Origin: Acidimicrobiia bacterium
GTDB lineage: Bacteria > Actinomycetota > Acidimicrobiia > Spongiisociales > ZC4RG35
Direction of reading: 5' to 3'
DNA length: 42,930 bases
Assembly: GCA_025922945.1 (NCBI GenBank)
Contig: JAICGW010000010.1
Span: forward strand, 1 to 42,930
Position 1 is the first letter of the stretch. Every line of letters begins with the position of its first letter. This document shows positions 1 to 42,930 of the stretch, piece after piece. The position numbers were made by a program, and so were the translations under genes. The notes below the pieces were generated by a model. That model was given only the letters and a program-made list of their open reading frames with translations. It had not been told where the DNA came from and ran no database searches.

Positions 1-935
1 ACATCGGAGACCTCGGTCCAGGGTGTGAATGGCAACCACGAAGGGCGAATGTCGATGCCGGCCTTCCTCATGATTAACACCGCCTCGTCCATGTCACGAG
101 CGGTATGACCCTTGTCGAGGATCTGGAGAACCCGCTCGTTGGTTGTCTCGAATGCCGAAACCACGAACACCACGCCCCGCTCTGCGACCTCCGGCCATAC
201 CTTCTCGTGTTGGAGAATGTGTGAAACCTTGACCGTCAGATCGAACGTGATGGCGGGGAAGCGCTTGTGAGCCGCCCGCAGCAAGTCGAGTGAATAGCGG
301 GGAGCGTTGAGGAAGTCGGGGTCACCAAAGGTGATGTGGCGGGCGCCGGCCGCGACTTGCGATTCGATGTCGGAAAGCACGACGTCGGCGCCAGTCACCC
401 GGTAGCGCCCGTCGTAAACCGCTGGGATCGGGCAATGGCGGCAGCGATGACGGCAGCCGTGACTGGCCTCCACGTAGCCCGCCACGTCCTGTTTCTCACC
501 GGTCGCCAGATGGCTATACCGGTCCAAGGTCGGCAGGCCGCTTCGGTGCGGGATTTCGAATTGGTGACGGCTGAGATCGACCTGGCTGCTGCGACTTCCC
601 CCCGCCCACGCCACCAATCCATCCTCGTATTCCCCTACGAGACGCGCGTAACGATCATCAGCCAAGCCTGCGTAAAGGCCATAGAAGGCGATCGGCTTTT
701 CGGGCCACGAGCGCTGGACCTTGGCGGCGGCCGTCGCCCCCAGCCGCATGGCGGTATGCATGGGAACCGAGAAAGCGACCCCCTCGGCCCAGGTGAACTT
801 GGCCTCATCCCAGTCCTCTACCGCCAGGTCGTGGCCCACAACCTCGTGCCCTTCTTTGAACAGCCGAGCGGCCGGCGAGGCCAAATGAAGGGGTTGGTGG
901 CCCAACTCGTAAGTGGACACCAAGAGAATCCGCAC
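1..935 (-). CDS. Radical SAM protein, partial (C-terminus beyond left edge); resembles the CUAEP/CCAEP-tail radical SAM family
   Basis: Manual minus-strand translation from GTG at 935: MRILLVSTYELGHQPLHLASPAARLFKEGHEVVGHDLAVEDW...ASHGCRHRCRHCPIPAVYDGRYR...PSWLPFTPWTEVSD; open to window edge; CxxxCxxC cluster motif. Not in the supplied ORF track because no stop lies in the window. Confidence 0.85.
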   Translation of the reverse strand, partial: MRILLVSTYELGHQPLHLASPAARLFKEGHEVVGHDLAVEDWDEAKFTWAEGVAFSVPMHTAMRLGATAAAKVQRSWPEKPIAFYGLYAGLADDRYARLVGEYEDGLVAWAGGSRSSQVDLSRHQFEIPHRSGLPTLDRYSHLATGEKQDVAGYVEASHGCRHRCRHCPIPAVYDGRYRVTGADVVLSDIESQVAAGARHITFGDPDFLNAPRYSLDLLRAAHKRFPAITFDLTVKVSHILQHEKVWPEVAERGVVFVVSAFETTNERVLQILDKGHTARDMDEAVLIMRKAGIDIRPSWLPFTPWTEVSD

Positions 936-941
936 CAGGCG

Positions 942-951
942 AGGCTACCGT
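942..951. promoter_or_regulatory. Divergent overlapping -10 elements sharing one TA
   Basis: AGGCTACCGT: minus-strand TAGCCT, 6 nt, GTG 935; plus-strand TACCGT, 7 nt, GTG 959. Confidence 0.6.
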
Positions 952-955
952 CGGA

Positions 956-1852
956 GTGGTGGAAGGCAGATTCGTCACCATCCCGAGCGGGCCGCTACTG
1001 ATGCGCGATTTCGGGGGCGACGGCCCTCCGATCGTCGCCGTGCACGGCCTGGGGGGATCCCTACTCAATTGGGTGCCGGCGGCCCCTTATCTCGCGACCC
1101 TGGGGCACTTCTACGCATTCGATCTGCCCGGCTTCGGCTACTCCCCACCTCACGGGTCGTATTCGATCTCCAACCACAAAAAGGCGACCGCTCAATTCAT
1201 CGAAACCCTTGGGGAAGAGGTGCTGCTGATCGGCAACTCGATGGGCGGCTTGCTAGCACTCTTGCTAGCGGCGGAACGAAGCGACTTGGTTTCGGGCCTG
1301 GTCCTCCTGGCCCCGGCTTCTCCCCCCCGCCTCGACGATCCGCGGATCGATCGGGCCGTGGCCAAGCGACTCCTCTTACAAGGCGTCCCGTTAGTGGGAG
1401 AAGCGGTCGTGAGCAGATACTGGAACTCAACGACCACCGCCCAGCAGATTCGGGACACACTCTCCATAGTTTGTCATCACCCCGAAACCATCCCGACCGA
1501 GGTTTGGCCGGAAGCCCTGGCACTTGCCGAGGCCCGGCGCCGGCAACCGTGGGCGATCGAAGCAGTGATCCGATCAGGGAGGTCGACCGGCGCATTTCTC
1601 GCCCGGAAGCGTGAATTCGACCAGGCCGTCAGACAAGTGCGGGCTCCGACGATGGTCATCCAGGGGGCTCATGATCGAGTGATCGCGGGTTCGGGTCCAG
1701 AGCGCATCGCGAGCCTTCGACCGGATTGGACCCATGTCGTGATGCCCGACGCCGGGCACTGCCCCCAACTCGAAGCACCATCACATTTCGTCGAGTTGGT
1801 AGAGAGCTGGTGGAGGCCGCAAAACCGGAGGCGAGTAACCTCGTCGGCATGA
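956..1852 (+). CDS. Alpha/beta-fold hydrolase
   Basis: ORF with VHGLGG oxyanion region, GNSMGG nucleophile elbow, DAGHCPQLEAP C-terminal His region. GTG 956 or GTG 959 start; stop overlaps aceE start (ATGA). Confidence 0.85.
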   Translation: MVEGRFVTIPSGPLLMRDFGGDGPPIVAVHGLGGSLLNWVPAAPYLATLGHFYAFDLPGFGYSPPHGSYSISNHKKATAQFIETLGEEVLLIGNSMGGLLALLLAAERSDLVSGLVLLAPASPPRLDDPRIDRAVAKRLLLQGVPLVGEAVVSRYWNSTTTAQQIRDTLSIVCHHPETIPTEVWPEALALAEARRRQPWAIEAVIRSGRSTGAFLARKREFDQAVRQVRAPTMVIQGAHDRVIAGSGPERIASLRPDWTHVVMPDAGHCPQLEAPSHFVELVESWWRPQNRRRVTSSA

Positions 1853-4575
1853 TCGATCCCGGCGAAGTCGCCCGGACGCTGCCCGACGATTTCATCCACC
1901 AGCTCTGGGACGACGATCCCGAAGAGACTCAAGAGTGGATTGATTCACTCGACGCCGTGAACGCCGCCGACGGTTCGGTGCGTGCCCGTTTCCTCCTTGC
2001 CAAGCTTCTCGAGCGAGCTCACTCGCTCAACCTCGGGGTCCCCCCGGTCATCACGACTCCATACGTGAACTCGATACCCCCCGAGGATGAACCCGACTAT
2101 CCGGGAGATGAGCATCTCGAACGCCGCATACGAAGGTTTATCCGCTGGAACGCGGCGGTGATGGTGATCAAGGCGAACCATCGGGAAAAAGGCATCGGGG
2201 GCCATCTCTCGACGTTTGCCTCGTCCGCGACGCTTTACGAGGTGGGCTTCAACCACTTCTTCCGGGGAAAGGCCGCCGGCGATCCGGGCGATCACGTCTA
2301 CATCCAGGGGCATGCCGTTCCCGGGATCTACGCCCGTGCCTTTCTCGAGGGCCGTCTCGACGAGGAGCACCTCGACAACTTCCGATTCGAGATTGGAGGC
2401 AACGGGCTCTCCTCCTATCCGCATCCGCGGCTGATGCCCGACTTCTGGGAGTACCCGACCGTTTCGATGGGACTGGGACCGATCAATTCCATCTACCACG
2501 CCCGGTTCAATCGCTATCTCCACAACCGCGGCATCGACGACACCTCCCAATCGAGGGTCTGGTGCTTCCTCGGTGACGGCGAATGCGACGAACCGGAGAC
2601 TCTGGGTTCCATCTCCCTCGCCAGCCGAGAGAAGCTCGACAACCTCGTTTGGGTGGTCAACTGCAATTTGCAACGGTTGGACGGCCCGGTACGCGGGAAC
2701 GGGAAAATCATCCAGGAGCTCGAGTCGGTATTTCGCGGTGCCGGCTGGAATGTGATCAAGGTCATCTGGGGCAGTGGTTGGGACGCCCTGCTGGAAGCCG
2801 ACCACGAGGGCGCCCTGATCGGGGTGATGAACGACACCGTCGACGGCGAATACCAGAGATACAAGGCCGAGAATGGCGCTTTCGTTCGCGAGCGCTTTTT
2901 CGGCAAGGATCCGCGGGCGCTGGCCCTGGTCGAGAACTGGAGTGACGACGAGATCTGGGCGCTGCGGCGCGGTGGGCTCGACTTTCGCAAGATCTACGCT
3001 GCCTACAAGCTTGCCACCGAGCTCAGCGGAGCCCCTACCGTCATCCTGGCCAAGACGATCAAGGGCTGGACTCTCGGGCCCGACGTCGAAGGCCGCAACG
3101 CCACCCATCAGATCAAGGAGCTCACCAACGCCCAGCTGCGCGAGCTCCGGACCCGGCTTTCACTCGAGGAGGACGTTCCGGAGGAATCCCTCGAAGGCGA
3201 CAAGGTGCCCATGTACCTCCGCTTCGCCGATGATTCCCCCGAGGCTCAGTACCTGCACGAGCGGCGCAAGGTCCTCTCCGGATATCTACCGAGCCGGACG
3301 GTCGAAGTCCGATCGCCGCTCACCCTTCCCGGACCGGAGGCCTTTGCCGAGATCTACTCCGGATCTGGCAAGGTCGAAGCCTCCACGACCACCGCCTTTA
3401 CCAGGCTGATTCGCAATCTCGCCCGAACGGAGGAGTTCGGGCCCCGGGTGGTGCCCATCGTCCCCGACGAGGCGCGGACCTTCGGCATGGACTCGCTCTT
3501 CCGGGAGATGAAGATCTACGCCAGCACCGGACAGCTCTACGAACCGGTTGACGCCAAGATGCTGTTGACCTACGCCGAATCCAAATCCGGGCAGATCCTC
3601 GAAGAGGGGATCACCGAGGCGGGCTCGATGGCCTCCTGGATCGCAGCCGCTACCAGTTACGCGGTGCGGGGCATCGCGATGGTGCCGTTCTTCATTTTCT
3701 ACTCGATGTTTGGGTTCCAGCGGGTTGGAGACCTGATTTGGTCGGCTGGCGACGCCCGCGCCCGCGGCTTTTTGCTCGGCGCCACGGCCGGACGCACGAC
3801 ACTGGCGGGCGAAGGGCTCCAACATCAGGATGGACACAGCCTGGTCCTCTCGGTCACCAACCCAGCCTGCGAGAGCTACGACCCCGCCTTCGCCTATGAA
3901 GTCGGAACGATCATCGAAGGGGGCTTGCGCCGGATGTACGGGGAGAGCCCCGAAGACATCTTTTTCTATCTCACCCTTTACAACGAGAACTATCCGCAGC
4001 CTCCGCGTCCCGAGGGCATCGCCGAGGACATCCTCCGCGGGATCTACCGCTTCAGCCAGGCCCCGGCTGGCACCCACCATCGGGCGACCATCCTCTTCTC
4101 CGGCACTTCGAACCTCGCCGTCCGCAAGGCCCAGGTGGACCTTGCGGACAACTACGGCGTGGGCGCCGAACTTTGGTCCGTGACCTCATATCAAAAGCTC
4201 CGGGGAGAAGCGATCGGGGTCGAGCGCTGGAATCGCCTCCACCCGACGGAAAGCCCTCGTGAGCCCCATGTCACCGCCGTCCTCAAGACCACGGAAGGGC
4301 CGATCGTGGCTGTCACCGATTTCATGAAATTGGTGCCCGATCAAATCGGGCGGTTCGTGCCCCGCACCTACGTGACGCTCGGCACCGACGGCTTTGGACG
4401 CTCCGACGGAAGGACGGCGTTGCGGAAGCACTTCGAAACGGACAGCGGACACGTTGTTTTGGCGGTGCTGTCCGAGCTGGTACGGGCGGGAAAGCTCGAG
4501 CCCGCTGTGATCGCTGACGCGATTGCGCGCTATGGCATCAATCCCGATGCGAGCGACCCTCGCCTAGTTCACTAG
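1849..4575 (+). CDS. aceE: Pyruvate dehydrogenase E1 component, homodimeric type
   Basis: ~908 aa; GHVYIQGHAVPGIYARAFLEGRL, CFLGDGECDEPETLGSISLASREKLDNL (TPP motif GDGECDEPE), EGITEAGSMASWIAAATSYA, LAGEGLQHQDGHS. ATG 1849 chosen over the longer ORF start at 1726 because of ATGA coupling with the hydrolase. Confidence 0.95.
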   Translation: MIDPGEVARTLPDDFIHQLWDDDPEETQEWIDSLDAVNAADGSVRARFLLAKLLERAHSLNLGVPPVITTPYVNSIPPEDEPDYPGDEHLERRIRRFIRWNAAVMVIKANHREKGIGGHLSTFASSATLYEVGFNHFFRGKAAGDPGDHVYIQGHAVPGIYARAFLEGRLDEEHLDNFRFEIGGNGLSSYPHPRLMPDFWEYPTVSMGLGPINSIYHARFNRYLHNRGIDDTSQSRVWCFLGDGECDEPETLGSISLASREKLDNLVWVVNCNLQRLDGPVRGNGKIIQELESVFRGAGWNVIKVIWGSGWDALLEADHEGALIGVMNDTVDGEYQRYKAENGAFVRERFFGKDPRALALVENWSDDEIWALRRGGLDFRKIYAAYKLATELSGAPTVILAKTIKGWTLGPDVEGRNATHQIKELTNAQLRELRTRLSLEEDVPEESLEGDKVPMYLRFADDSPEAQYLHERRKVLSGYLPSRTVEVRSPLTLPGPEAFAEIYSGSGKVEASTTTAFTRLIRNLARTEEFGPRVVPIVPDEARTFGMDSLFREMKIYASTGQLYEPVDAKMLLTYAESKSGQILEEGITEAGSMASWIAAATSYAVRGIAMVPFFIFYSMFGFQRVGDLIWSAGDARARGFLLGATAGRTTLAGEGLQHQDGHSLVLSVTNPACESYDPAFAYEVGTIIEGGLRRMYGESPEDIFFYLTLYNENYPQPPRPEGIAEDILRGIYRFSQAPAGTHHRATILFSGTSNLAVRKAQVDLADNYGVGAELWSVTSYQKLRGEAIGVERWNRLHPTESPREPHVTAVLKTTEGPIVAVTDFMKLVPDQIGRFVPRTYVTLGTDGFGRSDGRTALRKHFETDSGHVVLAVLSELVRAGKLEPAVIADAIARYGINPDASDPRLVH

Positions 4576-4582
4576 CCCGGAC

Positions 4583-5317
4583 ATGACCCGTTCCCTCGAT
4601 GCGCACGACTTCATCTCGTTTCGCGATCCCGACGAGGACCGTACCTGGTTTTTCGACGCCACCTTCCTCCGATCCTCGTGGACCTGCATCTTCGGCCGCG
4701 GGTGCCTTGGGATCTATACGACCCCCACTCCCGAGATGTCTCAGGGGTGCTGTTCGATGGGAGCGTGGTTCACCGATGACGAGGATCTGGCGAAGGTCGA
4801 AGCACACGCAGCCCGCCTGACCGACGAGAACTGGCAGTTTCGCAAAAAGGCCGGCGAAAAGATCTGGCGCCAGCGGGGCGAGGACAGGACCAGCCGCCTC
4901 GTGCAGGATGCCTGCATTTTCCTCAACCGGCCCGATTTTGCCGCGGGGGCGGGTTGCGCCCTCCACCTCGGCGCCCTTCAGGCCGGCGAACGGCCACTCG
5001 ACTGGAAGCCGAATGTCTGCTGGCAACTGCCTCTCCGCCTGGAGGAGGACACCGATGACAGTGGCCACGTCACCTCCGTCTTGCGCGAATGGAAACGACG
5101 GGATTGGGGTGATGGAGGTGACGAGTTCGCCTGGTGGTGCACCGACAGCCCTCTCGCCTTCATCGGTGGTGATCCTGTCTATCGGACTTTGCAACAGGAG
5201 ATCGTCGAGATGGTTGGACAGAAGATCTACGGGATCCTGGTCGACCGCCTCGAAGCGCCGCAACCTCTCCCCCACCCCGCCCTTCGTCAGAACGGGTCTA
5301 GACCACCCCGCCGATAA
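4583..5317 (+). CDS. Cys-rich conserved protein, possibly DUF3109/YkgJ-like metal-binding
   Basis: 244 aa; C..GRGC...GCCSMGA...CIFLNRPDFAAGAGC...LDWKPNVCWQLPLR cysteine arrangement reminiscent of DUF3109-like proteins; 7 nt after aceE. Confidence 0.6.
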   Translation: MTRSLDAHDFISFRDPDEDRTWFFDATFLRSSWTCIFGRGCLGIYTTPTPEMSQGCCSMGAWFTDDEDLAKVEAHAARLTDENWQFRKKAGEKIWRQRGEDRTSRLVQDACIFLNRPDFAAGAGCALHLGALQAGERPLDWKPNVCWQLPLRLEEDTDDSGHVTSVLREWKRRDWGDGGDEFAWWCTDSPLAFIGGDPVYRTLQQEIVEMVGQKIYGILVDRLEAPQPLPHPALRQNGSRPPRR

Positions 5318-7220
5318 GGGCGCCGGCGGCGAGGATCACCAGATAGGCGCCGAGCCCGCCGACGACCAGGGTCCAGCGTTGCCAGGCGGGAATGGCCGAT
5401 CGCCCGATGACGTAATAGAGGATCACACCGAGGAAGGGAATCAGGAGGATCACTGCCGACCAGCCGATCACCGGGCCTTTGCCCCGTCCACTTCGGGCTA
5501 GGTCCCAGAGAGCAATTGTCACCCAGGCGGCGTAGAGAACGAAAGGGAGAAAATAGGCATAAAGGCCAAAGAACACCGATGTGAGCGAGCCGAGCAGCAC
5601 TCCGAACACGGTGGCTCCTTTCTGTGAGATGACAGACACTCCGGCGGGAACGTCGGGGACTGCGATCGAGTCGAGATCCAATGGGTAGTTGGCAAACACA
5701 TCAACAGCCGGCAAGACCGGAGCGTCCCCCGGCAGGTTCTCCTGAGGCCCCGGCGTCGGCGCCGACCCCACCTCATTCGTCGGTCGAAGCTGGAGGCCGT
5801 TCTCCATGACCCTCCCCAGCTGTTCGGTCGAGCCGGCCAACTCGTAGAGCACGGGGAGGCGCAATCCGTCGCAGGTGGCGAACGTCTCCAGCCCGACTGG
5901 AAGCGTCGTATCCAGTTCGTTGTCGACGAAGCAGTTGTCGGAGCCCGCCGGCCCAGCCAGGGCCAGGTCGGCCCGCCCCGAGCCGGAGACCACATTTCCC
6001 TCCACCCGGTTGCCGGAGCTGGTCCAGAAGTTGCGATCGAGATTGGGGGTGACGGCGATACCGTTCACTTCCTGGTTAAAAACGCGATTGCGCAACACGA
6101 GCGAGCTGTTGCCACCGGCGAGGAGGATGCCGTTTCCCAGGGCCGACCACGGGGCGGCCTTGGCCGGCGCCTGTCGATTGTTGTTGTCATGGACGAGGTT
6201 GCCGGCGATGGTCACATCATGAAATGGCGGTAGGAGCTCGGAATCGAGGGTGTTGGGGACGATGCCGGCCGCGTTGAACCGCCAAACCGAGTTGAGCAGG
6301 TAGAGCTCACCCGAGGCGTTGGTGCCCGAGTAACCGAGGCCGTTCCATTCCGCAACCACGTGATCGATGACCGCCTGGCAGGGATCGCATTGCCCGACGT
6401 AGAAACCCGAGTCAGGCGAGCCTGAGGCGTAGGAATATTCGAAGAGCCCGTCGGAGGAATCGAAGGCATAGATGCCATAGTCGCCGTTGTCGATCGCGGT
6501 GACGTAGGAAGCGCGGAATCCCCGCACACCCGACCAATAGACGCCGTTGGCGACCCCGTTCATGACGGTCAGGTTTTCCACTACCACCCCGTCGACGTAG
6601 ACCTCGATGACGTTTTCGGCCCGAAACTGGGCATCGAGCACCACCTGGTTTCGGTCGGTGCCGCGAATCACCAGTCCGGGGGTATTCACCTCGACCGCCT
6701 CTTGGTACCGGCCGGGACCGATGAGGATCATGTCTCCCGGCTGGGAAAGCTCGACCGCCGCTTGCACGGTCGGCGCCTCCTCGGGAACTTGGATGGTGGT
6801 GCCCGACCAAGCACCGGGCGCCGCTGACTCGGCGATTCCCTGGGCCGCAGCCGAGGCGCCGGGATCACCCACCACGAGTCGCCCGGCCATTCCTGATCCC
6901 TCGGCGTTGCCATGGAACGTGCAGAAGAAGACATATTCGCCGGGCTGGTCGAAGCGAACCGTGGCGGCATCACCTGCGGTCTGTGCGAGGGAACCAAAGC
7001 TCGATTCGGTCGACCACGACCCGTCAGCAGCCACAGCATTGTGGGGATTGCGGCCGGCGCCAACGAACGTCACTTCGGCTCCCACCGGAACCCGGATCTC
7101 AGGGATCGAAAAGCTGTTGTCGAGCATCTCGATCGTGACCTGGCGAGGATCGGGTGCCTCCCCCACTCCGCCACAGGCCAGGGCCAGCAACCCCAGCACT
7201 CCGATCGCCCACCGCGCCAT
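5298..7220 (-). CDS. Lipoprotein: cupredoxin domain + right-handed parallel beta-helix + C-terminal PLDc_N-like membrane segment
   Basis: LGLLALACGG lipobox; NPHN...FFCTFHGNAEGSGMAG type-1 Cu ligand pattern; repetitive VVENLTVMNGVANGV / NGDYGIYAFDSSDGLFEYSYASGS beta-helix; C-terminal YAAWVTIALWDLARSGRGKGPVIGWSAVILLIPFLGVILYYVIGRS. Confidence 0.8.
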   Translation of the reverse strand: MARWAIGVLGLLALACGGVGEAPDPRQVTIEMLDNSFSIPEIRVPVGAEVTFVGAGRNPHNAVAADGSWSTESSFGSLAQTAGDAATVRFDQPGEYVFFCTFHGNAEGSGMAGRLVVGDPGASAAAQGIAESAAPGAWSGTTIQVPEEAPTVQAAVELSQPGDMILIGPGRYQEAVEVNTPGLVIRGTDRNQVVLDAQFRAENVIEVYVDGVVVENLTVMNGVANGVYWSGVRGFRASYVTAIDNGDYGIYAFDSSDGLFEYSYASGSPDSGFYVGQCDPCQAVIDHVVAEWNGLGYSGTNASGELYLLNSVWRFNAAGIVPNTLDSELLPPFHDVTIAGNLVHDNNNRQAPAKAAPWSALGNGILLAGGNSSLVLRNRVFNQEVNGIAVTPNLDRNFWTSSGNRVEGNVVSGSGRADLALAGPAGSDNCFVDNELDTTLPVGLETFATCDGLRLPVLYELAGSTEQLGRVMENGLQLRPTNEVGSAPTPGPQENLPGDAPVLPAVDVFANYPLDLDSIAVPDVPAGVSVISQKGATVFGVLLGSLTSVFFGLYAYFLPFVLYAAWVTIALWDLARSGRGKGPVIGWSAVILLIPFLGVILYYVIGRSAIPAWQRWTLVVGGLGAYLVILAAGALIGGVV

Positions 7221-7226
7221 TGCGCG

Positions 7227-7787
7227 TCAGCCCGATTTCTTGCCGAACAGGCTCCTCAGCCAGGAGACGAGGCTCGACCAGAAGAGCCGAAAGGGCTTCA
7301 CCTCACCTGCCTCGATAGAGGCGGCAGCCTCCTCGCTCGGCGCGGCCATCTTCTGCTCCAGGCACCCGACAAAGTCTGAGATGAGGCGGCGACTCATCTC
7401 GTCGATGAGGCCAGTGCGGCCGAACTGAGCCGCGGGGCCGGCGAGGCTGATATCCGCATCGATCGTCACATGGGTCGCCGCAGCTTCCTTCTCGGTCAAC
7501 GCATAGGTGACCTTCACCTGGCCGCGGCTCCCACCTCTCCGGTCGACTCCCTTGCCGTCGATCAATGCGGTGTGGTTGGCCGGGTCGGCGGAGATCTTGG
7601 CCTCACCCTCAAAGGTGGCAGAAATCGGGCCGAGCTTGACAGAAATCTTCCCCTCGTAGACGCCGCCGCCCTTGCTCTCCTCCAGGGTCGCCCCCGGAAG
7701 GCATTGGGCAACCGAGGGCACGTCTTGGAATAGGTCCCACACTGCGGGCAGCGGTCGAGCCACGTCGAAGGAGTGGGTTATCTGCAT
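7227..7787 (-). CDS. coxG: CoxG / SRPBCC family protein (CO dehydrogenase subunit G type)
   Basis: MQITHSFDVARPLPAVWDLFQDVPSVAQCLPGATL...YEGKISVKLGPISATFEGEAKI...GKGVDRRGGSRGQVKVTYAL is typical CoxG. Confidence 0.88.
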   Translation of the reverse strand: MQITHSFDVARPLPAVWDLFQDVPSVAQCLPGATLEESKGGGVYEGKISVKLGPISATFEGEAKISADPANHTALIDGKGVDRRGGSRGQVKVTYALTEKEAAATHVTIDADISLAGPAAQFGRTGLIDEMSRRLISDFVGCLEQKMAAPSEEAAASIEAGEVKPFRLFWSSLVSWLRSLFGKKSG

Positions 7788-7793
7788 CGGCTC

Positions 7794-7799
7794 AACCTA
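7794..7799 (-). promoter_or_regulatory. Putative -10 (TAGGTT) for leaderless coxG
   Basis: TAGGTT-GAGCCG-ATG on minus strand. Confidence 0.55.
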
Positions 7800-8843
7800 A
7801 TTTCGCCAGCTTTGGGGTCGCCAGTTCTGCGGTCCCTTCTTCTCAACCAGGAATCCACCGCGGCGCTGACGGCGCACGGTGAGAATCTCCGAAAGTATCG
7901 CCCATGCGATTTCGGTTGGTCCATCTGCCCCGAGGTCGAGCCCGGCGGGCCCAAAGATGCGCTCGGTGTTGGCCGGCTCGATGCCCCTGGCGGAGAGGTC
8001 CTTCAACATCCGCTCCAAACGTTCGCCTGGACCGAGACAGCCGATATACGCGGCCCCGGTCCCGATAAGGGAGCCGAGATAGTCGACGTCGCGTAGATAG
8101 TTGTGTGACATGATCACGAAGTAGGCGCCATCGTCGACATCGACATGGCTGGTTAGGTCGGCGGGAGCGCATTGCACTAGCCGATCGGCCTCGGGAAATC
8201 TCTCGTGGGTCAGGAAAGCCCGACGATCGTCCACCACGGTGGTTTCAAACCCGAGTTCCTTGCCCAGGCGAACGAGGGGAACCGCGTCGTGACCGGCCCC
8301 GCAGACGATCAGCCGACTTCGCCCTGAAACCACCTCGAGCAGGTAGTCGATCCCGGCCCGGTGCAGTCGACGATGGCGACCTTCGCGCCGGGCGTCGGCC
8401 AGTTCCGCGCCCCAGGTTTCATCGCCGACCTCGATCCCGAGATGGGTGCCGACCTGAGGGCCGTTCAAGGTGTGCAGGACCCCGCCCGGTCCCGAGTCGA
8501 TCAGCTCGCCCAACGCCTGCGCGGCTCGGGCCGACTCCATAAGAAGTTCCGTCACCCCGTTGCAGCCGATCCCCCAGCCCCACACTGCCTCGTCATCGGC
8601 GGTGAGATCGAACTCGACCACGCGGGCAGGAACGTCCTCACCCATCGCTCCGGCGATGTCGATCAATTCGTTGTCGAGACAGCCCCCAGATACTGTCCCT
8701 ACCATCGAGCCGTCGCTCGAAATGAGCTGGCGGGCTCCCAAACCGCGATAGGTCGAGCCTCGCACCCCGACGACCGTCGCCAGCACGAAATCGATCTGAC
8801 GGCGTCGCCATTCCGGAATCGTGTCCAGGACCTGATCGGCCAC
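7797..8843 (-). CDS. XdhC/CoxI family protein (molybdenum hydroxylase maturation)
   Basis: ATVVGVRGSTYRGLGARQLISSDGSMVGTVSGGCLDNELI; Rossmann LIVCGAGHDAVPLVRLGKELGF; GPAGLDLGADGPTEIAWAILSEIL. Confidence 0.92.
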   Translation of the reverse strand: MADQVLDTIPEWRRRQIDFVLATVVGVRGSTYRGLGARQLISSDGSMVGTVSGGCLDNELIDIAGAMGEDVPARVVEFDLTADDEAVWGWGIGCNGVTELLMESARAAQALGELIDSGPGGVLHTLNGPQVGTHLGIEVGDETWGAELADARREGRHRRLHRAGIDYLLEVVSGRSRLIVCGAGHDAVPLVRLGKELGFETTVVDDRRAFLTHERFPEADRLVQCAPADLTSHVDVDDGAYFVIMSHNYLRDVDYLGSLIGTGAAYIGCLGPGERLERMLKDLSARGIEPANTERIFGPAGLDLGADGPTEIAWAILSEILTVRRQRRGGFLVEKKGPQNWRPQSWRN

Positions 8844-8849
8844 GGGCCC

Positions 8850-8855
8850 AAGTTA
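8850..8855 (-). promoter_or_regulatory. Putative -10 (TAACTT) for leaderless xdhC-like gene
   Basis: TAACTT-GGGCCC-GTG on minus strand; TAA is also the mogA-like stop. Confidence 0.55.
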
Positions 8856-9323
8856 GTGGCTGGTGTTTCCCGCCAGAAGCTCGAGGGCGTGGGGTAGCAC
8901 CGATACCAGTGAGGCGAATCCTTCCTCAACGCCACGGGGACTCCCCGGCAGATTCACGATCAAACTGTCGCCGCGGTTGCCCACCACCGCCCGCGAGAGG
9001 ACAGCCATCGGAGTCGACTCCAGGCCGCGCGCAAACAGCAGATGCACCAGGCCCGGGGCGACCCGATCGATGATGGCGTTGGTAGCTTCCGGCGTGACAT
9101 CCCGGGGACCAAATCCGGTGCCGCCTGTGGTCACCACCAGCCGGGCGTCCAGCGCCAGCTCCACCAGCGTGGCGGAGATCAGCTCCTGTTCATCGGGAAC
9201 GACCCTGCGGGCGATGACCTCATATCCGGCCGCCTCCAGGGCGGCCGCGAGGATGTCTCCTGACTCGTCAATCCTCGACCCGGCGGCGACCCCATCGGAG
9301 ACGGTCACCACCGCGGCTTTCAC
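8853..9323 (-). CDS. MogA/MoaB family molybdopterin adenylyltransferase
   Basis: VTVSDGVAAGSRIDESG...VVTTGGTGFGPRDVTPEAT...RGDSLIVNLPGSPRGVEE. Confidence 0.92.
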   Translation of the reverse strand: MKAAVVTVSDGVAAGSRIDESGDILAAALEAAGYEVIARRVVPDEQELISATLVELALDARLVVTTGGTGFGPRDVTPEATNAIIDRVAPGLVHLLFARGLESTPMAVLSRAVVGNRGDSLIVNLPGSPRGVEEGFASLVSVLPHALELLAGNTSH

Positions 9324-9336
9324 GGGCGCAAGTATC

Positions 9337-10200
9337 TCAGGTAACGAAGAAGGTCTGCGGGTCCGGCGGGATCGGGATCCCGCGGCTGAGGGCGAACCGG
9401 AAGAGTACGAAAAGGATTACCACCGCCGCCAACAGTCCCCAGCTGAAGCGCTGGGCAGTGGCGCCTTGATCGGGATCCACCGACTTGCTGCCAGGGGCAG
9501 CCAGGAGCGTGGCCACGGTGAAAAGACCGTAGAGGGGCAATGCCGAGATGAGTCCCGTGCCCGAATCGGGCAGGAAATAGATCACGGCCAGCAGTGCGCC
9601 CGCCAGACCCGCAATCACCGCGATCTTGGCGACAAACGCCACCCGGCGCGATGGGGTCGAGATCTCGCGCCGGCTGGTGGCAAACGCCAGGAACGCTGGC
9701 GCCGCCGCGAGCGAAACGAGGAGCAAGCCGATCGCACCGGCCACGCCGACGACGACATTGATCCCCGCCGGCAAATCGAAATAGGCCAGCGCCAAAGCAA
9801 GATCGGAATCGGGATCGATTCCCGCCTGGGCCATGGGGACGAATCCCTGTCGGAAGCTATGGAGGATCAGCCATAGGACACAAAGCCGGGACGGGTCGTG
9901 CCGCCGACTCCCCGGATACAGGGCCAGGAAGGCGCCCCCGGCGATCAACGCCGCCAGGGCTCCTCCGGCCAACGCCAAGGGATTGTCACCGGCCGTGAAC
10001 TCCACGCGGTCGTGATAGAGCACCGGGCCGCGATCGAGCAGGAACCCCAGAACCAGGCGTCCGAGGGAATCAGCCAGCACCGCGATGACGATGCCGATGG
10101 TCGAGCACAGGGCCGAATTGATCAGTAACGACGGGTTATTTCCCGGGCGCGGCTCTTCAGAGAGGGAGGTCATGGCAACTTCGGACCTAAGCGACGGCAT
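9337..10200 (-). CDS. Multi-pass membrane protein of unknown function
   Basis: 287 aa ORF with about six hydrophobic segments; in line with the MogA/XdhC/CoxG genes; start uncertain (ATG 10200 or ATG 10173). Confidence 0.65.
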   Translation of the reverse strand: MPSLRSEVAMTSLSEEPRPGNNPSLLINSALCSTIGIVIAVLADSLGRLVLGFLLDRGPVLYHDRVEFTAGDNPLALAGGALAALIAGGAFLALYPGSRRHDPSRLCVLWLILHSFRQGFVPMAQAGIDPDSDLALALAYFDLPAGINVVVGVAGAIGLLLVSLAAAPAFLAFATSRREISTPSRRVAFVAKIAVIAGLAGALLAVIYFLPDSGTGLISALPLYGLFTVATLLAAPGSKSVDPDQGATAQRFSWGLLAAVVILFVLFRFALSRGIPIPPDPQTFFVT

Positions 10201-10230
10201 GGTAAGACTTCGACCTTCTGCGGCCAGATA

Positions 10231-11316
10231 TCAAACGGTTTTTGCTTCGTCGTCGAACGCCTCGATCACGTCGTGACGGGCGAAGGCGCTTGATATCAGG
10301 GCCTGGACGATGGCGGTGACCGGCAGAGCCAGGATGGCGCCAACGCCACCGAGCAAGCTGGCCCCGGCGATGACGGCGCCGATGGAGACCGCGGGGTGGA
10401 TGTCCATCGTCCTGCTGGTCACGCGGGGGGCGATCACATAGTTCTCAAGCTGCTGATACACGATCATGGCGATCACCACCCACAAGGCAGTGAGCGGGCT
10501 GACCGAGAGGGCGGCGAGGGCGGGGAGGACCATGCCGATATAGGTCCCGATCACCGGGATGAACTGGGAGAGGACGCCCATCCAGATCGCCAGCGGAAAG
10601 GCCGAGGGCACCTGCAGCGCCGCCAAAACGATCCAGGTGAAAATCGTGGCCGCAACCGCGAGGAGTGCCCGGGAGTAGGCGTAGCGCCCGGTCCGCTCCA
10701 CGGCCGTCTCCCAGGTGTCGAGGACGTACTGCTGACGCTTGGGCGGCAGGGTCGAGAGGAGGAGACGACGCCACGCCGGACCTTCGGCCAGGAGGTAGTA
10801 CGAGAAAAGAGCCACCGTCGCCAACTGGAAGATGAGTCCGAAAACGGTGTTGCCTACTGCCAGCACGCCGCCGGCTACCTGTGACCCGTACTCCTGGATG
10901 AGGCTGCCGAGGTCCTGGAAGCCTTCGCCCAAGTCGGGAGTGTCGAGGTCGATCCCAAAGCGTTCGGTGAAACTGCTGAGCGACGCCAGATACTCGGGAA
11001 CGCGCTCGATGAGGTTCGAGGCCTGAGTGACGAGCACCGGAACCAGCGAGCCAATGAAGCCCGCGAAGAGGACCAGGGAGAGGAGGAACACGACCAAGGT
11101 CGCGGTTCGCCGTTTCCAGCCCCGCTTCACCAGTGCTTGCACGGCGGGCTCGAGGGCGATGGCGACGAAAACCGACAGAAACAGGATGTAGAGGATCGAG
11201 CGCAGCTGGTAGAGGATCCAGAGGATGACGAGGGCGGCGAGGACCACCGCCAGGGTGACCGCCACCCCCCGCGGAAGCCACTCCGGGGGACGTTTGCGAT
11301 TGGGGAGGTCGACCAC
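10231..11316 (-). CDS. AI-2E family transporter
   Basis: Hydrophobic 361 aa with SQFIPVIGTYIGMVLPALAALS, YQQLENYVIAPRVTSRTMDIHPAVSIGAVIAGASLLGGVGAILALP. Confidence 0.9.
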   Translation of the reverse strand: MVDLPNRKRPPEWLPRGVAVTLAVVLAALVILWILYQLRSILYILFLSVFVAIALEPAVQALVKRGWKRRTATLVVFLLSLVLFAGFIGSLVPVLVTQASNLIERVPEYLASLSSFTERFGIDLDTPDLGEGFQDLGSLIQEYGSQVAGGVLAVGNTVFGLIFQLATVALFSYYLLAEGPAWRRLLLSTLPPKRQQYVLDTWETAVERTGRYAYSRALLAVAATIFTWIVLAALQVPSAFPLAIWMGVLSQFIPVIGTYIGMVLPALAALSVSPLTALWVVIAMIVYQQLENYVIAPRVTSRTMDIHPAVSIGAVIAGASLLGGVGAILALPVTAIVQALISSAFARHDVIEAFDDEAKTV

Positions 11317-11322
11317 GCGCGA

Positions 11323-11328
11323 AGGCTA
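11323..11328 (-). promoter_or_regulatory. Putative -10 (TAGCCT) for leaderless AI-2E gene
   Basis: TAGCCT-TCGCGC-GTG on minus strand. Confidence 0.55.
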
Positions 11329-11366
11329 CAGCGGGGGTATCGCGCAAAACGACAACGACCGCAGCG

Positions 11367-14054
11367 CTATTTGCGCTTGCGCCGCATCAAACGCTGCAGG
11401 GTCTCCGACTCCGACAGCGCGTCCGGACGCCGGCCCGTGACCTCGGCCTCTTCCATGACGGCCTCGATCCGCCGTCTTTCCCGGGTGCGCCGGCCCTGCA
11501 TTCCTTCCCGCCAAAGATCGGCGTCGCCGGCAGTGAGGACCAGCCGACGCAAGCCGACATCGGTCAGAAAGAGGGCCAGGGCCAAAGCCGCCAGCCAAGG
11601 CCAGATCGAGACTTCGGCTCGACCCCGCACCGGAGCGGGGTCGAAGACCTCAGCGGGAGCGGGATTGAGGCGTCCGCCCGAGAGCGCGGTGACATCGTTG
11701 CCCAGGGTGGGATCGGGTTCTCGGAACGCAAACTCCTCTTCATAGGCGGAGACCGCACCCGATGCGGAGGTCAGTCGGGTTCCGTCGGGATTGGACTGGG
11801 TCACTGCTACCCAGTAGGCACCGGCCGGGCCGAGGGGAGCCGACCCGCGGAACTCGTCGCTCGCGACCCGGGAGAGCGGAACCAATGTGGTCTCGCCGTG
11901 GGGAGCTCGCACCCGTGCCACCGCCGTCGCATCGAGATCCGCCCCGGTTGGGTTGTACTGAATCTGCAGGCGTCCATCTTCGACAAAGGTGAGCGGGGGG
12001 TTATCCCGTCCCGCCGGAAGAACGTCGCGGACCACCCGCCCCCAGAATTCCGCATACGACTCCCAGTCGACCCACTGACTCGACCATCGGGCAGTGGCGT
12101 CAGATGTCCAGGCGGTGGCCCGGCCGAGACCCCGTTGCCAGGTGGCGAGCAGAGGGTCGGCCTGGCCAATTTCCATCACGACCGAGGCCGTGCCCTTGGA
12201 CTTGGTCAGCACGTATCCGAGCAATGGCGGCGAGGCGGTCAGGTCGGCCGTCACCGGTGAACTGGCGCCGAGGACCGGATAGAAGGTCCCTTCCGTCGCC
12301 AGATTGCGAGCCACGGTCAACGTCTCTTCGACGAAGATCTCCGGGATCGCCTCGAGGTCGGTGCCGGCGTAGTAACGGCCCCCACCCAGGTCCGCCATGC
12401 GCTCGAGGGTCGTACCCGGGCCTTCTCCGGTGCCCAGAACCGACAGAGTCACGCCGGCGTCGGCGATGCGACGGGCCACTGGCAGCAGATCCGCATCGCT
12501 TGGGTCCCAACCGTCGGTGAAGAGCACGATGTGTCGAAGCTGCTCGGGAGCACCTTCGAGTTCTTCGAGGGCCACCTCCAGAGCGCGGGAGATCTCGGTG
12601 TCCCCTGAGGGCGTTATCACCCCGAGTGCCTCGCTGGGATCACCGACGGTCGAGGCGGGAGACAGTGGTATGACCCAATCGGTGCCAGAGGAAAAGGCCA
12701 GAACTCCCACGCGGTCGGTGTCGGCCAGCGCTTCGATGGCTAATTCCGCCCCGGCCTTGGCGATGTCGGTTTTCACCACCCCGCCCTCGGTGGCTGCGCC
12801 CATGTTGCAATGGCAGGCACCCATCGAGCCGGAGGAGTCGATCACCAACACCTCCGCCACCGGCTGGCGGCGGATCAAGTCGTCGGGGTTTGAAGATACG
12901 GGCAAAACGGACTCCAGGGGCGTTAGGTGGTAATCACCCAGCCCGAATGCCCGATCGCCTCCGATCACCACCAGGCCCCGACCGAGGTCCTCGACATAAG
13001 CAGCCAGCGGCTCGGAGTCTTGAGGCCGGGCAACGTTCACCAGCACCACAGCGTCAAAGCCAAGTAGCTGTTCCGCGGTCGGGATCGACTGCCTCTGCTC
13101 GACTTCCATTCCTCCAGCCTCGAGTGCTCTGATCAGGGCATCCGCCTCCCCGTCCACCCCTTCGACCACGGCCACCTTGGCCGGCCCCAGGATGCGAGTG
13201 ATCCCCTGGGCGGCGTCGTTTTCTCCTCGGGTATCGAAAGTCGCTTCCACCTCGGCCTCGACCGCAAGGAAACCGGCTCCCTCGGCGGCGACCTCTACTT
13301 CGATCTCGTTGCGCCCCGAGACCAGGTCGACGGCGATGCTTTGGGTCTCATCGCCAGTGTTGACGATCACATTGGCCGGCGCTGCCTGATTGGATCGGAT
13401 GATGATCCGGACCGGGACGGTGTCGCCCTCCCTGACCGCCGCCGGGAGTTGGACGCTTTCGATCAATGCATCGGGGCTGCGCGCCGAGTCGAGCTCGACA
13501 ACGTCGATCGCCACCCCTTGTTCGGCAAGACGCCTCGCCGCCGACCGAGCGTCCCCGGTGGTCGGGACCAGGTCGGTCAGTACGACCACCCTTCTCGAGC
13601 CCTCGGTGGGAAGGAGCGAACCCACCGCGTCGAGGGCGGTCTGGAGATCGGTGGCGGAGGTGTCGGGGTTGGTTCGGATGGGACCGGGCTCGCGCCCTGT
13701 CCTGAATGCGGAGTCGAGCTGGGTGTTGCGCCCGAAAACGGCTATCGCCGTTCTGCTATCGACCCGGGCCTCCCGCAGGGCCGTGGCCAGGAACGCAGCC
13801 TGGGCCTCAAGGCCCCCGGCCGAGATGGAGGCCGACCGATCGAGAAGGAAGAGAATCGACCTCTCGTCGACCGCCCTGGTCAATATGGGTTGGGCGGCCG
13901 CCACGATCAGCGCCGACACAGCTAGCAGCCGGAGAAACACTGCCCAGCGGTGTTGGCGCCGGGGCACCGCCCTCCCACCCTGGCGAGCGACCGCCCAGAC
14001 GATGCCCAGGGCAGGAATCAGCGCCAGCAGCCACCAGGGATGAACCAAGGTCAT
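11367..14054 (-). CDS. Large membrane VWA protein: two VWA-like regions plus glutamine-amidotransferase-like region
   Basis: MTLVHPWWLLALIPALGIV; first MIDAS-like DRSASIS, GATase-like VVIGGDRAFGLGDYHLTPLESVLPV, second MIDAS DSSGSMGACHC; C-terminal TM. ATG 14054 overlaps upstream stop (ATGA). Confidence 0.85.
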   Translation of the reverse strand: MTLVHPWWLLALIPALGIVWAVARQGGRAVPRRQHRWAVFLRLLAVSALIVAAAQPILTRAVDERSILFLLDRSASISAGGLEAQAAFLATALREARVDSRTAIAVFGRNTQLDSAFRTGREPGPIRTNPDTSATDLQTALDAVGSLLPTEGSRRVVVLTDLVPTTGDARSAARRLAEQGVAIDVVELDSARSPDALIESVQLPAAVREGDTVPVRIIIRSNQAAPANVIVNTGDETQSIAVDLVSGRNEIEVEVAAEGAGFLAVEAEVEATFDTRGENDAAQGITRILGPAKVAVVEGVDGEADALIRALEAGGMEVEQRQSIPTAEQLLGFDAVVLVNVARPQDSEPLAAYVEDLGRGLVVIGGDRAFGLGDYHLTPLESVLPVSSNPDDLIRRQPVAEVLVIDSSGSMGACHCNMGAATEGGVVKTDIAKAGAELAIEALADTDRVGVLAFSSGTDWVIPLSPASTVGDPSEALGVITPSGDTEISRALEVALEELEGAPEQLRHIVLFTDGWDPSDADLLPVARRIADAGVTLSVLGTGEGPGTTLERMADLGGGRYYAGTDLEAIPEIFVEETLTVARNLATEGTFYPVLGASSPVTADLTASPPLLGYVLTKSKGTASVVMEIGQADPLLATWQRGLGRATAWTSDATARWSSQWVDWESYAEFWGRVVRDVLPAGRDNPPLTFVEDGRLQIQYNPTGADLDATAVARVRAPHGETTLVPLSRVASDEFRGSAPLGPAGAYWVAVTQSNPDGTRLTSASGAVSAYEEEFAFREPDPTLGNDVTALSGGRLNPAPAEVFDPAPVRGRAEVSIWPWLAALALALFLTDVGLRRLVLTAGDADLWREGMQGRRTRERRRIEAVMEEAEVTGRRPDALSESETLQRLMRRKRK

Positions 14055-15850
14055 GCGGTCGCCCTCCGCAGGAATGGCCTCTGATGTCCCACCCACCATT
14101 CGATTGCCATCAGCGCCAGGACAGCGGCGATTACCCATGGCGCCCACTCCCGCAGCCGGGTAGAGGCCTCCTCTGCCTCGGTCGCCTGTCCGCTGGTGGC
14201 AATCTGCCTCGAACCCCCAGCCGATTCGTCAGCGACGAAGGTGCGGATTGCCGTGGTCCCGGGAACCACCTGATCGTTGGGACCGAGGTAGTCCACCCGA
14301 TATACCCCGGGCTGGGCGGTGTCGGTGAACTCGACCGCGCCCTCCGTGAGCTCGCGAGTCGAACCATCGGGCAATGTCACCTGAGCCGTGGTGCCAGCGG
14401 GGGCGGCGATCGGTATGGAGGTGCCGGCCTGGTCGGTCGACACCGAGCCGGTCGCAGAACCGCCGAGCCACTCGAGGAGGCGAATGCCCAGAATGGGAAA
14501 GCCAACCTGCACGGGGAGGTTGGAACGCGTGAGGTCGAATGTGAAATAGACCACGCGGTGCCCGTTGACTTCTCCCAGCAATATCAGGGGAATGTCTCCC
14601 GATCGAACCAGGGGGAGCCACCGGGGGGCTTGAACAACCTGGGCCTCACCCACCACCATGGTCGACAGGTCAACAGAATCGAGAATCGGCTCACCCGGGC
14701 GCTGGTACGTAACGGCCAGGTTGCCGGCCAACTCCGAGACCGTCACTCCTTCTGGCACCGATTGTGGAGCAATCAGCCAGGTGGGGCGGTCGATCTCGGG
14801 GAGCGGACCACCGTCAACGACGGCGACGTCACCTGCGCCCTCTCCTTCGGTGGTAAAACCGGGAACTGCATCGACCAATGCTTCGAGGAACGGCGAGCCT
14901 TCACCGGTCACGGCGACGAGCTTTTCCGGACCCGCGCCGACGATCAGGGAGGCCTCGTCGTCGAGCGCGAGGGCATCCTGATGGTTGGCCAACCGGACCG
15001 AAACCACCTGGCCAGGGCCTGCATCGACGGGGGTAGTGAGGCGAGCGCTGCCCAGAGCCGGAACCGATAGGTCAAGGAGGCCGGCGGCCAACCCGTTGAC
15101 CGACACCTCGGCCTGCACCGAGCGATCCTCGGCTCCGAAATTGGAGACGTTGAGAAAAGCCCGGGTGGTGCCCGCAGTGGAGGGCTCGAGGCTCCAGGCA
15201 GAAATCGCCAGGTTGGGGCCGAAGTCGTCGAAGCGAACCATCTCCGCTCCTGCCACTGGCTCTTCGGGCAGGGGAGCGTCACCCCCGTCGCTAAAGATGA
15301 GAACGTTGGTGGGCCGGTCGGGTGTCGCCAGGCCTCTGGCCAGCTGGATGGCGGTCGAAAGATCGGCCCGACCTCCGCCGGCGTCGAGCGAGCCGATCGC
15401 CTGTTGCACGAGCTCGGGGTCGCGGGCAAAAGCGACGAGGACCCGCGGGTGCGGACTCGCCTCCACCACCGAGACCTGGTTCGCTTCCGAGAGATCATTG
15501 GTCAGAGCCAGGGCGCGCTCCCGAGCGGTCCCGATGCGATCTGCCATAGCCATGGAACCCGACGTATCGACAACGAACACGGTGTGTGGACCGAGCAGGG
15601 TGCGCTCCCGATAGAACGGGCGCGCCAGCGTGAGCACGAACGCCGCCAGCACCGCCAGCTGCAACAGGAGCAGAGGGGTCCAGCGAAGTCTTTGCCAGGG
15701 AACGGCCGACGACACCGGCACCTCCGCCTTCTCCCACAGCAACGTGCTCGCCACCTCCACCCGGGGTCGTCGCGATCGCAGCATGTAGAGCACGATCAAG
15801 GGCCCGGCCAGGGCAGCTAGGCCGAAGGCGGCCGGAATCAGGAAGCTCAC
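14051..15850 (-). CDS. BatA-like N-terminal membrane protein with VWA domain
   Basis: MSFLIPAAFGLAALAGPLIVLYMLRSRRPRVEVASTLLWE; VFVVDTSGSMAMADRIGTARERAL MIDAS; C-terminal TM segment. Confidence 0.85.
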   Translation of the reverse strand: MSFLIPAAFGLAALAGPLIVLYMLRSRRPRVEVASTLLWEKAEVPVSSAVPWQRLRWTPLLLLQLAVLAAFVLTLARPFYRERTLLGPHTVFVVDTSGSMAMADRIGTARERALALTNDLSEANQVSVVEASPHPRVLVAFARDPELVQQAIGSLDAGGGRADLSTAIQLARGLATPDRPTNVLIFSDGGDAPLPEEPVAGAEMVRFDDFGPNLAISAWSLEPSTAGTTRAFLNVSNFGAEDRSVQAEVSVNGLAAGLLDLSVPALGSARLTTPVDAGPGQVVSVRLANHQDALALDDEASLIVGAGPEKLVAVTGEGSPFLEALVDAVPGFTTEGEGAGDVAVVDGGPLPEIDRPTWLIAPQSVPEGVTVSELAGNLAVTYQRPGEPILDSVDLSTMVVGEAQVVQAPRWLPLVRSGDIPLILLGEVNGHRVVYFTFDLTRSNLPVQVGFPILGIRLLEWLGGSATGSVSTDQAGTSIPIAAPAGTTAQVTLPDGSTRELTEGAVEFTDTAQPGVYRVDYLGPNDQVVPGTTAIRTFVADESAGGSRQIATSGQATEAEEASTRLREWAPWVIAAVLALMAIEWWVGHQRPFLRRATA

Positions 15851-16713
15851 GCCACTGCCTCGGCGCGGGCGAGGGCGGCAAGCACCTGGTGGGCGGCATC
15901 CTCCCGCGCCGGGACCAGAACGTAGTCGAGGCCGGCCCGACGGGATCGCCCCGCCGCTTCGCTGGCGAAGGCCTCCAGAGCCAATCGGTAGCGCCGCATC
16001 GTGTCCTCCGACGTCGAAACTGCCACCTCGCCTTTGGTTTCAGCATCGGTCAAACGCAGGTCTCCAGCCAGTCCCGGGTCCAGCTCTTCGTCTCCGAGGA
16101 TGTGAAGCACCACTCCCCCTGCCCCGACACCGAGACCGTCGAGAGCTGTCGCGTAATCGGGGCTCATCAAATCGGACACGACGACCAGGGCCCCCCGGTT
16201 GGGTCCCTCCCCCGCCAGCCTCCGCAACGAGGGCGCCAACTCACCACCCCCGGCTGCACTGAGTCCCTCGAGCCAGGACTCGAGCATGGGCCAGCGGGAG
16301 AGATGCCTGCCCGCTGGTCCCATGGTGACGGGCTTGGGGCCGCCATAGAGTGCCACCAGCTGAACCCGGTCGCCTCCGGCAAGTCCGAGATACGCCACCA
16401 TCCCCGCAAGTACTTTTCCCACCTCGAGCTTTCGATAGAAACCCATTGAGGCCGAGGCGTCGATCACGACCCGCAGCGGAAGTTCCTCCTCGGCTTCGAA
16501 CTGGCGCACCAGCAAGACCCCGAGGCGGGCCCAGAGATTGTGATCGATGCGACGAAAGTCGTCACCCGGCACGTACGGGCGATAGTCGGCGAAGTCGAGG
16601 CTCTCACCTTTGTGCCGGGACGCGTGACGCCCCGACCACTGGGCGATCACCCGCCGGCGGGTGATAAGCGAGAGCCGTTCCAACCGGCCGCGCAGCTCGG
16701 CCGTGAGCAGCAT
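15847..16713 (-). CDS. DUF58 domain-containing protein
   Basis: SGRHASRHKGESLDFADYRPYVPGDDFRRIDHNLWARLGVLLVRQFEAEEELPLRVVIDASASM. Confidence 0.93.
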   Translation of the reverse strand: MLLTAELRGRLERLSLITRRRVIAQWSGRHASRHKGESLDFADYRPYVPGDDFRRIDHNLWARLGVLLVRQFEAEEELPLRVVIDASASMGFYRKLEVGKVLAGMVAYLGLAGGDRVQLVALYGGPKPVTMGPAGRHLSRWPMLESWLEGLSAAGGGELAPSLRRLAGEGPNRGALVVVSDLMSPDYATALDGLGVGAGGVVLHILGDEELDPGLAGDLRLTDAETKGEVAVSTSEDTMRRYRLALEAFASEAAGRSRRAGLDYVLVPAREDAAHQVLAALARAEAVA

Positions 16714-16717
16714 CGAT

Positions 16718-17686
16718 TCAGCTAGCCGGTTCGGGAGTGGGGTGGGCTTCCAGCACCTCGGTCACGATCTGGTCGGCGCGCACACCATCTGCCAGCGCCT
16801 CGTAACCCAGGACCAGTCGATGTCGCAGCGACATCGGTGCCACCCGCCAGATGTCTTCGGCGGCGAGATTGGTCCGGCCAGCCGCCAGGGCGTATGCCTT
16901 GCCTCCCAGCACCAGGGCCTGGGCTCCTCGCGGGCTGGCACCGTTGCGGACGTATCGACGGACTAGCTCCGGAGCGAGCTCGTTGTCGGGATGAGTCGCA
17001 CCGACGAGCGTGGCCGCGTAATGCAGTAGATGCGACCCGGCTGGAAGATCCCGGACCATGTTTGCCATTTCGATGATGGCCTCCCCATCCATCGCCGGTG
17101 ATGGCTCTGCTTCCGCCCCGGCGGTCGTCCGCTTGAGGATCTCGACAATGTCATCGGCCGGCGGAAATGGCACCAATGCCTTGAAGAGGAAGCGGTCGAG
17201 TTGAGCCTCCGGCAGCGGATAGGTCCCTTCTTGCTCGATCGGGTTCTGGGTGGCCATGACCAGGAAAGGCCGGGGCAGGGAATGGGTCTCTCCGCCGAGG
17301 GTGACCCGACGCTCCTGCATGGCCTCCAGGAGAGCGGACTGGGTCTTGGGCGTCGCGCGGTTTATCTCATCGGCCAGGACCAGGTTGGCGAAAATCGGGC
17401 CCTCGTGGAATTTGAAGTCGTTACCGGTCAAGACCTTGGTTCCAAGAATGTCGGCCGGCATCAAATCAGGAGTGAACTGCACCCGGCCGAATTCGACATC
17501 GAGCACCTTGCCGAGGGTGGCGAGGAGCTTGGTCTTCCCCAGGCCGGGGACACCCTCGAGCAGGACATGCCCCTCGCAGAGCGCGGCTACCAGGACGGTC
17601 TCGACCAGCTCCTTCTGTCCAACGATGACCTTGCCCACCTGTTGGCGGGCGGCCTCCATCGTCTCGGCAAACTGTTCGGGGGTCAT
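16718..17686 (-). CDS. MoxR family AAA+ ATPase
   Basis: VIVGQKELVETVLVAALCEGHVLLEGVPGLGKTKL...LADEINRATPKTQSALLEAMQERRVTLGGE...FLVMATQNPIEQEGTYPLPEAQLDRFLFK. Confidence 0.95.
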   Translation of the reverse strand: MTPEQFAETMEAARQQVGKVIVGQKELVETVLVAALCEGHVLLEGVPGLGKTKLLATLGKVLDVEFGRVQFTPDLMPADILGTKVLTGNDFKFHEGPIFANLVLADEINRATPKTQSALLEAMQERRVTLGGETHSLPRPFLVMATQNPIEQEGTYPLPEAQLDRFLFKALVPFPPADDIVEILKRTTAGAEAEPSPAMDGEAIIEMANMVRDLPAGSHLLHYAATLVGATHPDNELAPELVRRYVRNGASPRGAQALVLGGKAYALAAGRTNLAAEDIWRVAPMSLRHRLVLGYEALADGVRADQIVTEVLEAHPTPEPAS

Positions 17687-19326
17687 GGTTCGAGTTCCGT
17701 GAAATATTGGCGGACCAGCTCGGCCAGATTCTGCGGGATGACCATTCGATCGAGCGAATCGAGGGCGCTGTCGCGGTAGTCGGCGTACCGATCGACATAG
17801 CTCTGGAGGGCCAGATTCTCGATCCCCTGGCCGGTGACGGTGCCAATCGGTTCGCCGGGGGTGTTGCCACCGGTGACCTCAACCCTGACCTCGTCACCCA
17901 GGCCGGCTTCGATGGGATCGAAGACCTGGCTGCGTTCGGGATCCCGGGCGGGATCGTGATCCCCGCTCCCCGAACCCACACTTCCCGAACCGGTGCCACC
18001 CCCCGAAGAGCCGGCTCCGCTCGAACCACCGGCGCCTTGACCGCCTCCGCCGCCTCCGCCTCCGGTCCCTTGCCCTTGGCCCTGGCCTTGGCCTTGACCC
18101 TGTCCCTGGCCCTGTCCTTGGCCTTGGCCCTGGCCTTGGCCCTGACCCTGTCCTTGACCTTGGCCCTGACCCTGTCCTTGACCTTGGCCTTGACCTTCGC
18201 CCTGGCCTGGCTGGGCATCGGCGAGGCGCTCTTGAGCATCGCGTACCTGAGCTTGGGCCTCGCCCCGCCGGGAAGCGTCGGTCGCTTCTTCGCCAGATCG
18301 CTCGAGTTCGGAGGCGGCCGCTTCGAGGGCCTCGCTGGCCTCTCCGGCGAGGCTTCGATCACCCGCCGCGGTTTGCAACGCCGAGGCCGCCGCGGCCAGG
18401 GCATCGGAGAGCTCTTGATCGATTCCGGCGAAGTCCGCGGCCCGAGCCGAAAGCTCGGCGGCAGCTGCGATCATCTCGGCGGCCGAGGCACCCGAGAGAC
18501 GGTTCGCCAGATCACGCAGCTGCTCGGCGGCGGTCTCGCCATTCGACAGGGGCTGCTGGGCCAGGCGCTGCTCGAGTCCGGATAGCGCGGTCCGCCGCGC
18601 TAGCTCGGCCGGATCCGCCTGCTCAGCCAGCTCCTGGCGCGCCTCGCCGAGGGCGGTGATGGCTTGCTCGAGACCCTCGGCTTGTGCCAACTCTTCGAGC
18701 AGTCGCTCCAGGGTCGCTCGGACCTCTTCCGGTGCCTCGGCCGCCGTCTCCTCGAGACGTTCGATCTCGTTCTCAATTAGCTGCATCTCGGCCTGGCGCC
18801 GGGCAAACGCCACATCCGCGGAGGAAGGCACGAGGGCCATCACCAGGGTGGCAGCGAGGGCCACGGCCACCAGCTGCGGAAGCGGCCTCCGGGGCCACAC
18901 GGTTCCAAACCCATCCAGAGAGCGCCCCGTCGACCATGCCTCGGCGTCGGCCAATTGGCGCCGCTCGTCGATCGAGTGATCGACCCGCGAGCTCAATTCG
19001 AGGGCGGTGCTCACACGGTCAAACCCTCCGAGACGTCGATCTACCGCCAATGCTGCCTTCGCCGGGGAGGCTCGACGGATCAAGGCCAGGATCAGGGCGA
19101 CGATCAGCGAGGCGGCCCAGAGCGCAAGGGCAAAGGGCTCAGCCCAGGGGATGACGACAAATCGGGCTATGCCAACCAGGATCGCCGACAGGACGGCGGC
19201 CAGCCCCAGCAGAGTCACTGCCAGGCGAAGAATGCCTGCCAGCAGAAGTCTCCCGCGGGCGTTGACGACAAGGTCTTGTACCGAGGTGGGGAGCGCCGGC
19301 CGCTCGCGGAGATCAAGCCGGGGCAC
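17683..19326 (-). CDS. Membrane-anchored Ala/Glu-rich helical protein with long Gly-Gln repeat (DUF4175-like context)
   Basis: N-terminal TMs, helical EETAAEAPEEVRATLERLLEELAQAEG region, (GQ)n then GGGG/GSS-rich linker, C-terminal FDPIEAGLGDEVRVEVTGGNTPGEP...; overlaps neighbours by 4 and 14 nt. Confidence 0.75.
   Translation of the reverse strand: MPRLDLRERPALPTSVQDLVVNARGRLLLAGILRLAVTLLGLAAVLSAILVGIARFVVIPWAEPFALALWAASLIVALILALIRRASPAKAALAVDRRLGGFDRVSTALELSSRVDHSIDERRQLADAEAWSTGRSLDGFGTVWPRRPLPQLVAVALAATLVMALVPSSADVAFARRQAEMQLIENEIERLEETAAEAPEEVRATLERLLEELAQAEGLEQAITALGEARQELAEQADPAELARRTALSGLEQRLAQQPLSNGETAAEQLRDLANRLSGASAAEMIAAAAELSARAADFAGIDQELSDALAAAASALQTAAGDRSLAGEASEALEAAASELERSGEEATDASRRGEAQAQVRDAQERLADAQPGQGEGQGQGQGQGQGQGQGQGQGQGQGQGQGQGQGQGQGQGQGQGQGTGGGGGGGGQGAGGSSGAGSSGGGTGSGSVGSGSGDHDPARDPERSQVFDPIEAGLGDEVRVEVTGGNTPGEPIGTVTGQGIENLALQSYVDRYADYRDSALDSLDRMVIPQNLAELVRQYFTELEP
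18067..18210. repeat. Degenerate hexanucleotide tandem repeat encoding poly(Gly-Gln)
   Basis: Plus strand reads tandem (c/t)ttggc / cctggc / cttgac / cctgtc units; minus strand encodes (GQ)n inside the 17683..19326 CDS. Confidence 0.9.
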
Positions 19327-20335
19327 TGCTTCTCCGTTTCATCAGCAGGACCCGGCGGGCCGGCGTTCGCACTACCTGGGCGGCCCGCAGAAGTGCGATG
19401 GCAGTGATGGCGGCATAGAGGACCAGGGTTCGAACCCAGACGGGACCACGACGCATCCTGATCAGTGCCCCTCCTTCGCCATTAACCGGTGGGGCGATCA
19501 CCTCCCTCGCGACGGCCATATCCACGAGGGGCATTCCTCCAAGAAACAAACCCTGGCCGCTTCCTTGCCGGGCATACAGCAGCGCATCAATGGGGACGAA
19601 CGGCGTGAAGGTGAAATTGGTCTGTGAGCGCAAGGGAACCCGTATTGCATCGACCATCCCCACATAGGGATTGAGCCAGGAGGAATAGAACTCCCGACCC
19701 CGGGGAGGGATCAATGATTGGTTGGAGGGCCTGAGCAGGAGTAGCTCCGCCAGCACGAGGGCAAACGTGATGAATCCGATCACGAAGGCGAATGCATAGG
19801 AGCCCGCCACCGCCCCCCGGCTTGACTTGGCTCGCGATGAAATGGCGATTGAGGCACTGCCCAGCATGATGGCGGTCGCCAGCATCATCGCCAGGGCGGC
19901 GAACACGTCACCGAAGGACATTCCTCCAAATAGCAGCGGGATGGCCACCACCGGGGCCACCGCCACCAGCAACAACAAGAAGTAAGACATCGACGAGCTC
20001 AACGTCCCCAGCACCAGTTGCAGGGGCGAAAGTTGTGTGACCTGAAGGAGCGGCAATGTCTGCCGCTCTCGTTCGCTTACGATCGAAAGCGCCGTCACCC
20101 CGGGGATGACCAGTATCACCGTCGTCATCATCAGGATGGCCATTGCCTGGAAGAGAAAACGGCCCATGTATTCGGTAGCGAGCAATCTCCCCAGGATCGC
20201 GGTCGAGACCTGCTGGCTAACCAGGTAGGAGACATAGCCGAGCAACCCGATCCCGATAGTCCAGAAAAACAGGAACCACGGGGAACGGCGGGTGCGAAAG
20301 CGTTCCAGCAGCTCTCTCCGCAGAACCGGGTTCAT
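19313..20335 (-). CDS. ABC transporter permease
   Basis: MNPVLRRELLERFRTRRSPWFLFFWTIGIG; multiple TMs; TALSIVSERERQTLPLLQVTQLSPLQLVLGTLSSS typical ABC-2 permease; ATGA overlap with ATPase gene. Confidence 0.87.
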   Translation of the reverse strand: MNPVLRRELLERFRTRRSPWFLFFWTIGIGLLGYVSYLVSQQVSTAILGRLLATEYMGRFLFQAMAILMMTTVILVIPGVTALSIVSERERQTLPLLQVTQLSPLQLVLGTLSSSMSYFLLLLVAVAPVVAIPLLFGGMSFGDVFAALAMMLATAIMLGSASIAISSRAKSSRGAVAGSYAFAFVIGFITFALVLAELLLLRPSNQSLIPPRGREFYSSWLNPYVGMVDAIRVPLRSQTNFTFTPFVPIDALLYARQGSGQGLFLGGMPLVDMAVAREVIAPPVNGEGGALIRMRRGPVWVRTLVLYAAITAIALLRAAQVVRTPARRVLLMKRRSSAPA

Positions 20336-21267
20336 TCGTCGTCTCCGGCGGTGATGCTGAGGAACAGCTCTTCCAGACCGGCAACCTCGAGCCGCCAATC
20401 GAAGACGTGCTTGCCGCTCGCGATGACCAGACCGAGAAGGCGGGCGGAATCCGCGTCCTCCCCGGAGAGAACAAACCGGACCCTTCCTCGCTCGACATCG
20501 ACCTCGGACACCTCCGGTTGTCCTGAAAGGATCAAAGCGACATCGTCGACCTCTTCGTCGGGTGCGCGCAAGGAGACCCGTCTGGTGGCGGTGAGAGTGC
20601 GACGAATGTCCTCCAGGTTTCCCTGCGCCTTGACCCGGCCGTCGTCGATTACTGCCAGATGTGTGCAGATGCCTTCCAGCTCCGAGAGGATGTGGGAGGA
20701 AATGATCACCGATTTCCCCATGCGGGAGAGTTCGGCAATGAGTTCGCGCAGTTGCACTCGGGCCCGCGGGTCAAGGCCTGAGGCGGGCTCATCCAGAACC
20801 AGGAGCTGAGGGTCGTGAATGAGGGCCCGGGCGAGCGATAGGCGCTGCTTCATCCCCCGGGAGAGTGTGTTGACGTCCGTTGCCGCTTTTTGCTCCAGGT
20901 CCACCAACGCCAGGAGATCGGCTATCAGGGCCGGGCGTTTGGCGGCGGCCACCTTGTTAGCGGCGGCGAAGAAATCGAGGTACTCCGACGCGTTGAGGTT
21001 CTCGTAGAAGCCGAACGAGTCAGGCATGTAGCCGAGGACCTTCCGAACTGCAGCGGGGTTGGTCTCCGGATCCACCCCAACAACTTCCACCTGCCCGGCG
21101 TCACGGGAAAGCAGCGTGCTGATCACGAGCATCGAAGTGGTTTTTCCGGCGCCGTTAGGACCTATCAGCCCGAACACCGACCCCTCGGGGACTTCGAGGT
21201 CGATGCCATCCATCGCGCGCACGGGCCCATAGCGCTTCTCGACGCCGCGCAGAGTCGCTATTGCCAT
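20332..21267 (-). CDS. ABC transporter ATP-binding protein
   Basis: Walker A GPNGAGKTTS, signature LSRGMKQRLSLARAL, Walker B LLVLDEPASGLDPR. Confidence 0.96.
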   Translation of the reverse strand: MAIATLRGVEKRYGPVRAMDGIDLEVPEGSVFGLIGPNGAGKTTSMLVISTLLSRDAGQVEVVGVDPETNPAAVRKVLGYMPDSFGFYENLNASEYLDFFAAANKVAAAKRPALIADLLALVDLEQKAATDVNTLSRGMKQRLSLARALIHDPQLLVLDEPASGLDPRARVQLRELIAELSRMGKSVIISSHILSELEGICTHLAVIDDGRVKAQGNLEDIRRTLTATRRVSLRAPDEEVDDVALILSGQPEVSEVDVERGRVRFVLSGEDADSARLLGLVIASGKHVFDWRLEVAGLEELFLSITAGDDE

Positions 21268-21268
21268 G

Positions 21269-23332
21269 TCACCACTCCAGTGAGAACCCGTAGGGCGACA
21301 TTGAGGTTTCGAACGCCACGTCGAGGTTGTTGGGATCGTCGGTCGAGGCCCGCAGAAATACCTCGCCCTTCAAATTGCGATGACGCTCAAGGTCGATCTG
21401 ATCTCCGGGGCTGATGGCCTCGTAGGCGTCCGCCGACCAGTCGTAGATCTCCAGGTGGCCCGGGATTTCGCCAAACATGTTGGTTACCTCGAGGATGGGG
21501 GTGCGATCGAGTGAGGTGGGGAGGTCCCAACCCACAGTCATTTGCCGGGTCTGGATGGCGAGGTAGCCGGGACCGTAATCCACCCAGCTGGCATTCCCGG
21601 CGTCGACCAGATGGGAGATCGAGATGGATTGTTCCACCGGGACGGTGGCCTGGAGGTCTACCGGCACCAGTACCAGCGTGCTTCCACTCGCTTCGAGCGT
21701 GCGGCCGTCGAGAGCGATGGGGAGGGTGAGATCGTCGGTGAAACCGAAGAAGTAGCTGTTGTCACCGTCGAGAAACCAGCTGCCCGCATTGCCCAGGGTG
21801 GCGATCCGATTCCAAATGTAAGGATCGTTCCAGAGCTGACGCTCGTTGATCACGGCGTCGCCCACGGACCCGAAGTCCTGCTGGCCGGCGATTCCCGGAG
21901 CCACGGATTCACTGCCACTGCCTCCGGGCTCGAGGGGCTCGGAAGCAAGACTCACCCGGCCCTTGGCCACCACTCCCCAGGCCCAAAAGGAGTAGGGCGA
22001 GGAGTTGGTGACGGTGGCAAGGAGCTCCTGGTCGCTGGCGCTGAAGCTCACCTCGGGAAGGGAGCCCGACTCCGGTTGCCAGCTGCTCTGGAGACCGGCC
22101 GATCCCAACTGCTCGAGGTTGAAGACGTAGCCTCCGTTGCCGTTGGCCTGTGCGGGCTCGGGTGGCCCAAATTGCTGCATTCCGGAAGGATCAAGCGTGG
22201 CCGCGAACGGGTAGGTGACCCAATCGCTGGGAGTCGAAAGGGTTCGCCGTCCACCCGCTCCCACTGCCAACACCGTGGCACTGTGCCCGATCGCCTCTTC
22301 CTCAGAGGCGATGATGACCGTGCCGTGATTGAGGACGTTGGCCTGCAGTCGCTGGCTGCCAGCCAGCCAGAAACCTCCCACGCCGAGCAAGGCCAGAACC
22401 GGAATGGTTATCCAGGCCAGTTCCCTCTTGCCAAACCGCCGGAGCAGGGCAAAGTTGACCGGACCAACCAATACCGCGTATCCCACCAGGGCCCCGAGCA
22501 GCCAGGGCAACGAGGGGACGCGCTGGTCGCCTCCGCTCACCGCCGATTGCATCAGCATTTGCTCGGGGCTCTGCCAAATCTCTCGTGGGGCAAGCTGGTA
22601 TCGAGACGGAGTGAGGATCCGCGACCAGTCGTCCGACGTCATCGAGCTGAGGCTGTCGACCGCGGTCACCCAACCCCGTCCGAACGAGAAATGGTTGTCA
22701 GATCCGACGGTCAGCGGGGCGCCGAGCTCGAGGTCGAGAGCCGAAAGCCCGCTTTGGTCGACGATCAGGCGGCCCCCGCTTCGAAGCCAGTCCCGAGCGG
22801 CCGGCGGTAGCTCGGCCGGATCCTCGAGAACGAGATAGCGAGCAACACCAAACTCCGTGCCGTCTACTTGGGCCGAGGCGGCGATTATGTCGCGTCCGGT
22901 GACCGCCAGGGTGGCGCGGTCGATTCTCTCGGTGAGCTCGTCCGAACCGGCCACGGCCACAATCGGCTCGTCGGTGGCCGATCGAAGCGACAGGTTGGCG
23001 GTGGCCGACGCTTCGGTGGCGCCGTCCTCATACAGGCGGAGGCGCACCTGCGTGGACCCGACCGGGAGCCCGACCCGCACCGAGTAGGTCTTCTCGCCCC
23101 CAGCCGGGATCTCAACCGGCACCAACTGGGTAGCGCTGGCCACCCGTGCCTCGAGCTCACCGGCGAAGAGAACATCGGCCGCAATGGTGACGTCGACTGT
23201 GATCGGACGCTCCGGATCAACATAACCCGCCAGCCCGGCGCGGGCGTCAAGCCGGACGGGAGTGCTCTCTTGGGCAGTGGCGGGCAAGGCCAGACCGACG
23301 AGGATGCAGAGAATTAGGAGCCGGCGAGCCAC
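21269..23332 (-). CDS. Secreted/membrane protein of unknown function, first gene of the ABC/MoxR cluster
   Basis: Start reassigned to GTG 23332 (VARRLLILCILVGLALPATAQES signal peptide); the longer ORF start 23533 overlaps the NifU gene; DWLRSGGRLIVDQSG GATase-like stretch; internal TM ALVGYAVLVGPVNFALL. Confidence 0.75.
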   Translation of the reverse strand: MARRLLILCILVGLALPATAQESTPVRLDARAGLAGYVDPERPITVDVTIAADVLFAGELEARVASATQLVPVEIPAGGEKTYSVRVGLPVGSTQVRLRLYEDGATEASATANLSLRSATDEPIVAVAGSDELTERIDRATLAVTGRDIIAASAQVDGTEFGVARYLVLEDPAELPPAARDWLRSGGRLIVDQSGLSALDLELGAPLTVGSDNHFSFGRGWVTAVDSLSSMTSDDWSRILTPSRYQLAPREIWQSPEQMLMQSAVSGGDQRVPSLPWLLGALVGYAVLVGPVNFALLRRFGKRELAWITIPVLALLGVGGFWLAGSQRLQANVLNHGTVIIASEEEAIGHSATVLAVGAGGRRTLSTPSDWVTYPFAATLDPSGMQQFGPPEPAQANGNGGYVFNLEQLGSAGLQSSWQPESGSLPEVSFSASDQELLATVTNSSPYSFWAWGVVAKGRVSLASEPLEPGGSGSESVAPGIAGQQDFGSVGDAVINERQLWNDPYIWNRIATLGNAGSWFLDGDNSYFFGFTDDLTLPIALDGRTLEASGSTLVLVPVDLQATVPVEQSISISHLVDAGNASWVDYGPGYLAIQTRQMTVGWDLPTSLDRTPILEVTNMFGEIPGHLEIYDWSADAYEAISPGDQIDLERHRNLKGEVFLRASTDDPNNLDVAFETSMSPYGFSLEW

Positions 23333-23385
23333 CTTGGTCAGACGCCGGCCAGCCGGAGAGGGTTCCCCGAGAGGCACGGGGTGAC

Positions 23386-23997
23386 TTACTTCTTCGACTG
23401 CTGGTAGTAAGGGTCGGCGCCGGACGCGTGATCGGTCACGTCCACCACCTCGGTGAGCTCGGGGATCGATTCCTTGAGGATCCGCTCGATGCCCTGTTTG
23501 AGCGTGACCTGGGCCATCCCGCACCCCTGGCAACCGCCGCCCAGTTTCAGATACGCGATGGTGCCGTCGACGGAGACCAGTTCCGCCCGGCCCCCATGAG
23601 CGGCGATCGCAGGGTTGACGGCTTCGAGTAGCACCTGACTGACCTGCTCTGCCAGCGGTCCTTCGAGCGTGCCTTGCGGGGCAGCCATCGACGGGCTAGC
23701 AACAGGACGGTTGGGATTGTCCATCGCCAGTCCGTCTTCCCCCATAGTCAGGGAGGCGCCACGCAATGGCTCCACGCTCTGATGGGGAATCATCACCTGG
23801 AGGTCGCCGTGACGCTCCACATGGTGTTCCGCCTCGGCGTCCTCGGTGGGGATGAACGCCAATTCGTAGGCGTATTGGCCCTGGCGAGTACCGGTCACCT
23901 CGATGAAAAGCCCGATCTCGCCGTCCCCCGGCTCTTGGTCCCTGAGCCCGCGGATCATTGCCAGCGCTTCCTCGGAGATGACCAGGACGTTTTCCAC
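23386..23997 (-). CDS. NifU/Nfu family Fe-S biogenesis protein with HesB-like N-terminal part
   Basis: AIAAHGGRAELVSVDGTIAYLKLGGGCQGCGMAQVTLKQGIERILKESIPE, CxxC motif; GTG start 23997. Confidence 0.9.
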   Translation of the reverse strand: MENVLVISEEALAMIRGLRDQEPGDGEIGLFIEVTGTRQGQYAYELAFIPTEDAEAEHHVERHGDLQVMIPHQSVEPLRGASLTMGEDGLAMDNPNRPVASPSMAAPQGTLEGPLAEQVSQVLLEAVNPAIAAHGGRAELVSVDGTIAYLKLGGGCQGCGMAQVTLKQGIERILKESIPELTEVVDVTDHASGADPYYQQSKK

Positions 23998-24004
23998 TGA
24001 GTCA

Positions 24005-24010
24005 AGTTTA
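24005..24010 (-). promoter_or_regulatory. Putative -10 (TAAACT) for leaderless nifU-like gene
   Basis: TAAACT-TGACTCA-GTG on minus strand. Confidence 0.55.
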
Positions 24011-24045
24011 TCCCGCTACCCCTCAAACTTTCCGCCCGAAATTCT

Positions 24046-24051
24046 TAGCCT
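24046..24051 (+). promoter_or_regulatory. Putative -10 (TAGCCT) for leaderless ATP-grasp gene
   Basis: TAGCCT-TCGCAAA-ATG. Confidence 0.55.
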
Positions 24052-24058
24052 TCGCAAA

Positions 24059-25249
24059 ATGCCGCGGGTCTTGCTGATCATCCCCACGACCTCCTATCGC
24101 GCCACCGACTTTTTCGCCGCCGCCGAGGCTCTGGGAGTCGAGGTGACAGTGGCCGCCGAGGAGCCGCTTCCGCTGATCGAACCCGAGAGGTTCATCGCCA
24201 TCGACTGCGAGCGACCGGACGAGGCGGCGCAGGCCATCGTCGATCTGGGAACCGCAACTCCCATCGATGCGATTGTCCCGGTAGACGATGCCGGGGTAGT
24301 GATCGCCGCTCTCGCCGGCCAAAAGCTCGGCCTCCCCCACAACTCACCCGCCTCAGCGGCCGCGACTCGCGACAAAGCTCTTATGCGACAGCTCCTGGCA
24401 GCAGCCGAAGTCGATCAGCCCGGCTTTGCCGTTGTCGACGGGGACCCGGCTGCCGCCGCAGCAAAGATCGGATTTCCTCTGGTCACGAAGCCTCGCTCTC
24501 TCTCCGCCAGTCGAGGCGTGATCAAGGTGGACAGCCCTGCCGAGCTGGAGCCAACCATCGCCAGAGTGCGCGAGATCGGCGGCGACCGCACAGTGCTGGT
24601 GGAAGAGTTCATCGGGGGACCGGAGGTGGCGGTCGAGGGACTGGTCTGGGCTGGCGAGCTCGAGGTCCTGGCGATTTTCGACAAGCCGGACCCGCTGGAA
24701 GGTCCCTTCTTCGAAGAAACCATCTTTGTGACCCCGTCTCGCCTGCCGACTCAAGTCCAGCAGGAGGTTGCGCGCGTAACCCAATCGGCCATTTCCGCCT
24801 TGGGCCTGACCGAGGGCCCGATTCACGCCGAGCTTCGCATCGCCGGAGGGGACCGACCTCGGCTCATCGAGGTGGCTGCCAGGTCTATCGGAGGGATATG
24901 CGGACGCTCTCTCAATTTCGGTTTGCTCGACACGCCGCTCGAGGCGCTGATCCTCCGTCACGCTCTCGGGCGCCGGACCTCCCTTCCCCGCAAGACCGGA
25001 GCTTCCGGGGTGATGATGATTCCCACTCCGGCGAATGGAATCCTTAAAGGGGTTAACGGGATTGACGCGGCCCTCCAGGTTCCGGGGGTGCGCTCGATCG
25101 AGATCACAACCCCGGTAGGCGCGAGACTGCGCCGGGTGCCGGAGTTGGATCGCTATCTCGGTTTCATCTTCGCCGCCGGGCCGGATCCGTCGCTGGTGGA
25201 AGCGTCCCTCCGTCAAGCTCACGCCGGATTGGCGATCGACATCACATGA
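24059..25249 (+). CDS. ATP-grasp domain-containing protein
   Basis: MPRVLLIIPTTSYRATDFFAAAEALGVEV; FPLVTKPRSLSASRGVIKV; VLVEEFIGGPEVAVEGLVWAGEL; HAELRI...LIEVAARSIGG. ATG 24059 preferred over ORF start 23903. Confidence 0.88.
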   Translation: MPRVLLIIPTTSYRATDFFAAAEALGVEVTVAAEEPLPLIEPERFIAIDCERPDEAAQAIVDLGTATPIDAIVPVDDAGVVIAALAGQKLGLPHNSPASAAATRDKALMRQLLAAAEVDQPGFAVVDGDPAAAAAKIGFPLVTKPRSLSASRGVIKVDSPAELEPTIARVREIGGDRTVLVEEFIGGPEVAVEGLVWAGELEVLAIFDKPDPLEGPFFEETIFVTPSRLPTQVQQEVARVTQSAISALGLTEGPIHAELRIAGGDRPRLIEVAARSIGGICGRSLNFGLLDTPLEALILRHALGRRTSLPRKTGASGVMMIPTPANGILKGVNGIDAALQVPGVRSIEITTPVGARLRRVPELDRYLGFIFAAGPDPSLVEASLRQAHAGLAIDIT

Positions 25250-25266
25250 GTAGGCGACGTGGCCGC

Positions 25267-26151
25267 CTAGAAATCGTCAAGTACCGAAGAGAGGGTGCGC
25301 TTCCCAATCTGGGTCAGGCGTTCACCCCCACCCTGCCATGCCACGCCGAGGGCAATTGCCCAACCCCGACCCCGCCGCCACGTATCGGCGTCGACCCCGA
25401 CCGCCTCTTTGAATTCCGAGCGGGCCGGTTCGGGAAACAGCATCCAGCCAACGGCGAGGTCGGTGGCGGGATCGCCGGCGCAGATATCGCCGAAATCAAT
25501 CACGGCCGCGAGTCGGTCCCACTCCATGACGAGATTGAACGGATGGAGATCACCGTGCACCCAAACGTCGGGCCCTCGCCACTCCGGAGTCTGAAGGGCC
25601 TCGGTCCATGCCTGAAGGAGTCCTTCCCGGTCCACTGACTCGTCGAGGCCGTCGATTCCGAAACGGGTCCTCCGGTCCCGATCAGCCAGAGGAACCCCTC
25701 GATAGGGATTATGTGGAGCGTTGGCGGGTGCCGGAAAGTGAAGGCTCTTTAGGAACTCGCCGAGTTGCCGGGCGACGGCTTCGGAGCTCTCAGGGAGAGC
25801 AGTGTCCGCAGTAGTGCCCGGGAACCAGGGGGTGATGGACCAAGGCCAGGGATAACCACATCCCGCCACCCCTCGTCGAAGCGGCACCGGGATCGGCAAC
25901 GGCAAGCGGGGGGCGATCTCGGGGAGCCATCGTTGTTCGTGGAGGACCAGCGGGACGCTGAGAGAGCGTCGCGGTAGCCGGACGGACAACTCCGACCCGA
26001 GGCGAAAGATGGCGTTGTCCCATCCGCTATCCACCGGCCGCAATGGCAGCTCGGCCAAATCGGGGTGCTGGGTGGCAAGCAGGGCCATCACCACCGCCTC
26101 ATCGATTTCGAACTCGGCGGGCGGCTCACCCATTGCAGAGAACCTAGACAT
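25267..26151 (-). CDS. Aminoglycoside phosphotransferase (APH) family kinase
   Basis: VWVHGDLHPFNLVMEWDRLAAVIDFGDICAGDPATDLAVGW (HGDxxxxN and DFG-like motifs). Start may be ATG 26133 from promoter spacing. Confidence 0.9.
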   Translation of the reverse strand: MSRFSAMGEPPAEFEIDEAVVMALLATQHPDLAELPLRPVDSGWDNAIFRLGSELSVRLPRRSLSVPLVLHEQRWLPEIAPRLPLPIPVPLRRGVAGCGYPWPWSITPWFPGTTADTALPESSEAVARQLGEFLKSLHFPAPANAPHNPYRGVPLADRDRRTRFGIDGLDESVDREGLLQAWTEALQTPEWRGPDVWVHGDLHPFNLVMEWDRLAAVIDFGDICAGDPATDLAVGWMLFPEPARSEFKEAVGVDADTWRRGRGWAIALGVAWQGGGERLTQIGKRTLSSVLDDF

Positions 26152-26154
26152 TCC

Positions 26155-26160
26155 TACGAT
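26155..26160 (+). promoter_or_regulatory. Putative -10 (TACGAT) for leaderless PD40 lipoprotein gene
   Basis: TACGAT-CGGGCC-ATG. Confidence 0.55.
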
Positions 26161-26166
26161 CGGGCC

Positions 26167-27264
26167 ATGTCGGTGCCGCGTGCTTCGATCGTGTTGCTCG
26201 TGGTTCTCGCCTGTTCGGTCCCCTCCCCCCTCCCTCCCTTACTAGTAGTGGATTCGGGTGTTACTGCCGTCGACGAAGACGGCATGAGCCTGGTGCTGCT
26301 CGACCCCGAAACCGGGGCCGTACCGAGTCAGCCGACTTGGGCTCCTGACGGAACCTTCGCCGTTTGGACCGAGATCGCTGCCGACGGGTCGGGCGCGACG
26401 ATCGCGATGGGAAACGAGGAGAGTCAACGACGGATCGACGGTGGGACCGTGCCTTTCTTCTACGGATTCAGCCCCACCGGAGATTCACTCGCCTATTTGG
26501 GGAATGATCCCGAGGGGGGAGGCGTGGCCCTCGGTCTTCTCGACGTCGCTGCCGGCACTGCCCGCCTTCTTGACACGGGCCAGCCCTATTACCTCGACTG
26601 GTCTCCCGATGGATCTCGCCTGGCCGTTCATGCCAATCAATCAGATCTGTATCTGCTCAATGGCGATGGAAATCGCACCGTCCTGGACGTGCAGCCGGGC
26701 CTGTTCCAGGCACCCGCCTTTCTCAGCGACGATCGACTTTTGATCGTCGACGACGAATCATTGGCTGTCCTTGACCTCGACTCCTTGGAAGTCGATTTGA
26801 TCGCCCCGGTGTCGAGATTCAGCGCCTTTGCCCCCTCGCCCGACGGCGCCCGAGTTGCGTTCATCGACAACGACGAGGCGGCCCCGGGAGCCCTAAGCCT
26901 GGTGTCGATCGAGAGCGGAGAATCCCATCGCATCGAGGAAGATCCGGTTGTGCTCTTCGACTGGTCTCCGGATGGGTCACAGCTTCTTTACATCACTCTC
27001 ACCCCGGAGGGCCTGGTTCCATTCGTCTGGACCGAAGCTGAGGTCACGAGCGGCGAGCCCTTTCTCCCCACCCGCACCTTCTTCCAGTCATACTTGCCGT
27101 TTTGGGACCAATACAACCGTTTCCTGACCATGTGGCGGGCTGACGGTTCCGGCTTCATCCTCCCCCGCACCAATGGTGATGCAACCGAAATTGCCTTCTA
27201 CCCGAGCGACGGGACCGCCGCGAGGGTGCTGGCCCAGGGGGAGATGGCGGTTCCGGCTCCTTAG
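26167..27264 (+). CDS. Lipoprotein with WD40-like/PD40 beta-propeller repeats
   Basis: MSVPRASIVLLVVLACSVPS lipobox; repeats DWSPDGSRLAV, APSPDGARVAF, DWSPDGSQLLY. Confidence 0.85.
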   Translation: MSVPRASIVLLVVLACSVPSPLPPLLVVDSGVTAVDEDGMSLVLLDPETGAVPSQPTWAPDGTFAVWTEIAADGSGATIAMGNEESQRRIDGGTVPFFYGFSPTGDSLAYLGNDPEGGGVALGLLDVAAGTARLLDTGQPYYLDWSPDGSRLAVHANQSDLYLLNGDGNRTVLDVQPGLFQAPAFLSDDRLLIVDDESLAVLDLDSLEVDLIAPVSRFSAFAPSPDGARVAFIDNDEAAPGALSLVSIESGESHRIEEDPVVLFDWSPDGSQLLYITLTPEGLVPFVWTEAEVTSGEPFLPTRTFFQSYLPFWDQYNRFLTMWRADGSGFILPRTNGDATEIAFYPSDGTAARVLAQGEMAVPAP

Positions 27265-27270
27265 TACATT
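27265..27270 (+). promoter_or_regulatory. Putative -10 (TACATT) for leaderless S9 peptidase gene
   Basis: TACATT-CGGGGG-GTG. Confidence 0.55.
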
Positions 27271-27276
27271 CGGGGG

Positions 27277-29241
27277 GTGACCAAGACCTTCGATGCTCGC
27301 CAACTCTGGTCCTTGCCCCGGGTCGGGGCTCCGGCCGTAGCCGGCCCGGACCGCCTGGTGGTGCCCGTCACCACATTTGACGTCGACGAAAACCAAGGCA
27401 CCACCCGACTCTGGCTGGTCGATGGAGAGGGGGGGTCCGAGCCCCTGACCCCCGAGGAGCTCAACGCCACCAAACCCATCGTTTCTCCGGACCTGCGGCG
27501 GCTCGCCTTCGTGGCCGCAAAGCGAGGAGAAAGCGACAAGCAACTTTATGTGGTTGACATCAGCGGCGGCGAGCCTGAAGCCGTAACCGATCTCCCCCTC
27601 GGTTGCCTGGGTGGTCGGTGGCTACCGGCGGGGTCAGAGTTGATCGTCCTTGCCTATGTCCTACGCGATCATCTGAGTACCGACGCCACCGCCGCCGAAT
27701 TGGAGCGGCGCAAGAAGGCGAAGTTCACGGTCCATGAAACTGAATTCGCCACGTATCGCTATTGGGACTTGTGGCTTACCACCGGCGAGGTCCCTCATCT
27801 CTTTCGCCTCGACCTCGAGGATCGCCAGCTTTCCGATCTCACCCCCAATGCCATCCGTTGGTGGCAATGGCCCAACACCGATGATCCCTGGGACAACTTC
27901 GACATCTCACCCGACGGACGATTCGTCGCCTTCTCCGCCGACGCCTCGGATCCGCCGCATCGACAACTGCGACATTCGATCTTCGAACTCGACCTCACCA
28001 CCGGTGAGGAACGGGAGCTGACCCCGACCGCCCCTTCTCACGCTTCACGGCCCCGCTATTCCCCAGACGGGCGAGAGATCCTTTTCGGTCAGCAAATCCA
28101 GCCTGGCTTCTACGGAGATCGAGTAAGGCTGGCGATCTCCGACCGGGCGAGCGGTGTGCACCGCATTCTGACCGAGGAATTCGATCGGTCTTGTGACATG
28201 TGGACCTTCGACGGGCAGGAGGAAATCATCTTCCTGGCAGAGGATCATGCCCGCACCGCGCTCTACCGCCTCTCCCCTATCCAGGACGGTCCAATCGAGC
28301 TGGCACGTGGGGGCACGCTGGCCTCCCCGGTCGTGGATGCCAATGGCACCGTGTTCATGCTGCGACATGGCTTCACCCAGCCGCCGGAGGTGGTCCGTCT
28401 TGATTCGGAGGGAGCACTGGTACCGGTCACTCACTTCACCGACCCGCACCTGACAGACGTCGCTTGGGCTGAAATCGAGGACCACACCATCCCCGGAGCG
28501 GACGGCGAACCGGTGCAGTTCTATCTCGTCAATCCTCCCGGCGACAGTGGCCGCAAACCACTGGTCCATCTCATCCATGGGGGGCCGCACGCATGTTTCG
28601 GCGACTCGTGGCAATGGCGTTGGCATGGGCAGATCTTCGCCGGGTTCGGCTATCGGCTGGCGCTGGTGAACTTCCATGGCTCCACCTCTTTTGGAGAGGC
28701 GTTCACATCTTCGATTAGAGGCGCCTGGGGTGACATGCCTCACCGGGACATCGAAGCCGTGACGGATCATCTGATCGGTCTAGGACTGGTCGACGAAGCA
28801 CGAATGGCCATCGCCGGGGGCTCGTACGGCGGATACTTGACCGCCTTCCTCACCACCCAGACCGACCGCTACGCCGCCGCCATCGTCCATGCCGGAGTGA
28901 CAAATTTCGGCGGCACCTATGCCTCCGATGTCACCGCCGGCCGCCCCCAGGCGTACGGAGCCGAGATCTTCGAGGATCGGGCGCGGGTGGATCGCTACAG
29001 CCCGTCCTCACACGCCTCCGGCTACCAAACCCCGACCCTGGTGATCCATGGCGAGAAGGACTACCGGGTTCCCCATACCCAGGGGCTCGAGCTGTACGGG
29101 GTCCTCAAAGCCAAGGGCGTTCCCGCCCGGTTGCTGTTCTACCCGGGGGAGAACCACTGGATCCTGAGCCCGCAGGCCTCCCTCCACTGGTATGGGGAGG
29201 TAGAGCGCTGGCTGAACCTTTACTTGAACGTGAAGCCTTAG
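27277..29241 (+). CDS. S9 family prolyl oligopeptidase
   Basis: Propeller-type N-terminus; catalytic GGSYGGYLTAF, HGEKDYRVP, GENHWI. Confidence 0.93.
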   Translation: MTKTFDARQLWSLPRVGAPAVAGPDRLVVPVTTFDVDENQGTTRLWLVDGEGGSEPLTPEELNATKPIVSPDLRRLAFVAAKRGESDKQLYVVDISGGEPEAVTDLPLGCLGGRWLPAGSELIVLAYVLRDHLSTDATAAELERRKKAKFTVHETEFATYRYWDLWLTTGEVPHLFRLDLEDRQLSDLTPNAIRWWQWPNTDDPWDNFDISPDGRFVAFSADASDPPHRQLRHSIFELDLTTGEERELTPTAPSHASRPRYSPDGREILFGQQIQPGFYGDRVRLAISDRASGVHRILTEEFDRSCDMWTFDGQEEIIFLAEDHARTALYRLSPIQDGPIELARGGTLASPVVDANGTVFMLRHGFTQPPEVVRLDSEGALVPVTHFTDPHLTDVAWAEIEDHTIPGADGEPVQFYLVNPPGDSGRKPLVHLIHGGPHACFGDSWQWRWHGQIFAGFGYRLALVNFHGSTSFGEAFTSSIRGAWGDMPHRDIEAVTDHLIGLGLVDEARMAIAGGSYGGYLTAFLTTQTDRYAAAIVHAGVTNFGGTYASDVTAGRPQAYGAEIFEDRARVDRYSPSSHASGYQTPTLVIHGEKDYRVPHTQGLELYGVLKAKGVPARLLFYPGENHWILSPQASLHWYGEVERWLNLYLNVKP

Positions 29242-29266
29242 CCGCGCCATCGCGAGTAAGACGATT

Positions 29267-29902
29267 TTGTCATTCACCGCCATCGTCCTCACCGGTGGCG
29301 ATCCCGTCCCGGCGTCGCTCAGGCACCAACTGCCGCGAGCCGATCTCGTGATCGCAGCCGACTCGGGCTACCACCTCGCCCCCGTTCTCGGCATCGATGT
29401 TGATCTCGTGATCGGGGATTTCGACTCCATCGATCCGGGGGCCGACCTCTCTCGTTCCGAGATCGTTCGTCACCCCACCGACAAGGACCACTCAGATCTG
29501 GAACTTGCTTTCGCCGCCGCGGCAGGGCGCCAGGCCACCGACGTGATTGTGGTGGGCGGCGGTGGCGGGAGGCTCGATCACCTCCTCGCCAACGCCGGCG
29601 TCATCGCTTCCCACGACCGCGCCAGGGTCACCTGGCTCACCGGGCGCGAAATCATTCACGTGGTCACCGCGAGCCGAACCGTCACCGGGTCGGCGGGAGA
29701 CATCGTGACTCTCCTCGCCCTCGGGGGCGACGCTGGGGGTGTCAGCACTCGCGGCCTTCGCTATCCGCTCGAACGCGAAACCCTTCCCTTTGGCTCGGCG
29801 CGCGGGCTCTCGAATGTGATGCTCTCAACGGAGGCGACAGTCTCAGTCGATTCAGGGGTATTGATCGCCGTCCATATCCATAGCCCGGGCGACGTTCTCT
29901 AG
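29267..29902 (+). CDS. Thiamine pyrophosphokinase (thiamine diphosphokinase)
   Basis: LVIAADSGYHLAPVLGIDVDLVIGDFDSIDPG, PTDKDHSDLELAF, GGGGRLDHLLAN; apparent TTG start. Confidence 0.9.
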   Translation: MSFTAIVLTGGDPVPASLRHQLPRADLVIAADSGYHLAPVLGIDVDLVIGDFDSIDPGADLSRSEIVRHPTDKDHSDLELAFAAAAGRQATDVIVVGGGGGRLDHLLANAGVIASHDRARVTWLTGREIIHVVTASRTVTGSAGDIVTLLALGGDAGGVSTRGLRYPLERETLPFGSARGLSNVMLSTEATVSVDSGVLIAVHIHSPGDVL

Positions 29903-29905
29903 TCT
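29900..29905 (+). promoter_or_regulatory. Putative -10 (TAGTCT) for leaderless mgtC-like gene
   Basis: TAGTCT-CAAGAC-GTG; TAG is also the thiamine pyrophosphokinase stop. Confidence 0.55.
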
Positions 29906-29911
29906 CAAGAC

Positions 29912-30361
29912 GTGGAGTTCCAACTCGACTTCGACTCGATCGTGAACATGGTCGTGGCGGCTGCGCTTTCAGCGGTGATTGGTCTCGAGCGGGAGTTACG
30001 CCACCAGGACGCCGGACTTCGCACCCACATGTTGGTCGGCCTCGGGGCTGCGCTCTTCGCGTCCGTCGGCATCGCTCTCGGCACCGATCCCACTCGCATC
30101 GCCGCCCAGGTGGTATCGGGAATTGGCTTCCTCGGCGCCGGAGCCATCTTCCGATCGGGAGAGACGATTCGGGGGCTAACCACGGCGGCGGGACTTTGGG
30201 TGGTCGCCTCCATCGGAGTCGCCGCCGGATCGGGGCTGATTCAGTTGGCGGTCATAGCCGCATTGGTCGGCTTGGCCATCCTTCATGGTCTGGCGCCGGT
30301 GGTCGATCGAATCAGCGACAAGCAGGCGCGAGCCGCGGGCGAGTCTCAAGAACTGTCATAA
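29912..30361 (+). CDS. MgtC/SapB family membrane protein
   Basis: VVAAALSAVIGLERELRHQDAGLRTHMLVGLGAALFASVG...VVSGIGFLGAGAIFRSGETIRGLTTAAGLWVVASIGVAAGSG. Confidence 0.95.
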   Translation: MEFQLDFDSIVNMVVAAALSAVIGLERELRHQDAGLRTHMLVGLGAALFASVGIALGTDPTRIAAQVVSGIGFLGAGAIFRSGETIRGLTTAAGLWVVASIGVAAGSGLIQLAVIAALVGLAILHGLAPVVDRISDKQARAAGESQELS

Positions 30362-31320
30362 ACCTCCGGATTGGCACAGGCCGGCAACCGCTCTCCAGCC
30401 AACCCGGCGGCGAGATTGTCAACGGCCATTTGGGCCATCGCCTTTCGGGTGGCGTGGCTGGCCGAGCCGAGATGAGGGATGATCAGGCAATTGTCCATCA
30501 GCACCAGCCGGTGGTCGGGGGGTATGGGCTCGGGATCGGTGACGTCGAGAGCCGCCCGGGCGATCTCTCCTGTGGCCAGCGCATCCGCTAAGGCCTCGGG
30601 GTCTATGAGCGGTCCGCGGGCAATGTTGACCAGAGTGGCGGTCGGCTTCATCAACTTCAGCTCGGCTCGGCCGATGAGCTGCCGCGTCTCGGATCTGAGT
30701 GGCGCCGACAGGATCACATGATCGGCCGATCGCAGAAGGTCGGGAAGCTGTAGGTATGACACGCCGAGCGTCTCCTCGGCGCTGACCTTGCGATTCGGTC
30801 CGGTGTAGAGCAAGCGACAATCGAATCCCCGCAGACGGCGGGCGATCGCTGAGCCGATCCGGCCCAGGCCGACGATCCCGACGGTCGAGTGATGGAGGTC
30901 GGCGCCCAGAAGCAGGTCGCTACTCCATCGCTCCCATCCCCCGTTTCGCACCAGCCGCTCGCCTTCGGGCAATCGGCGGACGGAGGCCAGCAGGAGGGCG
31001 ATGGCGGTGTCCGCGGTGGTGTCGGTCAGGACGCCGGGGGTATGTCCGACCGGAATCCTTAGCTCGGTACACGCCGCCAGGTCGAGGTTGTCGAGGCCAA
31101 CGGCGAGCTGCGAAATCACGCGCAGGTTCCGAGCACCTTCGAGCAGCCCACGATCTATACGGTCGGGAATCGAACAGAGCAGGCCCTCGATCTCGCCGAT
31201 GAGCGCCGCCAGCCTCCCGGGGTCCATCGGCTCCGGACCTGGTTCTTGCCAGCGGTCGCCGGCAGGAAGGTGTGCTTCGACCTCATCCGGCAAAGGGGCG
31301 GTGACGACGTATCGAAACAC
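30346..31320 (-). CDS. D-isomer-specific 2-hydroxyacid dehydrogenase
   Basis: VGIVGLGRIGSAIARRLRGFDCRLLY; TATLVNIARGPLIDPEALADAL; ALDVTDPEPIPPDHRL. Start reassigned to GTG 31320. Confidence 0.92.
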   Translation of the reverse strand: MFRYVVTAPLPDEVEAHLPAGDRWQEPGPEPMDPGRLAALIGEIEGLLCSIPDRIDRGLLEGARNLRVISQLAVGLDNLDLAACTELRIPVGHTPGVLTDTTADTAIALLLASVRRLPEGERLVRNGGWERWSSDLLLGADLHHSTVGIVGLGRIGSAIARRLRGFDCRLLYTGPNRKVSAEETLGVSYLQLPDLLRSADHVILSAPLRSETRQLIGRAELKLMKPTATLVNIARGPLIDPEALADALATGEIARAALDVTDPEPIPPDHRLVLMDNCLIIPHLGSASHATRKAMAQMAVDNLAAGLAGERLPACANPEVYDSS

Positions 31321-31326
31321 CCGCGC

Positions 31327-31336
31327 AGGGTAGGTT
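31327..31336. promoter_or_regulatory. Divergent overlapping -10 elements sharing one TA
   Basis: AGGGTAGGTT: minus-strand TACCCT, 6 nt, GTG 31320; plus-strand TAGGTT, 6 nt, GTG 31343. Confidence 0.65.
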
Positions 31337-31342
31337 GGGGAG

Positions 31343-32110
31343 GTGGGATCCAAGGTGAGCCTCTTGGCTCTGCTCGTGCTGGTCGCATGCTCGGGCGGCG
31401 ACCAACCCGGATATGCCCTGGTGGAGCCCACGGTGACGGTGCCGCCGACGTCCGTGGCGCCTCCCGTCACTCCCGTGTCAGCGTCGACCACCACAACGAT
31501 GGCCGTTCCGGTTTACGAGACGGCCGTGGCCCACACGAGCGAACCCGTCAGCATTTTCGTATCGCCTACCGTCTCCATCGAAACCCGTACCATCCCCGCC
31601 GAAACCATCCTTGGCACCCCCACGGTGATGCCAGTTCTGGAAGGTCCGGCCAACGGCTGGGTCAAGCTCTTACTCCCCGGTCGTCCCAACGAAGCCAATG
31701 GTTGGGCCCGGGCGGAGCAATTCCGATTTCAGCAAGTCGATCAGCGGATCGAGGTCGACCTCACAACCATGACTTTGACGTTTTTCGAGAAAGGCACGCC
31801 ACAGATCACCACTCCGGTGGCGATCGGATCGCCAACCAATCCCACGCCGCCGGGCGATTTCTTCGTCACCGACATCGTCGTCCTCACCGATCCCTCCGGC
31901 CCCTGGGGCCCATATGCACTCGGCCTCTCCGCTCGCTCGGACACCATCACCGAGTTCAATGGAGGTGACGGGATCATCGGCATCCACGGCACCAATCGGC
32001 CCGACCGGATTGGCGAGCCGGTCTCGCTCGGTTGCATTCGGGTCCCGAATGAGGTCATTGTCCAGATCGCCGAGCGAGTTCAGCTCGGCGTGCCGGTCAG
32101 CATCCGCTGA
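31343..32110 (+). CDS. L,D-transpeptidase (YkuD) lipoprotein
   Basis: LLALLVLVACSGG lipobox; ATPVAIGSPTNPTPPGDFFVTD; IGIHGTNRPDRIGEPVSLGCIRV catalytic motif. Confidence 0.92.
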   Translation: MGSKVSLLALLVLVACSGGDQPGYALVEPTVTVPPTSVAPPVTPVSASTTTTMAVPVYETAVAHTSEPVSIFVSPTVSIETRTIPAETILGTPTVMPVLEGPANGWVKLLLPGRPNEANGWARAEQFRFQQVDQRIEVDLTTMTLTFFEKGTPQITTPVAIGSPTNPTPPGDFFVTDIVVLTDPSGPWGPYALGLSARSDTITEFNGGDGIIGIHGTNRPDRIGEPVSLGCIRVPNEVIVQIAERVQLGVPVSIR

Positions 32111-33301
32111 TCAGCGCGGGATCTCTCTCCAGGGAAGGTCCTTGTCCACCCGGGGCTCACCTGGCAAGCCCAGGACGCGCTCGCCGAGAATGTTCTTCAT
32201 GATCTCGGAGGTTCCGCCCTCGATGGAATTGGCCCGGGCTCTGAGAAACCCACGCTGGCGGGAGACCCGTCCGAGGCCGGCCGCCTCCGGGCGCACGAAG
32301 GGATAGCCCCCGGGCAACAGCATTCCTTCCGCTCCCATCAGATCGACGGTGAAGTTGGTGATCTTCTTGTTCAGCTCGGCCCAGTGAAGCTTCGACGTCG
32401 ACCCCTCGGGTCCTGGGGTCCCCTTTTGCAGGAGCTCGTTGGCCCGGCTGCCTGTGAGGCGAGCAACTTCGGCTTCCACCCAGAGCTTCATCAGCTCGTC
32501 GCGCAGATAGTCGTCATCGAGCTGGCGTTCGTGCCACACCTCGATTGCTTCGGCGATCGCTCCCCCACCCCGCGGCAGGGCGGTGAGCCCAATGGCCACC
32601 CGCTCGTTCATCAGTGTCGTCAGTGCTACCCGCCATCCGTCGCCGACATCGCCGAGCCGATAAGCGTCGGGCACGCGGGCGTCAGTGAAGTAAATCTCGT
32701 TGAACTCGGCTTCCCCGGTGATCTGACGGAGAGGACGCACTTCGACCCCAGGCTGATCCATGTCCACGATGAAGTAGGTGATGCCGCGGTGCTTGGGCAC
32801 GTCGGGATCTGTGCGCGCCACCAGCATTACCCAGCGCGAGGTGTGAGCCAGCGTGGTCCACACCTTCTGGCCATTGACCACCCACTCGTCGCCATCGCGT
32901 ACCGCCCTCGTGGCGAGTCCGGCCACATCGGAACCGGCCCCGGGCTCCGAGAACCCCTGGCACCAGATCTCCTCGGCGGTGAAGAGCGGGCGTAGCCACC
33001 TCTGGCGCTGCTCCTCGGTGCCATGGGTTGCCACCGTCGGCGCCCCCATCCCGTAGCCGATGACATTGCGGGAGATGTTGTCCTGGCTGGCCCCCGCCTC
33101 GCGCAACCGAGAATTGATTCGACGTTGGAACGAAGGCGCCAAGCCGAGGCCGCCGTCGCCCTCCGGAAAGTGGACCCAGGCGAGGCCGGCGTCGAACTGC
33201 TCGCCCCAGAACTCGACATCGGGTGTTCGGTCGGGGGGAAAATCGGAAAGGAGCCGGTCGACCGCCTCGTCGACCCGGGTTTCGGCGGAAATCGTGGTCA
33301 C
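32111..33301 (-). CDS. Acyl-CoA dehydrogenase family protein
   Basis: CQGFSEPGAGSDVAGLATRAVRDGDEWVVNGQKVWTTLAH; RANSIEGGTSEIMKNILGERVLGLPGEP. Start reassigned to GTG 33301; the listed ORF start 33334 is a TTG inside a hairpin. Confidence 0.95.
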   Translation of the reverse strand: MTTISAETRVDEAVDRLLSDFPPDRTPDVEFWGEQFDAGLAWVHFPEGDGGLGLAPSFQRRINSRLREAGASQDNISRNVIGYGMGAPTVATHGTEEQRQRWLRPLFTAEEIWCQGFSEPGAGSDVAGLATRAVRDGDEWVVNGQKVWTTLAHTSRWVMLVARTDPDVPKHRGITYFIVDMDQPGVEVRPLRQITGEAEFNEIYFTDARVPDAYRLGDVGDGWRVALTTLMNERVAIGLTALPRGGGAIAEAIEVWHERQLDDDYLRDELMKLWVEAEVARLTGSRANELLQKGTPGPEGSTSKLHWAELNKKITNFTVDLMGAEGMLLPGGYPFVRPEAAGLGRVSRQRGFLRARANSIEGGTSEIMKNILGERVLGLPGEPRVDKDLPWREIPR

Positions 33302-33308
33302 GCTGGTC

Positions 33309-33314
33309 AGACTA
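33309..33314 (-). promoter_or_regulatory. Putative -10 (TAGTCT) for leaderless acyl-CoA dehydrogenase gene
   Basis: TAGTCT-GACCAGC-GTG 33301 on minus strand. Confidence 0.5.
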
Positions 33315-33330
33315 AATCGTTCTGCGGGCT

Positions 33331-33368
33331 GCAACCGTTGTCCAGCAACGGTTGCGACCCTGGGTCGC
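33331..33368. promoter_or_regulatory. Two adjoining perfect inverted repeats (10-bp and 7-bp stems)
   Basis: GCAACCGTTG-tccag-CAACGGTTGC (33331-33355) then GCGACCC-t-GGGTCGC (33354-33368), between SDR stop and acyl-CoA dehydrogenase start. Confidence 0.75.
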
Positions 33369-33371
33369 GTC

Positions 33372-34286
33372 TCAGCCGTCGGATAGGTGGCGGCCGATGA
33401 TCATGATTTCCTCGTTGGCCGAAAGCGGGATCTCGTAGCTGGAGATGTCGCGGATCTCGTCGAGGTGAGCAGCCACTTCCTCCACCGTGGGGACCATCTT
33501 GGGGCCGGCGAACCATCCGGCGTTGGTGCCGATGAAGATACGTCCGTAGCGCCCACCCCCGGCGGTGAAGATCTCGTGGGTGAACTCATTCGCCTCCGAA
33601 CAGAGATACACCACGATCGGCATCACCTGTTCGGGAGCGACTAACTCGGTCATCGGACCCAGCAACTGTTCTGTCATCCGCGTCCGAGCCACAGGTGCGA
33701 TCACGTTCGAGAGAATCCCATACTTCGCTCCCTCGATGGCGATGACGTTCGAGAGCCCCACTAGGCCCGCCTTAGCCGCTCCGTAGTTGCTCTGACCGAA
33801 GTTGCCGAAGATGCCCGCGTTTGAGGAGGTGAACACGAAACGACCGTATTGCGCCTCCTTCATCGCCCGGAAGGCCGGCAGCGAAACGTGGAAGGCGCCC
33901 AGCAAGTGGGTGTCGATTACTCCACTGAGTTCCTCGAGACCAAGGTTGGCGAAGCTCCGATCACGGAGGATGCCGGCATTGTTGATCACGATGTCGACCG
34001 ACCCGAACGTCTCGAGGGCGGCCGAGATGATCGCCTCGCCGCCTTGGGGCGTGCTGACGCTGTCATAGCTCGCCACCGCCTCGCCCCCGTCGGCGACGAT
34101 CTCGCCCACCACTGCATCGGCGGCGTTGGTTCCCTTCCCGGTTCCGTCCACGGCACCGCCGAGATCATTGACCACAACTTTCGCTCCCCGGCGGGCGAGT
34201 TCCCGGGCATAGCTCTGGCCAAGACCGCCACCGGCCCCGGTGACAACGGCTACCCGGCCATCGAAGGTGATCTTTTCGCCGCTCAC
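33372..34286 (-). CDS. SDR family NAD(P)-dependent oxidoreductase (3-hydroxyacyl-CoA dehydrogenase-like)
   Basis: FDGRVAVVTGAGGGLGQSYARELARRGAKVVVNDLGGAVDGTG; INNAGILRD; SNAGIFGNFGQSNYGAAKAGLVGL (YxxxK). Confidence 0.94.
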   Translation of the reverse strand: MSGEKITFDGRVAVVTGAGGGLGQSYARELARRGAKVVVNDLGGAVDGTGKGTNAADAVVGEIVADGGEAVASYDSVSTPQGGEAIISAALETFGSVDIVINNAGILRDRSFANLGLEELSGVIDTHLLGAFHVSLPAFRAMKEAQYGRFVFTSSNAGIFGNFGQSNYGAAKAGLVGLSNVIAIEGAKYGILSNVIAPVARTRMTEQLLGPMTELVAPEQVMPIVVYLCSEANEFTHEIFTAGGGRYGRIFIGTNAGWFAGPKMVPTVEEVAAHLDEIRDISSYEIPLSANEEIMIIGRHLSDG

Positions 34287-34299
34287 GGGTTGGAAGGAG

Positions 34300-35994
34300 T
34301 CACTGCAGGGCCCTCGTCAAGAAGGTCGCCATCTGGTCGCGGCGCACCGCATCAAAGGGGCAATAGCGGGCGGGGCTGGCACTGCACCCAGTTGTCACCC
34401 CGGCCTCCCTGATCGCCTCGACGGCCGGTGCATACCACTCGGTAGCCGGCACGTCCGAAAAGAACGTGCTGCCCAGACCGACCGGCAGCCCGAAGGCGCG
34501 GGCAAGAAACACCGCCATCTCGGCTCGGCTCACTGCCAGGTTGGGCCCATAGTTGCCATCGCCCAAGCCGGAGGTGATCTGGAGGGCAGCAAGAGCCTCC
34601 ACGTAGGGGGCATACCAGGCACCGGCGGGTACATCGTTGAAGGTGCCGGAGAAGGATGATGCCGGTGGCTCTCCGATCGTGGCCAAGAGGAAGGCCGCCA
34701 TCTCGGCCCGGGTAACCCCATTCCCGGGACAGAAGCGGTCGACCGTAGGGGGATTACAGCCGCGAGTGATACCTCGGTCGGCGATGAACTCGATGTTCGG
34801 CTCGTGGGGGTTGCCGTCGTCGTCGATAAAGCGCTCGGCCACGCTGGCACCGGTCAACGTCACAACGAATCCGTCTCCCGTTCGGGCGGCGACGTCCACA
34901 GTGACATTGCGGATCGAGAAGCTCGAGCCGACCTCGTGCACATGGGCCGTTCCGGCTGGATCGTTGATCGCCGGAACCTGCATCGTCCGTCGGTCGGGGC
35001 CGACGCATTGGCCTCCGATCTGGAATCCGCATCCGGCAGGACTCTGATCGATCCGGTAGACCTCCACCCCTTCGGCGGGAAGGCCCGCGTCGGCACCCGA
35101 TCGAAGGCGAACGCCGATCGTCTCGAAGACACCGCGCGCTTCAGTCGGCAAAACGATGAGCTGCAAACCGGCGTTGGCCCGGAGCGTGTACGAGAACGAA
35201 CCTCCGCGGTGAAAGATCAACTCGGTGGGATCGAGCCAGCCGCTGGCATATCGATTGACCCCAATCGTCCCGATGTCGAGAGACTCGCGGTCGCCGCCAC
35301 TCATCACGTCCATCGGGTTGTCGTACTCGTAGACAATGTTGCCCTCGAAGTCGACCAACCCCCCGAACGAATGCGGCCAGAAAATTGCATGGCCGATCTC
35401 GTGGGCGACGGTGCGAAGAGCGGGAGCGACGCCTCCCACCGTCGCCGAGGTCGATCCCCCGACTACGGCCAGGCGAGCATTTTGGGGATAAGTGCCCGCG
35501 CAGAAGCCGCCGGGAAAGCAAGGCACCCCTCCGGTGGCATAGCCGCCCGTGTAGTCGGCATCGACCACGATGATCGCCCCCTCCGAGCCGCCGGCAGTTC
35601 CATTGCGGACCAGTGACTCGCATTCGCTCTGGAAGCGAAACGGCTGATCGGGCCAGTTCGACGGTTGCGATGCCACCACGCGTCCGGCGGCTACAAATCG
35701 GGGTGAGTAGGCGCCGCCAGAGATAGCCTCGAAGTAGGGCCGGACCGAGGAGTCGAAGAGCGCGGCCGCGGCCGCCGCGGTCACCGCCACCGTGCCGTCA
35801 GGGACGTCACAGACCCACACCTCCCAGTTGTCGGCCCCGCTCGAGTAGGTACGGGTCTCGTCCCGGTAGGCGATGAGGTCGATGGGATCCGATTGATAGG
35901 GATCGGTGGTCTGGGCGCGGGCCGGCGATGCGATGACAAAGCAGGCGAGAAGGCTCGCGGCTATTCGAATGTTTCGAGTCGATGCTGTCCGCAT
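34300..35994 (-). CDS. Secreted zinc metalloprotease-like protein (HEIGH) with C-terminal SLH-like repeats
   Basis: Signal peptide RIAASLLACFVIASPARAQ; VAHEIGHAIFWPHSFGG; three repeats such as FNDVPAGAWYAPYVEALAALQITSGLGDGNYGPNLAVSRAEMAVFLARAF. AAAGGGGGG SD-like sequence before ATG 35994. Confidence 0.88.
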   Translation of the reverse strand: MRTASTRNIRIAASLLACFVIASPARAQTTDPYQSDPIDLIAYRDETRTYSSGADNWEVWVCDVPDGTVAVTAAAAAALFDSSVRPYFEAISGGAYSPRFVAAGRVVASQPSNWPDQPFRFQSECESLVRNGTAGGSEGAIIVVDADYTGGYATGGVPCFPGGFCAGTYPQNARLAVVGGSTSATVGGVAPALRTVAHEIGHAIFWPHSFGGLVDFEGNIVYEYDNPMDVMSGGDRESLDIGTIGVNRYASGWLDPTELIFHRGGSFSYTLRANAGLQLIVLPTEARGVFETIGVRLRSGADAGLPAEGVEVYRIDQSPAGCGFQIGGQCVGPDRRTMQVPAINDPAGTAHVHEVGSSFSIRNVTVDVAARTGDGFVVTLTGASVAERFIDDDGNPHEPNIEFIADRGITRGCNPPTVDRFCPGNGVTRAEMAAFLLATIGEPPASSFSGTFNDVPAGAWYAPYVEALAALQITSGLGDGNYGPNLAVSRAEMAVFLARAFGLPVGLGSTFFSDVPATEWYAPAVEAIREAGVTTGCSASPARYCPFDAVRRDQMATFLTRALQ

Positions 35995-36004
35995 CGGCCC
36001 CCCT

Positions 36005-37849
36005 TTAGGAGTACATCTCCTCGATGTCGCTCCGGTACTTGTCGAGAACGACATTGCGCTTGAGCTTCAGCGAGGGCGTGATCTCGCCGGTGTCGGGCGA
36101 CCAGATGTCCCCCACGATGGTGAACTTCTTCACCTGCTCCACCCTGGCCACCTCCTGGTTGGCCGAATCCATCGCCGCCTGCATCTCGGCCTGTACTTCC
36201 GGCAACCGGCTGAATGAGGCCAGGTCGGTGAAAGTGATGTCGTTTTTCGCCGCCCACAGCGGCGCCTCTTCGGGATCGAGAGCAATGATCATCGAGAGAT
36301 AGGGCTTGCTGTCGCCAACCATGCAGGCCTGCGAGACGAGAGCATGGTTCTTGATCGCCGTCTCCAGCTTGGCGGGGGCGATGTTCTTACCGGCGGCATT
36401 GATGATGATGTCCTTCTTCCGCCCGACGATATAGAGATAGCCATCGTCATCGAAGCGCCCCAGATCTCCGGAGTGAAGAAACCCATCGGAGTCAAAGGTT
36501 TCCGCCGTCTCTTCGGGCATCTTGTAATAGCCGCCGGTGACGACCCCTCCCCGCATCAAGATCTCGCCATCATCGGCCAGGACGATCTCGACTCCGGGAA
36601 TCGGACGTCCCACGCTGCCAATCCTCTCCTGGCCGGCGACATTGCTCGTGGCCGGACCGGTCGACTCGCTCATGCCATAGAGCTCGAACAAGGGAACCCC
36701 GATCCCGCGGAAGAAGTAGATGAGGTCGGGTGAGATCGGAGCGGCGGCGGTGATAGCAACCTCGAGGGCGTCCATGCCAAGGCCATGGCGGACCTTCGAG
36801 TAGATCAAGCGCTCGAAGAGCACGTGCTTCAACCGATCGAGGAATCCGATCGACTTTCCGCTTTGAACTCTCCGCACCATCTCGGCGCCATGGGCGGCCG
36901 CACTACGAATCAATTTCTCGCGCCGCGGATCCTCGGCGAAGCGGGCTTGAAGACGATTGTGGAACTTCTCCCAGACTCGAGGCACGGCGACAAAGATCGT
37001 GGGCCGGGCCTTTTGGACGTACTCGAGGACCATGCCGATGTCGGGGCAGTACCACACCTCTCCAGCCAGATATACCCCGAGGTAATGGGTCGACATCCGC
37101 TCGGCGATATGGGCGAGCGGAAGGTAGGAGACCATGCGCGGGTTCTCGCCGGGATCGACCGCCCGACGTAGGCATTCTGCGGTCCAGACGATGTTGCGAT
37201 GGCTGATCATCACCCCTTTGGGGACACCGGTGGTGCCCGAGGTGTAAATCAGGGTGGCGAGATCATCGGGGCGAGCCGCGCCCGCCGAGCGCGTCACCAG
37301 CTCAGGGTCGGCCGCCAATGCGCTCCTCCCCTTTTCGAGCAAGTCCTCCCAGGAAAGCACCCACTCCGTGGTGTCGTAGTTCTCTGCTCCCTCCAACAAG
37401 ACCACGTACTGGAGGGCGGGAAGATCTGTCCGAATTGCCTCCCACCTCTTCATAAAGGTGAGGTCTTCGAGGACCGCCACTTTGGCCTCGCAGTTGGCGG
37501 CGACGTATTTGATCTGGTTCTGGGCCAGGGTGGAGTAGATGGTCACTCCGGCGGCACCGGCGTGGATGGCAGCAAGATCGGCAATGACGTGCTCGGGGCG
37601 GTTGCCGGCCATGATGGCGACAAAGTCGTCGGGCTTGATCCCGAGGGACAGCAAACCGGCCGCCGCCTCATGCACCACGCTCCGGTATTGCTTCCAGGTC
37701 AGGTGGCGCCAGAGATCGCCTTCTTTCCAATGGATGGCCGCCTTGTCGCCATCTTTCTCCGCGTTGCGGTCGAAGAGGGTGATAAGAGTCTTTCCCTCGA
37801 CTGCGGCGTCGATCGCGGCAGCTTCGGCAGCGGTATTATTCGGACCCAT
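36005..37849 (-). CDS. AMP-dependent synthetase/ligase, long-chain acyl-CoA synthetase type
   Basis: LATLIYTSGTTGVPKGVMISHRN; FELYGMSESTGPATSN; GRKKDIIINAAGKNIAPAKLE. ATG 37849 used; the 38185 start reads through the upstream gene. Confidence 0.95.
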   Translation of the reverse strand: MGPNNTAAEAAAIDAAVEGKTLITLFDRNAEKDGDKAAIHWKEGDLWRHLTWKQYRSVVHEAAAGLLSLGIKPDDFVAIMAGNRPEHVIADLAAIHAGAAGVTIYSTLAQNQIKYVAANCEAKVAVLEDLTFMKRWEAIRTDLPALQYVVLLEGAENYDTTEWVLSWEDLLEKGRSALAADPELVTRSAGAARPDDLATLIYTSGTTGVPKGVMISHRNIVWTAECLRRAVDPGENPRMVSYLPLAHIAERMSTHYLGVYLAGEVWYCPDIGMVLEYVQKARPTIFVAVPRVWEKFHNRLQARFAEDPRREKLIRSAAAHGAEMVRRVQSGKSIGFLDRLKHVLFERLIYSKVRHGLGMDALEVAITAAAPISPDLIYFFRGIGVPLFELYGMSESTGPATSNVAGQERIGSVGRPIPGVEIVLADDGEILMRGGVVTGGYYKMPEETAETFDSDGFLHSGDLGRFDDDGYLYIVGRKKDIIINAAGKNIAPAKLETAIKNHALVSQACMVGDSKPYLSMIIALDPEEAPLWAAKNDITFTDLASFSRLPEVQAEMQAAMDSANQEVARVEQVKKFTIVGDIWSPDTGEITPSLKLKRNVVLDKYRSDIEEMYS

Positions 37850-38997
37850 CACTCCTCCGTGGCGACTCGATGCCGGAGGAGCATACCGATGGAGGCCTCG
37901 TCGTAGCCAAGTTCGGCGAGAACCTGGCGGGTGTGGGATCCGGCATTGGAGGGCGGCCGAGGTCGATCGAGCGGCGTATGAGAGAAGCCCGGGGCCGGCG
38001 CCGCCTGCAGGAGCCCATCCACCTCGATCATCACCCCCCGGCTCTGGAGATGGGGATCGGAGGCAGCTTCCGACCACCGCCGCACCGGGCTCAGGCACGC
38101 ATCGGTCGAGGCGAATAGCTGTTCCCAGTGCTCCATGGTCTCGGACACGACCACGTCGCCGATGGCTTTGGTGAGAAGAGGCCACCCGCTGCGGTCGTAC
38201 TGGGGTGGTAGGGCGGCCTCGTCGAGACCGAGCCCCTTCAATAGCTCGCTAAAGAATTGGGGCTCAAGGGCGCCGATAGCGACTTCGCGACCGTCGGCGG
38301 TGGGATAGGCCCTATAGAAGGGAGCGCCTCCGTCGAGCAAATTTTCCTCGCGCCGTTCGTTCCAGGTCTCGCTGGCGATGGCGCCGTGGATCAAAGAAGC
38401 CAGAAGCGCCACGCCATCGACCATCGCCGCATCGACCACCTGGCCGGGCAGCCCCCGTTGAGCGGCCGTCAAGGCGCTGAGGACTCCCACCAGGAGCAGC
38501 ATCGCTCCCCCGCCGTAGTCTCCGATCAGGTTGAGGGGTGGGACGGAATGTGCTTTGGGGCCGATCGCTCCCAGCACTCCGGTGAGCGAGAGATAGTTGA
38601 GATCGTGACCGGCGGTCGAGGACCGCGGGCCGCTCTGCCCCCAGCCGGTCATCCGACCGTAGACCAGACCCGGGTTTCGTTCCAGGCATGGACCAGGGCC
38701 CAATCCGAGCTTCTCCATCACCCCCGGTCGATATCCCTCGATCAGGATTTGAGCTCTCTCAATCGCCCGCAGCGCCACCTCCACGGCACCGGGTTGTTTG
38801 AGGTCGAGGGCGATGCTCCGCCGGCTGCGCTTGGTCGGATCACGGGGGAAAAACCGGTCTAGTGGGGACGAGGCGACCCGATCGATCCGGATCACGTCGG
38901 CTCCGAGATCGGCCAGCACCATTCCCGCCCATGGCACCGGACCGATCCCGGCCATTTCCACCACTCGCACGCCTTGCAACGGACCCACGAGTTTCAT
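37849..38997 (-). CDS. CaiB/BaiF family CoA-transferase (alpha-methylacyl-CoA racemase-like)
   Basis: LQGVRVVEMAGIGPVPWAGMVLADLGADVIRIDRV; RSIALDLKQPGAVEVALRAIERAQILIEGYRPGVMEKLGLGP; GRMTGWGQ. Start ATG 38997 or GTG 38988. Confidence 0.93.
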   Translation of the reverse strand: MKLVGPLQGVRVVEMAGIGPVPWAGMVLADLGADVIRIDRVASSPLDRFFPRDPTKRSRRSIALDLKQPGAVEVALRAIERAQILIEGYRPGVMEKLGLGPGPCLERNPGLVYGRMTGWGQSGPRSSTAGHDLNYLSLTGVLGAIGPKAHSVPPLNLIGDYGGGAMLLLVGVLSALTAAQRGLPGQVVDAAMVDGVALLASLIHGAIASETWNERREENLLDGGAPFYRAYPTADGREVAIGALEPQFFSELLKGLGLDEAALPPQYDRSGWPLLTKAIGDVVVSETMEHWEQLFASTDACLSPVRRWSEAASDPHLQSRGVMIEVDGLLQAAPAPGFSHTPLDRPRPPSNAGSHTRQVLAELGYDEASIGMLLRHRVATEE

Positions 38998-39018
38998 TCT
39001 TCTACGTAAGAATGAAAC
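38991..39018. promoter_or_regulatory. Perfect 11-bp inverted repeat across the CaiB/SIMPL divergent start region
   Basis: GTTTCATTCTT-ctacgt-AAGAATGAAAC; lies between and overlaps the start region of the divergent genes. Confidence 0.85.
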
Positions 39019-39019
39019 G

Positions 39020-39628
39020 ATGAAGAGCGGGATCACTGTTACCGCCACGGGTCAGGCATTTGTCACGCCCGACCAGGCGATCGTCAATTTGTCCGCGAGT
39101 GCAGTGCGCGCCGATGCTGCCGACGCCATGACTGAGGTATCCCGTCGAATCCAGGCGCTTCTGGGCGGTTTGCGCCAGGCCGGCATCGAGGAAGGCAACG
39201 TGCAGACGAGCGACCTCAGCCTTTGGCCGGAGACCGATCGCAACGGTGCGCCCCTCGGCTATCGGGCTCGAAATGGGGTGCGGATCACCCTCACCGACGT
39301 TTCGAGAGTCGGAGAAATAGTCGCCTCCGGGCTGGCGGCCCTTGGCGAGGGAGCGGAGATGAGCGGGGTGAGCTTTGGTCGACGCGACATCGACGCGGCC
39401 GAGGCAGTGGCCAGGTCCGCCGCCTGGAAAAGGGCCGTCAGCACAGCCTCTCAGCTCGCCGACCAAGCCGGCCTCACGCTCGGGCGGCCGCTTTCGATCG
39501 AGGAATCCAATCCGATGGGACCACCTCGGCCACTGGCTCGTATGGCGATGGCCGAGGCAGTACCGATCGAATCGGGGAGCTTTACCGTCACGGTCGCTCT
39601 CACCGTGCGCTTCGCCATTGTCGGGTGA
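39020..39628 (+). CDS. SIMPL domain-containing protein (DUF541)
   Basis: MKSGITVTATGQAFVTPDQAIVNLSASAVRADAADAM...SFTVTVALTVRFAIVG; ATG 39020 preferred to ORF start 38798. Confidence 0.88.
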   Translation: MKSGITVTATGQAFVTPDQAIVNLSASAVRADAADAMTEVSRRIQALLGGLRQAGIEEGNVQTSDLSLWPETDRNGAPLGYRARNGVRITLTDVSRVGEIVASGLAALGEGAEMSGVSFGRRDIDAAEAVARSAAWKRAVSTASQLADQAGLTLGRPLSIEESNPMGPPRPLARMAMAEAVPIESGSFTVTVALTVRFAIVG

Positions 39629-41118
39629 TGGGCCGCCACAGCGGCGTCCTGGCCCACGTCAGTTCGCTCCCCACAACCGAGGGAATCGGAACCATCGGCG
39701 AGGCCGGGCGCCAATTCGTTCGCTCCCTAGCTGACGCGGGTCAGCGGTACTGGCAGATGCTGCCGGTGGGACCAACTGGTTATCAGGACTCGCCCTATCA
39801 GTCCCCATCGACCCATGCCGGCAACCCACTTCTGATCGATCTCGATGACCTCGTCGCCGACGGTTGGCTGCGATCGAGCGAAGTTGAACCTCTCGCTGAG
39901 CTCTCGCGTGGCCGGGTCGACTTTGGAGCACTGATTCCGCGCAAAAGGCAATTACTCACTACCGCCGCCACCCGCTTCCTGCGATCTGACGGCGGTCGTG
40001 GGTACGACGCCTTTCGTCAGACCCAGTGGCTTGACGAATTCGCCATCTTCTCGGCTCTCAAGACCAGCTTCGACCAGCGACCCTGGGTCGAGTGGCCGCC
40101 GGAACTGGCAATGCGCGACGCGGCGGCCGTGCGGGACGCCAGCCAGCGGCTCGCGGAGTCAATCGAAGTCGAGCGCGCCATTCAGTTCTTCTTCCATCGC
40201 CAGTGGGATGCCCTTCATGCGTTTGCTCGGCGGCGGGGTATCGAGATGATCGGAGACCTGCCGATCTTCGTCGCCCATGACTCGGCTGATGTTTGGTCGC
40301 GCCCGGACCTCTTCTACCTCGGAGAAGACGGTCGCCCGTTCATCGTCGCCGGCGTACCCCCTGATTACTTCTCGAGTACCGGGCAACGATGGGGCAACCC
40401 GCTATACCGCTGGGACCGCCATCGGGCGGAGGGCTACCGATGGTGGGCCGAGCGGCTCGGCGGGGCGTTCGCTCGTTTCGATCTCGTCCGCATCGACCAC
40501 TTCCGGGGCTTTGTCGCCTATTGGGAGATCCCGGCGTCGGAGCCAACCGCTGTCAAGGGCCGTTGGGTGGAAGGACCGGGCGCCGACCTCTTCAATCGGA
40601 TCAGAGCCATGGGCGAACTCCCGATCATCGCCGAGGATCTGGGGATCATCACTCCCGAGGTCACCGCCTTACGACGACAGTTCGGGTTTCCGGGGATGAG
40701 GGTCGCGCAGTTTGGTTTCGACGTCGAAGCCGATACGTCGCTCCATCACCCGCACAACTATCCCCTCGATGTCGTCGCCTATACGGGGACCCACGACAAC
40801 GACACCACCGTCGGATGGTTCTGGGGCGACAATCATCGCCACGACCGTCGTCGTCTCAACCGCAATCGCCGCCGGTTGTTGCAAACCACCGGCACTCGAG
40901 GCGAGGAGATCAACTGGGAGATGATCGATCTGGTCTTCGAGTCGAATGCGTCGGCCGCCATCATCCCGATCCAAGACGTGCTCGGCTTGGGCTCGGAAGC
41001 CCGAATGAATACTCCTGGCACCGAGATAGGCAACTGGACTTGGCGCATGTCGGAACCAATTCCCCCCCGTCTGCTCGAACGGCTGGCGAAGGCCACCGAA
41101 AAGAGTTACCGCAGATGA
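39628..41118 (+). CDS. malQ: 4-alpha-glucanotransferase
   Basis: HVSSLPTTEGIGTIGEAGRQFVRSLADAGQRYWQMLPVGPTGYQDSPYQSPSTHAGNPLLIDLDDL; VRIDHFRGFVAYWEIPA; IIAEDLGIITPEV; YTGTHDNDTTVGWF. TGATG coupling with SIMPL gene. Confidence 0.96.
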   Translation: MGRHSGVLAHVSSLPTTEGIGTIGEAGRQFVRSLADAGQRYWQMLPVGPTGYQDSPYQSPSTHAGNPLLIDLDDLVADGWLRSSEVEPLAELSRGRVDFGALIPRKRQLLTTAATRFLRSDGGRGYDAFRQTQWLDEFAIFSALKTSFDQRPWVEWPPELAMRDAAAVRDASQRLAESIEVERAIQFFFHRQWDALHAFARRRGIEMIGDLPIFVAHDSADVWSRPDLFYLGEDGRPFIVAGVPPDYFSSTGQRWGNPLYRWDRHRAEGYRWWAERLGGAFARFDLVRIDHFRGFVAYWEIPASEPTAVKGRWVEGPGADLFNRIRAMGELPIIAEDLGIITPEVTALRRQFGFPGMRVAQFGFDVEADTSLHHPHNYPLDVVAYTGTHDNDTTVGWFWGDNHRHDRRRLNRNRRRLLQTTGTRGEEINWEMIDLVFESNASAAIIPIQDVLGLGSEARMNTPGTEIGNWTWRMSEPIPPRLLERLAKATEKSYRR

Positions 41119-41870
41119 CCTGGGATCCGTCTTGTTACAACGCCCATGGCGACCACAGGCTTCGGCCCGGTCGCGAGCTCATGGCCCGAGTGCCGATCGA
41201 CCCGTCGCTCGTCTATGACCTCGGCTGCGGCAGCGGCGAGCTCACCAGTGAGCTGGGAAAGCGGTGGCCGGCCGCCACCGTCATTGGAGTCGACAACTCC
41301 GAAGAGATGCTGGCGAAAGCCCGGCCTCACGGAAACGTCCGCTTCCAACAGCAGCGCATCGAAGATTGGAAGCCTGAGGACGCTCCGGATCTCATCTTCT
41401 CCAACGCTGCCCTCCACTGGGTGGCTGATCACGAGCGACTCTTTCCCCGACTGCTCGGCGAACTGGCGGCGGATGGAGTCCTCGCCATTCAGATGCCCGA
41501 CAACTGGCATGAGCCGACTCACCAACTCATTTACGAGGAGGTTGACCGCCGGGGGTGGACCCATCTCCTGGATGGGCATCTTCTTCGAAATCCCGTCGCC
41601 CGGATTGATCAGTACCTGGATTGGCTAGCTCCGGTCAGCGAAACCGACATCTGGCGCACGACTTACTACCAAACGATGGATGGGCCCGATCCGGTGCTGT
41701 CCTGGGTTCGGGGGTCAGTGCTGGTACCAGTGCAATCGATCCTTCCCCCTGCCGACTTCTCAGACTTGTCTAACGCCCTCGCCGACGCCTACCGCCGAGC
41801 CTATCCACCGTCCCCGTCGGGTCAGACGATCTTGCCGATCAGTCGAGTGTTCTTAGTGGCCACTTCGTAG
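41115..41870 (+). CDS. tam: Trans-aconitate 2-methyltransferase-like SAM methyltransferase
   Basis: MTWDPSCYNAHGDHRLRPGRELMARVP...VYDLGCGSGELTSELGKRWPAATVIGVDNSEEML...NAALHWVADH...GVLAIQMPDNWHEPTH. ATGA overlap with malQ; ORF start 40389 is an out-of-frame extension through malQ. Confidence 0.9.
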   Translation: MTWDPSCYNAHGDHRLRPGRELMARVPIDPSLVYDLGCGSGELTSELGKRWPAATVIGVDNSEEMLAKARPHGNVRFQQQRIEDWKPEDAPDLIFSNAALHWVADHERLFPRLLGELAADGVLAIQMPDNWHEPTHQLIYEEVDRRGWTHLLDGHLLRNPVARIDQYLDWLAPVSETDIWRTTYYQTMDGPDPVLSWVRGSVLVPVQSILPPADFSDLSNALADAYRRAYPPSPSGQTILPISRVFLVATS

Positions 41871-41884
41871 CCAGAATTTTTTTT
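41857..41884 (+). terminator. Possible weak intrinsic terminator after tam
   Basis: TGGC-cacttcgta-GCCA short stem followed by gaa and T8 (41877-41884); stem only 4 bp. Confidence 0.25.
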
Positions 41885-41938
41885 CGGATTCCTCTGCCAA
41901 ACGCAGAATTTGTCACACCCCCTCTTCATTATGAACGT

Positions 41939-42930
41939 ATGTTCGAATGGGATGGTGAATTGGATCAGATCGATCGGTGGGAAGAAGAGTTGGTGTCCTG
42001 CGAAAGGCAAATCAACCGGCTCCGCTCCCGGCAGGCGGAATTAGTCGGGAAGCTCGATCCCCATCAGATCGCCTGGTCCTCGGGCGACCGCAACGTCACC
42101 GACTGGCTCTCCTCCACCCTCGACCTCTCCCATCAAACCGCCTCCCGACTCCGCACCCTGGCCTATTCGCCTCATTCCCAGATCAAAGCCGAGCTGGGAA
42201 AGGCGGGGATCTCCCTCGACCGGGCGGCCTTGTTGGTCGAGCTTTCCAAGACCGGGCTCGCTGAGTCAGAAGTGCTCTCTTTGTCCCCCGACTACTCGCT
42301 GGGAAAGCTCTATGGGATGCTGGAGAAAAGGAGAAGGGTCTCCCCGGAGGACTCCCAGACCTCCTTCTCCGACCGTTATCTGGTGATCCAGCCCTCCTTG
42401 GACCAATCCGCCCACAAGATCTGGGGGCTGGCGGTGGGTCCCGATGGGGAGATGATCGCCCATGCCCTCCACCAACGGGAGACCGAGCTCCCGGTCCTGG
42501 AAGACCAGACCACCGGCCAACGGCGGATCGACGCCCTGGCCGCGATCTGTCTCGACTCGCTCACCGGGACCGCCGGGGAGGAAGAAAGCGGAGAGAGGCG
42601 AGCGGTGACGGTGGCCGAGGTCTTTGTTGACGCCGCCTTGGCTTCGGAAACTTCGGGCGAGGCGGGGGTGACCCTCTCCTCAGGACCCAAGCTGGGACCC
42701 GACTTCCTGTCCGAGATCCTCTGTGGGGGAAAGGTGCGACTGATCGCCCAAGATCTCCACTGTCTCTACTACTCCGACCTGGGGGAGGCGGTTCCTCCCG
42801 CCCTCCGGGCCCTGGTGCTGGCCCGGGACCTGGGGATGTGTTCGATCGAGGGCTGTCGTTCCCGTTACCGGCTCCAGATCCACCACATCCATCCCCGTTC
42901 CCGGGGTGGGAGCCATCACCCCGACAACCT
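41939..42930 (+). CDS. DUF222/HNH endonuclease family protein (13E12-repeat type), partial at right edge
   Basis: Manual translation from ATG 41939: MFEWDGELDQIDRWEEELVSCERQINRLRSRQAELV...VTDWLSSTLDLSHQTASRLRTLA...VLARDLGMCSIEGCRSRYRLQIHHIHPRSRGGSHHPDNL (HNH start); open to window end, so absent from ORF track. Confidence 0.87.
   Translation, partial: MFEWDGELDQIDRWEEELVSCERQINRLRSRQAELVGKLDPHQIAWSSGDRNVTDWLSSTLDLSHQTASRLRTLAYSPHSQIKAELGKAGISLDRAALLVELSKTGLAESEVLSLSPDYSLGKLYGMLEKRRRVSPEDSQTSFSDRYLVIQPSLDQSAHKIWGLAVGPDGEMIAHALHQRETELPVLEDQTTGQRRIDALAAICLDSLTGTAGEEESGERRAVTVAEVFVDAALASETSGEAGVTLSSGPKLGPDFLSEILCGGKVRLIAQDLHCLYYSDLGEAVPPALRALVLARDLGMCSIEGCRSRYRLQIHHIHPRSRGGSHHPDN

Follow-up and report, generated by a model that had tools for sequence, protein, structure and literature searches.

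Bidirectional promoters in which two opposed -10 elements overlap were described by Warman et al. (2021, Nat Microbiol), whose work is cited in PMC12825309 and PMC10268837. At these promoters certain distances between the two transcription starts are favoured, 18 bp being the commonest and 10 and 23 bp also common (PMC12825309). The 18-bp form, TANNNTA, is the commonest form in E. coli, where competition between polymerases at bidirectional promoters has been demonstrated (PMC12825309). That a symmetric shared -10 can drive transcription in both directions, with 23 bp among the favoured distances, has been published before (PMC12825309, PMC10268837). A second group of described systems comprises the leaderless TANNNT promoters of Actinomycetota (PMC3160421; PMC3898074). 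Leaderless genes are treated in these two papers, as are divergent promoters lying close together; the relevant passages contain no leaderless class with a shared core.

The locus considered here, a 22-bp gap between two divergent genes of the window (the whole stretch of DNA that was analysed, 42,930 nucleotides), appears to be a leaderless variant of the known bidirectional promoters. Like them, it has opposed hexamers overlapping in one symmetric core, with a predicted distance of 23 bp; unlike them, both of its transcripts are predicted to be leaderless, so that the start codons would lie at the transcription starts, and the 22 bp constitute the whole intergenic region. It also resembles the leaderless promoters of Actinomycetota, having TANNNT some 12 bp ahead of the start codon and no evident -35, and differs from them in that two such promoters are opposed and overlap by TA. 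Judged from its sequence and that of its relatives, we put at roughly 0.7 the probability that the collapse of a two-promoter gap has here given rise to a complete bidirectional leaderless promoter of the 23-bp class.

The gap, its two genes and their probable leaderless setting

Read directly, positions 31318-31345 of the window are CAC-ccgcgc-AGGGTAGGTT-ggggag-GTG, and every detail given in the original prediction was exact. The intergenic region (31321..31342) spans 22 bp between two GTG starts, and a minus-strand hexamer TACCCT (31332-31327) and a plus-strand hexamer TAGGTT (31331..31336), each 6 nt from its start codon, overlap at the TA of 31331..31332, which would represent positions -12 and -11 of both promoters. 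On the minus strand lies an open reading frame for a D-2-hydroxyacid dehydrogenase (30346..31320, GTG start at 31320-31318), on the plus strand one for a YkuD L,D-transpeptidase lipoprotein (31343..32110, GTG at 31343-31345). Both enzyme identities, likewise part of the prediction, were confirmed by domain matches, to PF02826 (3.7e-58) and also PF00389 in the first product, and to PF03734 (5.7e-20) in the second. From the spacing of the -10 elements, and from the genome-wide peak at spacer 6, leaderless transcription starts are predicted at 31320 (minus) and 31343 (plus). If both mRNAs are leaderless, these starts would be 23 bp apart, a value predicted from geometry that falls within the 7-25 bp between divergent starts by which the bidirectional class is defined; as in its 23-bp members, the opposed -10 elements overlap across the strands (31331-31332). 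On both sides TANNNT precedes the start codon by about 12 bp (spacer 6), the arrangement of leaderless promoters. GGGGAG adjoins the plus-strand GTG at zero spacing, too near to serve that GTG, and no Shine-Dalgarno sequence is evident before the minus-strand start.

The genome to which the window belongs (G000) comprises 2.56 Mb in 179 contigs, with a GC content of 63% and eight WhiB-family matches, a sign of Actinomycetota; gene-based tests covered 1.75 Mb of it. When starts were picked by coding score alone, TANNNT was found before first genes in 12.0% of cases at 6 nt, 4.7% at 7 and 4.7% at 8, as against about 0.5% elsewhere, and a second genome, G015, has a comparable peak at 6-8. A -35 signal was absent from the aligned promoters, a lack also reported for Mycobacterium tuberculosis (PMC3898074). 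Furthermore, an A right after TANNNT is nearly absent at leaderless spacings in G000 and G015 (5/347 versus 11/225 at distant copies, p 0.02), a scarcity that would exclude the 18-bp bidirectional form TANNNTA at leaderless promoters.

A purged word and the class of shared cores

Throughout G000 (loci L001-L060 and L108-L147), TANNNT is depleted about 4-fold (0.25) on both strands relative to TA-N2-T and TA-N4-T. The depletion is 5-fold in sense coding, 6-fold in antisense coding and 2-fold in intergenic sequence, and the only places where the word is enriched, 3.7-fold, are leaderless positions. The window (1-42930) holds 58 copies versus 214 expected. Among the 64 words of the form XYNNNZ, TANNNT is the sole strong outlier (ratio 0.27; next 0.78), and for this reason a copy that stays in place is unlikely to be idle. 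Depletion was also found in plasmids of Nocardioides (0.14), Streptomyces (0.33) and Rhodococcus (0.52), and was not seen in a 50-kb sample of E. coli (0.94) or in 80 loci of mixed taxa (1.00). That spurious -10 motifs are selected against is a known general phenomenon (PMC1939733); in mycobacteria the density of TANNNT has been linked to noisy initiation (PMC4128351). The present case resembles these in that -10-like words are under-represented outside regulatory DNA; it differs in its extent, about 4-fold here as against the E. coli value, and in that divergent pairs needing the bidirectional core retain it. Read most simply, the pattern reflects selection against unwanted initiation, two-way promoters included, with the shared core persisting where two genes depend on it.

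The shared core, ANNNTANNNT, contains two opposed TANNNT. A simple gene-calling script gave 246 divergent pairs in the 1.75 Mb, and in eight of them ANNNTANNNT lies 6-9 nt from each start; the window's own 933-961, which the gene caller missed, brings the number to nine. The first gene caller had overlooked the gene at 959 and placed the 31320 start at 31227, and later counts used candidate starts within 120 nt. In a 16 x 16 grid of spacers, seven of the ten matches occupy the nine cells 6-8 x 6-8, in which seven control cores score 0 or 1. For gaps of 22-26 bp, the core is in register in 7 of 20 start pairs, whereas dinucleotide shuffles gave a mean of 0.06 and a maximum of 2 (2000 shuffles). 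The original prediction had proposed a motif class beyond coincidence, to be abandoned if no genome-wide excess appeared; an excess anchored to genes was found, and the proposal stands. Places of the form start-N-core-N-start, counted regardless of genes in 34 family genomes, number 6 at spacing 4-4, 35 at 6-6 and 16 at 9-9. The raw 6-6 count offers no clear excess over the 29 of a reverse-read control. We discarded that control for raw counts in the 34 genomes as unfair, given that ANNNTANNNT is outnumbered about 15-fold by its reversed form (112 versus 1659 in the 1.75 Mb of G000), and replaced it by off-spacing controls and the gene-anchored tests. In the same 34 genomes TANNNTA, the 18-bp form, when matched to leaderless spacing, is found at 4 places versus 35 for the 23-bp form and is thus the rarer of the two in this family, unlike in E. 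coli. Within the window, ANNNTANNNT occurs 4 times versus 19 expected by dinucleotide shuffle, and two of the four copies lie exactly between divergent starts. Divergent starts with ANNNTANNNT centred between them form a genuine class, which is enriched and at some loci conserved, and the shared-TA arrangement is rare yet repeatedly used in this group of Actinomycetota.

Persistence of the TA core across orthologous pairs, which the original prediction had proposed to check, was observed at several loci. Thirteen genomes of 7 genera retain the core A-A-R-G-TA-S-Y-C-T between ispD and a divergent small gene, with varying spacers (L188-L204); between kup and leuB the TA is shared in both members of the window's genus; and the window's second shared-TA gap (936..958; AGGCTACCGT, spacers 6 and 7) is conserved in the sister species G009 (C101:29659-29687), where it ends exactly at the start of the orthologue. 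No such persistence was seen at 31321-31342. That this gap recurs independently of 936-958 had been rightly claimed; the two are nevertheless not alike in conservation, as the sharing at 31321-31342 is seen, in the data at hand, in the window's genome only.

Some further observations concern the family's cores and palindromes. The ispD locus, where the divergent gene encodes an uncharacterised protein of about 110 residues that matches nothing in Pfam, is well suited for testing the shared-TA class, and in another shared-TA pair, at L054:12182-14072, an FAD-dependent oxidoreductase stands opposite a Rex-like redox repressor (PF06971 plus CoA_binding). At 41930-41946 the window contains a palindrome, GAACGTATGTTC, which we take to be LexA-like; it contains ANNNTANNNT and lies directly before a gene with an HNH-type C-terminus, and sites resembling it lie between divergent start-like codons in other family genomes (e.g. 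G024:C123:4810-4838). In G009 a long palindrome like CACCACGCAAACCTAAGGTTTGCGTGGTG recurs at more than 20 dispersed sites (e.g. L207:1315, L207:2367), and the same pattern found no match in the window's genome.

Relatives with two promoters and the competing explanations

The divergent dehydrogenase/transpeptidase pair is present in 14 other family genomes; these orthologue sequences are from draft genomes. Thirteen of the 14 have a separate leaderless-type -10 for each gene, in gaps of 39-74 bp. That of the dehydrogenase is TAGCCT-like, in the position of the TACCCT of the window, and that of the transpeptidase is GATANNNT, at 6-8 nt. A common core is not kept in the orthologous pairs of this locus, and G009, the nearest member of the genus, has lost the dehydrogenase. 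A scan of named genomes yielded only distant dehydrogenases (Chloroflexota, Proteobacteria and others) and no closer pair, and viral contigs gave one weak, partial and uninformative match. On comparison with these relatives, the sharing of TA at 31321-31342 is not ancestral, and in the window's lineage two promoters have probably collapsed into one, recently, through shrinkage of a longer gap. Since the shared state is found in one genome only, selection for sharing at this locus is not demonstrable. The original prediction went further in holding that the shared promoter couples the dehydrogenase with the transpeptidase. We rejected a conserved coupling of this kind because the relatives keep the divergent pair under two promoters, which likewise leaves any special coupling unsupported; the arrangement requires no functional link between the two enzymes.

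For the window's gap we infer transcription both ways, mutual exclusion and a deletion event. RNA polymerase with the principal sigma factor would recognise TANNNT on the same duplex in either orientation, the T-12/A-11 step of one promoter being the A-11/T-12 step of the other; because these steps coincide, only one polymerase at a time could open the site. Each transcript would begin at the G of its GTG, producing two leaderless mRNAs, and, the gap being only 22 bp, upstream promoter contacts would fall within the first codons of the opposite gene. As to its origin, a gap of 39-74 bp with two separate leaderless promoters would have shrunk by about 17-50 bp, so that a single TA came to serve both genes.

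The alternative that fares best, though we consider it unlikely, is that one -10 alone is active, while the other gene uses a promoter inside its neighbour or is hardly expressed, the second hexamer being a by-product of the shrinkage of the gap. Once TA is present, a second hexamer needs only a single A or T (background about 0.18), and the sharing at this locus is absent from the relatives, both of which suit such a by-product. However, of 11 pairs with one hexamer in register, 7 also have the other, as against the 18% expected from base frequency (p 0.001), and the relatives have a leaderless-type -10 at both genes. Moreover, with TANNNT depleted 4-fold genome-wide and 5-6-fold inside genes, idle copies tend to go.

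A bidirectional promoter also presupposes that the two starts are correctly placed. It is very improbable that the true starts lie elsewhere, for instance at the plus-strand GTG 31355 with GGAGG as its ribosome site, and that the geometry is accidental. The starts are computed ones, and the GGGGAG beside the GTG resembles a Shine-Dalgarno site for GTG 31355 and could belong to one. Both starts are, however, fixed by orthologue N-termini: the dehydrogenases of relatives begin MxRVFV... or similarly and align with VFRYVV... of the window's gene, and their transpeptidases have the lipobox cysteine about 16-17 residues after the start, the same distance as from GTG 31343. A signal peptide starting at 31355 would lack any basic residue and reach the cysteine after only 11 residues, and the shuffle and spacing controls likewise speak against accident. 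In addition, 13 of the 14 relatives have TANNNT at 6-9 nt upstream of each start, so that promoter position is conserved. Because the N-termini align and TANNNT recurs in this way, there is good backing for the two starts and for the leaderless reading, and the two genes, each with spacer 6 in the window, are as leaderless-looking as the prediction had described them. Least probable of all is that the gap is a regulator's operator, a symmetric site holding TA by chance: a LexA-like palindrome, CGAACNTANGTTCG, does coincide with some other shared-TA gaps of the family, but the 22 bp have no evident dyad symmetry beyond A-NNN-TA-NNN-T, and no conserved palindrome is evident in the orthologous dehydrogenase/transpeptidase gaps.

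Significance for the family

With the bidirectional leaderless promoter as the preferred reading, two known elements, leaderless TANNNT promoters and symmetric bidirectional -10s, would have merged into a very small arrangement able to start two divergent genes. For this family of Actinomycetota we consider it an even chance that such divergent leaderless pairs represent a distinct minimal architecture, in which the entire regulatory DNA is a gap of 22-25 bp with the core ANNNTANNNT, formed by the collapse of two promoters and kept by selection against a strong genome-wide purge, and in which the two genes compete for one polymerase. The relatives with separate promoters and the shared state found here form a natural before-and-after series, which could serve to test how bidirectional promoters originate and whether sharing forces mutual exclusion. 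Furthermore, because TANNNT has been purged from these genomes, shared cores can be recognised in the sequence unusually reliably, an aid to the annotation of start codons and the prediction of promoters in uncultured Actinomycetota.
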